Position numbers and translations under genes: made by a program. Shown here piece by piece: positions 1-64,000 of a stretch of DNA of 64,000 bases. Each line of letters starts with the position of its first letter. Positions within the stretch are counted from its first letter, which is position 1. Source of the stretch: Lachnospiraceae bacterium (GTDB taxonomy: Bacteria; Bacillota; Clostridia; Lachnospirales; Lachnospiraceae). The notes under the pieces were generated by a model that saw only the letters and a program-made list of their open reading frames with translations, was not told the DNA's origin and did not search any database. Where the stretch lies: the NCBI GenBank assembly GCA_014239155.1, contig JAAZZQ010000085.1, positions 186,001 to 250,000 on the forward strand, written 5' to 3'.

Positions 1-1070
1 ATGTCCACGCAGGAAAAGGCTGCACCATTGGGACGACTATGACAATTACAGACAAGGCGGTGCCCAATATCGTTGGCGTGGATATTGGCTGTGGCATGTA
101 TACAGTAAATCTTGGAAAAGAGGAAATTGATTTTGAGAAAATAGATGCCGCCGCACACTTTATTCCGTCAGGCATGAATGTGTGGGAGGGTAGGCAAGAA
201 CGGTTTGATTTATTACAGTTACGCTGTTATCGAAATTTAAGAGACACAAGGCGTTTAGAGCGAAGCCTTGGGACCTTGGGTGGCGGAAATCATTTTATTG
301 AGGTGGATATGGCACAGGATGGAACAAAATATCTTGTGATACATTCTGGCAGCAGAAATCTTGGTAAACAGGTAGCGGAGTTCTATCAACAGTTGGCAAT
401 TGAACTGCACACAGGCAAAGAGGAATATTTCAAAAAGAGAGATGCACTGATTATAGAATACAAGGCAGCAGGGCGTAGGAAGGAGATACAAAATGCGTTG
501 AAGGGGCTTAAATGGGAGCACCGAGATTGCCTAATACCAGAAGATTTGCGTTATTTGTATGGAACATTTCTCGAAGATTATTTGCATGATGTGGAGATTT
601 GTCAGCAGTTTGCCAGACGAAATCGTGAGAAAATGGCGGAGGTTATTTTAGAAAGAACAGGAATGACAGGAACAGAGGCGTTCCATACAATTCACAACTA
701 TATTGACACCAATGAAATGATATTGCGCAAAGGTGCAATTGCCGCCCACAAGGGCGAAAAAGTGTTAATTCCAATCAATATGCGAGATGGAAGTGTGCTT
801 GCCATCGGAAAAGGAAATCTAGAATGGAATTATTCCGCACCGCATGGGGCTGGACGACTGATGTCACGCACCAAAGCAAAAGAAAATCTGTCTATGGAGG
901 ATTATCGCAAAATGATGGAGGGTATCTACACAACCTCTGTCAACGAGGCGACACTCGACGAAGCACCAATGGCATATAAGTCCCTTGAGGATATTATTGA
1001 TGTTATTAGAGAGTCCGTGGACGTTATTGATATTATGAAACCAATCTATAATTTTAAGGCATCTGACTAG
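1..1070 (+). CDS. rtcB: RtcB family RNA ligase, 5'-truncated by window edge
   Basis: The open frame already runs at base 3, giving HAGKGCTIGTT before the first internal Met at 39, so the true start lies outside the window. RtcB joins 2',3'-cyclic phosphate or 3'-phosphate RNA ends to 5'-OH ends using GTP and Mn2+. Visible family motifs in order: GVDIGCGM (metal-binding Cys), LGGGNHFIE and VIHSGSRNLG (metal His residues), HNYID, and near the C-terminus SAPHGAGR, whose His is the residue that carries GMP in characterised RtcB. The C-terminal two thirds is therefore complete. No archease gene is visible downstream. The next gene is a small XRE regulator 59 bp away, with no clear functional link. 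Confidence 0.93.
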   Translation, partial: VHAGKGCTIGTTMTITDKAVPNIVGVDIGCGMYTVNLGKEEIDFEKIDAAAHFIPSGMNVWEGRQERFDLLQLRCYRNLRDTRRLERSLGTLGGGNHFIEVDMAQDGTKYLVIHSGSRNLGKQVAEFYQQLAIELHTGKEEYFKKRDALIIEYKAAGRRKEIQNALKGLKWEHRDCLIPEDLRYLYGTFLEDYLHDVEICQQFARRNREKMAEVILERTGMTGTEAFHTIHNYIDTNEMILRKGAIAAHKGEKVLIPINMRDGSVLAIGKGNLEWNYSAPHGAGRLMSRTKAKENLSMEDYRKMMEGIYTTSVNEATLDEAPMAYKSLEDIIDVIRESVDVIDIMKPIYNFKASD

Positions 1071-1129
1071 AGCACTGGAAAAGTAATGTTCTTTTGTTCT
1101 GGCAGAAGCCGGAACAGGAGGGACAGAGA

Positions 1130-1381
1130 ATGGTTACGATACCAACGATAGATATGGTAAAGACAGGGCAGCACATCACGGAGCTGCGGGTTCAGGCGGG
1201 GTTGTCTGTGCGGCAACTGCAGGAAATTTTCGGATTTTCCACGCCACAAGCGCTATACAAATGGCAACATGGAACCGCGCTTCCTACAATTGATAATCTT
1301 GTTGTGCTGGCAGCAGTACTTGGCGTGAAGATTGATGACATTCTGATTACTACGGATAGTTCAATACCAGTCAGTGCATAG
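1130..1381 (+). CDS. small XRE-family helix-turn-helix regulator
   Basis: An 83-residue protein that is almost entirely one Cro/CI-type helix-turn-helix: ITELRVQAGLSVRQLQEIFG, then the recognition-helix region STPQALYKWQHG and the LPTIDNLVVLAAVLGVKIDDIL tail typical of this fold. An in-frame start exists at 1094, but an AGGAGGG site at 1117-1122 sits at good spacing before the ATG at 1130, so I chose 1130. There is no effector domain. The target is unknown. It could be a stand-alone repressor or a relic of a mobile-element regulator. Confidence 0.8.
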   Translation: MVTIPTIDMVKTGQHITELRVQAGLSVRQLQEIFGFSTPQALYKWQHGTALPTIDNLVVLAAVLGVKIDDILITTDSSIPVSA

Positions 1382-1410
1382 AGAACGCTATCTATAAGTA
1401 TAGAAGTTGT

Positions 1411-1530
1411 TTATAGTAACGATTCGGGACCATAATTGAAGTTTTGCTTCGCAAAAATCATTCCTCACTTCTCAATCATGTTTTTACGGAATGCACAGTT
1501 TATGCGCATTCCTGACCCATAAAAAATAAC
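1411..1530. repeat. dispersed intergenic element, copy A
   Basis: About 120 bp of non-coding DNA beginning TATAGTAAC and ending AAAAATAAC. Read on the reverse strand it aligns with 27796-27914 (reverse strand) and 60944-61076 (reverse strand): an outer GTTACT/TTT block, a GGAATGCG...GCATTCCGT inverted pair, AAAACAT, a central hairpin (here TTTTGCTTCGCAAAA) and a closing GTTACT block. It lies between the XRE gene and the bile salt hydrolase gene. Function unknown. Confidence 0.7.
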
Positions 1531-1662
1531 TAGAGAATTTGTAATACACAAAAAGATATTACTCCATGATTGATATTATTGCGAAAAGTAAGTATAATAG
1601 GAATCGATAGAACGTATTATAAAAGTCAACGCAAGTATCAATTGGTGAATGGAGAGATTTGT

Positions 1663-2640
1663 ATGTGCACAGCAGCTACTTATAAGACAGCAGATTTTTA
1701 TTTTGGACGTACACTGGATAATGATTTTTCCTATGGAGATGAGGTGACAATTACCCCCAGAAATTATCCGTTTCATTTTCGGAAGCTGGGAGATATTGAC
1801 ACACATTATGCAATGATTGGCATGGCGTATATAGCACAGGATTATCCGCTATATTATGATGCAGTCAATGAAAAAGGACTGGCGGTGGCAGGACTCAATT
1901 TTGTGGGGAACGCTGTTTACAGAGAGTGTGTAAATGATAAAGACAATCTTGCGCAGTTTGAGTTCATTCCGTGGATTCTTAGTCAGTGTGCTACAGTGAA
2001 ACAAACGCGCGTTTTACTAAAAAGAGTGAATATATGCAACATAAAGTTTGCTGAAAATCTACCTGCGGCGCAGTTGCACTGGATTATTGCAGACAGTGAG
2101 GAGGCAATCACAGTGGAGACGGTCGCAAATGGGATAAAAGTTTATGACAATCCGGTGGGCGTGCTGACGAATAATCCACCGTTTGACGAGCAATTGTTTG
2201 CGCTCAACAATTATATGCATCTATCAGCAAAACCACCCGTCAACACCTTTGCGCCTGGATTGAAATTGCAGCAGTATAGCCGTGGAATGGGTGCTATCGG
2301 ACTGCCCGGGGATTTGTCGTCGCAGTCTAGGTTTGTGCGGGCAGCCTTTACAAGAATGAATGCAGTCAGTGGCAAAGGAGAATTAGAAAGTGTCAGCCAG
2401 TTCTTTCATATTCTAAGTGCAGTCGACCAGCAACGAGGATGCTGTGTTTTAGAGAATGGAGAATATGAGGTGACGCTCTACACATCTTGTTGCAATGTCA
2501 CAAAAGGAATCTATTATTATACAACGTATGATAATCATCAGATTACAGCAGTTGATATGCACAGAGAAAATGTGGACGGCAAAATATTAGTGCGATATCC
2601 GACAGTGAAAGAAGAGCAGATTTGGATACAGAATGCTTAG
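1663..2640 (+). CDS. bsh: choloylglycine hydrolase / bile salt hydrolase family protein
   Basis: A 325-residue Ntn-hydrolase of the choloylglycine hydrolase family, which cleaves the amide bond of glycine- or taurine-conjugated bile salts, or of penicillin V in some members. The start at 1663 gives Met-Cys, so that removal of Met exposes the catalytic Cys2. A GGAGAG site precedes it at 1651, whereas the in-frame start at 1570 would bury the Cys. Other family marks are FGRTLDNDF (Arg and Asp near residues 16-19), GLAVAGLNF, the VLTNNPPFDEQ loop and GLPGDLSSQSRFVRAAF. Length matches the family. No signal peptide, so it is intracellular. Monocistronic, with element A upstream. Bile salt versus penicillin V substrate cannot be settled by eye. 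Confidence 0.9.
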   Translation: MCTAATYKTADFYFGRTLDNDFSYGDEVTITPRNYPFHFRKLGDIDTHYAMIGMAYIAQDYPLYYDAVNEKGLAVAGLNFVGNAVYRECVNDKDNLAQFEFIPWILSQCATVKQTRVLLKRVNICNIKFAENLPAAQLHWIIADSEEAITVETVANGIKVYDNPVGVLTNNPPFDEQLFALNNYMHLSAKPPVNTFAPGLKLQQYSRGMGAIGLPGDLSSQSRFVRAAFTRMNAVSGKGELESVSQFFHILSAVDQQRGCCVLENGEYEVTLYTSCCNVTKGIYYYTTYDNHQITAVDMHRENVDGKILVRYPTVKEEQIWIQNA

Positions 2641-2718
2641 AAACTGTGGGAAAATAACTGTTTAGAAAGACTTGTGAAAGTACAAAAACGCTGTACAGAT
2701 ATGGAAGGAGAAAGAGGG

Positions 2719-3150
2719 TTGTCAATTAAAGAGTCGAACAATGTGGAAGGTACATCAGATAAGCTTGTAGGAATGAAAGTATTAGTGGTCGAGGACAATG
2801 TACTGAATTTGGAGATTGTATCAGAAGTTCTGAGCGAGCGCGGATTAATTGTCACTACAGCAGAGAATGGACAGGTTGCTGTCGAACTGTTTCAGAACAA
2901 TTCACCGGGAACATTTGATGTGATTTTGATGGATATGCATATGCCGATTATGGGTGGTGTGGAAGCCACAAAAATAATTCGTGCTATGAAGCATGCCGAT
3001 GCGCAAAAAATACCAATATTGGCGCTAACTGCAAATGATTTTGAAGAGGATATTCGCAGGACGCGGGAAGCAGGCATGAATGATCATTTGACGAAACCAT
3101 TTGATATGGAGAAAATATTTGAGGCGCTCGTGGCGCACACAGGAAAGTGA
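2719..3150 (+). CDS. stand-alone receiver-domain response regulator
   Basis: A single CheY-like receiver domain (MKVLVVEDN, phospho-acceptor Asp in VILMDMHMP, Thr in ILALTAND, Lys in HLTKPFD) and no output domain. The 5' end is uncertain: GTG 2674, ATG 2701, TTG 2719 and ATG 2773 share the frame. TTG 2719 has the best ribosome site (AAGGAG at 2705-2710), so I used it. The residues before the domain resemble the linker ahead of receiver domains at the end of hybrid histidine kinases. The gene may therefore have come from such a kinase. No kinase is adjacent, and a partner could lie elsewhere. Confidence 0.75.
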   Translation: MSIKESNNVEGTSDKLVGMKVLVVEDNVLNLEIVSEVLSERGLIVTTAENGQVAVELFQNNSPGTFDVILMDMHMPIMGGVEATKIIRAMKHADAQKIPILALTANDFEEDIRRTREAGMNDHLTKPFDMEKIFEALVAHTGK

Positions 3151-3184
3151 GAGGGGAATATCGTTTTCCCTTCTCATTTTTTTA
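3147..3184 (+). terminator. intrinsic terminator after response regulator
   Basis: GAGAGGGGAA pairs imperfectly with TTCCCTTCTC around a short loop and is followed by a run of seven T. It overlaps the response regulator stop codon and separates it from the SPFH operon. Confidence 0.65.
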
Positions 3185-3300
3185 TGGTAATTATTAAAAG
3201 TAAAATATTCATATTGACAAAACAATTTCAAAGTGATATTATTATGATATCAAAAGAAATCACAATTAGATTAACAAGTGTCCAGATAAGGAGGTACTTT

Positions 3301-4305
3301 ATGGAAGAGAGAGTTTTATCAAAGAAGAAAAATGGTATGGCTGTGTTATGTGGCATACTGCTGTTGTATGCGGTGTCGATAGCAGGGATTTATTTCGGGG
3401 CAGTAAATGCGTATACTCTTGTTATTTTTGCCAGCATTTTGGTGATTGTTGTAGCGACAATACTCCTGCCAGGATTGAAAGTTCTAAAGCCGCAGGAAGC
3501 GTTGGTACTTACATTGTTTGGCAAATATATAGGTACATTAAAAGAAGATGGTTTTTATTTTGTAAATCCGTTTTGTTCTACCGTGAACCCAGCAGCACGT
3601 ACGAAACTAAATCAGAGTGGAGATGTGAATGACTCTGCCACAATGTTGGCGATTGCGAACAAGGCCACAGGCACGAACATGGAAGCCTACAACAACAAAA
3701 TCTCACTAAAAATTATGACCCTAAATAACAACAAGCAGAAGATTAATGACTGTCTTGGCAATCCAGTAGAGATTGGAATCGCTGTTACATGGAAGGTTGT
3801 GGACACAGCAAAAGCGGTGTTTAATGTGGACAATTACAAAGAGTTTTTGTCGTTGCAGTGTGACAGTGCACTTCGCGATATTGTGCGCATCTATCCTTAC
3901 GATGTGGCGCCAAATGTCGATACAACAGGTGATGGGCTATCAGACGAGGGAAGTTTACGCGGTTCGAGTGAGATTGTTGCGGCCAGAATCCGCGGGGAGA
4001 TACAGAAAAGAGTCGAGGAGGCTGGCATTGAAGTTGTTGAGGCACGTATTACATATCTTGCATACGCTCCGGAAATTGCTGTGGTAATGTTACAGAGGCA
4101 GCAGGCATCAGCGATTATCGACGCGCGGAAAATGATTGTGGATGGTGCGGTTGGTATGGTCGAGATGGCATTGGAGCGCCTGAGTGAAAATCATATAGTG
4201 GAGCTTGATGAGGAGCGTAAAGCTGCAATGGTTTCCAACTTATTAGTTGTACTCTGTGGAAATCATGACGCACAGCCGATTGTAAATTCAGGCAGTTTAT
4301 ATTAA
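3301..4305 (+). CDS. SPFH/Band 7 domain membrane protein
   Basis: 334 residues with start ATG 3301 behind TAAGGAGG at 3287. Two hydrophobic segments lie near residues 12-55, followed by the VLKPQEALVLTLFGKYIGTLKEDGFYFVNPF signature region of SPFH (stomatin/prohibitin/flotillin) proteins. An SPFH core (GIAVTWKVVDTAKAVFNVDNYKEFL) and an alpha-helical tail with VEEAGIEVVEARITYLAYAPEIA follow. Such proteins form membrane-bound oligomeric rings or microdomain scaffolds. It heads a tight operon with an Arc-like protein, a small membrane protein and a YbjQ protein. The exact role is unknown. Confidence 0.85.
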   Translation: MEERVLSKKKNGMAVLCGILLLYAVSIAGIYFGAVNAYTLVIFASILVIVVATILLPGLKVLKPQEALVLTLFGKYIGTLKEDGFYFVNPFCSTVNPAARTKLNQSGDVNDSATMLAIANKATGTNMEAYNNKISLKIMTLNNNKQKINDCLGNPVEIGIAVTWKVVDTAKAVFNVDNYKEFLSLQCDSALRDIVRIYPYDVAPNVDTTGDGLSDEGSLRGSSEIVAARIRGEIQKRVEEAGIEVVEARITYLAYAPEIAVVMLQRQQASAIIDARKMIVDGAVGMVEMALERLSENHIVELDEERKAAMVSNLLVVLCGNHDAQPIVNSGSLY

Positions 4306-4391
4306 ATATTTAAATAGTCTTACGGAGTCTATTAAGATGATTTAAGAAAACGCCTAAGCAGCGTTTTACATTGACAAAAAGGAATGATGTT

Positions 4392-4592
4392 ATGGGTGAT
4401 TCTGGCAAGAAACAAGTTCCGCTTAGGCTTTCAGCAAAGCTGTATGATGCGATTGCCGCGTGGGCGGAGGACGATTTTCGATCGGTCAACGGACAAATTG
4501 AATACCTGCTGACAGAGTGCGTCCGACAGCGCAAAAAAAATGGAAAATATGTCTCCGACGAGATTGACAAACCGCTGGAAATTAATATTTAG
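4392..4592 (+). CDS. Arc-like ribbon-helix-helix small protein
   Basis: 66 residues. ATG 4392 follows AAGGA at 8-nt spacing. An upstream TTG at 4371 in the same frame lacks a ribosome site. The segment [34 protein letters not shown] fits the short beta strand plus two helices of Arc/MetJ-type DNA-binding proteins. The stretch [12 protein letters not shown] is typical of Arc homologues. It sits between the SPFH gene and a small membrane protein gene and is probably co-transcribed. It may regulate the operon, but that is inference. Confidence 0.7.
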
Positions 4593-4612
4593 GAAAAGGA
4601 GACGTGATATCG

Positions 4613-4840
4613 ATGAAACACTGGCAGAAGATGGTTGCGCCAATTGTGATTGCTTTCCTTATGATTGTCTATTATATTGGAGCAGCAGTATTTTTTATGG
4701 CAGTACCCAGCATTCCCGCAGGAATTAAAATTCTAATGATGGTGGTACCATTAATATTGGCGGCAGTGATGCTTGGTGTATTAATAAGCAGAATAAAAGA
4801 AATTAAAGGAGGAGAAGAAGATGATCTTAGTCAATACTGA
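4613..4840 (+). CDS. small two-helix membrane protein
   Basis: 75 residues with two strongly hydrophobic segments (about residues 9-30 and 38-60) and a charged tail RIKEIKGGEEDD. ATG 4613 is preferred because GGAG at 4598-4601 is 11 nt away, while GTG 4604 is too close to it. The 3' end overlaps the next gene by 20 nt, and that overlap carries the neighbour's ribosome site, which suggests translational coupling. No known family is recognised. Confidence 0.7.
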   Translation: MKHWQKMVAPIVIAFLMIVYYIGAAVFFMAVPSIPAGIKILMMVVPLILAAVMLGVLISRIKEIKGGEEDDLSQY

Positions 4841-5132
4841 TTATATTAGCGGAAAGGAACTGGAAATGCTTGGTCTGGTGAAAGGAAGCACAATTCAGTC
4901 TAAAAATTTAGGAAAGGACATTACACAGAGCTTTAAAACATTAGTGGGAGGTGAATTGAAAGCCTATACAGAGATGATGAATGAGGCACGTGCGCTTGCT
5001 ACAAAGCGTATGGTCGAGGAGGCGGAGAAACTTGGTGCTGACGCTGTTGTCAACATTCGCTACGCCTCAGCAGCGGTGATGCAGGGTGCAGCGGAGGTTA
5101 TGGCATATGGCACTGCCGTGAAGTTCAAATAA
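4821..5132 (+). CDS. YbjQ/UPF0145 family protein
   Basis: 103 residues matching the YbjQ family of putative heavy-metal-binding proteins in length and pattern: an N-terminal strand with YISGKELEMLGLVKGSTIQSKNLGKDITQSFKTLVGGELKAYTEMM, then ARALATKRMVEEAEKLGADAVVNIRY, and a terminal strand AYGTAVKFK. These proteins form pentameric barrel-like assemblies in solved structures, and their function is not established. A GGAGGAG ribosome site lies inside the preceding gene. Last gene of the SPFH operon, followed by a hairpin at 5162. Confidence 0.85.
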   Translation: MILVNTDYISGKELEMLGLVKGSTIQSKNLGKDITQSFKTLVGGELKAYTEMMNEARALATKRMVEEAEKLGADAVVNIRYASAAVMQGAAEVMAYGTAVKFK

Positions 5133-5161
5133 AAAAGTGATAAGATTATAATGCAGAAAAA

Positions 5162-5191
5162 TTGTCCGGAGTATAAAAACGCTCCGGACAA
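5162..5191 (+). terminator. hairpin after ybjQ-like gene
   Basis: A perfect 10-bp inverted repeat, TTGTCCGGAG with CTCCGGACAA, around a 10-nt A-rich loop. The T tract behind it is short (ATTTG), so termination may be only partial. Confidence 0.55.
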
Positions 5192-5267
5192 AATTTGTGA
5201 TTAGAACAAATAAATTAGAGTCTTTTCGGAGAGAGAACTATAAATGAAAAGACATGCGGAGGGCAAG

Positions 5268-6221
5268 ATGTTGGCAATAAAAAGTATTTTATTTATGGTG
5301 ATAGGTTTTGTTATCTTAATTAAAGGAGCTGATTTTTTTGTGGACGGCGCATCAGGAATCGCAGAGAAATTTCATATACCACAAATTATTATTGGTCTTA
5401 CCATTGTGGCATTTGGGACAAGTGCACCTGAAGCTGCAATTAGTATTTCAGCAGCTTTTGCAGGGACAACGGGTATTGCAATCGGAAATATTCTTGGAAG
5501 CAATCTGCTCAATATTCTAATTATTCTTGGCATCTCAGCGTGTATTGTGCCACTGCATATTGGAAAGTCTAGCATTAAGTTTGATATTCCATTTAATCTG
5601 TTCATAACATTAGTGCTGGTTTTGTTTGGTACCATTTTTGGGGAATTGAATGTTTTTTCGGGTGTGATATTTTGGTTATTGATGATAGGCTTTTTGGTTC
5701 ATCTCTTCGGCGCTGCAAAAAGTGAAATAAAAGAACAAAATACAAAAGATGTACCAAAAAAACAGAAAAATATAATTTTACTGTTTTTATATATTTTGGG
5801 TGGCATTGTAGCAATTATTTTTGGAAGTGACCTTGCTGTAGACAATGCCACAGTGATTGCGTCGGATATTCTTCATATTGATGATAGACTTATCGGATTG
5901 ACTATCATTGCATTAGGTACCTCACTTCCAGAACTGATGACCAGTGTAACAGCAGCAAGGAAAGGAAATGCAGATATTGCAGTGGGAAATATTTTGGGAA
6001 GTAATATCTTTAACATTCTTTTTGTGTTGGGAACAGTATCTTTGATTGCGCCAATACCATTTTCAATATCGTTTGTTATTGATGGAATTATTGGTATTGG
6101 GGTGGTAATTTTGCTGTATTTCCTATCAAAAGATGATGATACATTGTCAAAACGTGATGGTATAACATTTCTAATATGTTATGCAGTTTATTTTGTCTAT
6201 TTGTTAGTGGTAAATCTTTGA
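5268..6221 (+). CDS. calcium/sodium antiporter, CaCA superfamily (YrbG-like)
   Basis: About 317 residues and ten hydrophobic segments arranged as two homologous halves around a charged cytoplasmic loop (KSEIKEQNTKDVPKKQK). Each half carries the alpha-repeat of cation/Ca2+ exchangers: AFGTSAPEAAIS with GNILGSNLLN in the first, ALGTSLPELMTS with GNILGSNIFN in the second. The acidic Glu residues in these repeats bind the cation. It should exchange Ca2+ against Na+ or H+ across the cytoplasmic membrane. ATG 5244 (GGAGAG upstream) and ATG 5268 (GGAGGG, 4 nt) are both possible. I prefer 5268 because homologues begin close to the first helix. Monocistronic. Confidence 0.88.
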   Translation: MLAIKSILFMVIGFVILIKGADFFVDGASGIAEKFHIPQIIIGLTIVAFGTSAPEAAISISAAFAGTTGIAIGNILGSNLLNILIILGISACIVPLHIGKSSIKFDIPFNLFITLVLVLFGTIFGELNVFSGVIFWLLMIGFLVHLFGAAKSEIKEQNTKDVPKKQKNIILLFLYILGGIVAIIFGSDLAVDNATVIASDILHIDDRLIGLTIIALGTSLPELMTSVTAARKGNADIAVGNILGSNIFNILFVLGTVSLIAPIPFSISFVIDGIIGIGVVILLYFLSKDDDTLSKRDGITFLICYAVYFVYLLVVNL

Positions 6222-6292
6222 AAAAGTAACGAACAATTCCTTACATTTTTGTAACATTGGCAATAGTCGTTTTCAGGCAAAGTAGAAGGCGG

Positions 6293-6298
6293 TATAAT
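6293..6298 (+). promoter_or_regulatory. -10 box upstream of the repeat array
   Basis: A consensus TATAAT with TTTTCA 17 bp upstream (6270-6275) lies just before the tandem repeats, about 190 bp upstream of the response regulator. It could drive the two-component operon through the repeats as leader. Inferred from sequence only. Confidence 0.45.
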
Positions 6299-6315
6299 AG
6301 ATTTGAGATAAAGTG

Positions 6316-6476
6316 CATTGATGATAGACAATTGTCTTTGTAGAATCTATACCATCAAGGTGAATGAGACCGCAGTAAATCATTGATGATAGACAATTGT
6401 TTTTGTAGAATCTATACCATCAAGGTGAATGAGACCGCAGTAAATCATTGATGATAGACGATTGTTTTTGTAGAAT
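6316..6476 (+). repeat. 65-bp tandem repeat, 2.5 copies, with repeated promoter-like boxes
   Basis: Copies start at 6316, 6381 and 6446. The first two are complete and differ at one base, and the third stops after 31 bp. Each copy has TTGATG, a 17-bp spacer and TAGAAT (6318/6341, 6383/6406, 6448/6471), the layout of a sigma-A promoter. In the spacer of copies 1 and 2 lies the palindrome ACAATTGT (ACGATTGT in copy 3). In full copies TTGATGATAGA also pairs with a later TCTATacCATCAA, so a hairpin is possible. The last copy ends 9 bp before the response regulator start. Confidence 0.8.
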
Positions 6477-6485
6477 GGGGGATGT

Positions 6486-7223
6486 ATGCACACAAGATTA
6501 GAAATTATGATTGTTGAGGATGATACAGTACTTGCGAGGGAGCTTGCCTTTTCTCTTGAAAAATGGCATTACAATGTTGTTTTGGCAGAACGATTTGACA
6601 ATATTTTACAGGAATTTATAGAAAAAAGACCATATATGGTCCTTTTGGATATTAACCTCCCATGTTATGATGGATTTTATTGGTGTAGTCAATTGCGTCA
6701 AATTTCAAAAGTACCAATTATCTATATTAGCAGTCGTGGCGACGACCAAGATAAAATTATGGCGATTGCGCAGGGTGGGGACGATTATGTGGAAAAACCA
6801 TTTCGCATGGAGTTGTTAAAGGCAAAAATTGAGGCAATCCTTCGGCGCACATATGAGTACAAAGTGCGGGAGCGTATTTTTTTGAATGCGGGACTATGTT
6901 TTGACAGTGCGACACAGAGCTTGTATGTTATTCAGGAAAAAAGAGTGAAAAGAGACAATGAACGGTCTGTGTTCTGTGGACAGGCGAAGGAACAAGAAAT
7001 TGATCTTACAAAATCAGAGCGGCGTCTTTTTGTGCGCTTAGTGGAGAATAAACCAGATGTTGTGACACGAGATGAATTGATGATGGAACTGTGGAATACA
7101 GATGAGTATGTCACAGATGCAGCGCTCACTACAATTATTAGCAGACTGCGCACCAAACTTAAAACTGTATGCGGTGAGGAAGTGATATTTACCAAAAAAG
7201 GGCAAGGGTATTTTGTACAATGA
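6486..7223 (+). CDS. OmpR/BceR-type response regulator
   Basis: 245 residues. The N-terminal receiver domain (about 1-118) has the acidic pair EDD at 11-13, phospho-acceptor Asp55 in VLLDINLP and Lys in VEKPF. The C-terminal winged helix (about 160-245) has LTKSERRLFVRLVENKPDVVTRDELM and the wing ending FTKKGQGYFVQ. The linker is somewhat long. Its stop overlaps the kinase start by 4 nt (ATGA), so the pair is translationally coupled. Ribosome site GGGGG at 6477-6481. Such regulators normally answer to cell-envelope stress or peptide antibiotics through a neighbouring ABC transporter, but none is next to it here. Confidence 0.9.
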   Translation: MHTRLEIMIVEDDTVLARELAFSLEKWHYNVVLAERFDNILQEFIEKRPYMVLLDINLPCYDGFYWCSQLRQISKVPIIYISSRGDDQDKIMAIAQGGDDYVEKPFRMELLKAKIEAILRRTYEYKVRERIFLNAGLCFDSATQSLYVIQEKRVKRDNERSVFCGQAKEQEIDLTKSERRLFVRLVENKPDVVTRDELMMELWNTDEYVTDAALTTIISRLRTKLKTVCGEEVIFTKKGQGYFVQ

Positions 7224-8281
7224 TTGTGTTTCGGTGGTTTAAAAGAAGATGGAAAGAAACTATGGTTCGCATGATTATAGGATTAAGTTTTAATCTGTAT
7301 TTTGTCTTTCTTATGCAGACGGCACAAATCAAATATCTGTTGTATCTGGATATGCTTTTATTGATAATTTTGTCAATTGCAGAGGGGATAGCCTTTTTTG
7401 ATTTCTGTAAAAAAGAACGCCGCAAAACCGTTTTTTTACAAGAAAAAGAACTTATTTATAAATATTTTAAAGATATAGAGGACCATGTAATTTTTGCACA
7501 TGATTTCCAGATTATGGAAGAACGTTTGGAGAAAAAATTTGCAGAAAACTGCGATTTGCAGGACTTTGTAGCAAAGTGGTGCCATGAGTTTAAAATACCG
7601 CTTGCGGCGGGATTTTTAATAGTAGAAAAACTAAAAGACTCAAATATTAGAACTGATTTGCGGGAACAACTTGAGCGAATGAACTGGCAGATAGGTATGA
7701 TGATGCAAGGATGCAGGCTGCAAAGCCCGCTGTTTGATTTACAGGTTCGGCTGATGCCGCTTGCAACATGCGTTCGGAATTCAATTAAAAATAATCAGTT
7801 CTTTTTAATACAGAAAAAGTTTCAGATAAATGTGGCAGTTGAGAATGCGTGCGCCTATACAGACGAGGTTTGGCTGACGTATATTTTGGACCAGATTTTA
7901 AACAATGCCATTAAATATGTGAGACCAAATATAGAACACAAAATTCGTTTCTGGGCAGAAAGTGTTTTGGCGGAATCAGTTTTACCCAAAGCACATCAAT
8001 TAGATTCACTTTTGCAAGAACCGTTGTCATCAGGATACATTGCACTTTACATAGAAGATAATGGTGAAGGCATTCAGGAATGTGATATACGACGTATTTT
8101 TGAAAAAGGTTTTACAGGCAATAATTATCACAATGGCAGATATAAATCTACTGGAATGGGACTGTATTTGGCAAATAAAATTGCAGAAAGGCTAGAGCAC
8201 AAACTGTCAGTCGAGAGTCAATATGGGGAATATACACGGTTTTGCATTACACTTCGCAGAAAAGAAGATATAAAGTTTTAG
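7220..8281 (+). CDS. BceS-type intramembrane-sensing histidine kinase
   Basis: 353 residues. Two membrane helices (about 17-34 and 40-60) are separated by only a few residues, so there is no extracellular sensor. This is the architecture of intramembrane-sensing kinases. The phosphorylation site is His122 in KWCHEFKIPL, and ATPase boxes follow: ILNNAIKY (N), YIEDNGEGIQECDIRRIFEKGFTG (G1/F) and GMGLYLANKIAERL (G2). Kinases of this group usually take their signal from a BceAB-like transporter. Here the partner must be encoded elsewhere, perhaps one like the FtsX-type permease and ATPase at 45.7-48.9 kb, but that link is speculation. Confidence 0.9.
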   Translation: MIVFRWFKRRWKETMVRMIIGLSFNLYFVFLMQTAQIKYLLYLDMLLLIILSIAEGIAFFDFCKKERRKTVFLQEKELIYKYFKDIEDHVIFAHDFQIMEERLEKKFAENCDLQDFVAKWCHEFKIPLAAGFLIVEKLKDSNIRTDLREQLERMNWQIGMMMQGCRLQSPLFDLQVRLMPLATCVRNSIKNNQFFLIQKKFQINVAVENACAYTDEVWLTYILDQILNNAIKYVRPNIEHKIRFWAESVLAESVLPKAHQLDSLLQEPLSSGYIALYIEDNGEGIQECDIRRIFEKGFTGNNYHNGRYKSTGMGLYLANKIAERLEHKLSVESQYGEYTRFCITLRRKEDIKF

Positions 8282-8492
8282 AAGTTATAGGAAAATAATA
8301 CACAAATTAGAACGTGTCAGTTATTTTTTATAATTGTTTGGAGCAAATATATGGTAAAAAAGAATAAATTATCCGATATAATTTATAAGCTGTTTCTATT
8401 AGATGGATTGATAAAGATAGACTCTTAGAAAACTTGTCGAAATAATTTTATGGATTTAAGAGGCTATTGGAATTAACAAGGAGGTTGGATTT

Positions 8493-9776
8493 ATGCAGAT
8501 ACAGTGGAATCAAATAAATCAGTTCCGGCAATTAAATAATCAGTTTGTAAATAACACATACAAGACAAACGAAAGTCAGTCTTTACTTACACGGCGCAGA
8601 ATGCTGGAGACACAAGAACAGGCAAAGGCGACAGATGCAGTAAGAATGACCATTTCTGGGGAAGCGATGGAATTATCGCGGAAAGTTAGGGAGATGGAGC
8701 GCGCAACAAGAACAGACATCGAGCACATTTCCTCAGAATTGGCAGAGGAAGATTTGTACGATGAATTAGTTTTGCAAGTGCGTATTTGGGGAGATGCAAC
8801 AGCCAATATACGAAATCAATATGACTATGAAGAGACAAAAGAATTAGCAGAGAAGCAGGCGGCTGCACTGACTGAATTGCAAAAGCTTGAGCAGTTACAA
8901 AAATCTGAGATAAGTAAGCAGGAAAAAGAAGCGCAGAAGGCAGCAGAATTGGCAGCGGTACAGCAAGAGAAGGTCAACAAGAAAAGTTCGGAATTGATTA
9001 TAATGATTGAGAGCTTTGAGGAACAGGAAAATGACGAGGAGCAATCAGAGAGGACATTCGATCAGAAAGATACACAAGAGAAGAAAACAGAATCTAACAG
9101 CAACCTTATGGAAGGAAAAATTGGAGCTTCCGCGGCAAGGCGGGAACTGGGAATGCTAGGGACAATCTCGCAAATGGAGGAATCCGCCGAATATAACCTT
9201 ATGACAAACATTCAGTCTATTAATGGATTACTGGATGAGCGCAACAGTATATATAAAATGAATAATGAGCCAAGTATTGGGATTCAGGAAAAGATAAAGG
9301 CGATGTCGGACTATGTGGCTACCTTAGTCAATCCTGAAATGATGCAGCAATATTTTGATGAGCGCATAGGGACAGAGTCCGATGAAAATACCAGAGAAAA
9401 ACTATCGATGATGTACGATTATTTTATGAGCTTGGACATGAAAAATGGGATTGAAAATCTATCAAAAGATAGAGCGCATGCACTACAAGAAAAACGTAAT
9501 GCAAAGGATTTGCGCATCGCACATATAGGCAGCAGGCATCTTGTGATGGCGGAACAACAGAAAAAGGAACTTCAATCACTTTTTGATGAGGATGATATTC
9601 TCAGAGCACAAGGACAGGGAAATGTTGCCGACCATACAGAGGAAGTTACAGAGCGGCTACAGGAAAGACTAGACGAACGTGATCGCATAGATGAAGATAA
9701 TGAAGAGTCAATCAAAGAAGAAACAATAGAAGAAATCTTGTCAAAAAAGGAACAACTTGAGAAAGAAGAAGACTGA
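8493..9776 (+). CDS. coiled-coil protein of unknown function
   Basis: 427 residues, start ATG 8493 behind AAGGAGG. It has no signal peptide and no membrane segment. The composition is rich in Glu, Gln, Lys and Ala. Residues about 120-175 are an unbroken coiled coil (EKQAAALTELQKLEQLQKSE onward), followed by an acidic low-complexity linker. A helical region (about 200-370) contains GKIGASAARRELGMLGTISQM and HIGSRHLVMAEQQKKEL, and a very acidic tail closes the protein. I do not recognise a family. It is a single transcription unit with a strong terminator. A cytoplasmic scaffold is possible, but nothing in the sequence proves it. Confidence 0.8.
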   Translation: MQIQWNQINQFRQLNNQFVNNTYKTNESQSLLTRRRMLETQEQAKATDAVRMTISGEAMELSRKVREMERATRTDIEHISSELAEEDLYDELVLQVRIWGDATANIRNQYDYEETKELAEKQAAALTELQKLEQLQKSEISKQEKEAQKAAELAAVQQEKVNKKSSELIIMIESFEEQENDEEQSERTFDQKDTQEKKTESNSNLMEGKIGASAARRELGMLGTISQMEESAEYNLMTNIQSINGLLDERNSIYKMNNEPSIGIQEKIKAMSDYVATLVNPEMMQQYFDERIGTESDENTREKLSMMYDYFMSLDMKNGIENLSKDRAHALQEKRNAKDLRIAHIGSRHLVMAEQQKKELQSLFDEDDILRAQGQGNVADHTEEVTERLQERLDERDRIDEDNEESIKEETIEEILSKKEQLEKEED

Positions 9777-9792
9777 CAGAACAATACGATAA

Positions 9793-9831
9793 CATAACAA
9801 AAGAGGCTTACAAAGAGCCTCTTTTGTTATG
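9793..9831 (+). terminator. strong terminator hairpin
   Basis: A perfect 16-bp inverted repeat (CATAACAAAAGAGGCT and its complement) around a 7-nt loop, beginning 17 bp after the stop codon. The descending arm contains CTTTTGTTATG, giving a U-rich 3' side. Confidence 0.85.
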
Positions 9832-10040
9832 TGATTTTATTATTTTTGCAAAGATATGAACGACAATAAGCTATTACGCAAAAAATAAGGAAAGAGAAAT
9901 GTGCTATTTACAATATTATAAAAGGCTGTTAAAATGAAAGTTATCTGAAACTGTCTGGAGTATTTTTAAGTACACTCTAGGAGAGGAAGCAAAGGCTGAG
10001 CTATTACAGAAGGATACATGAGTCGATAAAGGTGGAAGAT

Positions 10041-11609
10041 ATGCATTTATATAAAAAATTAAAGCTGTGTTACATTGAAGCGGCAGCGATTGCACTGGCA
10101 GTTTGTGCGTTTCTGTTTCCGTCAATACAGCTTTTTAAACATACAGGTAACAATTTCTTTACAGTACAGTTAAATGGTATTTCAGTTGGAAATTTGGGAA
10201 CGATAGAGCGATTGGATGCGCTTGTAACTGAGGCAAGACGTCAGGTAGTACAGGAGATTGGAAATGATGAACTTGTGTTTATAGATACGGATATTACAAC
10301 AGAGGGAAGTGAGAAACTTTGGGCTGTGGTTGATGACGAGCAGACTGTCATTGATAATATGGTGGAGGTGATGAAAGACAACACCCGCAAGACGCTGCAT
10401 CGTTCCTATACTGTCAAGGTAAATGAGACAGCAGTAAATCTTGGCTCCTATGACGAAGTGCACGAGCTGCTTGAGCAGGCACTGTCTCCTTATGATGCAC
10501 AAAATCAGTATCAAGTGCAGCTTGAGTTGGACCAAGACCGTGAGATTAACGTGCTTGAAGCGGTGATTTCTTTGCGGGAGGAAGTGCTTTCAGATGAGGA
10601 AGACTTTACCAAGTCGGCAGGAATCACAGCAGATTTGGATGCTATGTTTGCGGCGGTGGAGCCAGTGGTTGAGAGGGGATTTGAAGATTTTGCAGTAGGA
10701 TTGACCGATATTGCCTACGCTGAGAAAATAGAAGTGGTGGAGGCATATCTGCTCGAAGAGGAATTAAATTCTGTGGAGGAGGCAGTAAACCTTGTTACAA
10801 AGGAACAGGAGACGCAGATTATCTACAAGGTAGTTTCCGGCGACACCCTTTCGCAAATATGTCTTACCAATAATATTCCAATGGACGAACTGATAGCAAT
10901 TAATGATGCTCTTGAAGATGAAAATACAATGATACGTGTTGATCAGGAGCTTGTTATCACTGTTCCTGAACCGGAACTTTCCATTATGTGGGAGGAAGAG
11001 CAGGTTTACACAGAAGATTACGAGGCGGAGGTTCAGTATATTCCAAATGATGAGTGGTATACGACACAAAAGGTAACACTTCAGGAACCATCTGCCGGTA
11101 GGCGCAAGGTGGCGGCAGTGATCTCCTATAGAAATGGCCAAGAAGTTGGCAGAGAAATTTTAAAAGAACAGGTGTATGCAGAGGCAGTTCCCAAAATTAT
11201 AGAGCGCGGAACAAAGATTCCACCAACTTACATCAAACCAATTTCTGGCGGAAGACTTAGTTCTGGTTTTGGTGCGAGAAGTGCACCCACAAAAGGCGCT
11301 TCGACAAACCATAAAGGAATTGACTGGGCAGTGCCAATTGGAACAAGAGTTGTGGCTTCCAATGCGGGAACTGTAGTACATGCAGGCTGGGCAAGTGGGT
11401 ATGGCTATGCAGTCTATATTAATCATGCGGACGGCAGGCAGACTCGATATGGGCATCTGAGCAAAGTATTGGTAAAAACTGGGCAGACTGTATCCCAGGG
11501 AGAACGGATTGCTCTAAGTGGAAATACAGGGCGAAGTACAGGACCACATGTCCATTTTGAAATCCGAATTAACGGCAGCGCTGTGAATCCACTAAAATAT
11601 TTGAATTAG
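10041..11609 (+). CDS. LysM-G5-M23 peptidoglycan endopeptidase
   Basis: 522 residues. ATG 10041 has GGTGGA just upstream. An in-frame GTG at 10032 lies inside that site. A signal-anchor helix (about 12-33) is followed by an extracellular region of about 220 residues, a LysM domain (YKVVSGDTLSQI, about 262-308) for glycan binding, a G5 region (about 309-388, ending RGTK), and an M23 metallopeptidase domain (about 406-520). Zn ligands are visible: NHKGIDWAV (His424, Asp428) and HVHFE (His503, His505). It should cut peptide cross-links in the wall during growth or division. It sits upstream of murA but is separated by a terminator. Confidence 0.92.
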   Translation: MHLYKKLKLCYIEAAAIALAVCAFLFPSIQLFKHTGNNFFTVQLNGISVGNLGTIERLDALVTEARRQVVQEIGNDELVFIDTDITTEGSEKLWAVVDDEQTVIDNMVEVMKDNTRKTLHRSYTVKVNETAVNLGSYDEVHELLEQALSPYDAQNQYQVQLELDQDREINVLEAVISLREEVLSDEEDFTKSAGITADLDAMFAAVEPVVERGFEDFAVGLTDIAYAEKIEVVEAYLLEEELNSVEEAVNLVTKEQETQIIYKVVSGDTLSQICLTNNIPMDELIAINDALEDENTMIRVDQELVITVPEPELSIMWEEEQVYTEDYEAEVQYIPNDEWYTTQKVTLQEPSAGRRKVAAVISYRNGQEVGREILKEQVYAEAVPKIIERGTKIPPTYIKPISGGRLSSGFGARSAPTKGASTNHKGIDWAVPIGTRVVASNAGTVVHAGWASGYGYAVYINHADGRQTRYGHLSKVLVKTGQTVSQGERIALSGNTGRSTGPHVHFEIRINGSAVNPLKYLN

Positions 11610-11651
11610 GAAAAATTAGGATCAAGTGCCATAATATAGGATACACGTTTT

Positions 11652-11693
11652 GTTAAAATAGACAAAAAAAACGAATTTTTTGTCTATTTTAAC
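11652..11693 (+). terminator. terminator after M23 peptidase
   Basis: A perfect 18-bp inverted repeat (arms 11652-11669 and 11676-11693) around AACGAA. The descending arm holds six T followed by GTCTATTTT. Strong intrinsic terminator, possibly bidirectional. Confidence 0.85.
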
Positions 11694-11881
11694 GAGCAGA
11701 CTGTCAGTTTACAAACAGGAAAAAAAGGTATATAATCGTAGAGGTTTTACAGAGGAATTTTGGATAAATTACAATTGAATAATAAATAATATAGATAGAT
11801 GACAAAGCAACTTGATTGATAAAATCAAGCCAATGTATCTGTGCAGACAAGTCACAGTTACAGGAAAATATGAGGTGAACG

Positions 11882-13174
11882 ATGGAACAGTACGCAATTA
11901 AGGGGGGAAATCCTCTAGTTGGTGAAGTTGAAATCGGCGGCGCGAAAAACGCGGCTTTGGGTGTGCTGGCGGCAGCGATAATGACAGATGATATGACGGT
12001 GATTGAAAATATACCAGATGTGAGGGATATCAATGTTTTGCTTCAGGCAATGGAAAGCATTGGTGTCATTGTATATCGGACGGACAGACATACTGTGAGG
12101 ATTAATGCATCTATGATTTCCGGGCTTGTGATAGAGGACGATTATATTAAAAAGATAAGGGCATCATATTATTTGCTTGGTGCGCTTCTTGGAAAGTACA
12201 AACATGCCGAAGTCGCTTTGCCGGGCGGTTGTAATATTGGAAGTCGCAAAATAGATTTGCACATCAAAGGTTTTAAGGCATTAGGAGCAAGTGTAAAGAT
12301 TGAACATGGATTGATTATAGCAGATGCACAGCAATTAAAGGGAGCGCATATCTATCTGGATACAGTGTCTGTGGGAGCAACGATTAATATTATGCTGGCG
12401 GCAGTGTTGGCAGAGGGAAGAACTGTCATTGAAAATGCTGCGAAGGAGCCACATGTTGTAGATGTGGCAAATTTTCTTAATTCTATGGGAGCAAATATCA
12501 AGGGTGCAGGAACAGACGTTGTTAAGGTATCTGGCGTGAAAAAACTACACAGCTCAGAATACTCAATTATACCAGATCAGATAGAGGCGGGAACGTTTAT
12601 GTTCGCGGCTGCAATTACAAAGGGAGACGTAACTGTCAAAAACGTAATTCCCAAACATTTGGAATCCACGACAGCAAAGTTGATGGAAATGGGGTGTCAG
12701 ATTGAAGAGTCCGACGATGCAGTGCGTGTTGTAGCGTCAAAACGGTTGGAAAATACCCATGTAAAAACATTGCCCTACCCGGGATTTCCGACAGATATGC
12801 AGCCTCAGATAGCAGTCTCACTCGCACTGGCACGAGGGACAAGCATTGTCACAGAAAGTATTTTTGACAATCGCTTTAAGTATGTAGATGAACTGGCAAA
12901 GATGGGGTCCAATATTAAGGTGGAAGGGAATACAGCCATTATAGAAGGAGTAGAGCGCTTTACGAGTGCTAATTTAACTGCGCCCGATCTCCGTGCAGGC
13001 GCAGCGTTGGTATTGGCATGTCTGACAGCGGAGGGATTTAGTATCGTTGATGATATTAAGTATATTGAGCGTGGATATGAAGATTTTGAGGTAAAGCTTC
13101 AGAATATCGGCGCACAAATTGAAAAAGTAGAGTCGGAAAAGGAACTTCAAAAGTTTAAACTTAAAGTTGGATAG
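11882..13174 (+). CDS. murA: UDP-N-acetylglucosamine 1-carboxyvinyltransferase
   Basis: 430 residues, full length for MurA, which transfers enolpyruvate from PEP to UDP-GlcNAc in the first committed step of peptidoglycan synthesis in the cytoplasm. The N-terminus IKGGNPLVGEVEIGGAKNAAL and the active-site loop LPGGCNIGSRKIDLHIKG are clear. Cys117 of that loop corresponds to the fosfomycin-sensitive Cys115 of E. coli. PGFPTDMQPQ and APDLRAGAALVLA complete the fold. GAGGTGAACG precedes the ATG. A second murA copy is common in Firmicutes and cannot be excluded elsewhere. Confidence 0.95.
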   Translation: MEQYAIKGGNPLVGEVEIGGAKNAALGVLAAAIMTDDMTVIENIPDVRDINVLLQAMESIGVIVYRTDRHTVRINASMISGLVIEDDYIKKIRASYYLLGALLGKYKHAEVALPGGCNIGSRKIDLHIKGFKALGASVKIEHGLIIADAQQLKGAHIYLDTVSVGATINIMLAAVLAEGRTVIENAAKEPHVVDVANFLNSMGANIKGAGTDVVKVSGVKKLHSSEYSIIPDQIEAGTFMFAAAITKGDVTVKNVIPKHLESTTAKLMEMGCQIEESDDAVRVVASKRLENTHVKTLPYPGFPTDMQPQIAVSLALARGTSIVTESIFDNRFKYVDELAKMGSNIKVEGNTAIIEGVERFTSANLTAPDLRAGAALVLACLTAEGFSIVDDIKYIERGYEDFEVKLQNIGAQIEKVESEKELQKFKLKVG

Positions 13175-13268
13175 AATTTATAATTTTTTTATTGACATTA
13201 AAAATAAATCAGTATATGATAAAAAAGATATGACAATTCAATATTGTGCGTCACGCAAATGTGAGATG

Positions 13269-13399
13269 CTCTTATTCAGAGTGGTGGAGGTACAAAGGAC
13301 CTGTGAAGCTACGGCAACCCCGTATTATAGACGGAAGGTGCCAACCTGAGCGATTTACTGTATAATGGGATGACCCAATAGCAGTTCGAACAATAAGAG
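13269..13399 (+). ncRNA. SAM-I (S-box) riboswitch upstream of metK
   Basis: The P1 helix closes CTCTTATT (13269) with AATAAGAG (13392-13399). Inside are the conserved SAM-I blocks: AGAGTGGTGGAGGTAC, the GACCTGTGAAGCTACGGCAACC core with its kink-turn, and AAGGTGCCAACCTGAGC. In this family SAM binding stabilises P1 and frees a downstream terminator, so metK should be switched off when SAM is plentiful. The terminator at 13427 and the gene at 13564 are in the expected order. Confidence 0.93.
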
Positions 13400-13426
13400 G
13401 ATTTGATTATCGGGAAACCAATCATT

Positions 13427-13459
13427 TCCGCTTATTCAGACGAGTAAGCGGATTTTTTA
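13427..13459 (+). terminator. riboswitch-controlled terminator
   Basis: CCGCTTA pairs with TAAGCGG around TTCAGACGAG and is followed by ATTTTTTAT. It sits 28 bp after P1 of the SAM riboswitch, the right place for the expression platform of metK. Confidence 0.85.
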
Positions 13460-13460
13460 T

Positions 13461-13527
13461 GCACATGGGCGTCCAAATAAAATATGTCAGCAAGCTGACG
13501 GACGCCCGGTGCGCGAGTAGGGAAAGT
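13461..13527 (+). repeat. hairpin plus GCGAGTAGGGAA element, copy 1
   Basis: After the U-tract of a terminator comes ATGCACA, a nested hairpin (GGGCGTCC...GGACGCCC enclosing GTCAGCaaGCTGAC) and then GGTGCGCGAGTAGGGAAAG. The same layout follows the ctpA terminator at 33631. Non-coding, function unknown. Here it forms part of the metK leader. Confidence 0.65.
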
Positions 13528-13563
13528 ACTATCCAAACTCGGTTAAAACAGGAGGAAATATTC

Positions 13564-14748
13564 ATGGAGAAACTTTTATTTACTTCAGAGTCTGTAACAG
13601 AAGGACATCCAGACAAAGTGTGTGATGCCATCTCAGATGCTATTTTAGATGCGTTGATGGAGCAAGACCCAATGAGTCGTGTTGCTTGTGAGACGGCTAC
13701 CTGTACAGGTTTTGTGCTGGTGACAGGAGAGATTACGACCAAGGCATATGTCGATATCCCAAAGATTGTGCGGGATACAGTTAAAGAGATTGGGTACAAC
13801 AAGTCTGAGTATGGTTTTGATGGAAATACTTGTGCTGTGTTTACTGCGATTGATGAACAGTCTGGTGACATTGCAATGGGTGTGGACAAGGCATTTGAAG
13901 CAAAAAATAGTATGAGTGATGCTGAGATTGAAGCGATTGGTGCTGGGGATCAGGGAATGATGTTTGGATATGCCACAAATGAGACAGAGGAGTATATGCC
14001 CTATCCCATTTCGCTTGCACACAAACTTGCGTTGCAGCTTACCAAGGTGCGCAAAGATGGAACACTTCAATATTTAAGACCAGATGGAAAGACACAGGTT
14101 TCTGTGGAGTATGATGAAAATGGTAAGCCTAAGCGGCTTGAGGCAGTTGTTCTCTCCACACAGCATGATGAAGATGTAACACAAGAACAGATTCATGAGG
14201 ATATTAAAAAACATGTTTTTGATGTTATTTTGCCAAAAGAATTAATTGATGCAGACACAAAGTTTTATATCAATCCGACCGGTCGTTTTGTAATAGGCGG
14301 ACCGCACGGTGATGCAGGACTTACAGGGCGCAAGATTATTGTAGATACATATGGTGGATATGCGCGTCATGGCGGTGGTGCTTTCTCCGGAAAGGATTGC
14401 ACAAAGGTGGATAGAAGTGGTGCATATGCTGCGCGGTATGTGGCAAAGAATCTTGTTGCAGCAGGGCTTGCAGATAAGTGTGAAATACAACTTTCCTATG
14501 CGATTGGTGTTGCGCAGCCGACTTCTATCAATATAGACACTTTTGGAACAGGCAAACTAGATAGTGAACGGCTGGTGGAAATTGTGCGCGAGCATTTTGA
14601 CTTACGGCCGGCAGGTATTATCAAAATGCTTGATCTTAGACGGCCAATTTACAAGCAGACAGCGGCTTATGGGCATTTTGGACGCAATGACCTCGATTTA
14701 CCTTGGGAGAAACTGGACAAGGTTGATGTGCTAAAGAAATACTTATAA
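13564..14748 (+). CDS. metK: S-adenosylmethionine synthetase
   Basis: 394 residues. ATG 13564 follows AGGAGG, while the in-frame extension to 13459 runs back into the leader hairpin and is not coding. The enzyme makes SAM from methionine and ATP. Visible signatures: [20 protein letters not shown] (ATP site), [12 protein letters not shown], the P-loop-like [21 protein letters not shown], and [10 protein letters not shown] (phosphate-binding). The C-terminus AAYGHFGR is present, so the gene is complete. It is controlled by the SAM-I riboswitch upstream. Confidence 0.97.
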
Positions 14749-14897
14749 TTATGGCATAGTCTCAAAAAGAAAACTCAATGTTGCTTCCCGGTATGGTACA
14801 ATTAGTATTAATTGTTTTACTGTATCGGGATTTTTGCATATTTTGGAAAAACAGTATGATAGCAGTCTGTGCGGGAAGACATTATTTTTACAATTCC

Positions 14898-14933
14898 TAA
14901 TTTTGCATGCGCGATACATGTAATGCAAAATTA
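14898..14933. promoter_or_regulatory. inverted repeat upstream of the HTH regulator
   Basis: TAATTTTGCAT (14898-14908) and ATGCAAAATTA (14923-14933) form a perfect 11-bp inverted repeat with a 14-bp spacer, 65 bp before the regulator start. It could be an operator for autoregulation or a transcript hairpin. There is no T tract behind it, so a terminator is less likely. Confidence 0.5.
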
Positions 14934-14997
14934 CGAAAGGATAAAGCCGCTGTAAATTTGTACCACAAATATTGGGATATAGCGGAACGTTAAGATT

Positions 14998-16863
14998 ATG
15001 AATAAGAGTGCAAAATATTATGAACTGCAGGCGCTTGATCTGTGGGATTTTCCTGCGCTCATTAAAAAGGCAAGGGAAATACAAGGAATCACACTGGAAG
15101 GTTTATGTAAGGATATCTGTTCGTCAAGTTTGATGGGCAGAATTGAAAAAGGAGAACGCCATGCCAATAAAGAACTTCGTGACCGGATTTTAGCAAGGTT
15201 AGGAGTGTGTTCTGACGGTTATGAGAATTTTCTGTTCTATGATGATTATCTGGTGTGGAAACAAAAGCAGAGGATTGTAAACGCCATTGAGAAGTCAGAT
15301 TTTGAAGAGGCAGAAAAGTTGTTGGAAACCTATGATAAAGAGAGTGAGGAGGATAAACTTGGCAGACAGTTTTGTATGGTAATGCGAGCGCAGATTATGC
15401 AGAAACGTCATAAGGATAAAATGCAGATTGCGCGTATTTATGAGGAAGCTGTCAAGTTAACTGTTTCAGATATTGATAGTGGGTTGATAAAGAACCTTTG
15501 TCTTTCAGTGCAAGAGCTTGATATGATATTGGAATACGAGCGATATTGCCACCCAGACAGATTGGCTTCGCGGTGTGAGGAGATTCTGGCATATATCAGC
15601 AGCGAAGTGTTTGATACATACAGCTATGTAAAAATTTATCCGAAAGTTATTTACTATTTGTATATTAGTACAGCAGATAAAGATAGGGACTGGATTCGGT
15701 TGTTGCGCCTTAGCAGCGCAGGAATTGAGCAGTTGCGTACAACAGGAAGAATGTATTATTTCTGGGAGCTTTTGAAAATTAAGAAAGAAGGACTCACAAG
15801 ACTTCTAAGTAATATGGGAAAGGATACAGACAGCAGGAAAAGAGAGGCACTTCAAAATGTGATTGGTACGACAGATGCATGGATGGAAGCACTTGATTTT
15901 GTGCATAATCTGTGTGGAACGCATCAAAAAATGGAGACGTCTTGTTATCTATATCAGCAGAAGGAGGCTTATTGTATTAGTGATGTTATTCGCAGGCGGC
16001 GTGAGATGTTAGGGCTTACCAAGAAAGCGCTCTGCAAAGATATCTGTTCTGAAAAGACCATTGGGCGTTTAGAGGCAAAGAAAACAAAACCACAGATTGA
16101 TATTGTAAGGCAGTTGTTTGAACGGTTAAATTTATCCGGAGAGTATCAGAGATGGCAGATTGTAACAAAAGATGTAAAGGCATTTCCGATTGTAGATAAG
16201 ATAGGGATTTGTGCTAATAATCGTGATTTTGAAGAATTGGAGCGATTGTTAGTAGAGTTACAACAATACATATCTACAAAGAATTTAACGAATAGGCAAT
16301 TCAAAGAAAGAATTGAATTAAATTTGAATTTGCGACAAGGTAAAATGACAAATGAGGAGGCAAGACAATGTTTGATAAAGATATTAGAATATACATTGCC
16401 ATATAAAACCATAACAGAAACAGGTGCAAAGTATTTAACTAATATTGAGATACAGTGCGTGCTTGATATCGCTATTAATGTCGGAAAATCAAGTATGAAT
16501 AACAACTTTATTTCACTATGCGAATTGTGTAAACAAATGGAAGAGGATGAAGGAATACCTGAACATATTGCAGTGTGGGAAATGATAATGACAATTATTG
16601 CTAGTATATATGGAAATATGAGAGAATATGATAAATCAGATAAACTTGCCTTAAAGATTATGACAGAATGTATTCAATGTTATAGAATGAACACAATAGA
16701 AACCAATTTATATTGTATTTCTTGGAATAATCAACAACGTAGTAAGAAAAATATTCCTCTTCAAGAGGGATATCAAGAAGAAACATATTTAAGGAAATGT
16801 ATTGAATGGTGTAAAATAAACAAAAATGTATTTGCTGAAAAAGTGATAAGTCATAAATTATAG
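14998..16863 (+). CDS. double HTH-helical repeat regulator (RRNPP-like)
   Basis: 621 residues built from two homologous halves. Each half starts with an XRE-type helix-turn-helix containing the same LCKDICS string (residues about 20-70 and 327-380: LCKDICSSSLMGRIEKGE and LCKDICSEKTIGRLEAKK). Each is followed by about 230 residues of helices with TPR-like spacing (for example FEEAEKLLETY, FEELERLLVEL). An HTH plus TPR layout is the hallmark of peptide-sensing RRNPP regulators, but those normally have one HTH. From about 16,250 on the DNA becomes more AT-rich. Its 3' end is partly duplicated downstream. It faces a convergent gene for a small exported peptide and lies 1 kb from a radical SAM gene. 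Family assignment rests on architecture only. Confidence 0.8.
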   Translation: MNKSAKYYELQALDLWDFPALIKKAREIQGITLEGLCKDICSSSLMGRIEKGERHANKELRDRILARLGVCSDGYENFLFYDDYLVWKQKQRIVNAIEKSDFEEAEKLLETYDKESEEDKLGRQFCMVMRAQIMQKRHKDKMQIARIYEEAVKLTVSDIDSGLIKNLCLSVQELDMILEYERYCHPDRLASRCEEILAYISSEVFDTYSYVKIYPKVIYYLYISTADKDRDWIRLLRLSSAGIEQLRTTGRMYYFWELLKIKKEGLTRLLSNMGKDTDSRKREALQNVIGTTDAWMEALDFVHNLCGTHQKMETSCYLYQQKEAYCISDVIRRRREMLGLTKKALCKDICSEKTIGRLEAKKTKPQIDIVRQLFERLNLSGEYQRWQIVTKDVKAFPIVDKIGICANNRDFEELERLLVELQQYISTKNLTNRQFKERIELNLNLRQGKMTNEEARQCLIKILEYTLPYKTITETGAKYLTNIEIQCVLDIAINVGKSSMNNNFISLCELCKQMEEDEGIPEHIAVWEMIMTIIASIYGNMREYDKSDKLALKIMTECIQCYRMNTIETNLYCISWNNQQRSKKNIPLQEGYQEETYLRKCIEWCKINKNVFAEKVISHKL

Positions 16864-17023
16864 AAGCCAATTTAATTATATCATTTGGAATAATCAGAAA
16901 CGTAATAAAAAAATATCCCTCTTAGAAAGGGATATCAAGAAGAAATATATTTAAGAAAATGTATTAAATGGCATAAAATAAACAAAAATACATTTGTCGA
17001 AAAAGTTATAAGTAATAAATTAT
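16860..17023 (+). pseudogene. decayed tandem copy of the regulator's 3' end
   Basis: The 164 bp from 16696, coding the last residues of the regulator (from ETNLY to the stop), recur immediately as 16860-17023 with substitutions. A one-base loss in the A-rich stretch after CGTAATAA breaks the frame. Matching blocks include TAGAA(A/G)CCAATTTA, TGGAATAATCA, GGGATATCAAGAAGAAA and AAAATAAACAAAAAT. It is a tandem duplication that no longer codes. Confidence 0.8.
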
Positions 17024-17038
17024 TTTAAATTAATGAAA

Positions 17039-17182
17039 TCAGGTATGTAGATCTGTATTAGGATCTAAATCATGCATAGGCGTTACACCATAATCATCAA
17101 TCTGTGGAAGTCCGCCAAAGAAATCTGCGTTCAAGGTAAATACAAGTGCTGCTAACAACACAACATTCATTAATTTTTTCAT
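17039..17182 (-). CDS. 47-residue exported peptide, possible signal or RiPP precursor
   Basis: Reverse-strand ORF starting at ATG 17182, six bases after AAGAAGG. A longer in-frame extension to 17383 lacks a ribosome site. The peptide starts MKKLMNVVLLAALVFTL, a short signal-type segment, and continues with a mature tail of about 27-30 residues containing ADFFGGLPQIDDYGVTP and a His/Asp-rich end. It has no Cys, so it is not AgrD- or lantibiotic-like. The layout resembles Phr/PapR pro-peptides that act on RRNPP regulators, and it is convergent with such a regulator. It could instead be the substrate of the radical SAM enzyme at 17884. Both are inference. Confidence 0.6.
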   Translation of the reverse strand: MKKLMNVVLLAALVFTLNADFFGGLPQIDDYGVTPMHDLDPNTDLHT

Positions 17183-17223
17183 AGTGAACCTTCTTTCTAA
17201 AAACTTTATCATTTGCAAAAGCA

Positions 17224-17249
17224 TTCCGCTGACTGTTACATCAGCGGAA
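17224..17249. promoter_or_regulatory. inverted repeat before the small peptide gene
   Basis: TTCCGCTGA and TCAGCGGAA are a perfect 9-bp inverted repeat with an 8-bp spacer, 42 bp upstream of the peptide ATG on the reverse strand. Possible operator or leader hairpin. Confidence 0.45.
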
Positions 17250-17594
17250 CCGTTTAGGGAATTGGCTCTTCCTGTTTCCGTTGTGATAGGATGCAATGCA
17301 TAACAATATTGATTGAGAAGTAAGAAAGCTTTTTGGGAAAATACAGCTTCCGATAAACCATACAAAATTTGAAGATGTATCAATATCTATTTAGGATTAG
17401 AAATGAATTCATAATCGACATAGAATATTAGAACTTAGCATAATACTTTAATATAAAGTGATGTTAAAATACATCAAATATTATAATATCATACACATCT
17501 GTATCAAAGTAAGTATGGAAATACCTCATGCATTAAGAAACTAAGGAAGAGCTGAATGCTTCGGTATCTTTATTTAACTCCATGCACAGTCAAA

Positions 17595-17655
17595 AATCAA
17601 TGCCCAGAGTTGTCCGAATTGTGTCCTGTTTTTTGGACAACTCTGGGCATTGATT
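17595..17655. repeat. 61-bp perfect inverted repeat
   Basis: Arms 17595-17615 and 17635-17655 are perfectly complementary over 21 bp (AATCAATGCCCAGAGTTGTCC and its complement would pair fully) with a 19-nt loop. It lies in the 700-bp gap between the peptide and the radical SAM gene. No U-run follows on the plus side. It may be a transcript stem, a terminator or a minimal mobile-element footprint. Confidence 0.7.
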
Positions 17656-17764
17656 GATAAAATAAGAAATGGTACACTAAAAGTTACTAATAAGAGACTG
17701 GCTATGAAAGTGTCTTTAAAAAAATTCAATAAGTTATTGTAGTATACTTAATATTATGTTTCAA

Positions 17765-17802
17765 TTCTAATCGAATAGAACGCATTATTTGTATGCTATA
17801 AT
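17765..17802 (+). promoter_or_regulatory. putative promoter and operator of radical SAM gene
   Basis: An extended -10 (TGCTATAAT, TATAAT at 17797-17802) lies 81 bp before the radical SAM start. Just upstream TTCTAatcgaaTAGAA (17765-17779) is a small palindrome that could bind a regulator. No clear -35 box is seen, which fits an activated promoter. Confidence 0.45.
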
Positions 17803-17883
17803 ATTCTAAAATATAAAGATTCTAAAAATCGAAAGAAAAATAGCGAACACACAAACATAAGATGAGAGGAGGGGAGACTTATT

Positions 17884-19155
17884 TTGAAAAAATCAAGATA
17901 TTTTATTTCGACTCAGATAGATGATTTTGTTTTATATTATAATCTGGTCAATGATACCTTGTTAAAACTTCCAGCAGATAAAAATGAAGGCTGCATCAAA
18001 TGTCTGGAAAATCCAAATGATAGTACTTCTATATATTGGAGTAAACTGTACTCAGATAAATTTATTATTGATGACAATTTTGATGAGTTAAAGGAAACCC
18101 AGAGCAGGCACTGGAAGACGGTAAATAGTGGAGATCAACTGGATTTGACAGTAATCTGTACATTTGACTGTAATAGTGATTGTATATATTGCTATCAGAA
18201 AAATCTTACATTTCAATGTTTGGAGATGAGCGAAACAGATTTTGATGGGCTGTGCACATTTCTAAGTAAGGCTTCCCAGCAATATATTCATATTAATTGG
18301 TATGGTGGCGAGCCACTATTGGCAAAGGAGAAAATACTGCGTTTATGTGCAGAGCTAGACAAGGACAAAAAACATATTTACAGTTATTCTGTCTCGACAA
18401 ATGGTTCCATATATGATGAGAAATTTTTCCGCATGATGGAGCGCTATGGAATGACCAATGTGACTGTTTCGGTTGTCGGTATAGGCGAGGAGCACAATCA
18501 GTTGCGCCCTTCTGACATCTATACTTCAGACAGCGTGATGCGCAATATTATTTTGATGACGCGGCATACCAATGTCATAGTTAATTTGAATCTTTGCAAA
18601 AGCAATATAGAGCAAATCTCAGAAGTTTTTGAAGCGCTTTCTGGATATCGTTATTCCTCCCTTTCCTTTACATTTAGTCGTATTGTAAGCTATACTCACA
18701 AGCCTTGTGAGGAGATTGTATTAGATGTGGACACTTATATGAAACATGTGATTGCGCTGTCAAATTGGGCGTTGGATCATCGGTTCCGAATAAGTGATAT
18801 GAGCTGTTTTCAAAATTTTGGTGTGTTTTGCGGGGTGTATGCAAAGCATAATTATGTGGTTGGACCGGGGCTGTATGTATATCAGTGTGATCGCTTTTAC
18901 AATCCCAAAGACGCCTTTGCGCAGATTGTGAATGGTACTTTGACATACAATCAATATAATGCTGTAAGTAATGAGAAAGAATATTACATTGATCCATATC
19001 AGATAGAGGAGTGCAGAAATTGCAAAATTTTGCCATACTGCAATGGAGGATGTGATTATCTACGGAAAATTGGAAAGGACGCTTGCCCTCCTGAGAAAAA
19101 TTATTTAGAAGATTATTTGAAATTGTATTATCGCATATTTTATGAAGAACAGTGA
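17884..19155 (+). CDS. radical SAM/SPASM peptide-modifying enzyme
   Basis: 423 residues from TTG 17884 with GAGGAGGGG upstream. The N-terminal 85 residues (RYFISTQIDDFVLYYNLVNDTLLKLP) look like the leader-peptide-handling region of RiPP maturases. The radical SAM cluster is C96-x3-C100-x2-C103 (CNSDCIYCY), with an extra Cys92, followed by the WYGGEPLL motif. The C-terminal SPASM region (CRNCKILPYCNGGCDYLRKIGKDACPP) would bind auxiliary Fe-S clusters. Such enzymes cross-link or modify ribosomal peptides or mature other proteins. No precursor lies directly upstream on the same strand. The nearest candidate is the 47-residue peptide. No transporter is adjacent. Confidence 0.88.
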   Translation: MKKSRYFISTQIDDFVLYYNLVNDTLLKLPADKNEGCIKCLENPNDSTSIYWSKLYSDKFIIDDNFDELKETQSRHWKTVNSGDQLDLTVICTFDCNSDCIYCYQKNLTFQCLEMSETDFDGLCTFLSKASQQYIHINWYGGEPLLAKEKILRLCAELDKDKKHIYSYSVSTNGSIYDEKFFRMMERYGMTNVTVSVVGIGEEHNQLRPSDIYTSDSVMRNIILMTRHTNVIVNLNLCKSNIEQISEVFEALSGYRYSSLSFTFSRIVSYTHKPCEEIVLDVDTYMKHVIALSNWALDHRFRISDMSCFQNFGVFCGVYAKHNYVVGPGLYVYQCDRFYNPKDAFAQIVNGTLTYNQYNAVSNEKEYYIDPYQIEECRNCKILPYCNGGCDYLRKIGKDACPPEKNYLEDYLKLYYRIFYEEQ

Positions 19156-19331
19156 TTTTGTGATGTGTAAAGGGTCTTGATAGCAAGAAAAATAAAACTG
19201 TTATAAAAAGTATGCAAAAATGATGCAAATTTGTTTTATGCTAATGATATAATGGTTATAATGGGGTTAGGAAATAACATGTGCAAGTTTCGCATAAAGT
19301 CATTCCTTATTGGCAGAAAACAGAGGTGCAT

Positions 19332-20144
19332 ATGGAGCAAAATAATAAAAAATCAATGAAATTATCAGGCAAAATGAAATGGATTTGTGCAATGGCAATC
19401 TTTTCGTTGGCAGCGGCGTTTTTTACAGCAGGCACAATGATTTTGCGCAAAGAGCTTAAAATTAATCCAATGTTTGCCAGAAAATATGAGATTCACGGAG
19501 TAGATGTCTCTCACTATCAGGGGACAATTGACTGGGGAATTTTGTCCCAACAGGGGCTTGACTTTGCGGTGATTAAAGCGACAGAAGGAAGCACACATAT
19601 TGATGACCGTTTTGATGAGAACTGGCAGGCAGCAGAACAGACACATCTGTATCTGGGTGCCTACCATTTTTTCAGTTTTGATAGTGAAGGGGATAGGCAG
19701 GCGGCTTCTTATATTGAGACGGTGGGAAGTCTGGATGGAAAGCTGGCTCCCGTTGTTGACGTGGAATATTACGGAACAAAGCGGAGTAATCCTCCAGAGC
19801 GCGCAGAGGTGATTAAAAAGCTTAAGGATTTGCTGGATGCATTGGAGAATCATTATCAGATAAAGCCTATTATCTATACGACTTTTACTGTTTATAATGA
19901 GTATATTAAGGGGGAATTTGAAGATTATCCACTGTGGGTTCGTAGTATTTACTGTCCGCCGGCGGTCTTATTTGGAAATAAATGGAGTTTTTGGCAATAT
20001 ATGGATACTGCTATGTTAGATGGATATACAGGGGATCAGAAGTACATTGATGTCAATGTTTTTAATGGAACCCGCAAAGACCTTGAGGAGCTGGTAATAC
20101 AAAAGACAGAATGCATGAATGTCAACAGTGATGTGGAGCAATGA
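19332..20144 (+). CDS. membrane-anchored GH25 lysozyme
   Basis: 270 residues. ATG 19332 is preferred, and a GTG at 19281 in the same frame gives an unlikely charged extension. A signal-anchor helix (about residues 17-36) is followed by a complete GH25 muramidase domain. The first catalytic Asp lies in HGVDVSHYQGTIDW and the DxE motif in APVVDVEYYG, with WSFWQYMD near the end. It should cleave the MurNAc-GlcNAc bond of peptidoglycan outside the membrane. It lies downstream of the radical SAM gene on the same strand after a 176-bp gap, so co-transcription is unclear. Confidence 0.9.
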   Translation: MEQNNKKSMKLSGKMKWICAMAIFSLAAAFFTAGTMILRKELKINPMFARKYEIHGVDVSHYQGTIDWGILSQQGLDFAVIKATEGSTHIDDRFDENWQAAEQTHLYLGAYHFFSFDSEGDRQAASYIETVGSLDGKLAPVVDVEYYGTKRSNPPERAEVIKKLKDLLDALENHYQIKPIIYTTFTVYNEYIKGEFEDYPLWVRSIYCPPAVLFGNKWSFWQYMDTAMLDGYTGDQKYIDVNVFNGTRKDLEELVIQKTECMNVNSDVEQ

Positions 20145-20294
20145 CTATAATACAAAATAAGATTTACTTATAGATATAGGTGCTCGAAGTTTAGACGAAA
20201 AGGTGGGATTATTTGTTTTTCCTAGAGCATTTTTAAACACGCCCTAAAATCATGAGAAAGAAACAATATATTTTACAGTAATTTCCGGAGGCTA

Positions 20295-21968
20295 TTGCAT
20301 GTTTGTATTAAAAGCAACAAAAAAGACGCATCAAAAGATTCTGTAATCTTTAAAAAATCGAAAACACTAGATACAAAGAGTACATTTCACAACGAACATT
20401 TTTATCCTATCTCCTCTGAAGTGACTCAAGGTTACTATGCTGTTTCACCTGCTCCTAAAACTTTGGGTTCAAATAATTGTTCAGTAGTGCAACGTTATTT
20501 GATTGTGGGAAACGACGATATAACTAAAAAGTATTATGAAGATAAAAATAACAACGCTGGCACAGTTGAACAGAAATTGGATTGGTTTGTCACCAATGTT
20601 GCACAACAAATGTTAGTACAGATTGAACAAAAAAAAGTAAGTGAAACAGACCCTGATACGATGCAATACCTTACCTATTTGCAGGGCTCTATCATAAGTG
20701 ATCCAGGATATCTTCTTCGAAAACAGCTTAAAAAATGGATTCGAGACAATGTGGGCGATAAATCGAACTCCCGCAACCAAACTTTTGGGCAAAAATTTCA
20801 GCCAAGAGTATACTATAATTATTATGATTTGGCTGTCGCTCTTATTGGATGGGTTGATGCTAAAGCAAATCGACGCCGAGAGAAAAAGATTGCACATGAA
20901 ATTATGAAAGATAAAGAAGTTGAGTCTTATTTAAATTTAGTATTTTTGCGTATAAGAGAATTTATCTATAGCCACCCAAAGCATAAGGAAATTAAAACTG
21001 AAATCCAAAATCCAAATCGGAAAATTATCGCATATCATGTTGGCAATCCAGAATGTAAGCCCAATAAGTGGGCGATTTATAAATCATATTTTGATCATAG
21101 CATTAACAGGGGAACACATCTTCCTAAGCATTGGGATGTTTTGAAGCATCCTGATAAGTATGATATCCGACAAAAAACAGGAGTTCTTCATGATCTAATG
21201 CACTATTTTTTGGAAAAATTTGGCGATGCATTTTTATTTAATGGGCTTCCCCCATTTCAAGCAACAACCCTTCGTGGGCGAGAGAATTATAACCGTCCGG
21301 AAAATTCTCAGATCCGAGGGGATAGGATATTGGCGAAAAAAGGAGGAACTCCATTAAATCTTGCTACACAGGTAAAATATAGCAGTGAAGAGCAACATGA
21401 TAGCTATCAATATGCGCGTCGAAAACATCTTCCTATGTATGGAAGACATTCGTACTCAGCAGCTAGAATGATGGGACTCGCAAAACAGACAGGAGCGACA
21501 CCACAAGAGATTAGTGCTGTAAGCTGGGCGATTATGGCTTATTGGCGGATTCATTATGACCACACCAGCATTCCCTATCATACCACCCACGAAATTATGG
21601 ATTTCACTCCTGCATTTGGATTAGATTATGATCCACAAAACCATCTTGCAGGTTTTGATATCTTGCGGAAGAAAAAATTTTTAAATTTTTTGATTTCAAA
21701 TGTACATTCGGATCCACAGATACTTCAGGCATTAATGTCTTATCATGATAACGATTTAGATAGAGCTAAATTTCTTCTTGCTCACTCAAAAGTGTGGACT
21801 ATACCTAAGATCATGCATTACTTAAGAACTACTAAACTGCCATTTGACCAGTTCCGGCAACTTCCAATAAATAAGTTGTGCAAATTCTTTAATTACAATA
21901 AGGAAAATAAACAACTGTTTCAAATGTTACCATTGAGGCGGCAAAACTATATCAATCAAAAACGGTAG
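20295..21968 (+). CDS. toxin- or cargo-like protein of unknown function
   Basis: About 557 residues, no signal peptide or membrane segment. A short disordered N-terminus ends in NCSVVQRYLIVG. VQR strings of this kind are frequent in DUF4157-type and contractile-injection cargo proteins, which makes such a role possible but unproven. The rest is His/Tyr-rich, with HDLMHYFLEKFGD, YGRHSYSAARMMG and WAIMAYWRIHYDHTSIPYHTTHEIMD. The annotated frame begins at TTG 20295, only 3 nt after GGAGG, whereas ATG 20299, at ideal spacing, lies in another frame. Adding one A to the A6 run at 20319-20324 would join ATG 20299 (MFVLKATKKDASKD) to the long frame. Confidence 0.65.
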   Translation: MHVCIKSNKKDASKDSVIFKKSKTLDTKSTFHNEHFYPISSEVTQGYYAVSPAPKTLGSNNCSVVQRYLIVGNDDITKKYYEDKNNNAGTVEQKLDWFVTNVAQQMLVQIEQKKVSETDPDTMQYLTYLQGSIISDPGYLLRKQLKKWIRDNVGDKSNSRNQTFGQKFQPRVYYNYYDLAVALIGWVDAKANRRREKKIAHEIMKDKEVESYLNLVFLRIREFIYSHPKHKEIKTEIQNPNRKIIAYHVGNPECKPNKWAIYKSYFDHSINRGTHLPKHWDVLKHPDKYDIRQKTGVLHDLMHYFLEKFGDAFLFNGLPPFQATTLRGRENYNRPENSQIRGDRILAKKGGTPLNLATQVKYSSEEQHDSYQYARRKHLPMYGRHSYSAARMMGLAKQTGATPQEISAVSWAIMAYWRIHYDHTSIPYHTTHEIMDFTPAFGLDYDPQNHLAGFDILRKKKFLNFLISNVHSDPQILQALMSYHDNDLDRAKFLLAHSKVWTIPKIMHYLRTTKLPFDQFRQLPINKLCKFFNYNKENKQLFQMLPLRRQNYINQKR

Positions 21969-22052
21969 TGTTGTATTGTGTAAGGAACGGTGAAAAAATC
22001 CATAAAACATAGGATTCCGAGAGTCTATCATACATAAAAAGGAGGAAGGGGT

Positions 22053-22814
22053 ATGGAGATTATTTCAACGACAGTGATGGCGAAAGATGAGAAGATGGTC
22101 ACTTTGACAATTGCGTTGTCAGAGGGGGAACAGATTAAAAAGGGTGACGAATTAGAGCTGGCACAAATGGATGGAGGCACTATAACACGAAAGGTATTAT
22201 GTGTCAATCAATGGTGTTACAAGGATATAGAAGATGTATGTACATGTACATATTGCACCGAAGAAGATGGAAACCTACCAGTGATTGGACCTTGCCGCGC
22301 GGAATTGACATTTTACGATGTTGATACACATGCGCTAGATTCGGAAGAAAATAGGGCGACACAGGAATTTCTGCGATTGTTTCAGGAAACGACTTGCATT
22401 ACGCCTTATCGAGAGCTGCAGATGGGTTCACAGAGCATTTATGATAATATACAAGAGGGATATACAGTACCAGAACGTGTGATTTTGTATTTGCAGACAA
22501 AACGTCTTTTTACTATGGCGCTTGGAGTTTATGCGCATCCGTTTAAAAAGGATGTGGATTTATTAGGACCTTATATGTATACAGATGGAATATATTATTG
22601 GGACAGAGATACGTGGAAATACGTTGTAAAATATGGTTTAAAGCTTCCTGAAGATTTTATAGTACATGTTATGTCAGAGGAAGGGGAGGCCTTTTTGAAG
22701 TCTATGTCAGGCAAGGATTCTTGGCAGGAACAACTTGAGGAATTGAAACAGCAGAAAAATACACTTTGTCTTTTGCCAGATGATGCCGGCGACAGTTCCC
22801 TTGAGGCGTTCTAA
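22053..22814 (+). CDS. conserved-looking hypothetical protein
   Basis: 253 residues, start ATG 22053 behind AAGGAGGAAGGGG. Soluble, with no signal. Region 10-45 looks like a small beta domain (VTLTIALSEGEQIKKGDELELAQ). A Cys cluster CTCTYC lies near residue 64. A later region reads GVYAHPFKKDVDLLGPYMYTDGIYYWDRDTWKYVVKYGLKLPEDF. I recognise no family. The TDGIYYWDRDTWKYV stretch is reminiscent of immunity-type proteins, and the position behind a toxin-like gene fits that idea, but this is only a hypothesis. Confidence 0.7.
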   Translation: MEIISTTVMAKDEKMVTLTIALSEGEQIKKGDELELAQMDGGTITRKVLCVNQWCYKDIEDVCTCTYCTEEDGNLPVIGPCRAELTFYDVDTHALDSEENRATQEFLRLFQETTCITPYRELQMGSQSIYDNIQEGYTVPERVILYLQTKRLFTMALGVYAHPFKKDVDLLGPYMYTDGIYYWDRDTWKYVVKYGLKLPEDFIVHVMSEEGEAFLKSMSGKDSWQEQLEELKQQKNTLCLLPDDAGDSSLEAF

Positions 22815-22917
22815 TGTTTAAACATACGCGAAAGAATTATAGAAAGAACCATATCAGGAGATCTGATTTTCCAGAGTCGGTTAATGTTCTAATATTTAGA
22901 TACACCCTAAAGAACCA

Positions 22918-22981
22918 TAAGAATCTGTAGAAAAATAGGAGGCATATTTTGATTTGTATCACTTATTTTCCTACAGATCTT
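22918..22981. terminator. bidirectional hairpin between convergent genes
   Basis: AAGAATCTGTAG followed by AAAAATA pairs, with one or two mismatches, with TATTTTCCTACAGATCTT across a 25-30 nt loop. It lies between convergent genes ending at 22814 and 22985. Confidence 0.5.
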
Positions 22982-22984
22982 AAA

Positions 22985-23971
22985 TTATTTCTTTTTGATA
23001 GGTAGCAACAAATCTAATTGCCCGTCAATGCCATTTTCTGGCCACCCCATGCAAGAGGCATAAACCCAATTGAGATGCTCTTCAAGACAACCACCCATTA
23101 TTTCGTCGCCCAGTGCGCTGTAATTTGCTGTGTAAACGGGATTTTCTTCTACCCATTTTTGAAGGTTGTTCCAATACTGAAATTCAGGAAAGTTGATTGT
23201 AAAAGCGGCGTAAAGCCCACCATCAAAGGTCTTTTTTACAAGCGGTTTTGGAATCTCCATATTGTCAGGTACTGTTACCCATACTTCGTAGCCGTAAACG
23301 CCGTCTGCGCGCACATTGGGGTTTGGGTGATTGAAACCGAACATTCTTGCGTCGGGTTTTATTTCATAGAGTTTGTTTTCTCTGACAAATTTGTCTAGAA
23401 TAGCACCTGCGTTTTCCTCTGGGGTTTCTCCAATGTAATGATATGTTGCCACTGTACATGGTGGTAGTAGAACATATCGAACACACAAGGTCTTACTTAA
23501 AGTTTCTTCTGCTTTGTTTAATTCATTCATATTTATATGCTCCTTTAAATTATTTTTAGAAAGAACAAGAGTTTGCACTGCCTTTGCAATCTCTATATCG
23601 TCAAGAAGACTTGAACTGAAATTGCACGCATGGCTAATTTCAAGCCGCTTCATAAACATTTGTAACAGACTTCTGATTTTGTCAAGTGCTGCAATTTCTT
23701 CATTTAGTGCTAAAATATTGTCTTCAAGAATTTGTAGAGATTTTCTTTTATCATCATCTTGCAAAATAACTGAAATCTGTCCTAATGGAATACGCAATTT
23801 TCGTAGGATTAAAATTTGTTGAATCCTGCGCTGCGCAACTTCATCATATGTCCGATAGGCATATTCCTCTTTCCGAACAGAGTATATCAACCCGATTTTT
23901 TCATAGTGCCGCAACATTCTTGGTGTGATATCATATAGCTTTGATACTTGGGTTATCGTAAGATTATTCAT
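22985..23971 (-). CDS. MerR-family regulator with effector-binding (GyrI-like) domain
   Basis: 328 residues on the reverse strand. The N-terminal winged helix (LTITQVSKLYDITPRMLRHYEKIGLI) and the RILILRKLRIPLGQISVIL helix are classic MerR. A coiled-coil dimerisation helix runs to about residue 115. The C-terminal half (about 160-325) resembles the AraC/BltR-type effector-binding fold (CTVATYHYIGETPEENAGAI, YGYEVWVTVPDN, GGLYAAFTI, WNNLQKWVEENP, CLEEHLNW), which binds small hydrophobic molecules. It probably controls itself and perhaps the divergent CPBP-MATE genes. The promoter has the operator described at 23998. Confidence 0.92.
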   Translation of the reverse strand: MNNLTITQVSKLYDITPRMLRHYEKIGLIYSVRKEEYAYRTYDEVAQRRIQQILILRKLRIPLGQISVILQDDDKRKSLQILEDNILALNEEIAALDKIRSLLQMFMKRLEISHACNFSSSLLDDIEIAKAVQTLVLSKNNLKEHINMNELNKAEETLSKTLCVRYVLLPPCTVATYHYIGETPEENAGAILDKFVRENKLYEIKPDARMFGFNHPNPNVRADGVYGYEVWVTVPDNMEIPKPLVKKTFDGGLYAAFTINFPEFQYWNNLQKWVEENPVYTANYSALGDEIMGGCLEEHLNWVYASCMGWPENGIDGQLDLLLPIKKK

Positions 23972-23997
23972 GATCCGTTCTCCTTTCTAACTTTTAG

Positions 23998-24026
23998 TGT
24001 ATAGGTTGACACTGTGTCAAAGTCAA
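23998..24026 (-). promoter_or_regulatory. MerR promoter with operator in the spacer
   Basis: On the reverse strand, -35 TTGACT (complement of 24021-24026) and -10 TATACA (complement of 23998-24003) are 17 bp apart. The spacer is filled by the palindrome TTGACAC-A-GTGTCAA (24006-24020). A dyad between -35 and -10 is how MerR-type regulators bind, so autoregulation is likely. Confidence 0.7.
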
Positions 24027-24157
24027 GTTTTTTAAGAATTTTTTTCTAATTACTTTTTCTGTGTGTAAATTTATACAACAGGGTTTGACAGAATGCGACG
24101 GGCGTGTTACGGTATAGGAAATGAATTTTGGCAAGTGGCAGCAATAGGAGGAACATT

Positions 24158-25027
24158 ATGGAGCATAATAAGAAGGAAAGTATCGGCAAAAAGTTTGTGG
24201 AGGGAATTTTACTTAGCGCTGAGATTATGGCACTGTTTTTGTTGTTACAGTTTCTGGTCAGTGTGGTAGGAGTCATGGCGGCTACAACTGCATGTATCAT
24301 TCTGGATGGAGGAGATATTATGCAGGCGCAGTACGCTGCGATGAAGATTGTGATGGACAGTAATTTTATGACAATGTTGACCGTTGTGGCGACGTTTATA
24401 TCGCTGATTTTTTCAGTGTCAGCATATTGGATTATCTGGGGCAGAAAAAGGACTGCGCAGGACAAGCAGTATTTTCGGGAGAAGGGGTTGCGGCTACGCA
24501 CATTTTCTATGATAGTGATAGGAAGCTGCGGTCTGTATTATCTGGCAATTTTAATTGTTGTTGTGATTGCTATGGTCAATCCAGAGCTGACAGAAAATTA
24601 TAATGAAATGATGGAATTTACGCTTGGCGGCAGTGAGATACTGGTAGTGATTGCCGCGGTAATTTTGGCACCAATCAACGAAGAATGTATTATGAGAGGC
24701 CTTGTCTTAAAAAATTTGCAAAGACATTTCTCAACGCCGGTTGTGATAGTGATACAGGCGATTTTGTTCGGAATTTTACATGCAAATTGGGTACAGGGAA
24801 TTTATGTGCTTCCAGTTGGTGCAGCACTTGGGTATGTGGCAGTGAAATGCAGGTCTGTGCTTCCTAGTATTTTTATGCATTTATTTTACAATGCGCTCTC
24901 ATTTGTGGTGGGAATGCTTCCAGAAATTTGTCAGACTGGTGGTTTTGCCATCGGAACAGTTGTGATAAGTGCAGCGGCAGTATTGTATTTGGGAAAGTCA
25001 GCGCGCACAGAGGTTTGTGATAGTTAA
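24158..25027 (+). CDS. CPBP-family intramembrane metalloprotease
   Basis: 289 residues; ATG 24158 behind TAGGAGGA. Seven to eight hydrophobic segments. The three ABI/CPBP motifs are present: NEECIMRG (Glu-Glu-x3-Arg), FGILHANW (Phe-x3-His) and MHLFYNA (His-x3-Asn). These form the active site of Rce1-like glutamic/metal proteases, and some members give self-immunity to bacteriocins or process peptides. The next gene, a MATE pump, starts 13 bp after the stop, so the two form an operon. Divergent from the MerR gene. Confidence 0.9.
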   Translation: MEHNKKESIGKKFVEGILLSAEIMALFLLLQFLVSVVGVMAATTACIILDGGDIMQAQYAAMKIVMDSNFMTMLTVVATFISLIFSVSAYWIIWGRKRTAQDKQYFREKGLRLRTFSMIVIGSCGLYYLAILIVVVIAMVNPELTENYNEMMEFTLGGSEILVVIAAVILAPINEECIMRGLVLKNLQRHFSTPVVIVIQAILFGILHANWVQGIYVLPVGAALGYVAVKCRSVLPSIFMHLFYNALSFVVGMLPEICQTGGFAIGTVVISAAAVLYLGKSARTEVCDS

Positions 25028-25040
25028 GGAGAGATATATT

Positions 25041-26429
25041 ATGACAAATAATAAAGTAGACAAGCGAACCAGCTTATTTGAGAACGTGCCAATACCAAAA
25101 GCGGTTGCGGCATTGTGTGTTCCCACGATTATTAGCTCGTTGGTGATGGTACTTTACAATTTGGCAGATACGTATTTTGTCGGCATTTTAAATGATCCAG
25201 TTCAAAATGCGGCAGTGACACTTGCGGGACCAGTACTTCTTGCATTTAATGCAATCAACAATTTGTTTGGTGTGGGCAGCTCGAGTATGATGAGCCGGGC
25301 GCTTGGGCGCAAAGATTATGATACAGTACATCGAAGTTCTGCCTTTGGATTCTACTGTGCGCTGGTGTGTGGTGTGTTATTTTCGCTGCTTTGTACGATT
25401 GGAAAGACGCCTCTTTTGGCCCTTTTGGGGGCGGATGCAGTGACAGTGCAGGCAACGGCGGCGTATATGCGATGGACCGTTACATTTGGCGCAGTTCCAG
25501 CAATCCTAAATGTCGTTTTGGCATATATGGTGCGCGCTGAGGGTGCCGCGTTCCATGCAAGTATCGGAACAATGAGCGGGTGTCTTTTAAATATTGTGTT
25601 GGACCCAATTTTTATTCTTCCGTGGGGAATGAATATGGGGGCAGCAGGGGCTGGCCTTGCGACCTTTATCTCAAACTGTGTTGCATGTATTTACTTTTTT
25701 GTGTTAATTTATATTAGGCGGAATACAACTTGTGTCTGTATCCGACCAGATAAATTTTGCCTGCGCGGAGCGATTGTGCTTGGCGTGTGTGGCGTGGGAA
25801 TCCCAGCTTCGATACAGAATCTGTTAAATGTGACAGGAATGACAATACTAAATAATTTTACATCTGTATTTGGAGCGGACGCAGTGGCAGCAATTGGAAT
25901 TACGCAGAAGATTTATATGGTGCCAATGTATATTTGTATGGGAATTTCTCAGGGAATTATGCCGCTTGTAAGTTATAATTATGCGAGTGGCAATCAAAAG
26001 CGCATGAAGTCGGCGATTGTGTTTGCCGGGGAGATTAGCATAGGATTTATCACAGCGGCAGCAGTATTTTTCTATATTGATGCGGAAGGCGTCGTACATT
26101 TTTTTATGGACAATCCAGCGATTATCGCCTATGGAATCCGCTTTCTGCGCGGCTTTTGCCTTGGGCTGCCATTTCTTTGTATGGATTTTCTTGCAGTCGG
26201 CGTGTTTCAGGCGCTTGGCTATGGGAAAAATGCGCTTGTTTTTGCCATTATGAGAAAAATTGTGCTTGAGATACCAGCGCTGTATCTGTTGAATTATTTA
26301 TTTCCGCTGTATGGGCTTGCCTACGCGCAGTTTGTCGCGGAACTTGTGCTTGCAATTGCGGCTGTTGTACAGCTTTTGCTAATCTTTCGCAGACTGGGTA
26401 GGAAACAAGAGTATCTTGAGGATGTATAA
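25041..26429 (+). CDS. MATE family efflux transporter
   Basis: 462 residues, start ATG 25041 with GGAGAG upstream. The frame extends back to 24969, but that part overlaps the CPBP gene. Twelve hydrophobic helices in two bundles. MATE signatures: AVAALCVPTIISSLVMVLYNLADTYFVG in helix 1 and the FGADAVAAIGITQKI repeat in the second half. It should export cationic compounds using Na+ or H+. It is of the MepA-like type, which in other Firmicutes is under MarR or MerR control. Confidence 0.92.
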   Translation: MTNNKVDKRTSLFENVPIPKAVAALCVPTIISSLVMVLYNLADTYFVGILNDPVQNAAVTLAGPVLLAFNAINNLFGVGSSSMMSRALGRKDYDTVHRSSAFGFYCALVCGVLFSLLCTIGKTPLLALLGADAVTVQATAAYMRWTVTFGAVPAILNVVLAYMVRAEGAAFHASIGTMSGCLLNIVLDPIFILPWGMNMGAAGAGLATFISNCVACIYFFVLIYIRRNTTCVCIRPDKFCLRGAIVLGVCGVGIPASIQNLLNVTGMTILNNFTSVFGADAVAAIGITQKIYMVPMYICMGISQGIMPLVSYNYASGNQKRMKSAIVFAGEISIGFITAAAVFFYIDAEGVVHFFMDNPAIIAYGIRFLRGFCLGLPFLCMDFLAVGVFQALGYGKNALVFAIMRKIVLEIPALYLLNYLFPLYGLAYAQFVAELVLAIAAVVQLLLIFRRLGRKQEYLEDV

Positions 26430-26491
26430 CAGACCAAAGAACGGACAATGCTCATTTAGGGGCTTTTTGATAAAACAGGGAGGATAAAAAG

Positions 26492-27334
26492 ATGTTGGAA
26501 CTAGGAAAAGTGCAGTCATTAGTAATTGTAAAGGAACTGGAGTTTGGAGTGTACTTGGGAGAGGTGTTAAATGCCTCGATAGATGACAGAGTGTTGCTGC
26601 CAAAAAAACAAGTTCCGCAGGGAAGTAAAATTGGCGACTGCATAGAAGTATTTCTATATAAAGATTCTAAAGACAGAATCATTGCCACAACAAACAGACC
26701 GCTTCTGTGCGTGGGGGAAGTGGGAAAATTGAAAGTTTCTCAGGTGACAAAAATTGGTGCATTTCTCAATTGGGGGTTAGAAAAAGATGTTTTGCTGCCT
26801 TACAAAGAACAGACTTGCAAGGTTAAGGAGGGGGATGAAATTCTAGCAGCAATCTATATTGACAAGAGCAGCCGCCTTGCAGCAACAATGAAAGTATATC
26901 GTTATTTGCGGTCTGACAGCGACTATCAAAAGGAGGATATTGTACGTGGGACAGTCTATGAGATTCGAGATGAGTTTGGTGCTTTTGTTGCGGTTGATGA
27001 CCAATTTACAGCTTTGATTCCGCGCAATGAATTGTATGGGGAAATTAAGGTGGGAGACGTTGTGACAGCGCGCGTGTCAGCAGTGAAGGAAGACGGAAAG
27101 CTTGATTTGAGCGTGCGGGAGAAGGCATATCTTCAGATTGGCAAGGATGCAGAACGGATTATGAGGCTAATAGAAAATCACAATGGTAAGTTACCCTTTA
27201 CAGATAAGGCTGATCCGGAACGCATTCGGCAGGAGACTGGCATGAGCAAGAACGAATTTAAGCGGGCAGTGGGAAATCTGTTAAAAAGTGGAAAGATTGT
27301 GATTGCCTCGAATTCAATTTGTAAAACATTATAA
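26492..27334 (+). CDS. cvfB: CvfB-like S1 RNA-binding protein
   Basis: 280 residues of the CvfB/YitL family. Three S1-type OB folds (about 1-65, 70-135 with VGEVGKLKVSQVTKIGAFLNWGLEKDVLLPYKEQ, 145-210 with GTVYEIRDEFGAFVAVDD) and a C-terminal winged helix (GKLPFTDKADPERIRQETGMSKNEFKRAVGNLLKSGKI). It binds RNA in the cytoplasm and affects virulence gene expression in staphylococci. The target here is unknown. Ribosome site GGGAGGA before ATG 26492. Confidence 0.92.
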   Translation: MLELGKVQSLVIVKELEFGVYLGEVLNASIDDRVLLPKKQVPQGSKIGDCIEVFLYKDSKDRIIATTNRPLLCVGEVGKLKVSQVTKIGAFLNWGLEKDVLLPYKEQTCKVKEGDEILAAIYIDKSSRLAATMKVYRYLRSDSDYQKEDIVRGTVYEIRDEFGAFVAVDDQFTALIPRNELYGEIKVGDVVTARVSAVKEDGKLDLSVREKAYLQIGKDAERIMRLIENHNGKLPFTDKADPERIRQETGMSKNEFKRAVGNLLKSGKIVIASNSICKTL

Positions 27335-27485
27335 CAAGAAAAACGTCACAGTTCAGCTCAGGACTTTGCATTTACTGCAAATTATGACTTTATAAGTTAC
27401 GTGAAACAGCATAGTGATTGAAATGCATCAAGCCACGGGACATGACTTTGACACCACGAAGTGGTTTTGAAAGGCGAAACTGTTA

Positions 27486-27510
27486 CAGAAAAACAGCCCC
27501 GAAGGGCTGT
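27486..27510 (-). terminator. terminator of yjfB-like gene
   Basis: Read on the reverse strand: ACAGCCC-TTCG-GGGCTGT followed by TTTTCTG. It lies 21 bp after the stop codon of the reverse-strand gene, a textbook intrinsic terminator with a stable UUCG-type loop. Confidence 0.85.
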
Positions 27511-27530
27511 CTTAGGCAGCGTGTATTCCA

Positions 27531-27722
27531 TTACACACTAATGTCAATATTGGCACCAACTCCGGGATTGACAGAAAGTTCCATTGTGGAAGCATCAAGC
27601 AGTTCTGTCATAGAATTTGTGATCATTTCTGCTTGTTCCATTGATTTTGCCAACATAGCAGTGCCGACATCAGTCAACAGATTTGACTGCGCCATATGCA
27701 TTGAAAGTCCCGGTATATCCAT
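27531..27722 (-). CDS. YjfB-family putative motility protein
   Basis: 63 residues on the reverse strand. ATG at 27722 has GGAGGG six bases upstream. The frame opens at TTG 27728. It matches the YjfB family: MDIPGLSMHMAQSNLLTDVG at the start, LAKSMEQAEMITNSM in the middle and the conserved ending NPGVGANIDISV. These short proteins are found in flagellated Firmicutes and are assigned to motility without a defined role. With the chemoreceptor at 53 kb, it suggests a motile host. Confidence 0.88.
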   Translation of the reverse strand: MDIPGLSMHMAQSNLLTDVGTAMLAKSMEQAEMITNSMTELLDASTMELSVNPGVGANIDISV

Positions 27723-27795
27723 AAGCAACCCTCCATTCCTGCTTATCCAGTATAGTATTGCAGACTGGTTACTGTTCCCGGTTTAGAAGACCGCT

Positions 27796-27914
27796 CATAG
27801 TAACCATTCGGGGCAATATTTGAAGTTTTATTACACAAAAACCGCCCCTTACTTCTGAATTATGTTCTCACGGAATACGCAGTATATACGCATTCTTGCT
27901 CCGTGAAAAGTAAC
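27796..27914. repeat. dispersed intergenic element, copy B
   Basis: Begins CATAGTAACCATTCGGGG and ends GTGAAAAGTAAC. On the reverse strand it carries GTTACTTTTCA, GAATGCGTATATACTGCG, ATTCCGTGAGAACAT and ATTCAGAAGTAAGG, in the same order as copies A (1411) and C (60944). GGGGC and GCCCC form the inner stem. It lies in the promoter region between yjfB and the CdaR-type gene. Confidence 0.7.
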
Positions 27915-28187
27915 TCAAACTGCGATATTACGTAATATATTTCGGTAGAAAAAACGGAAAGCTTAAGATGTCGAAGTACCTTTTTCTATGGTGAAAATTT
28001 TTTGTGTATCTTGCATAAGCATCAAAAAAGGATTTTTTTTCATAAAATATTTCAAAATGCATAAAAAAGTTGTTGTTAGCTATAGATTTATTTGTATATA
28101 TATATTAAAATAATAACAGAATGCGATAAAAGGGATACGGCACATCAATTATTTTTTGTGGATAATGTATAAGAAGGAGAGTGGCAT

Positions 28188-29276
28188 ATGATTTCAAATC
28201 AGATTATGCAGAATACCATCGAGGGAATTAAGGCGATTGCAAGAGTGGAGCTTTTTGTGGCAGATATTGATGGTAAATTGGTGGCTTCCACCAAAACGAT
28301 AGGAGACAGCTTTGAAAATTCAGTTCTTGAATTTGTTAAGTCAGCCGCAGACAGTCAGGAGATCCAAGGATGCCAGTTCTTTAAAATTTATGATGACCAG
28401 CAACTCGAGTATATTTTAATTGCCAATGATGCGGGTGAAAATGCTTATATGGTAGGAAAGATGGCAGCATTTCAACTGCAGAACTTAATGGTGGCATACA
28501 AGGAGCGCTTTGATAAGGATAATTTTATCAAGAATCTGCTTTTGGATAATTTATTGTTGGTGGATATCTACAGCCGTTCCAAAAAGCTTCATATTCAGAC
28601 GGATGTGAAACGCGCAGTTTTAATTGTGGAATCTCAGAATGGGAAAGACGCGAATATTTTAGAAAAGGTTCGGGAGAATTTTGGACAGAATGGCAGGGAC
28701 TTTGTGACTGCGGTAGACGAGAACAATGTGATTGTTGTCAAGGAGATTGCGGACAATGAGACGAATCGTGATATTGACAAATATGCGCGCGCGATTGAGG
28801 ACAGCCTAGTGAAAGATGGCATTAAGGACGTGCATATTTCTTATGGGACGAATGTTAAGGAAATCAAAGAAGTCAGTCGTTCTTACAAGGAGGCGAAAAT
28901 GGCACTTGATGTAGGAAAGATTTTCTTTGCTGAGCGGGATATTATTGCATACAGTGAACTTGGGATTGGGCGGCTTATCTACCAGTTGCCGATTCCGCTC
29001 TGCAAGATGTTTATCAAGGAGATTTTTGGTGGAAAGAGTCCTGATGATTTTGATGATGAGACACTTACAACAATCAATAAGTTTTTTGAGAATTCTTTGA
29101 ATGTGTCTGAGACTTCACGGCAGCTTTTTATTCATCGAAATACACTTGTCTATCGGTTGGACAAGCTTCAGAAAAGTACAGGGCTTGATTTGCGCATTTT
29201 TGAGGATGCGATTACATTTAAGATTGCACTGATGGTAGTGCGATATATGAAATATATGGAATCTTTTGAGTATTAA
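28188..29276 (+). CDS. CdaR/PucR-type transcriptional regulator
   Basis: 362 residues. The N-terminal region (about 1-130) resembles the putative sugar-diacid recognition domain of CdaR (ELFVADIDGKLVASTK). The C-terminus carries the PucR/CdaR helix-turn-helix: LTTINKFFENSLNVSETSRQLFIHRNTLVYRLDKLQKSTGLDLR. These regulators often control sugar-acid or purine use, but the ligand cannot be told. AAGGAGAG before ATG 28188. It lies 42 bp before ftsE on the same strand and may be read into the division operon. Confidence 0.9.
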   Translation: MISNQIMQNTIEGIKAIARVELFVADIDGKLVASTKTIGDSFENSVLEFVKSAADSQEIQGCQFFKIYDDQQLEYILIANDAGENAYMVGKMAAFQLQNLMVAYKERFDKDNFIKNLLLDNLLLVDIYSRSKKLHIQTDVKRAVLIVESQNGKDANILEKVRENFGQNGRDFVTAVDENNVIVVKEIADNETNRDIDKYARAIEDSLVKDGIKDVHISYGTNVKEIKEVSRSYKEAKMALDVGKIFFAERDIIAYSELGIGRLIYQLPIPLCKMFIKEIFGGKSPDDFDDETLTTINKFFENSLNVSETSRQLFIHRNTLVYRLDKLQKSTGLDLRIFEDAITFKIALMVVRYMKYMESFEY

Positions 29277-29318
29277 GGGAAAATTTAAGGGATTGAACTA
29301 TAGGAGTGGAGTGAGAGA

Positions 29319-30056
29319 TTGAAAACGACAGGAACTAGAAAACGCTCGGGTTCTGGTAACAATGATAAGGCGATTGTGATGGAACATGTGAGTAAGGCGT
29401 ACACAGTGGGGATACCAGCATTAAACGACGTAAATGTGCATATAAATAAAGGAGAATTTGTGTTTATCGTGGGAGATAGCGGTTCAGGAAAATCGACGCT
29501 CATTAAACTGCTGCTCCGAGAACTTTTACCTACATCGGGAAAAATTATTGTAAATGGCACAGATGTGGTGCGGTTAAAGAGGCGCGCAATTCCTAAATTC
29601 CGAAGAAGTCTTGGCGTGGTGTTTCAGGATTTCCGCCTTTTAAAAGACAGGAATGTCTATGAAAACGTTGCTTTTGCGCAACGCATTATTCAGATGCCGA
29701 ATCGGGAAATTAGAAAGAATGTTCCATCAATCCTTTCCACGGTGGGACTTGCAGGTAAGTACAAAGCAAAACCAAAGCAGCTTTCTGGTGGAGAACAGCA
29801 GCGAGTGGCACTTGCAAGAGCACTTGTCAATAAACCGCAGATTTTGCTTGCGGATGAGCCAACAGGAAATTTGGACCCCAAAAATTCATGGGAGATTATG
29901 AGTCTGCTGGAAAAGATAAATAATAATGGAACTACAGTTCTGGTAGTCACACACAATCGTGAGATTGTAAACGCCATGCAGAAACGGGTTATTACAATGA
30001 AGAAAGGCATCATTGTCAGTGATGAGGAAAAAGGTGGCTACATCGATGAGGATTAA
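29319..30056 (+). CDS. ftsE: cell division ATP-binding protein FtsE
   Basis: 245 residues from TTG 29319 (GGAGTGAGAG upstream). An internal ATG at 29379 would give a protein of usual FtsE length, so the start is not certain. ABC ATPase motifs: Walker A GDSGSGKST, Q-loop VFQDFRLL, signature LSGGEQQRVALARAL, Walker B ILLADEPTGNLD and H-loop VTHN. DFRLLKDRNVYENVAFA is typical of FtsE. It pairs with FtsX to transmit division-site signals to peptidoglycan hydrolases. Overlaps ftsX by 11 nt. Confidence 0.93.
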   Translation: MKTTGTRKRSGSGNNDKAIVMEHVSKAYTVGIPALNDVNVHINKGEFVFIVGDSGSGKSTLIKLLLRELLPTSGKIIVNGTDVVRLKRRAIPKFRRSLGVVFQDFRLLKDRNVYENVAFAQRIIQMPNREIRKNVPSILSTVGLAGKYKAKPKQLSGGEQQRVALARALVNKPQILLADEPTGNLDPKNSWEIMSLLEKINNNGTTVLVVTHNREIVNAMQKRVITMKKGIIVSDEEKGGYIDED

Positions 30057-30942
30057 TACATTATTTTACTGTATATGGCAGGGAATACGCAATATCTTTA
30101 AAAATAAGTGGTTTACACTGGCATCTGTGGCAACAATTTCGGCGTGTTTGTTTTTGTTTGGTCTTTTCTATGCGATTTTAACGAATTTTGAGCATATGGT
30201 AAAGAATGCAGAGCAGGGATTATGTGTCAGTGCTTTGCTTGAGGAGGGACTAAGCGAGGAGCGCGTCGCGGAAATTCGTGGAATGATTATGCGCAGAACA
30301 GAAGTCAGCGATGTGGAATATGTGTCTGCGGAGGAGACTTGGGCGCAGTTCGTGGAGGAGAATCAGTTGGGAGATGTCAGCTTCTATACAGAAAATCCGC
30401 TTGAGGACTGTGCGCACTTTGATATTTTTCTGAGTGATGTTTCCATGCAGCCAGCACTGGTAAGCTATCTGGAATCGGTTGAGGGGATTCGTAAAATCAA
30501 TCAATCATTTTTGACAGCGCAGGCACTCACAGGCGTCAATGCAATTATTGGTTATGTGTCATTGGGAATTATCCTTATTTTGTTTTTAGTATCTATCTTT
30601 TTGATTAGCAACACGGTATCTATTGGCATTTCTGTCAGAAAAGAAGAGATTCAGATTATGAAGTATATTGGTGCGACAGATTTTTTTACAAGGGCGCCGT
30701 TTGTGATTGAGGGTATGGTGATTGGGGTGATTGGTTCCTTCTTGCCACTGATTGCAGTGTACTTTATCTATAATGAAGCGATGATGTATGTGGTAAAGCG
30801 TTTTCCGTCACTGTCACAACTTTTGGCATTTCTGCCAGTGGAGACAGTATTTACGAACCTTGTGCCAGTGTGTATTGCGTTAGGTGTTGGTATTGGTTTT
30901 ATAGGAAGTTTTACGACAGTGAGAAAGCATCTGAGTGTATAG
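30046..30942 (+). CDS. ftsX: cell division protein FtsX
   Basis: 298 residues from ATG 30046, inside the end of ftsE, which implies translational coupling. The N-terminal cytoplasmic stretch INTLFYCIWQGIRNIFKNKW and four membrane helices are as in FtsX, with a large outer loop (about 50-165) between helices 1 and 2. The conserved segment VRKEEIQIMKYIGATDFFTRAPFVIEGMVIG lies between helices 2 and 3. FtsX forms the membrane half of FtsEX and activates wall hydrolases, here most likely the M23 protein encoded next. Confidence 0.93.
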   Translation: MRINTLFYCIWQGIRNIFKNKWFTLASVATISACLFLFGLFYAILTNFEHMVKNAEQGLCVSALLEEGLSEERVAEIRGMIMRRTEVSDVEYVSAEETWAQFVEENQLGDVSFYTENPLEDCAHFDIFLSDVSMQPALVSYLESVEGIRKINQSFLTAQALTGVNAIIGYVSLGIILILFLVSIFLISNTVSIGISVRKEEIQIMKYIGATDFFTRAPFVIEGMVIGVIGSFLPLIAVYFIYNEAMMYVVKRFPSLSQLLAFLPVETVFTNLVPVCIALGVGIGFIGSFTTVRKHLSV

Positions 30943-30964
30943 GAATTTAGAAAGGGCAGTTTTT

Positions 30965-32245
30965 ATGCGGAAATATACATCGTGCAATCTCTGTATCAAT
31001 GCAGGCTGTATGACCAATCGTATCGTAAAAAAAACAGCAGTTTTTATGGTGGTGACTATCTTTGTGACTGCTATATTTATGAATACACGTTTATTTATCA
31101 GTCGGGCAGACAATGTATCCGATTTAAAAAAGAGCATTGAGCAGAAACAGCAGGAAATTAAGAATACACAAAATGAGAAGAAGCAGTTACAGTCGGGAAT
31201 GACAGATGTCAAGTCGATGATAGAAGCGCTAGAACAGTCCAAGAAAGATCTGGCGTCGTATGTGACACAGCTCGATCAGAATCTTGGAGAGGTACAGACT
31301 AGAATTTCGGAGATTAAGGAGATGATTACGCAGAAAGAGGCAGAAATCACGCAGACGAAGGCTGAACTTGACGAAGCGATTGTAAAAGAGGAAACGCAGT
31401 ATCAAAATATGAAGATACGTATTAAGAACATGTATGAACGCGGTGATAATTTTTATTTTGAGGCGATTTTAAATGCGCGTTCTTTTGGAGATATGCTTAA
31501 CCGTGTGGATTATGTCGAAAAAATAACAGAATCTGACAAACGTATGTTTGATGAGTTCCGCGCAACAAGGCAGTATGTGGAGGTTTGCAAGGCACAACTT
31601 GAATCGGAACAGGAGCTTTTGGAAGAGGCAAAGAAGAACGTTGAGTCGGAAGAGGCATCTCTAAAGAGTCTGATTACACAAAAGCAGGCGGATATTAAGG
31701 CATATGAAGCCGATATTAATAATCGCGAGCAGATGTTGAGAGAGTACGAGGCTGAGATTGCAGCGCGCGATGCAGAAATTAAGGAACTTGAAGAGATTTC
31801 TAAAGCGCTTCAAAAACAGTTAGAACAGGAAAATAGGAAAAAGACTTATGATGGTGGAATGTTTACATGGCCTGCGCCATCGTATACACGGATATCAGAT
31901 GATTATGGTATGCGTATGCATCCGACATTGAAGGTTGAAAAGTTCCACAATGGTCTTGATATGGCGGCACCGGGGGGGTCTCCAATACTTGCGGCGTATG
32001 ATGGTACAGTTGTGGCGGCGGCTTACAGTAGCAGTATGGGAAATTATATTATGTTGTATCATGGCGATAACTTGTATACAATCTATATGCATGCGTCAAA
32101 ATTATATGTCTCAAATGGAGCAGAAGTCAAAAAGGGGCAGAAGATTGCCGCAGTTGGCACTACAGGGAGATCAACAGGAAATCATCTGCACTTTGGTGTG
32201 CGGTTAAATGGAAATTATGTAAGTCCATGGAAGTATTTGAAGTAA
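30965..32245 (+). CDS. FtsEX-linked coiled-coil M23 peptidase (EnvC/PcsB-like)
   Basis: 426 residues. ATG 30965 has AAAGGG upstream. The frame opens inside ftsX at 30935. A signal/anchor helix (about 20-42) precedes a long coiled coil (about 50-285; DLKKSIEQKQQEIKNTQNEK onward, interrupted by the helical tip around YERGDNFYFEAILNARSFGDMLNRVDYVEKI). The M23 domain follows (about 295-420) with the Zn ligands FHNGLDMAA (His and Asp) and HLHFG. The coiled coil docks to FtsX in the EnvC/PcsB/RipC group, and the peptidase opens septal peptidoglycan. Confidence 0.93.
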   Translation: MRKYTSCNLCINAGCMTNRIVKKTAVFMVVTIFVTAIFMNTRLFISRADNVSDLKKSIEQKQQEIKNTQNEKKQLQSGMTDVKSMIEALEQSKKDLASYVTQLDQNLGEVQTRISEIKEMITQKEAEITQTKAELDEAIVKEETQYQNMKIRIKNMYERGDNFYFEAILNARSFGDMLNRVDYVEKITESDKRMFDEFRATRQYVEVCKAQLESEQELLEEAKKNVESEEASLKSLITQKQADIKAYEADINNREQMLREYEAEIAARDAEIKELEEISKALQKQLEQENRKKTYDGGMFTWPAPSYTRISDDYGMRMHPTLKVEKFHNGLDMAAPGGSPILAAYDGTVVAAAYSSSMGNYIMLYHGDNLYTIYMHASKLYVSNGAEVKKGQKIAAVGTTGRSTGNHLHFGVRLNGNYVSPWKYLK

Positions 32246-32271
32246 GGAACTAAAAATAGAAAGGCATTGGA

Positions 32272-33588
32272 ATGCAGAATCAATATTCAAATGGCAGTAA
32301 TGGGACAAATAATAGTCAACAAAATTGTCCTATTAACAATAATATGATAAATAGTCCTACCAATAGAGAAGTAAAGCATCAGAAGAGTACAAAACATTAT
32401 ATTCTTGGCATTGTAACAGGCCTATTAGCAGCTTTTGCAGTCACGCTTGTCGTGACGGGAGCAGTGCGTATTTACCGGGCAATCTTGCCGGGCAGCAGAG
32501 GAAATGCAGCAGGTAGGGTTGAAAGTATCACAAATGGAAGTGTGGAGAGAAAGCTTGGTGTTCTGGAAGATACAATTAAAAAGTATTTCTGGAAAGATGT
32601 GGAGGAGGAAAAGCTGGAAGATGGGCTATATAAAGGATTGCTTAGTTCGCTGGAGGATCCCTACAGTGTCTACTATACTAATGAGGAGCTCATCGCATTA
32701 CAGCAGCAGACAGAAGGAATTTACTATGGTATTGGCGCTTACATTCAAGACGGAGAGACGGGGTATGTCCAGATTAGTGGTGTGATTAAGAATACACCTG
32801 CGGAGGAAAGTGGTCTGATGCAGGGGGATTATATCTATAAAGTCAATGATGAAGATATGCAGGGCAAGGACAAATCCTATGTGGTAAGTAAGATTAAGGG
32901 AGAAGAACACACCTATGTTACCTTGACCATAATTAGAGAGAATGCGCCAGAACCATTAGAAATTGATGTGGAGCGCCGAAAGATTGAAAGTCCTACTGTT
33001 GAGTATGAAATGTTTGAAAATAAAATGGCTTATATACAAATTACAGAGTTTGACCTTGTGACAACAAAACAGTTTGAGACTGCCTATAATCAAGCTAAGA
33101 CGGATGGAATGAAAGGGCTAATTATTGATTTACGCAGCAATCCTGGCGGAAATCTTTCGACAGTCTGTGATATTGCCCGCATGATTCTTCCAAAGGGCAT
33201 GATTGTTTATACAGAGGATAAATATGGAGAGCGCGAAGAATATACCTGTAAGGGAGATAACAAAATTACAGTTCCGCTCGTTGTGCTTACAAACGGTTAC
33301 AGTGCAAGTGCATCAGAGATTTTAGCAGGTGCAGTGAAAGACTACAAGATTGGAACGCTTGTAGGAACCACAACGTTTGGCAAAGGAATTGTGCAGAAGG
33401 TAATTAATCTGTCAGATGGTTCTGCAGTAAAGCTTACAGTGAGCAGTTATTTTACTCCCAATGGAAATAATATTCATGGGATTGGAATTGCGCCAGATGT
33501 GGAAGTTCCGTTTGATGCAGAACAATATAAGAATGGGACAGATAACCAACTAGAGAAAGCAAAAGAAATATTGGCAGGGATGATGTGA
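32272..33588 (+). CDS. ctpA: C-terminal processing peptidase (S41)
   Basis: 438 residues. Asn-rich cytoplasmic start, one membrane helix (about 43-68), helical N-terminal region, PDZ domain (about 150-235, GYVQISGVIKNTPAEESGLMQGDYI), then the S41 protease core. The catalytic Ser is in NGYSASASEILAGAVKD and the Lys in TTFGKGIVQ. GIGIAPDVEV ends the fold. CtpA-type proteases degrade or trim extracytoplasmic proteins and in several bacteria control wall hydrolases. Its place after ftsEX and the M23 gene, 26 bp apart, fits that. Terminator at 33601. Confidence 0.93.
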   Translation: MQNQYSNGSNGTNNSQQNCPINNNMINSPTNREVKHQKSTKHYILGIVTGLLAAFAVTLVVTGAVRIYRAILPGSRGNAAGRVESITNGSVERKLGVLEDTIKKYFWKDVEEEKLEDGLYKGLLSSLEDPYSVYYTNEELIALQQQTEGIYYGIGAYIQDGETGYVQISGVIKNTPAEESGLMQGDYIYKVNDEDMQGKDKSYVVSKIKGEEHTYVTLTIIRENAPEPLEIDVERRKIESPTVEYEMFENKMAYIQITEFDLVTTKQFETAYNQAKTDGMKGLIIDLRSNPGGNLSTVCDIARMILPKGMIVYTEDKYGEREEYTCKGDNKITVPLVVLTNGYSASASEILAGAVKDYKIGTLVGTTTFGKGIVQKVINLSDGSAVKLTVSSYFTPNGNNIHGIGIAPDVEVPFDAEQYKNGTDNQLEKAKEILAGMM

Positions 33589-33600
33589 GAATATATTTTT

Positions 33601-33630
33601 AAAAATAGCAGCGTAAAAGCTGCTATTTTT
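33601..33630 (+). terminator. terminator after ctpA
   Basis: AAAAATAGCAGC and GCTGCTATTTTT, 12 bp perfect, loop GTAAAA, twelve bases after the stop codon. Confidence 0.85.
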
Positions 33631-33720
33631 ATGCGCAGACCCGTGCAGAGCAGATAAGCCACTAAAGTGGTGTACAGGTCGCGCGGCGAGTAGGGAAGAT
33701 AAGACTTCCCTATTCGATTA
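33631..33720 (+). repeat. hairpin plus GCGAGTAGGGAA element, copy 2
   Basis: Directly after the ctpA terminator: ATGCGCAGACC, inner hairpin GCCACTaaAGTGGT, closing GGTC, then GCGCGGCGAGTAGGGAAG. The last part also forms TAGGGAAG-ataaga-CTTCCCTA (33691-33712). Same order as 13461-13527. The arm sequences differ but pairing is kept, which suggests a structured RNA or DNA element. Confidence 0.65.
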
Positions 33721-33738
33721 CACATAGGTATCCAAAGG

Positions 33739-33778
33739 AATATGCCGCAAAGCCCTTATAAGAGCTTTGCGGCATATT
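33739..33778 (-). terminator. hairpin ending the surface protein gene
   Basis: A perfect 15-bp inverted repeat (AATATGCCGCAAAGC, arms 33739-33753 and 33764-33778), 36 bp beyond the stop codon of the reverse-strand gene. It probably serves both converging transcripts. Confidence 0.75.
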
Positions 33779-33813
33779 AGTAAAATCTCATTTAACTTGG
33801 TTGATGAAATGGA

Positions 33814-36800
33814 TTAGCGTGGTTGTTTTCTCACATCATCAACGTTTAGCGTACAGAAAACAGGTTCACTTCTGTTGGTGTAATACCAAAGTATCTTTCC
33901 ATTGTCTACAATCGGTTTGCAGTCAGAAAGTGCACCTTCAAAGGTATAAATGCCGGAAACGGCCTCACCTGCTGCATTGAGAAGAACACTCTTTAGACTG
34001 GATACAGTTTGCTCTTTGCCATTCTCTCCCATAATCTTTTTGGATTCCATCCAGATCAGCACTGTTTCATTACTGTTTACTTTTACTAAATGAGGCGTGG
34101 ATACAGATGTTTTATCTTCGGCTGTATAGTTTGTAATCCAGTGTAATTTTACTGCAGCATTTGTAAAATTATCTTGGGGTGTGCTACTTACGAAAATGTT
34201 TTTTACACCATTTCTATTCCACGGTTTTGCATCTTGATCAATGGAATTTCCAGCCACCAAATAATGGGTGGTTGTTGCTTCCAGACCACCTACAGAAGCT
34301 CCTGTCCACGGATTGTTACCACCTGTTGCGCCTTCTAGTCTTAGTGCAGTTACAGATTGAGATGATTGTGCTGATGTAAAATAGGTATTTCTATTTCCTG
34401 CCTTGCTATGCCTTGATAGCAGGACGCAACGCGGGTAAGCATCTCCATGATCCGCAGTGATTAAATAAGGGTCTGATAAAGTGATATATTGATTTAGGGA
34501 ATGACTTGCTATTGCAGGACCTCCAAGTGTATAAAACTGGTTGATAAATTCCATATTGGAAATATCAATGCTAAATGCCATATTTGCCTGATGTTCGCTA
34601 TACATCTTATGACCTGTACGCACATATAATATACCTTCATGATCTAACATGCGGACACTACTAAATGAAAATGGCTCATATGTATTAATACCAAACAGTC
34701 TGGCATCGTCTAACCTGTTCCAGTTTTTATCATATTTTACAAAACGAATCACTTCGACATTATCATTTTTGTTCGGATTTGATTGTCCGAAAACAAGGAA
34801 ATAGTAGTCTTTTGTTGCGTAAAAACCACCAAATCTCGGCAATTCTGACTTTATCAATTTCTGTGAACGGAATTGATAATCTGCTGTATAGGTTTCGACA
34901 TAAACTCCTTTACCACTAACAAATTCAACACGCGTTAAAGTACCATCATCATTCTGAAGCAAGGTAGAATTTACTTCAAGACCTTTTTCTTTGAAGTCCG
35001 AATAATTATGTCTATTTATATTGCTTGAAATAGCGGGGGTGTTGTTTGGTTCTTCAGGCGGCATATCTATTTTTAAAGTTTTTGTTACTTTTCCATCAAA
35101 ATCAGCAAGTCCCTTTATGGTAACTTTGACTTTTTTACCCTTTTCTTCATAGTTTTCGATATGATAGTCAGCGTATTCTTGTAATTCTTTTTTGTTATAT
35201 TTTAGTACAACTTTGCTTGGGACTTTATCTGTTGCCTTTGTTACACTTACAGAAGCTTTTTTAATATGCTGTGGTTTAATTTCAAATGTAATATTTGTGC
35301 TTCCTGTACAGTTATTACCAATCCCTTTGATTGTGATTCTGCCTGTACCTGAGTGAAGATTATTTGAATAAGCAACTGTATAGTCTTTGTTCAAAGTTAG
35401 TTTTTTGTTACGTATTGTTTTTATTGTTAGAGCGGGCTTTTGTTCTTTTCCGTTGTAGGTTTTGGGAGATATGTTGGTTATATCCACGTACTTTGGCGTA
35501 CTATCTGTGGCTATCCTTTTATTGACATCTACCTTGTTAATCGTAAATGTACCTACAAACTTTCCTTTATATTGACCCTTTCCTGTGATAATCATCACTG
35601 CTGTTCCAACATTTATATTATTCTGATACTGCACTTTATAATCTTTGTTATTTTGCAGGTCTGTATCACCCATTTTAACTTTAACATTTCGTGTAATGGC
35701 TTTCCCAGTATATGTCGTATCTCCGGTAATCTCCAATTTGGCATTATTAATATAGTATTCTTTCTCAACATCATATACAGTGAGACTTATAGTAACAGAT
35801 CCCTCATAGTTTGTGTTCGGCTTTGCTTCTAATGTTAACTTTACTTTCTTAGGATCTTCTCGATCATAACTAGCGAGAAACAAATTATTACCTAACCTTA
35901 CAGAACCATCATAAATAACAATTGATGGAGTGCCGTTGTTGAGTATGCTGCCTGTGATAACTTTTAGTTTCTTGATGCTTTTACGAGTGATTGTAAAGTT
36001 TTTTGTTATACTTCCCGTATATTCTCCAATTCCTGTAATTGTTACAGAAGGTTGCGTTTTATCGGTATTAGCATTCGTATTATTTTTGTATGTTAGTGTA
36101 TAGTCTCTGCCTTTTTTGAGTGTAACTCGTTTCTGGCCGTCGAGTATGGAAACAGTTACATTTGGCTCGTAGGGTTTACCATTATAAACGTTCGATTTAA
36201 TATCTTTAATGTTGGTATCTGTTAAATCAGCAGTTAAATCTATTGGCGGGTCTATTGTAAAGTTTTTTGTTATACTTCCCGTATATTCTCCAGTTCCTGA
36301 AATCGTTACAGAAGCTGTATTTTCGCCTGGCTGAATATTGTTTTGATACTTGAGTGTATAATCTCTGTCTTTTTTGAGTGTAACTCGTTTCTTACCGTTC
36401 GATATGGAAACAGTTACACTGGGTTCATAAGGTTTACCATTATACCGCCTTGATTTAATCTCTTCAGGGTTAACTTTGGTCTCTGTTAAAGTATCAGTTA
36501 AATCTATTGGTGGATCTATTGTAAAGGGAAAAGCTTTACTTCCCTTATATTTATCCTTTCCTGTAATGATTACAGAAGCATTACCAGGATTTATATTATT
36601 TTTGTATGTAAGTGTATAGTCTCTGTCTTTTTTGAGTGTAATTCGTTTCTTGCCGTTCGATATGGAAACAGTTACACTGGGTTCATAAGGTTTACCATTA
36701 TACCGTCTTGATTTAATTTCTTTAGGGCTAATTTGGGTAGCTGTCGATGTAGCACCTAAATCTATACGGGTATCTTGTGCTTTTGTTTCTTGTGAAGCAC

Positions 36801-39180
36801 TCATACTAATGTCTGCATTATCCGCTGGCACCCACTTTGCATACAGCACAATATCTTCTGTGACAATATCGGTCTCAAAATCCCATGCATTGACGCAATC
36901 TGCTTCTCGATACCATTCTGCAAAGGTATATCCTTCTGCTGTTGGTGTTTCTGGCGCTGCAAATGTCTCGCCATTTGCTACAGTTACAGGTTCAATTTGT
37001 GTGCCAATTTCTTGCAATTCAAAAGTGACAAGACAAGTATCTGTTGCGTTGGTGGTTTGGGTTTCTGTTTCTCCCTCTGTCCATTTTGCATATAAAATGG
37101 TGTCTGATAATACTGTATCCACTGTAAAATCCCATGCATTCGTGCACTCAGATTCTTTAAACCAGCCTTCAAATTGGTATCCTTCATCTGTTGGCGGTTC
37201 CGGTGCAGTTAGAAGTTCACCACTCTTTGCAGTTAAGGATTCGATGGGGGTTCCATGCTCTTGCAGCTCAAAACTTACAGTATAAATGGGTGCGGAAGGG
37301 TCCTCTACCCATTTTGCATAGAGTGTAATATCCGCTGTTACAATGTCATTTTCAAAATCCCATATTGTTTCGCACCCTGCTTCTTTGAACCAGCCTTCCA
37401 ATAAGAAACCTTCTTTGACTGGAGCTTCGGGCAGTTCAATTTTCTTGTTTTCCAGTATAGATTGTGCTGGGACAATGGTTCCACCATTGGATTCAAAAGT
37501 TACGGCGTAGCGCAAGGGTTCGTCTTCTGCCACAGTGTATACAAATTCAGCGATGTCGCTGTCCGCAAAGCCTTCCTTTACAGCGATTGCTTTCACTGTA
37601 ATATCTTCTTCAATAGAGATTGGCTCGGTATATAAAGTGCTTTCTATAGAAGGCGTTGTGCCGTCTAAGGTATAATAGATTGTCGCATCATCCACACTTG
37701 TCAATATGAGCTTGGATTCTTTGGCAACCACTTCTCCTGATGATATGCTTGCTTCGGGTGCAGTTAGAGTTTCCTCTTCTTCAGCGATAGAGAAGAACTG
37801 AACCGTATAGCGAATATAAGGCTTTTCGTCTTTTGTAATTTCTATTTGAAATAAATCTTCGTCCTCGTAAGCGGTAATGTCTGATGTCCTCGGACGGAAA
37901 ATAATACAGCCTTTTTGAGTGGTGCTGTTATTGTCCACATAGAAATCACCATCTGCGGAATCTTTTGAAAAGTTCCATTTCTTTCCATCGGATTCTCTTG
38001 TCAATGTCACCTGAATCTCGGAGGTTTTTAATGCTTCTCCGGTAGATACAGACCATGTATCGTCCTTGTCAAAATATTCAATAGGCATATTTTGGGCAGG
38101 CCATGCAATGCCGAATATACTTTCGATTTCACCAGAGTGGTCTGCTGTATACATGGCGCTATATATGCCGTTACTGCCCTTTACAGCGCCAAAACCAATC
38201 TGTTCCATAGATGGATTTAAAATGTTTCTGCGATATTCAAGTTGCGCTATAGCGTCTTTGTCCTTGGCTGCCATCCAAGAATCAAGAAGCATTTCGTTTA
38301 AGGTTTGTGTCTGTTGACTTGCATATGCAATATTGGAATGAGAGGCACCTTCACAACCTTGTTTAAATAGTTCGTCTGACATGTCATCGGGTTGCGATGG
38401 TTCAGAACTTAACTCGTTGTTAACATAGTTTACAAGTGCTGCGGATTGGCTCAAATCATTGTATTTATCATTGAGTGATATAGTATCATAGGGTAGACCA
38501 GCAATAAAACGAATTTGACGAACCATAGTAACTGCGGAGTGCAGTGTGTCATCGGATAAGGCGCCTGACTTATAAGGAGATGTCACAATAGGTTGTTCCT
38601 TATAAGTAATTTTGTCTGTTTTAGCAGCGTTTTCTTGTTCTAGAAATGCTAAGATTTCGTCGGTGGTTCGGTAAGACACTTGAAGTTTCGTATCTTGCTG
38701 TTTGGATTCTGTTGATTCTTCTGTTTCCGTTGATTCTTCTGTCTCGAGATCTGTTAGTGTTTCCGTTTCTGTTGATTTTTCCGTCTCGAGATCTGTTTCC
38801 GTTTCTGTTTTGGTTTCCGTCGATTCTTCTGTATTGAGATCTGTTAACGTTTCTGCTTCCGTTGATCCTTCTGTCTCGAAATCTGTTTCCGTTTCTGTTT
38901 TGGTTTCCGTTGATTTTTCCGTTTCAGGCTCTGTTTCCGCTTCTGTTTCCACTGATTCTTCCGTCTCAAGATCTGTTGATTCTTTCTCTTCTGTTTCGCG
39001 GACAGACTTTTGCTCTGTTTCATTGTTCTCTGTTGTTTCCTGTTGTGCAGCTGTACTTTGCTGTTCTACAGAAATTTCTTCTGGCAAGTCTCTAGTTTCA
39101 GAAGCCGATGCAGGAAAATCCATAGTGGTAAATACCATAGCAATTGATAACAGCATACAGAATAATTTTTTCTTTCTCAT
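33814..39180 (-). CDS. giant secreted surface protein: CAP, InlB-type and MBG-like repeats
   Basis: 1788 residues on the reverse strand. Signal peptide (1-27, ending ASAS), Glu/Thr-rich stalk (about 45-160), CAP/SCP domain (about 208-350), a sugar-enzyme-type beta domain (CHB_HEX_C-like, YYTLDGTTPS, about 475-550), three InlB/Flg_new repeats (about 556-800, GWFKE...WDF...LYAKW), and at least five beta repeats with the pattern YNGKPYEPSVTV...KDRDYTLTYKNN...G (about 830-1370). A 400-residue C-terminal domain follows with no recognised family. No LPxTG or other anchor is visible at the end (DDVRKQPR). Likely a cell-surface or secreted adhesin-like protein. AGGTG ribosome site. Confidence 0.9.
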   Translation of the reverse strand: MRKKKLFCMLLSIAMVFTTMDFPASASETRDLPEEISVEQQSTAAQQETTENNETEQKSVRETEEKESTDLETEESVETEAETEPETEKSTETKTETETDFETEGSTEAETLTDLNTEESTETKTETETDLETEKSTETETLTDLETEESTETEESTESKQQDTKLQVSYRTTDEILAFLEQENAAKTDKITYKEQPIVTSPYKSGALSDDTLHSAVTMVRQIRFIAGLPYDTISLNDKYNDLSQSAALVNYVNNELSSEPSQPDDMSDELFKQGCEGASHSNIAYASQQTQTLNEMLLDSWMAAKDKDAIAQLEYRRNILNPSMEQIGFGAVKGSNGIYSAMYTADHSGEIESIFGIAWPAQNMPIEYFDKDDTWSVSTGEALKTSEIQVTLTRESDGKKWNFSKDSADGDFYVDNNSTTQKGCIIFRPRTSDITAYEDEDLFQIEITKDEKPYIRYTVQFFSIAEEEETLTAPEASISSGEVVAKESKLILTSVDDATIYYTLDGTTPSIESTLYTEPISIEEDITVKAIAVKEGFADSDIAEFVYTVAEDEPLRYAVTFESNGGTIVPAQSILENKKIELPEAPVKEGFLLEGWFKEAGCETIWDFENDIVTADITLYAKWVEDPSAPIYTVSFELQEHGTPIESLTAKSGELLTAPEPPTDEGYQFEGWFKESECTNAWDFTVDTVLSDTILYAKWTEGETETQTTNATDTCLVTFELQEIGTQIEPVTVANGETFAAPETPTAEGYTFAEWYREADCVNAWDFETDIVTEDIVLYAKWVPADNADISMSASQETKAQDTRIDLGATSTATQISPKEIKSRRYNGKPYEPSVTVSISNGKKRITLKKDRDYTLTYKNNINPGNASVIITGKDKYKGSKAFPFTIDPPIDLTDTLTETKVNPEEIKSRRYNGKPYEPSVTVSISNGKKRVTLKKDRDYTLKYQNNIQPGENTASVTISGTGEYTGSITKNFTIDPPIDLTADLTDTNIKDIKSNVYNGKPYEPNVTVSILDGQKRVTLKKGRDYTLTYKNNTNANTDKTQPSVTITGIGEYTGSITKNFTITRKSIKKLKVITGSILNNGTPSIVIYDGSVRLGNNLFLASYDREDPKKVKLTLEAKPNTNYEGSVTISLTVYDVEKEYYINNAKLEITGDTTYTGKAITRNVKVKMGDTDLQNNKDYKVQYQNNINVGTAVMIITGKGQYKGKFVGTFTINKVDVNKRIATDSTPKYVDITNISPKTYNGKEQKPALTIKTIRNKKLTLNKDYTVAYSNNLHSGTGRITIKGIGNNCTGSTNITFEIKPQHIKKASVSVTKATDKVPSKVVLKYNKKELQEYADYHIENYEEKGKKVKVTIKGLADFDGKVTKTLKIDMPPEEPNNTPAISSNINRHNYSDFKEKGLEVNSTLLQNDDGTLTRVEFVSGKGVYVETYTADYQFRSQKLIKSELPRFGGFYATKDYYFLVFGQSNPNKNDNVEVIRFVKYDKNWNRLDDARLFGINTYEPFSFSSVRMLDHEGILYVRTGHKMYSEHQANMAFSIDISNMEFINQFYTLGGPAIASHSLNQYITLSDPYLITADHGDAYPRCVLLSRHSKAGNRNTYFTSAQSSQSVTALRLEGATGGNNPWTGASVGGLEATTTHYLVAGNSIDQDAKPWNRNGVKNIFVSSTPQDNFTNAAVKLHWITNYTAEDKTSVSTPHLVKVNSNETVLIWMESKKIMGENGKEQTVSSLKSVLLNAAGEAVSGIYTFEGALSDCKPIVDNGKILWYYTNRSEPVFCTLNVDDVRKQPR
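36000..36735 (-). repeat. near-identical internal repeats in the surface gene
   Basis: Three modules of about 230-250 bp encode (I/E)KSxxYNGKPYEPxVTVSI, then GKKRxTLKKDRDYTL. The ACCATTATA-side blocks at about 36,440, 36,690 and 36,180 are almost identical at DNA level, so copy number could change by recombination. More divergent copies continue to about 35,270. Confidence 0.75.
38701..39048 (-). repeat. Glu/Thr-rich repeat tract
   Basis: Codes for the stalk behind the signal peptide. Units such as STETKTETETDLETE and ETLTDLETEES recur in imperfect tandem. The opposite strand shows a long Ser/Val ORF only because of this composition. Confidence 0.8.
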
Positions 39181-39610
39181 AAAACACCTCTACTTATTAA
39201 AAGCTGTTTAAAAATAGTTGCTGCTGGATGAGAACTATGGACGGACAGCAGTACATAGTTTTTCATCATGGGGGAGGGGGGGATAAAATCACATCCTTTC
39301 TAGGATAATACTTTACATGCATTCTAAAGCGCGTTAAAATACTAGATTTTGTGCAAAATTTATTTTTTAAGCACATTTAGGAAACTATATTCATAGTGAA
39401 AATGCATGTTTTGCACATGTAAGTTATTATACTATATAAATCCAGTAATTGCCAGTGTTTCTTAATTCTTGTATATGAAGTGTTTGATATTTGGTTACAG
39501 TTTGTGCCAACAGTTTTAGTCTTGCTGGCGTAAACAACAATATTAAAAGATAAGTATTTTGGCGCAGGCAGTAAAAATGCATTGAATGAATTGAAATAGG
39601 GCTACTGTAG
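39181..39610. other. intergenic region upstream of surface gene
   Basis: No coding sequence seen. Near the gene AACTATG (39233) and CATAGTT (39254) form a short inverted pair in the reverse-strand leader, followed by a G-rich run (39270-39282). The rest is AT-rich, with no further structure I can support. Confidence 0.5.
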
Positions 39611-40110
39611 TCCCACTAGCTTTAGACAATGGGTTACGGTAGCTAAAAGTAGTGGTCTGTGTTATACTTACGTTATGAGAACATGAAATTCTAAAAATAA
39701 ACACAAATGTTTGTTACAATATTATATTATTTTTGTGTGTAAATATAGAAAGAAATTACTTATACTGGAAAAATATTGGAGGATATTAGGCAGTTACATG
39801 ATAGAAGCAGAACCTACAATGTCCATTTGTAAAATTGTCAATTTGACGAAAAGCTGTAAAACATATCATATTTGGGAAGGATATTTGAATTATTTTAAGA
39901 AACGTTTTTAGAAAAAAGCACACGTTTTGGATAGATGGATACTTTGCTTGTAGTGCTAAAAAAGAGAAAAAATCTGTCAGTAGAATGTAGATATCAAAGT
40001 ATAGGGTAGGAATTGGCCAAATTAACACCTGACGAGTTGATAGATAAACCGAACAATGTTTGGTTACGAGAACGATGCAACAGGAAGTCTTTTGGTTTTA
40101 GACAATGGGT
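39611..40110 (+). mobile_element. IS200/IS605-type remnant with decayed tnpA
   Basis: The left end is CCCACTAGCTTTAGACAATGGG, split here as CCCACTAGC and TTTAGACAATGGG. Residual tnpA coding at 39711-40015 reads YIIFVCKYRKKLL, then PTMSICKIVNLTKS, and after a frameshift FWIDGYFACSAKKE, all recognisable parts of Y1 HUH transposases. The right end has AAATTAACACCTG and TTTTAGACAATGGGT and matches the end of the TnpB element at 49861-49960. No tnpB is present. Inactive. Its right end abuts the thrS fragment. Confidence 0.75.
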
Positions 40111-40353
40111 AATTTATATGACCTTAAAAAAGCGGGATTGCGTTGTAGAATAGATAAAAGATCTGAAAAAAGAGGGTATAAAATAAGAGTTGCACAGATG
40201 GAAAGAATCCCTTATATGCTTATAGTTGGTAAGAAGAGGAGAAATACGAATTATATTTTTGTCCCCGCGGGAGAGAGTGGTGATTTGAGCGTTTTGTCAG
40301 TAAAACAGTTGTTGGAAGTTCTTCGCATAGAGGGCATAATGGGTAAATTTTAA
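40105..40353 (+). pseudogene. thrS 3' fragment (anticodon-binding domain)
   Basis: The 82-codon ORF from ATG 40105 reads DLKKAGLRCRIDKRSEKRGYKIRVAQMERIPYMLIVGKK and then GDLSVLSVKQLLEVL. This is the end of the anticodon-binding domain of threonyl-tRNA synthetase. The first codons come from the abutting IS605 right end (GACAATGGGT). The catalytic domains are absent, so it is a fragment captured or left beside the insertion element, not a functional synthetase. Whether it is translated is unknown. Confidence 0.7.
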
Positions 40354-40464
40354 CAATAGCATTATTTTAAATAATTACATTTGTGTAAAATAGAATTATT
40401 TTCTTGTTGGGAAGTGCGAATATTTAATAGGTGTTAAAATAGATTGAGAATGGAGATTTGAAAA

Positions 40465-40974
40465 ATGCGTATGTTGTTTGAACTAGACAAAAAGGATTAT
40501 ATTGTAGGAGGAAGCGTTTTTTGCAGACCTTCTGTGAGAGGTATTATTGTTAAAAATGGGAAGGTGGCAATGGTCCACAGTAGGAAGTATGATTACTATA
40601 AATTTCCGGGTGGTGGTATAGAGGACAATGAATCTAAGGAAGATGCGCTAATAAGGGAAGTTTTAGAGGAAACTGGTTTATGTGTAATTCGGGAATCTAT
40701 CGCGGAATATGGGCAAGTTTATCGCATTCAAAAAGGCGAAAAAGCAGATATTTTTATACAGGATAATTATTATTATTTATGTCGTGTGGAGGATAATATT
40801 AAGCAACAAAATTTAGATGAATATGAAGCGGAAGAGGGATTTGTTCTTGAATATGTGACACCACAGCTTGTAGCAGATAAAAACAGAAAAAGTACAGTGG
40901 ATAAGTTTAGTATGGAAATGCTGGAACGCGATGTAAAAGTATTGGAAATTTTAGTACAAGAAGGATATTTGTAA
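40465..40974 (+). CDS. Nudix hydrolase
   Basis: 169 residues. The Nudix box is complete: GGGIEDNESKEDALIREVLEETGL fits G-x5-E-x7-REUxEExGU, the Mg2+-binding loop that hydrolyses nucleoside diphosphates linked to another group. RGIIVKNGKVAMVHSRKYDYYKFPGGG precedes it. The substrate cannot be predicted. ATG 40465 has GGAGA upstream (40450). It stands alone among accessory genes. Confidence 0.9.
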   Translation: MRMLFELDKKDYIVGGSVFCRPSVRGIIVKNGKVAMVHSRKYDYYKFPGGGIEDNESKEDALIREVLEETGLCVIRESIAEYGQVYRIQKGEKADIFIQDNYYYLCRVEDNIKQQNLDEYEAEEGFVLEYVTPQLVADKNRKSTVDKFSMEMLERDVKVLEILVQEGYL

Positions 40975-41000
40975 AAAAGCAATTCTATAAATAATATTAA

Positions 41001-41402
41001 TTAATGCCCTTCTATATTGTTTACAAATGGAGCTGATGTGCTGATACAAATCATGTAAGTCCCCTCTTCTGTTTTGTCAACATAGCAATCCCATTCCTCC
41101 AATGCATAATATTTTGACATGCGATTTTCTATTTCCTCTTTTTGCAGTCCTGTTAAAAAGGTGATGGAGGATAGACAGTCAACATGGTTTCCAGTTCCTG
41201 AGGTATTTCCAGTTTTTGAATAAACAGTTACAATTTCAATATCAGAGATTTCTTTTTGTAGATTGTTTTGTAATGTAGTCGTTTGTTCTTTGGTTGCAAG
41301 ATGATTAATGCACATACCAAAGGTTTCATATACTCCCCAAATTGCAATGAATATAACTGGCAAAAGGACTATTATAATGCCAAATCTTTTTAGCCATTTC
41401 AT
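41001..41402 (-). CDS. small membrane-anchored protein, unknown function
   Basis: 133 residues on the reverse strand, GGAGGTAAACTGTCT before the ATG at 41402. One N-terminal helix (residues 7-28), then an extracytoplasmic region of about 100 residues with two Cys (HVDCLSS and EWDCYVD) that could pair. No family recognised. Convergent with the Nudix gene. Confidence 0.75.
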   Translation of the reverse strand: MKWLKRFGIIIVLLPVIFIAIWGVYETFGMCINHLATKEQTTTLQNNLQKEISDIEIVTVYSKTGNTSGTGNHVDCLSSITFLTGLQKEEIENRMSKYYALEEWDCYVDKTEEGTYMICISTSAPFVNNIEGH

Positions 41403-41790
41403 AGACAGTTTACCTCCAAAGTAATTTTATCTTCACATATACTTAATTTCTCAATTGACAGGATTTTTCTCTAAATAATATGCTATCAAATATAAGATTT
41501 TTGTCAATGTATTTTCAGAAATATTCAGATAGGTCTTTTAAAGAAAAAATTATAGTTTCGCCATAAGAAAACATAGTGGTCGAGATGCAAGCCATCAAAC
41601 ATGGCTTGATGGCTATAACAGAAAGTGAAAGGTCCAAGAAGATAATAAAGCGAAAAATTGGTTGATTCTGTTTCTAAAAATGATTTATAATAAAGATACG
41701 CTTGCAATTAGAAGGGATTATTAATGAAAATACAAGATTTTAAGAATAGAAAAACAGGTGATTGATATTTATGGAAAGGAACAAATCAAC

Positions 41791-44367
41791 ATGACATTAT
41801 TAGAGTTAAATGGAAATTGGGAACTAAGGGACAAGGCAGGAGAGCTGCTCTGTCCAGTAAAGGTGCCGGGAAGTGTTATTTCAGGACTCTATGCATCGGG
41901 AAAAATTGTGCACCCGTATTATAGAGAGAATGAGTACGCAATACGCGAATTGTTTTGGAAGGATTATCAATTTGTGCGCAATTTTGTAGTAAATGAGGAA
42001 TTATTTGCACAAGAGGAATTGAGTTTGGTCTGTGAAGGGCTTGACACATTCGCACAGATTTTTATTAATGGAAAGAAAATTGCATCTACAGACAATATGC
42101 ATCGCACATACCGATTTTCTATTAAAACGTATGTACAGGTCGGTGAAAATGAAATTTGTATTGTATTTGGTTCTGTATTGCAATTTATAGAACATTATCA
42201 ATACAAGAAAAATAAAACAATTTTGTATGGACCATGTGGTGCAATAAAGGGAAATCAGTTAGTCCGCAAGGCGCACTCTATGTTTGGCTGGGATTGGGGT
42301 CCACAGTTAGTAGATGCGGGAATTTGGCGGGATATTTATATTGAAGGAACCAGTGTTGTCCGTATTGAAGATGTGCGGATTCGGCAATATCATGAGGAGA
42401 ATGGAAGTGTTTGTATTGATACAACAATAACGCTGTCTGATGTGATGCAGTCTAGGCAAAACAGCGCATTGGATAAAGCAAAATTAAAGCAGACAATCAC
42501 TGTGACGCTTACAGAACAGAATGATGGTGATGCAAAACTGGTTGAAAAGGTTGTGGCAAAGCGTGTTGAGGAAACAGAGTTTCCTGTTATCTATGAGGCC
42601 AAGCTTGTTGTGCAGGAGCCAAAGCTCTGGTGGCCAAATGGTTACGGGCAGCAGCCGTTGTATGAACTGACTGTCTCTGCTGAATGCAATGGAGCGTGTG
42701 CGCAGTGTGTGAAAAAAATAATTGGTCTGCGCACGTTGACGATTTGTCAAGAAGCAGATGAGTGGGGGAATGAGTTTGCTTTTATAATAAATGGCGTAAA
42801 GATTTTTGCTAAAGGTGGAAATTACATACCAGAAGATGCGATTTATCCGTGGATTAAGGAATCGCGGATTGAATACTTGCTAAAATCTTGCGTTCGTGCG
42901 CATTTTAATTGTGTTCGTGTATGGGGCGGCGGATATTATCCCTCGGATACCTTTTATGATTTGTGTGATCAATATGGTTTAATTGTGTGGCAGGATTTAA
43001 TGTACGCCTGCAATGTATATGATGTCACAGACGATTTTGCAGCTACAGTCAGACAAGAGACACTTGACAATGTGCGGCGGATTCGGCATCATGCGTCGCT
43101 AGGATTGTGGTGTGGCAACAATGAGATTGAGTCTGCATGGCATCACTGGAGTGGTTTTCAGAAGGAGTCTATGTATCTGCGCGCAGACTATATTAAATTA
43201 TTTGAAGATATTTTGCCAAGAGCAGTGCGCGAGGCAGATGATGTGACCTTTTACTGGCCTTCGTCACCATCATCGGGAGGGTGTTTTGACGAGCCGGATT
43301 CTGACAGGCGCGGTGACGTGCACTACTGGGACGTATGGCATGGGCAAAAGCCATTTAGCGATTATCAAAAGTATTTTTTCCGGTTCTGTTCGGAGTTTGG
43401 ATTTCAGTCGTTTCCCTGTCTGAAAACGGTAACGTCCTTTACTGAAGAAAAAGACAGAAATATTTTCTCAAAAGTAATGGAGAGTCATCAGAAAAATGCT
43501 TCTGCCAATGGGAAGATACTTTATTATCTGTCAGAAAATTTTAGGTATCCAAAAAATTTTAAAAGTTTATTGTATGTGTCACAGATTTTGCAAGGCATGG
43601 CGATTAAAAGCGGTGTGGATCACTGGCGGCGCAATAGAGGGCGTTGTATGGGAACACTTTACTGGCAAATTAATGATAACTGGCCAGTGGCTTCGTGGGC
43701 GAGCATTGACTATTATGGTCGATGGAAAGCATTGCATTATATGGCGGCAAAGTTTTATGCGCCAGTTGCGGTTAGTATTCAAAAAACAGTGGATTATATT
43801 TGTGTTTATCTTGAGAATGAAACATTTCTGGAACAGAACTGTAAGGTGACACTGCGCGTGCGTGATATGGCATTTCAGGTGATAAAGGAGTGGAAAGCGC
43901 AGGCGCAGATAAAGGGTTTAAGTGCATGTGCGTTGCTAAAATGTGAGATAGACACAATGTTTTTGAATTGTGAAGCTGGGGAGAAAGACATTGATAGAAA
44001 TGAGATAGACAAATGCAATCTATTTCTTGAAGCCGAGGTGATACTTGCAGATGGAACCATTTTGACAGATGTTGATACCTTTGTGCCATACAAGCATATG
44101 GAACTGCCTAAACCGCATTTTACAACAGAGGTGAAGGAGACAGAAGACCAGTTTGAGATTACAGTGCAAAGTGATGTGTTTGCGCCGTTTGTGGAGCTGG
44201 ATTTTGCAGATGCGGACGTTATTTTTAGTGATAATTTCTTTACTATTTCCAATGAAAAGCCAGTGAAAATCCAGCTGAAAAAAAGTGATATTTTGCGGGG
44301 AAGTTTTGCGGATGCGACAGATTTGAAAGCGCGGCTAATGCTTGTGAGTGTGGCGGAAACATATTAA
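41791..44367 (+). CDS. beta-mannosidase, glycoside hydrolase family 2
   Basis: 858 residues. ATG 41791 (GGAAAGGAAC upstream) gives TLLELNGNWELRD, the usual start of the sugar-binding domain. The frame opens at 41758. Features in order: jelly-roll domain with LVCEGLDTFAQIFINGKKI, the Trp-rich SMFGWDWGPQLVDAGIWRDI typical of beta-mannosidases, an immunoglobulin-like domain, and the TIM barrel with the acid/base Glu in LWCGNNEIESAW and the nucleophile Glu in FCSEFGFQS. It releases terminal beta-mannose from manno-oligosaccharides or N-glycan cores. No signal peptide, so it is intracellular. No transporter is adjacent. Confidence 0.93.
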   Translation: MTLLELNGNWELRDKAGELLCPVKVPGSVISGLYASGKIVHPYYRENEYAIRELFWKDYQFVRNFVVNEELFAQEELSLVCEGLDTFAQIFINGKKIASTDNMHRTYRFSIKTYVQVGENEICIVFGSVLQFIEHYQYKKNKTILYGPCGAIKGNQLVRKAHSMFGWDWGPQLVDAGIWRDIYIEGTSVVRIEDVRIRQYHEENGSVCIDTTITLSDVMQSRQNSALDKAKLKQTITVTLTEQNDGDAKLVEKVVAKRVEETEFPVIYEAKLVVQEPKLWWPNGYGQQPLYELTVSAECNGACAQCVKKIIGLRTLTICQEADEWGNEFAFIINGVKIFAKGGNYIPEDAIYPWIKESRIEYLLKSCVRAHFNCVRVWGGGYYPSDTFYDLCDQYGLIVWQDLMYACNVYDVTDDFAATVRQETLDNVRRIRHHASLGLWCGNNEIESAWHHWSGFQKESMYLRADYIKLFEDILPRAVREADDVTFYWPSSPSSGGCFDEPDSDRRGDVHYWDVWHGQKPFSDYQKYFFRFCSEFGFQSFPCLKTVTSFTEEKDRNIFSKVMESHQKNASANGKILYYLSENFRYPKNFKSLLYVSQILQGMAIKSGVDHWRRNRGRCMGTLYWQINDNWPVASWASIDYYGRWKALHYMAAKFYAPVAVSIQKTVDYICVYLENETFLEQNCKVTLRVRDMAFQVIKEWKAQAQIKGLSACALLKCEIDTMFLNCEAGEKDIDRNEIDKCNLFLEAEVILADGTILTDVDTFVPYKHMELPKPHFTTEVKETEDQFEITVQSDVFAPFVELDFADADVIFSDNFFTISNEKPVKIQLKKSDILRGSFADATDLKARLMLVSVAETY

Positions 44368-44513
44368 GGAAACACTTTTCAGAAATGAAAGATGATTATT
44401 ATAAATACAAAATGTTTGTTTGCTTTTTTCATAAAGAAGTAGTCAAACAGCAGAACATATGTTATAATATGAGTGGCAAGTGATGTAAATGTTATTTTAG
44501 TTGGAGAATCTTT

Positions 44514-44802
44514 ATGAAAAAAGCAAAGAAAGTTGCGGCATTTATGTCTGGGTTTGGGATTATAATGCTATTTCTTTTTATCAGCATGGATCTGGTATTA
44601 TGGTATCGGCAATCGCCTTGCTGCTAATGGACCACGCTATGGTCTGAATTTTCAGGAGAATGGTATAACTGTATTGATGTGGTTGCTTCTAGGCGCGTTA
44701 TTATGTGGTATTGGACCGTTTGTCGCAATGCATATTTTGCTCAAGAACACAAACGCAATGGCACATGCATACAACAACGGGACAACCAGCAATGGTGTTT
44801 AG
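44514..44802 (+). pseudogene. frameshifted small membrane protein gene
   Basis: Starts at ATG 44514 (GGAG upstream) as MKKAKKVAAFMSGFGIIMLFLFISMDLVLW and stops early. The coding pattern resumes in another frame with YGIGNRLAANGPRYGLNFQENG, a second hydrophobic helix and a polar tail ending TTSNGV, stop at 44800. One frameshift near 44,600 would restore about 95 residues. Family unknown. Confidence 0.6.
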
Positions 44803-44898
44803 GAAATAGCCTCCTTTTAAGTGGACAATTTTCATTTTCAACGGACATTCATTTATTATACATAATTATGATATAACAATTACATATCACAGCCTAGT

Positions 44899-44989
44899 AT
44901 CATTTAGTTAATCTAAATGATGTCGTCTTTAAGAATTTTAATCATAGGTCTAGTAAAGCGTTTTTTATAAAGCCCATTTACTAGACCTA
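44899..44989. repeat. two consecutive inverted repeats
   Basis: ATCATTTAG/CTAAATGAT (44899-44921) and TAGGTCTAGTAAA/TTTACTAGACCTA (44945-44957, 44977-44989) are perfect stems. The second has a 19-nt T-rich loop. They precede the decayed radical SAM gene. They may be terminators or the edge of a mobile unit. Confidence 0.55.
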
Positions 44990-45047
44990 ATTATTAGATA
45001 AATTTTGGGTATAACAAGCAAATGGGTTCACATCTATTATTAAAACA

Positions 45048-45716
45048 TTAATCAGAAATTCCTGTACGGTACTTTTTTATTTAAAAAACTTGTAAAGTGG
45101 TGTATAGTAGAAAATAGGAATCATAATAATTTATGTAACATAGAAAAAATATTGGAACAAGGAAAAATTTTAATTGAGAGTCAACAAGACGAAAGAATAA
45201 TTACTTTAACAATTACAAACCTATGTAATTTACATTGCGTGCACTGTTGTATAGATGCAGGGGTAGAGAAAAACGAACTTTCAACAAATCAATTGTTGGA
45301 AGTAATATGAAAATGTTTGTTATAGAATCCTGATCGTATTGTTATAAGTGGCAGGGAACGGTTGATGCGCAATGATTTTTCATATATAATAATACATTTA
45401 AGAAAAGATTTTAAAGGCTATTTGATGTTAGCGGCAAATGCTTTATTAATAGATCAAACTAATGCAGCATTTATAAAATAGTAGAATTATCAAAGGTTGT
45501 TCCTGCAAAGCTGACAGATCAAATTTATTTGTCAATCATATGGGATTGATTTATCCATGTATGTTGTTAAGCAGGGGAGAATTTTGTATGGGAAACATTG
45601 TTGAGGGTATTCATATTGATTTGAGAGAAAAATAATCAGTTACTCAGATATTGAAATTGATGAATGTACTGAATGTAAATTGAAAAAAAGAAATGTAAAA
45701 TTAATTTTGGAGGTTA
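45048..45716 (+). pseudogene. decayed radical SAM/SPASM peptide maturase
   Basis: No intact frame, but the parts are clear in order. INQKFLYGTFLFKKL leads in. LTITNLCNLHCVHCCIDAG gives the radical SAM Cys motif C-x3-C-x2-C, and NPDRIVISGRERLMRNDF keeps the ISGxE(P)L region. After a deletion of the barrel come NLFVNHMGLIYPCMLLSRGEFCMGNIV and, in another frame, DIEIDECTECKLKK, a SPASM tail. A TGA at about 45,308, frameshifts and internal loss of at least 100 codons show that it is dead. It lies directly before the permease gene, so it was probably the maturase of that cassette. Confidence 0.8.
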
Positions 45717-45723
45717 ATATGAT

Positions 45724-48228
45724 ATGTATCGTATCTTGATTCGTTTGCAGAAAAAAATACTCATATGTATTGCAATAGGAATTTTTTTTGCAATTTTTTT
45801 GGGATTTGGCATGGGTTGGATGGAAGAGTTTCAGAAAGAAGTGGCATATAAAGAATATCAGTATAATACAGGGAGTTACATTGCGTATTTTTCAGGGAAT
45901 CTGGATGAACAGGATATCAATATCATCGTAAATGATAATCATATTTCACAGTGTGGAATTGTAACATACTATAAGAAAATATATGAGGGCAAAGGAAAAG
46001 ATATATGGATCAGGGGAGCTAATGAGAACTATATGCTTCGAAATTCAATTGTTGTAAAGGGCAGGCTTCCGGAAAAAGAAAATGAGATCATTGCAGAGCA
46101 GTGGGTTTTGGAGGCAATCGGATTAGAGGCGAAAAACGGACAGGAGATTACGTTTTCCCTTGAGGATGAAGAGGGAAAGCAATCCACAGAAACATTTATT
46201 GTGTCAGGTGTTTTGGAAAACAGCGCTTACTCAAAGGAAAATGGATTGACAAATATATTTGTGCGTTATGATTTACAAAGAGATCGTTATCCGATTGTCA
46301 ATCTGGATATAAAAGAAAAAGAAGATTTGTTGGAAAGTCTGGAAGATATCAAAGGGAAATTAATCAGTACAGATTCTTTTTATGAATACAGCAGTGAAGC
46401 AGGCGCAATGCGCCAACAACAATATACCCTGACAGGCGAACAGTTGGGAAAGTGTATTTTTTCAGCATTTTTATTATTATTTTACCTTTTATGTATTTTT
46501 CGACTGTTTGAAGAGCAATATATGCAGAATATTGCAAAAATGCGAATGTGTGGATTCAGTACACGGTATATTTTGGCTGTATATTATAAAATGGTTCTGG
46601 GATTGTATGTTGTTTTTTCATTGTTGGGATTGACAGCAGGTAAAGTCTGTATGGCATTTCTATCAAAGGCGGCACGGCTTGACCAGATACATTTCATATT
46701 TTGGGGAAGGCAGGTATCAATTCAACCCAAGACAGTTATGCCAATGGTTTTATGCATTTTTTTGTTTACTTTTGTTGCTGTATTGCTATTCCTAATATGG
46801 GTATCCTTCAAAAGTATGAGAGGAACGATTTTGATGCAGCTGCGGTATGGAGAGAGGGCAGAGAGAAAATCCTGTCGTATGAGAAAGGGAAAGCTGCATT
46901 ATAAGACGGAGTGGATATCAATTATATTATTCATCTTAGCACAGGTTTTATGCTTGTCTGTGAGCTATCAGCAGCTCGCAAACGAGCGAAAAGCTGAATA
47001 TGAAACTTTTTCACAATGCAGGAATGGGGATTTTCAGATTCTTGGATATCAGAGTGAAAATATTTCAAATGGCGCTACAAGAGAGCAGTTGGAAGAAGTA
47101 AAAAAATTACCGGGAACGATTGCTGTTGAAACGGCGATGGTTTTGCCTGTGAGGGTAAAAATCGAAGACGGTTTGCAGGTGGCAGATGATTATTATAAGA
47201 TGTACAATGCGTACGCAAAGGATACTTATTACAGGGAGTTTATCGGTGAGGAGAAGGCAGGCGGCGATATTGTCTATAAGAGTTCACTGATGGGTTACAA
47301 TGATGCGGCGCTCGGAAAGCTGTCTGATTATATTATAGAGGGCAGTATCGATATAGAAAAAATGAGGCATTCTAATACGGCGGTTCTCTTTGTGCCACAG
47401 TACGTTGAGGGCAGATACAGACAGAGATTTTATAAAAATGCAGATCGAGTGATGGATTACAATGTCGGAGACTTGATAACTGTCAAAATCAGAGACCAAT
47501 ATACAGAGGATATGGAACAGTACTGGAGCATGGAAGACCATACAGGCAGTCATGAGGAGGTATTTGAGGTAGGTGCAATTGTCTATTATCCTTATTTGCC
47601 CAATACATCAGTCATGGGATTGGTCAATCCAGATATTATTATAAGTAGTGACAGAATGTCGCAATTGACAGGGCAGCAAATCTGCAGGGTAGTAAATATT
47701 CAAATTGATCACAGGTGTAATGCGCAGAAATATATAAGGGAATTGAATAATATTTTTTCTTCAGTCGGGGGAATCACAGTAAATGATTTTATTTCAAAAC
47801 GGATGGAACAGCAGATGAGAAATAGGATTTATGCGGTTATTGGGATTTTGTGGTCACTTTTGGTTGGTACTGGATTTATGGCTTGTGCGGTTATCGGGGT
47901 AAAGCATCATATTTTACAGCGCAAAAAAGATTTGGCATTATGCAGGATGATTGGTTTTTCTAAAAAATTACTTCAGACGGATGCGCGGAGAGAGGCAGGT
48001 ATCTATTTTTTGTGGATTTCTATGCTTGCACTGGCTGGCACATTTGTTTTACAGTATATTATTTTTCTGCGCAGCGGGATGCAGGTGATGGGATTAGCGT
48101 TTTGGGGGAGAGAATATCAAAAAGCAATATTTATATTTATTAATTTCATAATACTCTATATACTATTTTATAGAAATACAAGTCTGATGCTGCGAGGAGA
48201 GATGATATCACAATATAGGGAGGAGTAG
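45724..48228 (+). CDS. FtsX/MacB-type ABC transporter permease
   Basis: 834 residues. Helix 1 (about 13-33) is followed by a large extracytoplasmic domain (35-235). Three helices follow, one FtsX-like unit with MRMCGFSTRYILAVYYKMVLG, then a helix near 395-415, a second outer domain (to about 690) and three final helices with KKDLALCRMIGFSKKLL. This double FtsX layout is that of large peptide-export or antimicrobial-resistance permeases. GGAGGTTAATATGAT precedes the ATG. The ATPase gene starts 9 bp after the stop. It is intact although the neighbouring modification gene is dead, and it may still serve immunity or export. Confidence 0.88.
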   Translation: MYRILIRLQKKILICIAIGIFFAIFLGFGMGWMEEFQKEVAYKEYQYNTGSYIAYFSGNLDEQDINIIVNDNHISQCGIVTYYKKIYEGKGKDIWIRGANENYMLRNSIVVKGRLPEKENEIIAEQWVLEAIGLEAKNGQEITFSLEDEEGKQSTETFIVSGVLENSAYSKENGLTNIFVRYDLQRDRYPIVNLDIKEKEDLLESLEDIKGKLISTDSFYEYSSEAGAMRQQQYTLTGEQLGKCIFSAFLLLFYLLCIFRLFEEQYMQNIAKMRMCGFSTRYILAVYYKMVLGLYVVFSLLGLTAGKVCMAFLSKAARLDQIHFIFWGRQVSIQPKTVMPMVLCIFLFTFVAVLLFLIWVSFKSMRGTILMQLRYGERAERKSCRMRKGKLHYKTEWISIILFILAQVLCLSVSYQQLANERKAEYETFSQCRNGDFQILGYQSENISNGATREQLEEVKKLPGTIAVETAMVLPVRVKIEDGLQVADDYYKMYNAYAKDTYYREFIGEEKAGGDIVYKSSLMGYNDAALGKLSDYIIEGSIDIEKMRHSNTAVLFVPQYVEGRYRQRFYKNADRVMDYNVGDLITVKIRDQYTEDMEQYWSMEDHTGSHEEVFEVGAIVYYPYLPNTSVMGLVNPDIIISSDRMSQLTGQQICRVVNIQIDHRCNAQKYIRELNNIFSSVGGITVNDFISKRMEQQMRNRIYAVIGILWSLLVGTGFMACAVIGVKHHILQRKKDLALCRMIGFSKKLLQTDARREAGIYFLWISMLALAGTFVLQYIIFLRSGMQVMGLAFWGREYQKAIFIFINFIILYILFYRNTSLMLRGEMISQYREE

Positions 48229-48236
48229 TAAATAAA

Positions 48237-48899
48237 ATGAATGTTATAGAGGGAAGAAATCTAACAAAAATATATGGAAAAAAAGAAAATCAGACAGTGG
48301 CAATAAATCATATGGATATTTCTGTAAAATCCGGGGAATACCTTGCAATTACAGGAGCCAGCGGAAGTGGAAAAAGTACATTGTTACATTTGATCGGTGG
48401 TCTGGAATCTTATACAGATGGTACACTTATGGTCTGTGGTAAAGATTTGAATATGAATGATGAGGCTCTGTCAGCATTTCGCAGGCAAAACATTGGATTT
48501 ATTTACCAGCAATTTCATTTATTTCCACAGCTTACAGTATATCAGAATATAGTACTTCCGGCGATGATTCATAAAAATGAAAGATATGAACAACGTGCTG
48601 TAGAGTTACTGGAATATCTTGATCTTTCAGATAAAAAGAATGCATTGCCATCTGAATTATCCGGAGGGCAACAGCAGCGTACTGCAATTGCAAGAGCATT
48701 AATTACCGGTGCAAAAATGATTTTGGCGGATGAGCCAACAGGAAATTTGGACAGTGCATCTGCGGAAAAAGTAAAAGTATTGTTGGAGCAGGTATGGAAA
48801 ACATTCCACATAACTTTGATTGTAGTAACACATGATTTGAGTTATGCACAGAGAGCAGAACGCAGGATAGAAATGTGCGATGGAAGGATTTTGGCATGA
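48237..48899 (+). CDS. ABC transporter ATPase (LolD/MacB-like)
   Basis: 220 residues, complete ABC ATPase: Walker A GASGSGKST, Q-loop YQQFHLFPQLTVYQNIVLP, signature LSGGQQQRTAIARAL, Walker B MILADEPTGNLD and H-loop VTHDLSYA. GGGAGGAG upstream. It powers the adjacent permease. Its TGA stop overlaps an ATG in the arrangement ATGA (48896-48899) that begins a subtilase-like sequence, so a third operon gene once followed. Confidence 0.93.
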   Translation: MNVIEGRNLTKIYGKKENQTVAINHMDISVKSGEYLAITGASGSGKSTLLHLIGGLESYTDGTLMVCGKDLNMNDEALSAFRRQNIGFIYQQFHLFPQLTVYQNIVLPAMIHKNERYEQRAVELLEYLDLSDKKNALPSELSGGQQQRTAIARALITGAKMILADEPTGNLDSASAEKVKVLLEQVWKTFHITLIVVTHDLSYAQRAERRIEMCDGRILA

Positions 48900-48937
48900 A
48901 AGTGGCGGTCTTAGATACAGGTATAGTTCATTCCTGA
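48896..48937 (+). pseudogene. first 13 codons of a subtilase (S8) gene
   Basis: The ATG at 48896 overlaps the ATPase stop by 4 nt and reads MKVAVLDTGIVHS before a stop. KVAVLDTGI is the catalytic-Asp motif near the start of subtilisin-like peptidases. The rest is lost where the TnpB remnant begins. Short, so identification rests on one motif plus the coupled position. Confidence 0.55.
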
Positions 48938-48962
48938 AAGGAACACACTTTCTGGATAGGAA

Positions 48963-49860
48963 TGGCTGAAAGAAGTGGATAAATTTGCGCTAACCAATGC
49001 AATTTACAATATGGATTCTGCCTATCAGAAATTTTTCAAAGAACATACAGGCTATCCAAAGTTTGAAAGTAAACATAATAATCGTAAGTCCTATACAACA
49101 AATTTCACAAATGGAAATATATCTGTAGATTTTGTGTGGGGAAATCAAACTGCCGAAACACAAAGGGATAAAAGCAAAACTACATAGAATATTTGAGGGA
49201 GAGATAAAATCAGCAACTGTTTCACAGATTCCAAGTGGAAAATATTATATATCTGTCCAAGTGGAAACAGAACATGAACAATTGCCACATACAGATGGAC
49301 AAGTTGGACTGGATTTGGGTATAAAAGATCTGTGTATCACATCAGAGGGAATAAAATACAAAAATCCAAAAACGATAAAGAATTATGAGAAAAAACTTGC
49401 AAAAATGCAAAGACAGTTATCACATAAGGAAAAAAGAGCCATAATTATAAGAAACAGAAAAAGAAAATAGTGTTATGTTATGAGAAGATTGCGAATAGCA
49501 GAAAAGATTATCTACATAAGATTTCCCATGAAATTATTAGCGAAAACCAAGTGATAGTTTCAGAAAATCTACGAATAAAAAATATGGTAAAGAATCACCA
49601 TCTGGAAAAAACAATATTAGATGTTTCATGGAATGAACGGACAAGATAATTGGAGTACAAAGCAGAATGGAATGGAAGGAAATACATCAAAATAGATACA
49701 TTCTATGCAAGCAGTTAGATATATTCAGGGTGTGGATATCAGAATAGAAGAACAAAGAATTTGTCAGTCAGGGAATGGATATGCCCTGTTTGCAAGACAG
49801 ACCATGACAGGAATATCAATGCTGCAAAGAATATATTAGAAGAAGGATTACGACGGATAG
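48963..49860 (+). pseudogene. degenerate IS605 tnpB (OrfB)
   Basis: A TnpB reading begins in mid-protein with WLKEVDKFALTNAIYNMDSAYQKFFK and continues across frameshifts. RuvC-I is in GLDLGIKDLCITSEG, RuvC-II in VIVSENLRIKNM and the zinc finger in [24 protein letters not shown]. The final catalytic Asp lies in [12 protein letters not shown], stop at 49858. The N-terminus is missing and there are stops, so the RNA-guided nuclease is inactive. Related to Cas12 ancestors. Confidence 0.85.
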
Positions 49861-49960
49861 CATAAAGGAAATGATATAGGGAAGGGACTGTCCAAATTAA
49901 CACCTGTGGAGATAGTATGTCTATGAAGCAGGAAGCCCATTGGCTTTAGACAACGGGTAG
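49861..49960 (+). mobile_element. IS605 right end / omega-RNA 3' region
   Basis: Downstream of tnpB: GGGACTGTCCAAATTAACACCTG, split as GGGACTGTCC and AAATTAACACCTG, then AAGCCCATTGGCTTTAGACAACGGGT. This region normally encodes the end of the guide RNA that TnpB binds. Related ends lie at 40,010-40,110 and, reversed, at 55,628-55,690. Confidence 0.75.
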
Positions 49961-49995
49961 TTCACTAGTTGATTACATTAAGGAGTGTGATATAA

Positions 49996-50850
49996 GTGGT
50001 AAACACAATTGTTTTTCCGTCAAGCTTTTTTGATATATATAAAGTTGACGAGGATTTGCAGGAAGAATATAACGCAGTTATGGAAACTGGACTGTTTGAT
50101 GTGGTGATATTTGGATATGAAAAATGGTTTGACGAGGGGAAACTAATATTAACTGGAGCGCCGTCAAGACAAGTGACAGCGGTTTATCGCGGGTGGATGA
50201 TGAAACCAGAACAGTATGAGCAGTTTTACAATCAATTGCGAGCACACGGAATCTGTCTAGTGACAGAGCCAGAAGCGTATACAGCAATGCATGTTTTTCC
50301 AAATGTATATAAGTTTGTTGCAAAAGACACCGCTAAAATGCAGATTTTTCCATTACATAAAGAAATTAATATTACAGAAGTGAAAAAAGAATTTTCACGG
50401 TTTATGGTGAAAGACTATGTAAAGTCTGTTAAGGGTACAGAGTTTCCGCGATATTTTGACCATTTTATTGAACAAGATGCATTTAATCAATGGATGGAGG
50501 TGTTTTATCAATACCGTGGAAACCTGCTTACAGAAGGAATTTGTATTAAGGAATTTCTGGATTTAAAACAATACGAGGACAAAACAAATGAGTATCGTGT
50601 GTTTTATATCAACCATGAAATTGCGACTATATCGCGAAATTCTGGTCAGCCTCCAACTGCCGCTATGCCGCCAAAAGAACTTGTCGAGAAGTATTGTAAT
50701 CTGCCAAGTGTGTTTTATACAATCGATTTTGCAGAGCTGGACAATGGCACTTGGCGGATTATAGAGGCGGGAGATGGCAGCGTATCTGGGCTTTCGGAGG
50801 GGCAGGATTACGGGGCATTTTTTCGAGCGCTTTATCAGTGCTTGTTATAG
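49996..50850 (+). CDS. ATP-grasp domain-containing protein
   Basis: 284 residues from GTG 49996 (AAGGAGTGTGATATAAGT upstream). The second half carries the ATP-grasp pattern of DUF4343-like proteins: RFMVKDYVKSVKGTE (ATP-binding Lys), LLTEGICIKEFLDLKQYE, NEYRVFYINHEIATISRN, and the metal-site region YTIDFAELDNGTWRIIEAGDGSVSGL. It likely joins a carboxylate to an amine or thiol using ATP. The substrate is unknown. Its stop overlaps the convergent MATE gene's stop region by 6 nt. Confidence 0.82.
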   Translation: MVNTIVFPSSFFDIYKVDEDLQEEYNAVMETGLFDVVIFGYEKWFDEGKLILTGAPSRQVTAVYRGWMMKPEQYEQFYNQLRAHGICLVTEPEAYTAMHVFPNVYKFVAKDTAKMQIFPLHKEINITEVKKEFSRFMVKDYVKSVKGTEFPRYFDHFIEQDAFNQWMEVFYQYRGNLLTEGICIKEFLDLKQYEDKTNEYRVFYINHEIATISRNSGQPPTAAMPPKELVEKYCNLPSVFYTIDFAELDNGTWRIIEAGDGSVSGLSEGQDYGAFFRALYQCLL

Positions 50851-52176
50851 ATAATGGTAGTTGTCTTTCTTTTTAATAAAAAAGTAGACAGTGATAATAA
50901 GTGCGAGTAGTTCCGCGGCTACAATTGCAAGCCAGATGCCATCAATGCCCCATAGGAGTGGGAGAATTAGTACGGCTGCAACTTGAAATAGCAGTGTTCG
51001 CAGAAAAGAAATAGCGGCGGAAACAACGCCATTTCCAAGTGCTGTAAAGAAGGCAGAACCGAAAATATTATAGCCCATAAATAAAAATGACAGTGAATAT
51101 AAAGCCAGTGCGCGCGTGGTTAATTCGGTCAAATCAATATCATAGCCAACAAAAATTTTTGCAAGTGGCTGTGCAGTTAGGATTGCCAATGCTGTCAAAA
51201 GAATATTCCAAAGCGTAATTAGAGATAGGCTTTTTTTGAATAAGCCTTTTAATTCTATGTGATTTCCAGCGCCATAGTGATAGCCAATAATAGGCGCACT
51301 GCCAATGGAATAGCCAATAAAGATTGCTGCAAAGATAAAGCTTACATACATAATAATGCCATATGCGGCGACGCCATCTTCACCAATATAGTGCATTAGT
51401 TGGAAATTATATAATATATTGACAAGTGACATCGAAATATTGGTCATTAACTCGGAGGAGCCATTCATACAAGTTTTGCCTAAAATGCGCGCATTCAGTT
51501 TGGTTTTTACCAAGCGCAGTTTGCTTGTGTTTGGTCTTAAAAAATATATGAGCGGCACAAGTCCGCCGATTAATTGGCTTGCGGCAGTAGCTGCGGCTGC
51601 ACCAACAATGCCCCAATGAAAAATAACAATAAAAACAAAATCAAGCAGCATATTGGTAACGCCCGCAGCTACAGTGACAGCAAGACCAAGCTGTGGGCGT
51701 TCGGCTGTGACCAGAAAACTCTGGAATACATTTTGCAACATAAATGCTGTCAGTGTACATAGGATAATACGACCATACACAACACAGTTGTCAAGCATCT
51801 CGCCGGCAGCGCCAAAAGCGGCGGCAATTGGACGCAAAAAGAGGAGACCAGCCAGTGTCAGTACGATACCGCTTCCAATAACAACATAGACCATCATGGA
51901 AAAATATTGATTTGCCTTGTCTGGTTTTCCCTCTCCGAGTGCTTGTGAGACAACGGCGCTTCCGCCTGTGCCAAACATAAATCCAACAGCACCCATAATC
52001 ATTAAAAATGGCATGATTAGATTGACGGCGGCAAATGGCGTCTTTCCTACATAATTCGATACAAACAGACCATCAACCACACCATAAATGGAAGTAAAAA
52101 TCATCATAATAATAGATGGGAAAACAAACCGTAATAATCGTGGTGTTGTAAAATGGTCTGATAATTGAATTTTCAT
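50845..52176 (-). CDS. MATE family efflux transporter
   Basis: 443 residues on the reverse strand with twelve hydrophobic helices. MATE marks: LRFVFPSIIMMIFTSIYGVVDGLFVSNYVG in helix 1, GTGGSAVVSQALGEG and the YHYGAGNHIELK loop in the second half. It exports drugs or metabolites with Na+ or H+ coupling. Its start overlaps the MarR stop by one base (TAATG), so the two are one operon and the pump is very likely under MarR control. Distinct from the MATE at 25,041. Confidence 0.92.
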   Translation of the reverse strand: MKIQLSDHFTTPRLLRFVFPSIIMMIFTSIYGVVDGLFVSNYVGKTPFAAVNLIMPFLMIMGAVGFMFGTGGSAVVSQALGEGKPDKANQYFSMMVYVVIGSGIVLTLAGLLFLRPIAAAFGAAGEMLDNCVVYGRIILCTLTAFMLQNVFQSFLVTAERPQLGLAVTVAAGVTNMLLDFVFIVIFHWGIVGAAAATAASQLIGGLVPLIYFLRPNTSKLRLVKTKLNARILGKTCMNGSSELMTNISMSLVNILYNFQLMHYIGEDGVAAYGIIMYVSFIFAAIFIGYSIGSAPIIGYHYGAGNHIELKGLFKKSLSLITLWNILLTALAILTAQPLAKIFVGYDIDLTELTTRALALYSLSFLFMGYNIFGSAFFTALGNGVVSAAISFLRTLLFQVAAVLILPLLWGIDGIWLAIVAAELLALIITVYFFIKKKDNYHYL

Positions 52177-52619
52177 TATAATGCTCCTTTCTGCATCTGA
52201 CTGCGCAGGCAGTCCAGATATTTTTCTGTCAGTGAGAGTAATAAGTCTGTTTCGTCTGGTAACATTTGAGAGAGTGCCTCATTTTCCATAGTAATAATAG
52301 GTGCAATGGTTTCTTTTATAAATTGTTCGCCGGAAGGCGTTAGGAAAATATGCATTTCTCGTCCTTTTCCCGGCTTTAAACAAAGCATTCCTTCTTTTTC
52401 TAACTTATGAATTGCAGAGTGAATTGTTTGCTTGCGAGTAAATGCATAATCGCAGATGTCTTTCTGGCAACAACCATCGCCAAGTGCGGCAATGGCATAG
52501 AAGATATCAAAAACACTGTCGGAGATACCAAGTTGGACACAAAGATTATGATAAAATTCGGAAATTGCTTTGTTTAGGCGGTTTAGTTCATTTTGTTTAG
52601 GCAAGAGGTGTGGCGTCAT
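52176..52619 (-). CDS. MarR-family transcriptional regulator
   Basis: 147 residues on the reverse strand. Winged helix with CQKDICDYAFTRKQTIHSAIHKLEKEGMLCLKPGKGREMHIFLTPSGEQF, flanked by dimerisation helices at both ends, the normal MarR plan. GAAAGGAATTTTATACC lies before the ATG. It should repress the MATE gene it overlaps and itself until a ligand binds. Confidence 0.92.
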   Translation of the reverse strand: MTPHLLPKQNELNRLNKAISEFYHNLCVQLGISDSVFDIFYAIAALGDGCCQKDICDYAFTRKQTIHSAIHKLEKEGMLCLKPGKGREMHIFLTPSGEQFIKETIAPIITMENEALSQMLPDETDLLLSLTEKYLDCLRSQMQKGAL

Positions 52620-53027
52620 GGTATAAAATTCCTTTCAAGTTTATTTTAAATTTCTTTTTCGGAACTGTGCAAAGGATTGGTGTGTAATTTATTTTATAGA
52701 GATATGTCCGATTTCATACTTGATATCTTAGTCCGAAATCAGATTTGTGTCAAGTATTTTTTATTTTAAGCGAAGTGTATTATATACAATATTGCAAAGT
52801 ATAGGAAACATATGGTAAAATAGCGACGGATAAGGAATTGTAGAAGGGCAACTGATACAAATTGCAATGAAAATTACAAGTGTGATATCAGTTATAGTGC
52901 GAGAGAACAGCGCAAAGAGACTTCAAGAGTTTGACACAAATGTGAGGGGATTTAGATTGTTGTGTCTCTATCGTTTTGTAGGATTTTATGGACTTTGAGG
53001 GGTTATTAAAAATGGGGGAATTTTATA
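52620..53027. promoter_or_regulatory. divergent promoter region, marR and chemoreceptor
   Basis: 408 bp without genes. Near marR two GTCCGA blocks (52,708 and 52,732, followed by TTTCAT and AATCAG) could be MarR half-sites. I see no convincing sigma-28 (flagellar) promoter in front of the chemoreceptor. Confidence 0.4.
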
Positions 53028-55019
53028 ATGAGAGTGGAAAAGGCTACAGAAAACAGAAAATTAGATAAACACAGTATTAAGCAGATTATTATTCGTTATG
53101 TGACACAGTTGTCAATTTCATTGGGCATAATATTAGTGATTTTAATGATTGTGGCATCTTTGCGGTCAACTTCTGCTGTATTGCACGATAATTTACAGAT
53201 TACGGCTCGAATTTCTGCACAGAATATCAGTTCCAATCTGCATCTGTTGACAGATAGAATGGACAGTATGGCACAAAAGTCAGAGTGGTCTGACACAAGC
53301 ATGTCTGAGGCAGATATGCAGCAGCTAATTGACGCGTGTGAAGAGCGAGTGGAATTTGTGTGGATTGCGGCTTATGATACTACAGGGGCAAAGCTGTATG
53401 GGGACAGTCAAGCGCCGATATCAATTGTTGGAAAAGTTTATTATGACTATCTAACACAAACACAAAATTTGACAATTGGAAACCCAGAACATCAAGATGG
53501 TATCTGGCAAATCAGTGTGGGGATTCCAATATCAAACAAGGAAGGCGAGATTTTATTCTATTTGATTGGCAGTTATAAGTACGATATGCTCAATGACGTG
53601 TTGTCCAATATTAATATTGGCAATAAGGGGATTGCATATATTGTAGATGGTCAAGGTGACATTATTGCGGATAAAAATATGACAGATATGGATAAGACGA
53701 GAAATCTGTATGCAATGTACAGCTCCAAGACAAACCATCGTGTATTTGATGCTATGCTTGATTTTCGGACAGATACTAAAAGCGTATTTCTAAAAGGAGT
53801 ACATTATTATATAGCCTATTCTCCAGTTGCAGGCACGAATTGGGTATTGCTGATAGCGGCACCGGGAGCCGATTTTCTTGGAACCTTAATATGGTCTGTT
53901 GTGCTTAGTGTGTTGGTTATTATTGCGCTTCAGATTTACATAACAAAACGAACTGTTCAGATTGCTGACCAGATATCAGGTTCTCTTTCTCATGTGACAG
54001 ACCGCCTTACACTGTTGGCGGCAGGAAATCTTAAGGAAAAAGTGGTTTTTGCGGATAATAATGAGGAGGTAGAGGTTTTGACGACAGCACTGTCAAGTAC
54101 AGTTTCTAGCCTTTCTAATTATATTGACAATATTACAGGATATTTGGGGTTGCTCTCCGCGGGGGATTACTCCAAAGAGATTGCGGGAGTTTTTGAAGGC
54201 GATTTTGTGGCAATACGCGAGGCGATGGCGCGAATTAGCGATGCCTTGAATGAGACCATGCATCGGATTCACGAGGCATCGGAGGCAGTCAGAAACAATT
54301 CTGCGGAGACGACAGCATATGCGAACAAACTCTATAATGGGTCGATTGAGCAGACAGATGCTTTAAAGCGCCTTACAGGAGAAATGGATTTAATTACAGA
54401 TAAGACAGATGAAATTGATGAGAATGCACAGCGTGTCAAAGAGAGTGCAGATGCAGCAAAACATCGGGTTGATGAGGGACAGCGGCAGATGGAAGGCATG
54501 TTGCAGACAATGGACAGCATTCACCATGATATGCAGGAGATTATTACAATTAGTCAGTTGATTGAGGAGATTTCTTCACAGACGAGTCTTTTATCATTAA
54601 ATGCTTCGATTGAGGCAGCGCGGGCGGGAGAGGCTGGAAAGGGTTTTGCGGTTGTGGCGCAGGAGATTGGAAAGTTGGCACAACAGACTGCCTCTGCACT
54701 AGAGAAAACAGGAATGATTATTGGAAAGGCAAGCATGGCGATTGACGAGGGAATGCGCACAGCGCAGGATACAGCGGAATCTTTTTGCAAGGTAAATCAG
54801 GCAACCAACGAGTTTATGGAGATTTCTGAGAATCTAATTCAAATTACCGTGCAACAGAAAGAAGCAATTGATACTGCATCACAGGAAGTACAAACTGTGT
54901 TGTCAATTGCTGATACGAACCAACAGTTTGCGCGAGATACAGATGAGACAGCGGCAGTGTCGATGAAACAAGTGGAAGAGCTAGAACAGATTGTTTCAAT
55001 GGTAAAACTGCGAACGTAA
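53028..55019 (+). CDS. methyl-accepting chemotaxis protein with Cache sensor
   Basis: 663 residues. Helix 1 (about 24-46), a periplasmic-type Cache domain (about 50-285; [63 protein letters not shown]), helix 2 (about 288-306), a HAMP region (about 310-365) and the signalling domain with the conserved hairpin tip [45 protein letters not shown]. It senses a small extracellular molecule and drives CheA. It is followed 37 bp later by an FMN-binding lipoprotein gene. Confidence 0.93.
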
Positions 55020-55056
55020 ATTATAAGAGAGCATATTTGTCAGGAGGGAAGATTTG

Positions 55057-55503
55057 ATGAAGCATTTACTTCATAGAATAATAGTTGTCTTGATGACAAT
55101 AATCCTATTATCAGGAATATTTGTAGGATGTGGAAGTACAAAAGGCTTAAAAGATGGTTTTTATACTGCTGAGATGTCAGCATATAGTCATGGGTGGATG
55201 GAATATTTGATTATACAAGTCAAGAATAATAAGATTGTGTCAGCAGAATTTAATGCCAGAAATGAGAGCGGTTTTATTAAGGCATGGGATAATGCTTATA
55301 TGAAGAACATGATGCCAGGAAGTGCTACATATCCCAATAAATATACGCGTGAGTATGTACAACAGCTCATTGATGGTCAGACGGATACAAAGGTTGATGT
55401 TATTTCTGGTGCGACGAATTCTGGAAAAAATTTTGAAAAACTTGTTGTTGCGGTGCTAAAGCAGGCTGCTGTGGGAGATTCTTCAACAGTGGTTGTGGAG
55501 TGA
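55057..55503 (+). CDS. FMN-binding domain lipoprotein
   Basis: 148 residues. ATG 55057 follows AGGAGGGA. TTG 55054 is also in frame. Lipoprotein signal peptide with lipobox ending FVGC (Cys near residue 24), then an FMN-binding domain of the RnfG/NqrC type: GFYTAEMSAYSHGWMEYLIIQVKNNKIVSAEFN and the flavinylation-type motif DVISGATNSGKNF. The Thr in SGAT may carry FMN covalently. An extracellular electron-transfer role is possible. The chemoreceptor just upstream suggests co-transcription, though the functional link is unclear. Confidence 0.85.
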   Translation: MKHLLHRIIVVLMTIILLSGIFVGCGSTKGLKDGFYTAEMSAYSHGWMEYLIIQVKNNKIVSAEFNARNESGFIKAWDNAYMKNMMPGSATYPNKYTREYVQQLIDGQTDTKVDVISGATNSGKNFEKLVVAVLKQAAVGDSSTVVVE

Positions 55504-55627
55504 AAGTGATATAAGACCTCTAAAGCAGATAAATGAAATATAGAAATCTGTTACTTTGGAGGTATTTTTTATGCTAGGATCAAAACACTTATCCAAATTT
55601 AGGGATATGGTATCACAAAAATATATT

Positions 55628-55872
55628 GATGACTATCTCCACAGGCGTTAATTCGGGCAGTCCCTGCCCTATAACAGTTATATATCGTACATTCTATTTT
55701 ACGTGCTGAAGGACTGCTTGGTTTTCGCATTCTGATTTCTCAGTACAACCATCTATATACAGTTATCAATGTCGGTGTATGAATAAATGGTAACAAAAAA
55801 TTTATACTATGACAACCATTACTTTTGGCTATCTTAACCCACCGTCTAAAGCCAGTGGGATTGTGGTCGCCC
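55628..55872 (-). mobile_element. IS200/IS605 remnant, reverse strand
   Basis: Read on the reverse strand it starts CCCACTGGCTTTAGACGGTGGGTTA, split as CCCACTGGC and TTTAGACGGTGGG, followed by AGCCAAAAGTAATGGT (compare 39611). It ends with GGGACTGCCCG, AATTAACGCCTGTGGAGATAG (compare 49885). Only both ends and about 150 bp between them remain; no transposase frame. Confidence 0.7.
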
Positions 55873-55891
55873 TATTTTCAAAACGAAATGC

Positions 55892-56190
55892 GTAGAAGTA
55901 GTATTAAACGGCAGTGGTTCCGTGAATGGCATTATTGTTATGTATGGAATATCCAGCCGTTCTGTTTTAAGGCAATGGATTAAGGTGTATAATGCCAATA
56001 GAGAACTTAAGCATTATGATCCCAAACAGGAGGTGTCATAAAACAGATGATAAAGTAGATGAGTTGGAATATTTAAGGTATGAAAACTTGTGGCTGAAGT
56101 GTCAGTTAGAAGAAAAGGATATGACAGTGGAACTGTTAAAAAGTGAAAGAATTCAAAAGGATGTGCGGCTTGGAAAAGTATGCCATGAGT
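55892..56190 (+). pseudogene. IS3-family orfA remnant
   Basis: Frame at 55892 reads VEVVLNGSGSVNGIIVMYGISSRSVLRQWIKVYNANRELKHYD, a transposase helix-turn-helix, then stops. It resumes as DDKVDELEYLRYENLWLKCQLEE, the leucine-zipper part of OrfA. No orfB is present. Inactive fragment. Confidence 0.65.
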
Positions 56191-56192
56191 AA

Positions 56193-56420
56193 CATATTTA
56201 ACAATGGAATATTTTCATGAAAAAAATGGAGTGTTGAATGGATGTGCAGATACCTTTTCTAGAAAACAAACAAATATAAAGAGAAATGTTATGCATAGAA
56301 AATGCCTACACCTCAAATCGAAATGTAAGCATTATCTGCATTAAATTTTAGATATTTCACCTGCCTGCTTGACAAGGGGCATATCAGTTGGGAGCACTGG
56401 CGTTTTTTGTTGTTTGATTG
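56193..56420. other. intergenic region without recognised features
   Basis: AT-rich, no ORF or hairpin that I can support between the IS3 remnant and the reverse-strand choline-binding-type gene. Confidence 0.4.
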
Positions 56421-56993
56421 TTAGAAGTCAATATCCACATCGGCAAAAAAGAATCGATTGACAGGAGTTACATCTTGCCCATTGTCAGCTGACACATCAT
56501 GAAAGTAGACAACTACTTCGTTCCCGAGTGTATTTTTATAATCGGGAGTAGCCCAATAAGAACCATTATAATAAACGATGTTTCCTGCTAGGATGGCGTC
56601 AGCCCATGTGTCAAGGGAAGTAGTGCCGTAGTTTGCCCATCCTGCCTGAGTGGACGGAGTTATATTTTCATAAAAGTTTGTGCAGATTCCGTATTCATTA
56701 AAGTTAAACGTAAAAACATCGGTAACAAGTTCGGAAAATCGCATTTCTCCGGTCGGTTCGCAGTAGTACCAGTTTTCGTTTACCTTAGTCCATCCGGTCT
56801 CCATATAACCATTTGAATCAAAGAAATACCATTTTCCATCAATTAGTTGCCAAGTATTTGCAGGATTGGTCCCGTCATCATTTTGATACCAGTAACCAGT
56901 AGCGTTTTGCTGCCATTCTCCGGCGTAGCAGGTAATACTCGAAGAACACATTACAGATACTGCAAGTAGGGCGCCAATAAATTTCTTTTTCAT
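56421..56993 (-). CDS. secreted protein with choline-binding-type repeats
   Basis: 190 residues on the reverse strand. Signal peptide (1-24, ending CYAG). Three Trp/Tyr-rich cell-wall-binding repeats follow: WQQNATGYWYQNDDG, TWQLIDGKWYFFDSNGYMETGWTKVN and NWYYCEPTGEM. A C-terminal domain of about 110 residues (VTDVFTFNFNEYGICTNFYEN onward) has no family I recognise. Such repeats hold proteins on wall polymers without covalent linkage. AGAGAGG ribosome site. It lies between insertion remnants, so it may be acquired. Confidence 0.82.
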   Translation of the reverse strand: MKKKFIGALLAVSVMCSSSITCYAGEWQQNATGYWYQNDDGTNPANTWQLIDGKWYFFDSNGYMETGWTKVNENWYYCEPTGEMRFSELVTDVFTFNFNEYGICTNFYENITPSTQAGWANYGTTSLDTWADAILAGNIVYYNGSYWATPDYKNTLGNEVVVYFHDVSADNGQDVTPVNRFFFADVDIDF

Positions 56994-57111
56994 TTGAATA
57001 CCTCTCTTTCTTTGAATAAATTAACCCGTTGGGCTAGATAAAATTGAAGAAACTTTAACAAAATATGCTATCCTATTTGTAGGAGATATAAAATCGAAAG
57101 GAGGCATCATT

Positions 57112-57465
57112 ATGTTGAAGTTCCAAAATAATAATACCACTGTTATAGCAACTTTTAAAGACTTTATTTTAATCGGTTATGTTATTATTGATAACTTGTA
57201 TCATCAGTTTGCTCCACCACAAGTCATAAACAGGCGGTATGTGTTAGATGCTAAACTGTCTGACTCTGAAATCATTACTATCAGTATTTGCGGCGGGCTG
57301 GCAGGCATTGATTCGGAAAATGTATGGTTTTCCTTTGTAAGATAAAACTACTGCCATCTCTTCCCGAAACTTTGCAGCCAGAACCATTTTAACAGAACAA
57401 GACGTGCACTTCTGCAAACGATAGAACTACTGCAGCAAAAAATTATTTCTGTTTTTAACCGTTCT
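57112..57465 (+). pseudogene. IS982-type transposase, 5' fragment
   Basis: ATG 57112 with AAAGGAGG. The protein reads YVIIDNLYHQFAPPQVINRRYVLDAKLSDSEIITISICGG, then after a frameshift near 57,340 NYCHLFPKLCSQNHFNRTRRALLQTIELLQQKI. This is the N-terminal half of an IS982-family transposase. It is cut off at the metY fragment, so the catalytic domain is missing. Confidence 0.75.
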
Positions 57466-57722
57466 ATATCAAAAACTGTCAATGCCCGGTTCGCAATCGT
57501 TTCTCCAAATACCGCCTTTGTGTTTGGTTGAAATGCAGCCCCTATTTCTTCATCCGTTGCATTTTTATCAATATAAATGCACTCAATTCCTAACTGTCTG
57601 AGAGTATGTGAAAACAGATTGACAGAACCACCATAAATTTTTGTGGTACTGATAAAACTGTCTCCCGCATTACAGATATTGAGCAGCGACAATAGCACTG
57701 CCGCCTGACCTGATGTGGTACA
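57465..57722 (-). pseudogene. internal fragment of metY (O-acetylhomoserine sulfhydrylase)
   Basis: Reverse strand: CTTSGQAAVLLSLLNICNAGDSFISTTKIYGGSVNLFSHTL, then IECIYIDKNATDEEIGAAFQPNTKAVFGETIAN. This is the PLP-enzyme segment of O-acetylhomoserine aminocarboxypropyltransferase (Cys/Met metabolism PLP family), without the Lys-containing active site and both ends. It is joined on one side to a truncated lysR and on the other to the IS982 fragment. Confidence 0.75.
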
Positions 57723-58479
57723 TAAATTTTTTTCCCGTGGACAAATGTATATCCGTCCAAACCAATCATCAGATTCACAATAGCAGCACGGTCACTGACT
57801 TTAATGCTCCTTTCCACAGGCTCGTTGCTGAAAAGCTCCTCTGAAAAATTGGAGGATTCATAGGTTCCCTGCACAAAACTAAGCCGGGGATATGGTTTTA
57901 AATCCTCCAGTTTAACTGATGTACGTTTTGCCAGCGGGTGATTTATACCAATAAAAATGTGAGGCATTGCCGTAAACAGTTCATAAAAGTTCAAATTATA
58001 CTCCTCAAACAGCTTTCTTAGTACATTTTCATTGTTGTTGCAAAGATACAGGATTCCCAAATCACTGAACCTGTTTCGTACATCTTCCACAATCTGGTGT
58101 GTCTGCGTTTCATTCAGGATAAACTCAAACCTTTCCTGTCCAAAATGCTGTACCAGTTCCACAAACGCATTTGCCGTAAAGGTATAATGCTGCGTGGAAA
58201 CACAAAATCTTTGTTTTGCAGGTTTTTATCAACATATTTTGATTCCAGAAGTTCCATCTGTTGAACAACCTGCCTTGCATATCCTAAAAACTCCATGCCC
58301 TCCTTTGTCAGTGCCACTCCTGCCCGGCAGCGGCTGAAAATGGTGATTCCAGCTTCCTTTTCTACTTCTTTGATAGCACCGGAAAGACTTGGCTGGGAAA
58401 TATACAGTTCTTTTGCCGCTTCTGTAATAGAACCCCTTTCTGCAACGACTATCATGTATTTTAATTGTTGTAACGTCAT
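57723..58479 (-). pseudogene. LysR-type regulator, frameshifted and 3'-truncated
   Basis: ATG at 58479 (GAGGAAGT upstream) starts MTLQQLKYMIVVAERGSITEAAKELYISQPSLSGAIKEVEKEAG, a typical LysR winged helix. Near 58,197-58,203 loss of one T shifts the frame. The effector domain then continues as STQHYTFTANAFVELVQHFG and onward to DRAAIVNLMIGLDGYTFVHGK, where the metY fragment begins. The end of the effector domain is missing. LysR next to metY parts suggests an ancestral sulfur-amino-acid locus. Confidence 0.8.
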
Positions 58480-58532
58480 ACTTCCTCCTATCTCAGCAAT
58501 CTGATAATAGTCTGATTGTAAAACAGTTTGCA

Positions 58533-58898
58533 TCAGACAATATCATATCCAGCCAAAGATAATATCTTTAAAGCTCTGTCAAAATTTTCTTTTTTCACAA
58601 AAATATAATCTGTATTGAAAGTTGATATTGCAAAAATACTAATTTCATTATCAGTAAGAATACCCGATAATTTAGATAAAATTCCAATCAATGAAAAATC
58701 TAACATTTCCTGTATTCTAAATCCTTTCCACCCATCCTCCCGCTCTAACGTATTGGCAGGTGTATCTTCCGTAACACACACCAAAGAACATTCTTCATCT
58801 GTTTTTCCAATGAAATAAAACTCTTTATTTAAATTAATGTCAAATTCTGATGCAACTTTACAGACAGTTATATCATAGTTCAATTTTTTAAGTTCCAT
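58533..58898 (-). CDS. ACT-domain (ACT_7/CASTOR-like) protein
   Basis: 121 residues from ATG at 58898 (GGAGATAATT upstream). The frame extends to 58964 without a better site. The two-part ACT fold is clear: LNYDITVCKVASEFDINL with FYFIGKTDEECSLVC, then GWKGFRIQEMLDFSLIGILSKLSGILTDNEISIFAISTFNTDYIFVKKENFDRAL. Small proteins of this type are thought to sense amino acids. It lies 54 bp upstream of the lysR pseudogene on the same strand. Confidence 0.85.
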   Translation of the reverse strand: MELKKLNYDITVCKVASEFDINLNKEFYFIGKTDEECSLVCVTEDTPANTLEREDGWKGFRIQEMLDFSLIGILSKLSGILTDNEISIFAISTFNTDYIFVKKENFDRALKILSLAGYDIV

Positions 58899-58936
58899 AA
58901 TTATCTCCAAACTGACAGTTGTAAACGTTAAATTTA

Positions 58937-59115
58937 TTATCTCGAAAGGCTTTTTTTCATCCAAATATGAGGACAGCCTTCATCATCATGAATATCTTCA
59001 AATTCAGTAAAACCTAAATTTTGACAAAAAGCAATTATCCTGCATTGGGCGTGTAAAGATATATTTTCCACCATTTTATTGGTTTGCCGCTATCAATAAC
59101 ATTGAAATTATAGCA
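58937..59115 (-). pseudogene. GNAT acetyltransferase 3' fragment
   Basis: Reverse strand: VENISLHAQCRIIAFCQNLGF, then EFEDIHDDEGCPHIWMKKSLSR and stop, the end of a GNAT N-acetyltransferase. Upstream, NFNVIDSGKPIKW continues the sense in another frame. The catalytic part is missing. Confidence 0.55.
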
Positions 59116-59689
59116 TATGTCTGGCTGAATCACAATAATATCTCTCGTTCTTTTGGCTTCCCCTTTTTCTTTTCTTCAACTTTGTCTGCTTGTCTGCCTT
59201 GTGGTAGTCCCGATACTTTGCCTGACAATTTCTTTTATCATATTTTCCAACAGATAAGGATATAAATAAACTATGCTTTAATATAGCTTTTTCCTATATT
59301 TCATAATATGTATCTACTGTTTATATTAGTTTTTTCTGTATTCTGAAAACCAGAACTCTTTAACTTCTGTAATTCCGAAAATCAGAATATAACAATACTG
59401 ATAATAATTAGATTGAGTATAGTTATACTGAATTAATCCTATCCTAAATCCTTCTCTTTGCATCGTGGACAATGGCTACTACGGCTGAATCCTCCTATTT
59501 CTACCTATCACTAAAAGAAATATCTTTCACTTTTCTTCTCAAAATCTTTCGGCTCTCTGACAAAATCATTATATATTGTATAATCACTAATTATGATATT
59601 AGAATTGCTGATGATGCTTTTTAAATAGACTGTTTCCCTGTCCTTTGAACAAGGATAAATTTTTGGTGACATAAATGGCTCCTTTCTTG
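59116..59689. other. degraded intergenic DNA
   Basis: No intact gene. On the reverse strand about 45 codons near 59,245-59,110 (KYDKRNCQAKYRDYHKADKQ onward, Lys/Arg-rich) stay open and may be the end of another lost gene. I cannot name it. Confidence 0.35.
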
Positions 59690-59980
59690 CTATGCAAAGG
59701 GAAAAATATATTTTCTGATGTTTTTAAAGTGATTGTTTTGTATAAGGTATACTGTCCGTTCATTTGCAGAATAAACAAAGGATACTCTGGTCGCCCACAC
59801 GCCCTCTTGCCGGACAGCATGAAGCAACGTAAATGCGTCGGAAAGTAAAAACTTATTTTTGTAGCTGTCTAATAACTGCAAAGCCCGTTCATACCTGTCA
59901 TCGCCCGGCACAATAAAATTTTTCGTGCTTTCTGGCTTTATCAAAGAATATTGATTACCAATGTGCGACCATAATAGCAT
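59690..59980 (-). pseudogene. C-terminal fragment of a C45/choloylglycine-type hydrolase
   Basis: Reverse-strand ORF: NFIVPGDDRYERALQLLDSYKNKFLLSDAFTLLHAVRQ, then GVWATRVSFVYSANERTVYL. The pattern (DAF.LL..V.Q, W.T..S.VY....T.Y) is that of the C-terminal end of linear amide hydrolases of the C45/choloylglycine group. The catalytic N-terminal Cys part is absent. Family call is tentative. Confidence 0.45.
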
Positions 59981-60202
59981 CTATAAGAATATTTGTTGTA
60001 TTTTATCATTATATTACTCATTCTATAAGATGTATAAAAATAGCAATCTCTAGAAATACTGTGGATAAAAATATATAGAGACTACTTCTTTGATCCATGT
60101 GATAAAATCGCGTGTTTTCTGTGTTCTTTTTATTCTAAAATGTTTCATTTTATCAAAATTTGTGATAAAATATTGAAAAAATATACTTTAGGAGGAAAAA
60201 GA

Positions 60203-60916
60203 ATGAATGGACATCAATATGAACATCAATGTGCAAAGCGACTAAAGAGTAAAGGCTTTTATAATGTGTCAGTCACAAAAGGCAGTGGCGATCAAGGAAT
60301 AGATGTTATTGCATACAGCGGAGGGAAAAAGTATGGGATACAGTGCAAACACTATTCTTCCCCTGTGGGAAATCATGCAGTTCAGGAAGCTTTTGCAGGG
60401 GCAAGATACTATAATTGCAATGTTGCTGTTGTAATGACAAATAATACTTTTACACGATCTGCAAAAGATTTGGCGAGCAAAACAGATGTGCTTTTATGGG
60501 ATAAGAATAAAATACCATCAGGGACAAATGGTTTTTGGCTTACAAAATACGTAGGATTATTTGTTTTCATTATGGGAATTTTAGCAACAATAGCAATGTG
60601 GAAAACAGATAATATAAAACTTCCGGCATTACAAATGGTACAGATGGGGTCTCTTGTTCTGGGTGGATTGTTTGCTGTTTTTGAGTATGGAAATTGGAAA
60701 ATGTCTTTTCTTTCAGGTATTGCTTATTTTCTTTCAGGATTTATGAATATAATATTTATTTTAATAACAAAGGGTAAGTTTGGATATGATTTAATATTTT
60801 TCTTGACAGTTGTGCTAATATCATTTATAAGAGCAAGTTACTTGTATAAGAGAGTGAATGGATTTCATATTTGGAAAAATGGACTTCGTGGGTTTATTAA
60901 CAGTAGTTTTCGGTGA
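60203..60916 (+). CDS. Mrr-type restriction endonuclease domain with membrane helices
   Basis: 237 residues from ATG 60203, with AGGAGG at 60191. The frame opens at 60140. The N-terminal Mrr_cat domain (about 1-110) has GYxxEHQCAKRLKSKGFYNVSVT, then GDQGIDVIAYSGGKKYGIQCKHY, the PD-(D/E)xK core with Asp and Q-x-K. The C-terminal half has four hydrophobic helices (about 115-220). Membrane-bound Mrr-like proteins occur in defence contexts and also as housekeeping proteins of unknown role. No methylase is nearby. Confidence 0.85.
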   Translation: MNGHQYEHQCAKRLKSKGFYNVSVTKGSGDQGIDVIAYSGGKKYGIQCKHYSSPVGNHAVQEAFAGARYYNCNVAVVMTNNTFTRSAKDLASKTDVLLWDKNKIPSGTNGFWLTKYVGLFVFIMGILATIAMWKTDNIKLPALQMVQMGSLVLGGLFAVFEYGNWKMSFLSGIAYFLSGFMNIIFILITKGKFGYDLIFFLTVVLISFIRASYLYKRVNGFHIWKNGLRGFINSSFR

Positions 60917-60943
60917 TGGAAAGATAAGCTGTTATTGTTATTT

Positions 60944-61076
60944 GTTACTGTTCACTGCGTTCCAGTAACAGGTAAAAGTCCTTGCAAAATCACCTTTGGT
61001 GATGGATTTTTACTTGAATGCGATACGTTTTCGCACGGAATTAGCAGTGAATACTAATTCCTGTCTGAACAGTAAC
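60944..61076. repeat. dispersed intergenic element, copy C, with perfect terminal inverted repeats
   Basis: 133 bp bounded by GTTACTGTTCA and TGAACAGTAAC (11-bp perfect). Inside are hairpins ATCACC-TTTGGTGAT and GGAATTAG...CTAATTCC. Reverse complement aligns with copies at 1411 and 27796. No T-box motif. Confidence 0.75.
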
Positions 61077-61090
61077 CATTATTTCGTTGT

Positions 61091-61134
61091 GTACACAAAA
61101 AAGTGCAACAAATGGGTTGCACTTTTTTGTGTAC
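61091..61134. terminator. 19-bp perfect hairpin upstream of the ACT gene
   Basis: Arms 61091-61109 and 61116-61134 (GTACACAAAAAAGTGCAAC and complement) around AAATGG. The descending arm has six T. Probably a bidirectional terminator. TTGCAC in it followed 17 bp later by TAATAT could also be the next gene's promoter. Confidence 0.65.
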
Positions 61135-61227
61135 TATGATAATATGTATTGCAGTGACGCACAAATGTCCTTGCTAGGAAAACATGATTGTTGGTGTTGT
61201 GTATTAGGAAAAGGAAATGAAGATCGT

Positions 61228-61671
61228 ATGGAAGAATCAACAACCTATTTTGTTGTAAAAAGGAGAGCTTTACCAGATGTTTTATTGAAGGTGGTCGAGG
61301 TAAACAGACTTTTGGAGACACAAAAAGTGTCATCGGTTCAGGAAGCAGTTGAGCGAGTGGGAATAAGCAGAAGTTCTTATTATAAATATAAGGAAGATAT
61401 CTTTCCGTTTCATGATTCCGCGCAGGGAACAACGCTTACACTGGCCTGTAGAATGGATGATGAACCAGGGCTTTTATCAGATGTGCTGAAAGTAGTGGCA
61501 GAATTTGGAGCCAATATTCTTACAATACATCAGACAATACCAATTAATGGGATTGCATCTCTTTCGTTGAGCATTCAAATATTAGACATTACAAGTGATG
61601 TGTCGGCGATGGTGACAAAGATGGAGCAACAAAGAGGAGTGCACAATGTTAAGGTGTTGGGCAGGGAATGA
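61228..61671 (+). CDS. pheB: ACT domain protein, PheB/UPF0735 family
   Basis: 147 residues from ATG 61228 (AAAGGAAATG upstream). The frame runs back to 61087 through the hairpin and is not coding there. N-terminal YFVVKRRALPDVLLKVVEVNRLL and a short HTH-like segment (SSVQEAVERVGISRSSYYKYKEDIFPF) precede the ACT domain (TTLTLACRMDDEPGLLSDVLKVVAEFGANILTIHQTIP). The family is commonly linked to homoserine dehydrogenase genes and is thought to sense an amino acid. The hom gene starts 29 bp downstream. Confidence 0.9.
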   Translation: MEESTTYFVVKRRALPDVLLKVVEVNRLLETQKVSSVQEAVERVGISRSSYYKYKEDIFPFHDSAQGTTLTLACRMDDEPGLLSDVLKVVAEFGANILTIHQTIPINGIASLSLSIQILDITSDVSAMVTKMEQQRGVHNVKVLGRE

Positions 61672-61700
61672 GCAGAGAAAATACAGGAGGTTGGTGTAAA

Positions 61701-62903
61701 ATGGTAAAGACAGCAATATTGGGATATGGTACGGTGGGAAGCGGTGTATATGAAGTTCTCAAAAAGAACAAAGATGTGATTTCTGGTAAATTAGGGGAAG
61801 AGATACAGGTTAAATATGTGCTTGACTTAAGAGAATTTGAGGGAGATCCAGTACAAGATGTATTAGTTCACGATATGAACTTGATTCTTGATGATCCAGA
61901 AGTGCAAATTGTGTGTGAGACTATGGGTGGTGAGCATCCAGCATATGATTTTACAAAAAGTGCACTTGAGCGTGGCAAAAGTGTATGTACTTCCAATAAA
62001 GAGCTTGTGGAAAAGCATGGTCCAGAGCTGATAAAGATTGCAGAAAAACATCAGTGTAGTTATCTGTTTGAAGCAAGTGTGGGTGGCGGCATACCGATTA
62101 TTAGACCGCTGCGGACATCTCTTGCGCAGGAGGAAATTCTTTCCATAACAGGGATTCTAAATGGTACTACCAATTATATACTGACTAAGATGGAGACAGA
62201 GGGACTTGCCTTTGACACTGTGTTAGCAAGAGCACAGGAGAAAGGATATGCAGAAAAAAATCCAGATGCCGATATTCTTGGGTATGATGCTTGCAGAAAA
62301 ATTTCAATTCTCACATCATTAGCGTATGGAAAAAAGGTTGATTTTCAGGATATTACCACAGAAGGAATTACAGCAATCACAGATATAGATTTTGCCTATG
62401 CAAAAAAAATGGGTGCAACCATCAAACTTTTTGCAAAGAGTGTTAAGAAAAATGGAAAGTATTATGCCATTGTAGCGCCGTTTATGGTAAAACCGGAGAA
62501 TCCGCTCTATGCAGTAAAAGGAGTGTTTAATGCCATTTTAGTGAACGCGAATATGGGCGGAGAAACAATGTACTATGGCAAAGGCGCAGGAAAGCTTGCA
62601 ACGGCGAGTGCAGTTGTGGCAGATGTTCTGGATTGTGCAAGGCATATTGGCAAACATTTGGATATTAAATGGGAGGATGAGAGACTTGAGATTTCTCCGA
62701 TTGATGGTGCTGTGAGAAAGTTTTTTGTGCGTGTCTCCTTGACAGATGAAGAACAGATTAAAAAGGTGTTTGGCGAGGTTGAAATGTTTACAGGAGTGGC
62801 AAAAGGTGAGTGCGGATTTGTTACAGAAGAGATGACAGAGGCAGCGTATAGGGAAAGAGCAGCGAAATTTGACAATGTATTGTCTATGATTAGAGTCGAT
62901 TAG
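61701..62903 (+). CDS. hom: homoserine dehydrogenase
   Basis: 400 residues from ATG 61701 (AGGAGG at 61686). It reduces aspartate semialdehyde to homoserine with NAD(P)H, feeding threonine and methionine. Rossmann start AILGYGTVGSGVYEVL. Active-site region SNKELVEKHGPEL, EASVGGGIPIIRPLR, GILNGTTNYILTKM and the catalytic EKGYAEKNPDADILGYDACRKISIL (Asp and Lys). The C-terminal ACT domain (about 325-400) for threonine feedback is present (FVRVSLTDEEQIKKVFGE). In line with aspartokinase downstream. Confidence 0.95.
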   Translation: MVKTAILGYGTVGSGVYEVLKKNKDVISGKLGEEIQVKYVLDLREFEGDPVQDVLVHDMNLILDDPEVQIVCETMGGEHPAYDFTKSALERGKSVCTSNKELVEKHGPELIKIAEKHQCSYLFEASVGGGIPIIRPLRTSLAQEEILSITGILNGTTNYILTKMETEGLAFDTVLARAQEKGYAEKNPDADILGYDACRKISILTSLAYGKKVDFQDITTEGITAITDIDFAYAKKMGATIKLFAKSVKKNGKYYAIVAPFMVKPENPLYAVKGVFNAILVNANMGGETMYYGKGAGKLATASAVVADVLDCARHIGKHLDIKWEDERLEISPIDGAVRKFFVRVSLTDEEQIKKVFGEVEMFTGVAKGECGFVTEEMTEAAYRERAAKFDNVLSMIRVD

Positions 62904-62995
62904 AACAGAACACGTACTATATTTTTGAATAATAATATAGAGATAGAGAAAAATGTAATGTATCGACATTGCTTGTGGGAAAGGAATTGTATAAG

Positions 62996-64000
62996 ATGAA
63001 AAAGGTAGTGAAATTTGGCGGAAGTTCACTGGCGAGTGCAGAACAGTTTGTGAAAGTTGGAAATATTATTCATGCAGATGAGGGCAGAAAATTTGTTGTT
63101 CCATCGGCGCCAGGGAAACGATTTGACAAAGATACAAAAGTGACAGATATGCTCTACACATGTTATGCGCTGGCGGAAAGGGATCATAATTTTAACGCGG
63201 AGATGGCACAGATTGAGCATCGTTATCAAGAGATTATTGATGGATTAAAGCTTGAGCTAGATCTTTCTTCTGAGTTTGATAAGATTATTGATAACTTTAA
63301 GCGGAAAGCAGGCTCAAATTATGCCGCCAGCCGCGGTGAGTATCTGAATGGAATCATTATGGCAAAGTATCTTGACTATGAGTTTATTGACTCAGCGGAA
63401 TATATTCGCTTTAATGAAGATGGAGTATTTGATGCGATAAAAACACAAGAGTTACTTTCACAGAGACTTACAGGCGTGGAGAAAGCTGTTATTCCGGGAT
63501 TTTACGGTGCAAAGGAAGATGGAACAGTTGTGACTTTCTCAAGAGGCGGATCGGATATTACAGGTTCCATTGTGGCAAAAGCGATACAGGCGGATGTCTA
63601 TGAGAACTGGACAGATGTGTCTGGTGTCCTTGTTGCAGATCCACATATTATTGAGAACCCTAAGGTGATTGACATTATCACCTATGGCGAATTGCGAGAA
63701 CTTTCTTATATGGGATTTAATGTTTTACATGAGGATGCAATTTTTCCAGTTCGCAAAGAAGGGATTCCAATCAATATTAGAAATACAAACCAGCCGGAAG
63801 ATGAAGGGACATGGATTGTTGGTCATACATGCAAGAAGGCTAAGTATACGATTACAGGAATTGCAGGGAAGAAAGGATTTGCTTCTATTAATATAGAGAA
63901 GGATATGATGAACTCTGAGATTGGATTTGGAAGAAAGGTACTTCAAGTATTTGAAGAGTATAATATTTCCTTTGAGCATATGCCTTCGGGAATCGACACA
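62996..64000 (+). CDS. lysC: aspartate kinase, 3' end beyond window
   Basis: ATG 62996 with GGGAAAGGAA upstream; the frame is open to the last base (335 codons). It phosphorylates aspartate in the first step of lysine, threonine and methionine synthesis. Marks: KKVVKFGGSSLAS at the start (ATP/aspartate site), NYAASRGEYLNGIIMAKYL, VIPGFYGAKEDGTVVTFSRGGSDITGSIVAKAI (nucleotide-binding), and an ACT domain starting at ITGIAGKKGFASINIEK. With hom it forms the aspartate-family pathway. Confidence 0.93.
   Translation, partial: MKKVVKFGGSSLASAEQFVKVGNIIHADEGRKFVVPSAPGKRFDKDTKVTDMLYTCYALAERDHNFNAEMAQIEHRYQEIIDGLKLELDLSSEFDKIIDNFKRKAGSNYAASRGEYLNGIIMAKYLDYEFIDSAEYIRFNEDGVFDAIKTQELLSQRLTGVEKAVIPGFYGAKEDGTVVTFSRGGSDITGSIVAKAIQADVYENWTDVSGVLVADPHIIENPKVIDIITYGELRELSYMGFNVLHEDAIFPVRKEGIPINIRNTNQPEDEGTWIVGHTCKKAKYTITGIAGKKGFASINIEKDMMNSEIGFGRKVLQVFEEYNISFEHMPSGIDT

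What the first reader, a model, noticed from the sequence alone, without database searches (positions are those of the whole stretch)
14998..19155. Candidate peptide-signalling / RiPP locus: double HTH-TPR regulator, exported 47-residue peptide and radical SAM/SPASM enzyme
Seen: a 621-residue regulator with two HTH plus helical-repeat halves, a convergent small ORF (17039-17182, minus strand) with a signal-type N-terminus and good ribosome site, and a SPASM enzyme with RiPP-maturase features. Known: RRNPP regulators (Rgg, PlcR, Rap families) sense exported short peptides, and Rgg/SHP pairs in streptococci control radical-SAM RiPP clusters. Inference: the peptide is the signal for the regulator, or the substrate of the enzyme, or both. 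A duplicated-HTH sensor with a convergent peptide gene is not a layout I know to be described.
Basis: partly seen in the sequence, partly recalled or inferred. Interest (0 to 1): 0.8.

Follow-up and report, generated by a model that had tools for sequence, protein, structure and literature searches.

The report
Double-headed peptide receptor and partner peptide
Some bacteria of a family common in the gut carry several copies of a paired gene set, a double-length sensor protein next to a small, probably exported peptide with its own DNA control site, which looks like a new, duplicated version of a known bacterial cell-to-cell signalling system.

Summary
The 621-aa regulator (14998-16863) is two fused HTH-TPR units; both halves relate to PlcR/Rgg/PrgX/ComR by profile and fold. 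The 47-aa peptide gene (17039-17182, minus) is real: 52 of 67 homologous regulators, and 17 of 26 in further genomes, have a signal-like ORF convergent on their 3' end, against 1-3 and 0-2 for the other three placements. The peptide tail covaries with the C-terminal TPR half of the regulator (class I partial r 0.80, permutation p 0.0002), not with its N-terminal half or the radical SAM enzyme: most likely the receptor's ligand, not a demonstrated enzyme substrate. Best reading: a duplicated RRNPP-type signalling cassette controlling its own peptide and the radical SAM gene. Convergent layouts are known (Rgg group III; TprA2/PhrA2 on opposite strands); the fused double receptor did not appear in the listings of nine paper searches.

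The parts
14998..16863 (+). double HTH-TPR receptor/regulator, 621 aa
15037..15237 (+). N-terminal HTH (residues ~14-80)
   Evidence: profile match to Rgg2/PrgX/ComR; 0.88 mean identity in class I
15973..16173 (+). C-terminal HTH (residues ~326-392)
   Evidence: HTH_3 E 1.6e-9 for the protein, best stretch 331-383
16174..16860 (+). C-terminal TPR half, inferred peptide sensor (residues ~393-621)
   Evidence: covaries with the peptide tail; PlcR-like fold
16864..17023 (.). degenerate 162-nt tandem copy of the regulator's 3' end (recombination or duplication scar)
17039..17182 (-). 47-aa pro-peptide with signal-like N-terminus, convergent to the regulator
17042..17089 (-). codons of the last 16 residues (GVTPMHDLDPNTDLHT), inferred to contain the mature signal
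17595..17655 (.). palindrome, inferred operator: two 24-nt arms (96% complementary), 13 nt between
17572..17600 (-). predicted promoter towards the peptide gene: -35 TTGATT (17600-17595), 17-bp spacer, -10 TTAAAT (17577-17572)
17650..17678 (+). predicted promoter towards the radical SAM gene: -35 TTGATT, 17-bp spacer, -10 TACACT preceded by TGG
17884..19155 (+). radical SAM/SPASM enzyme, 423 aa, likely target gene of the system

Best explanation
A self-contained peptide-signalling cassette of RRNPP type with a duplicated, single-chain receptor. The 47-aa precursor is exported by its N-terminal signal sequence and trimmed to a fragment of its acidic tail (GVTPMHDLDPNTDLHT); the fragment is re-imported by an oligopeptide permease and binds the C-terminal TPR half of the 621-aa receptor. 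The receptor, whose chain already holds two HTH domains, sits (probably as a dimer, hence four HTHs) on the palindrome whose ends carry the -35 boxes of two divergent promoters, and so switches the peptide gene (autoinduction) and the radical SAM gene together. Shown by computation: gene conservation, homology of both halves to PlcR/Rgg, conservation and geometry of the palindrome, tail/C-half covariation. Inferred: export, processing, import, binding, dimer state, and the sign of regulation (activation likelier than repression).
For: Convergent signal-like ORF 52/67 and 17/26, at most 3/67 and 2/26 in other placements. Profile of 28 regulators hits PlcR at 6.6e-14 over the C-half and Rgg2/PrgX/ComR at the N-terminal HTH; RNPP_C in 5 of 28. 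Model pLDDT 89, PlcR ranked first. N-half alone: PlcR, ComR, Rgg2, NrpR and PrgX fill 17 of the first 18 Foldseek rows, 2 of them at E <= 0.001. N- and C-halves align with each other (99.8%, E 9e-30) and form separate clades; two-gene split versions sort one gene to each. Inverted repeat of score >=14 upstream of 30 of 46 peptide genes, 0 of 230 shuffles. Class I half-site in 14 of 15 genus genomes with the regulator, 0 of 23 without. -10 boxes at one fixed offset on both sides in 13 class I loci. Tail/C-TPR partial r 0.80, p 0.0002; the signal part of the same peptide follows the N-half instead (partial 0.72; with C-TPR 0.20).
Against: No experiment. 15 of 67 and 9 of 26 regulators had no peptide by the criterion; a looser scan of the 15 showed a plausible one in 1. 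Two split pairs (L111, L261) had none either. Regulator upstream regions also hold inverted repeats of score >=14 in 8 of 45. In class II the tail covaries with the N-half at least as well (partial 0.55 against 0.35), and no convincing fixed -10 was found on the divergent side. In the window another minus-strand promoter-like match (17507-17480, 11 of 12) lies nearer the peptide gene. The convergent layout places tail codons beside C-TPR codons, so one recombination tract could produce part of the covariation. The signal sequence was judged by hydropathy, not by SignalP. The narrower profile A3 hit solved RRNPP structures only weakly (best 0.0033).
Confidence: 0.8

Rival explanations
1. The peptide is a RiPP precursor: the radical SAM enzyme modifies it, and the modified peptide is the product or the signal.
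For: Peptide and enzyme genes diverge from one palindrome; in G000 the only class I half-sites are the two arms of this palindrome; no other small ORF near the enzyme is shared by more than three of eight loci, and those shared read through the palindrome or overlap other genes.
Against: The tail does not covary with the enzyme (partial r -0.22) while the enzyme follows the N-half (r 0.97). G033 and G035 keep regulator, peptide and palindrome without the enzyme. A paralogous cassette (L107) stands by a PapB-family maturase that has a separate Cys-rich small ORF beside it.
Confidence: 0.2
2. The palindrome is not an operator but an RNA hairpin (terminator or attenuator) or a mobile palindromic repeat.
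For: Paired changes in both arms occur (by eye); a second copy lies near the first in G022, G033 and G035.
Against: Fixed -35/-10 geometry at the outer ends; the exact class I pattern occurs at one place in each of the 8 of 40 genomes that have it, control pattern 0, unlike a repeat family; no T-tract by eye; no Rfam match at 14000-20500; different palindromes go with different regulator groups.
Confidence: 0.08
3. Toxin-antitoxin-like or antisense pair: the small hydrophobic ORF is a toxin, or the convergent overlap acts by antisense RNA, without export or signalling.
For: Convergent, often overlapping by 4 nt; weak match of the C-terminal HTH to an antitoxin model (couple_hipB 25.6 bits, cut-off 71.65).
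Against: Full TPR halves related to PlcR; tail covaries with the TPR half; purifying selection on peptide codons; in the window 175 nt separate the two genes.
Confidence: 0.05
4. The tail/C-half covariation is only linkage: convergent neighbours exchanged together by recombination, with no ligand relation.
For: In L174 identity to the window regulator is 0.73-0.98 per 60-residue block before residue 360, 0.80 at 360-420 and 0.48-0.63 after; the window keeps a duplicated 3' end of the regulator.
Against: The correlation starts at residue ~370 and is highest (0.74) at 430-470, far from the stop; class III shows it too (partial 0.44, p 0.0002). Exchange of this kind would itself keep matched pairs together.
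Confidence: 0.15

Closest known systems
PlcR/PapR (RRNPP family)
   Same: HTH plus TPR receptor with a small exported pro-peptide encoded next to it (recall); first in fold and profile matches
   Different: PlcR is one HTH-TPR unit (293-residue sequence); here two units in one chain, a convergent peptide gene and a long two-sided palindrome
Rgg/SHP group III in streptococci
   Same: SHP gene convergent with and overlapping the end of rgg; Rgg/SHP systems also regulate radical SAM RiPP operons (passages of PMC13361665)
   Different: Single-unit receptor and hydrophobic SHP; here acidic/polar tails, a duplicated receptor, and no separate precursor found beside the radical SAM gene
TprA2/PhrA2 in pneumococcus
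   Same: Regulator on the strand opposite a small peptide gene, next to genes for a predicted lanthionine peptide (passages of PMC5436883)
   Different: Single-unit regulator (recall)
Qsr/Qsp systems of Clostridium acetobutylicum
   Same: Eight receptor/pro-peptide pairs in one clostridial genome, precursors of 39-50 aa with conserved C-terminal residues (passages of PMC7376267)
   Different: One HTH plus TPRs; conserved Leu/Pro/Trp at the tail instead of the G(I/V/A)(S/T/A)(P/T)xx(D/Y) motif common here

Membership tests
RRNPP peptide receptors | HTH followed by TPR-type helical repeats related to Rap/Rgg/NprR/PlcR/PrgX | tested here: met
   Both halves:
RRNPP peptide receptors | One HTH-TPR unit, 250-500 aa (limit used by RRNPP_Detector, passages of PMC10075063) | tested here: not met
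   621 aa, two units; split two-gene forms exist
RRNPP peptide receptors | Adjacent small pro-peptide gene with basic, then hydrophobic N-terminus | tested here: met
   52/67 and 17/26; by hydropathy, SignalP not available
RRNPP peptide receptors | Mature peptide is a C-terminal fragment bound by the TPR domain | tested here: inconclusive
   Covariation of tail with C-TPR; no binding data
RRNPP peptide receptors | Re-import through an oligopeptide permease | tested here: inconclusive
   Three SBP_bac_5 proteins over the cut-off in the genome; generic, also in 11 of 14 control genomes
RRNPP peptide receptors | Export and proteolytic maturation of the peptide | not testable with these tools
   needs culture and mass spectrometry
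Radical SAM/SPASM RiPP maturases | CX3CX2C cluster motif and SPASM domain | tested here: met
   PF04055 50.6 bits, TIGR04085 44 bits over cut-off 27; motif Cys invariant in 10 homologues
Radical SAM/SPASM RiPP maturases | Score above the cut-off of a named maturase family | tested here: not met
   best TIGR04334, 138.8 bits, cut-off 600
Radical SAM/SPASM RiPP maturases | Identified precursor peptide | tested here: inconclusive
   only the signal-like peptide is shared nearby; no covariation of its tail with the enzyme
Rgg/SHP group III | Convergent, overlapping short hydrophobic peptide gene | tested here: inconclusive
   Convergent overlap in many homologues; the tail is polar and in the window the genes are 175 nt apart

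The most novel reading that the evidence does not exclude
A new architecture of peptide receptor: an old tandem duplication made a single-chain pseudo-dimer in which only the C-terminal half reads the signal while the N-terminal half is a fixed partner, and whose dimer lays four HTHs on a ~55-bp two-sided operator. The convergent layout joins the codons of the signal tail to those of the sensing half, making one exchangeable block of under 1 kb by which receptor and ligand specificity can be swapped together.
Probability: 0.45. Interest if true: 0.82.

Novelty: new variant of a known kind. Interest (0 to 1): 0.72.

Why it matters
It would give a family that is abundant in the mammalian gut (recall) a testable peptide language: predicted signal tails, matched receptors, and exact operator sequences to build reporters with. 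It also offers a natural experiment on how a signalling receptor duplicates, divides labour between its halves, and changes specificity together with its ligand.

Tried and rejected

Rows dropped or assumed: L043 (same regulator and peptide as L038) and L041 (same peptide as L095) were left out of the covariation test; L117 and G037 (contig ends) show no peptide; in class II L067, L070 and L073 and in class III L112 were not used (13, 14 and 13 loci tested). In one search the enzyme of L044 and of L114 lies on another contig of the same genome and was assigned to that cassette by me. One search used only the 28 loci whose palindrome fitted my class patterns, L038 and L043 both included. In one search the window's own palindrome lay partly beyond the 450-nt reach and counted as a miss. 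One search reached 500 nt, 800 nt. Counts include a few near-identical pairs; related genomes are not independent events. I searched papers nine times and saw listings (titles, starts of abstracts, 12-25 rows each); six papers were seen as passages only.
Full report
1. Observation. Pfam finds HTH_3 with two stretches in the regulator, best at 331-383. The enzyme matches Radical_SAM (50.6 bits) and the SPASM domain TIGR04085 (44 bits, cut-off 27), but no named maturase family shown reaches its cut-off (best by E-value 138.8 bits of 600).

2. Conservation of the pair. The peptide occurs once in the own genome. The regulator has four further full or broken homologues there, besides the 3' remnant in the window and one weak partial match. 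Of 144 related genomes searched 25 have homologues at E <= 1e-10: the own one, 18 more of the genus and 6 others. From the stretches that I fetched around these places I got 89 regulator ORFs or pieces. With one fixed criterion (30-90 aa, RBS-like motif, basic then hydrophobic N-terminus), 52 of 67 regulators of >= 480 aa with >= 350 nt of 3' flank had such an ORF convergent on their 3' end; the same criterion gave 2 (same strand, downstream), 1 (divergent, upstream) and 3 (same strand, upstream). Stops often overlap by 4 nt. Of the 15 misses a looser scan shows a plausible peptide in 1 (L109), and it shows one in two regulators that had been left out for short flanks (L099, L103). In 299 genomes drawn from the same family (298 genera; Lachnospiraceae by the record titles), 26 had homologues at E <= 1e-40; in genomes not used before, 17 of 26 testable regulators had the convergent ORF, against 2, 0 and 1 (reach 500 nt). 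Many tails share a motif G(I/V/A)(S/T/A)(P/T)xx(D/Y) that begins 13-16 residues from the end (by eye). Of 23 pairs with >= 0.70 identity, 16 have dN/dS 0.09-0.20, 4 have 0.22-0.34, and three pairs whose tails differ (L038/L044, L048/L114, L083/L085) 0.54-0.56; medians over all usable pairs 0.40, 0.31 and 0.42 (41, 13 and 49 pairs).

4. The operator. Aligning the peptide-enzyme gap of nine loci revealed a near-invariant inverted repeat: in the window arms 17595-17618 and 17632-17655, 96% complementary, 13 nt apart. Other groups have other palindromes at the corresponding place, which I call class I (CAATGCCCAGAG...), II (ACAAGGGACAGA...) and III (ATGACGTT...). Inverted repeats of score >= 14 lie upstream of 30 of 46 distinct peptide genes, in 0 of 230 shuffles, and in 8 of 45 regulator upstream regions. 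The exact patterns occur in 8, 6 and 7 of 40 genomes, control patterns in none. A class I half-site with up to 3 mismatches occurs in 14 of 38 genus genomes: 14 of the 15 that carry a class I regulator (>= 62% identity; the 15th, G037, ends inside the gene) and none of the 23 others; the control pattern has 7 hits in 5 genomes. In 13 class I loci a -10 box stands at one offset from the palindrome's outer end on both sides (mean 5.0 and 4.2 of 6 matches; mean over offsets 2.1 and 2.0), with an extended TG in 12 of 13 on the enzyme side; class II shows it on the peptide side only (6 loci, mean 4.3), class III at offset 22 on the divergent side (9 loci, mean 5.3) and weakly, at another offset, on the other. 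G003, G033 and G035 keep the palindrome and the rightward promoter; G033 and G035 lack the enzyme on unbroken sequence, while G003 has 289 N to the right of the palindrome.

5. Who reads the tail. In 13 class I pairs, identity of the last 16 residues correlates with the C-TPR half (r 0.82) and, with the N-TPR half held constant, 0.80 (p 0.0002, the floor of 5,000 permutations); with the N-half given C it is -0.01. Class III: 0.44 (p 0.0002). Class II: 0.35 (p 0.0086), where the N-half given C does better, 0.55. Leave-one-out in class I stays at 0.76-0.82; along the chain the partial correlation lies between -0.27 and 0.22 for windows starting before residue 350 and at 0.46-0.74 from 370; the signal part of the same peptide follows the N-half (0.72), not C-TPR (0.20). 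The C-TPR half is the fastest-evolving part of class I regulators (0.50-0.56 mean identity against 0.72 and 0.88). Because the genes converge, tail and C-TPR codons are neighbours, so joint replacement could contribute; the window carries a possible scar, a 162-nt copy of the regulator's 3' end.

6. The enzyme. Orthologues (62-100%) occur in 11 of 144 genomes, all 11 among the 15 with the class I regulator, adjacent to it in 9. A 47% homologue in G023 (L132) has no regulator or class I-III palindrome on its 14-kb stretch. Enzyme identity follows the regulator's N-half (r 0.97) and not the tail (partial -0.22; 10 loci). So it belongs to the cassette as a probable controlled gene, and its substrate is open. 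A paralogous cassette in G022 (L107) faces a PapB-family maturase (378 bits, cut-off 340) with its own Cys-rich small ORF and an ABC transporter.

7. Literature. The listings of nine searches showed no description of a duplicated RRNPP receptor or of RRNPP systems in Lachnospiraceae; the terms RRNPP and Lachnospiraceae stand together in 0 papers; the library lacks most subscription papers. RRNPP_Detector limits receptors to 250-500 aa (passages of PMC10075063), which would exclude this family's fused form. Term searches in the main texts of PMC10075063, PMC12700828 and PMC9765709 gave 0 for 'two HTH' and 'Lachnospir'. Convergent or opposite-strand layouts are known.

8. Verdict. A duplicated, RRNPP-like peptide-signalling cassette; new variant of a known kind. 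It is predicted to work like an RRNPP system and is related to that family, but has two receptor units in one chain. Record titles of matching contigs say Lachnospiraceae, e.g. A4 and IMSAGC_011.

Noticed in passing
L107 (G022:C22:26000-38000), 800-4823: Paralogous receptor/peptide pair facing a PapB-family ranthipeptide maturase, a Cys-rich small ORF (2698-2868, -) and an ABC transporter: a likely signal-controlled RiPP cluster.
   Followed up: partly
L078, L084, L088, L081, L077 (class III loci): These cassettes face a ~602-605-aa ORF followed by a 727-aa ORF; in L078 the first has a von Willebrand A domain and the second no Pfam match.
   Followed up: partly
L086 (G013:C175) and L090 (G003:C20): Regulator and palindrome stand directly next to each other with no peptide gene found: possible receptors that lost their own signal.
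   Followed up: no
L050 and L051, right of the first palindrome: A second, less perfect class I palindrome and a hairpin-like stretch (in L050 CATCAAGCCAT...ATGGCTTGATG) stand where other genomes have the radical SAM gene.
   Followed up: no
L165 (G018:C202) 4711-4745; G007:C22:102486: Class II-like sites lie upstream of the regulator gene itself, hinting at autoregulation.
   Followed up: no
L166 and L167: Class III palindromes without a recognisable regulator stand upstream of similar 255-aa ORFs (MFQNIYPVFEPKRVLKKEML...): possible distant targets.
   Followed up: partly
window 20295-21968: 557-aa ORF with no Pfam match.
   Followed up: no
L042 (G000:C8:44000-59000): A broken regulator paralogue in the own genome (two open pieces); a similar copy in G016:C27 is open.
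   Followed up: no
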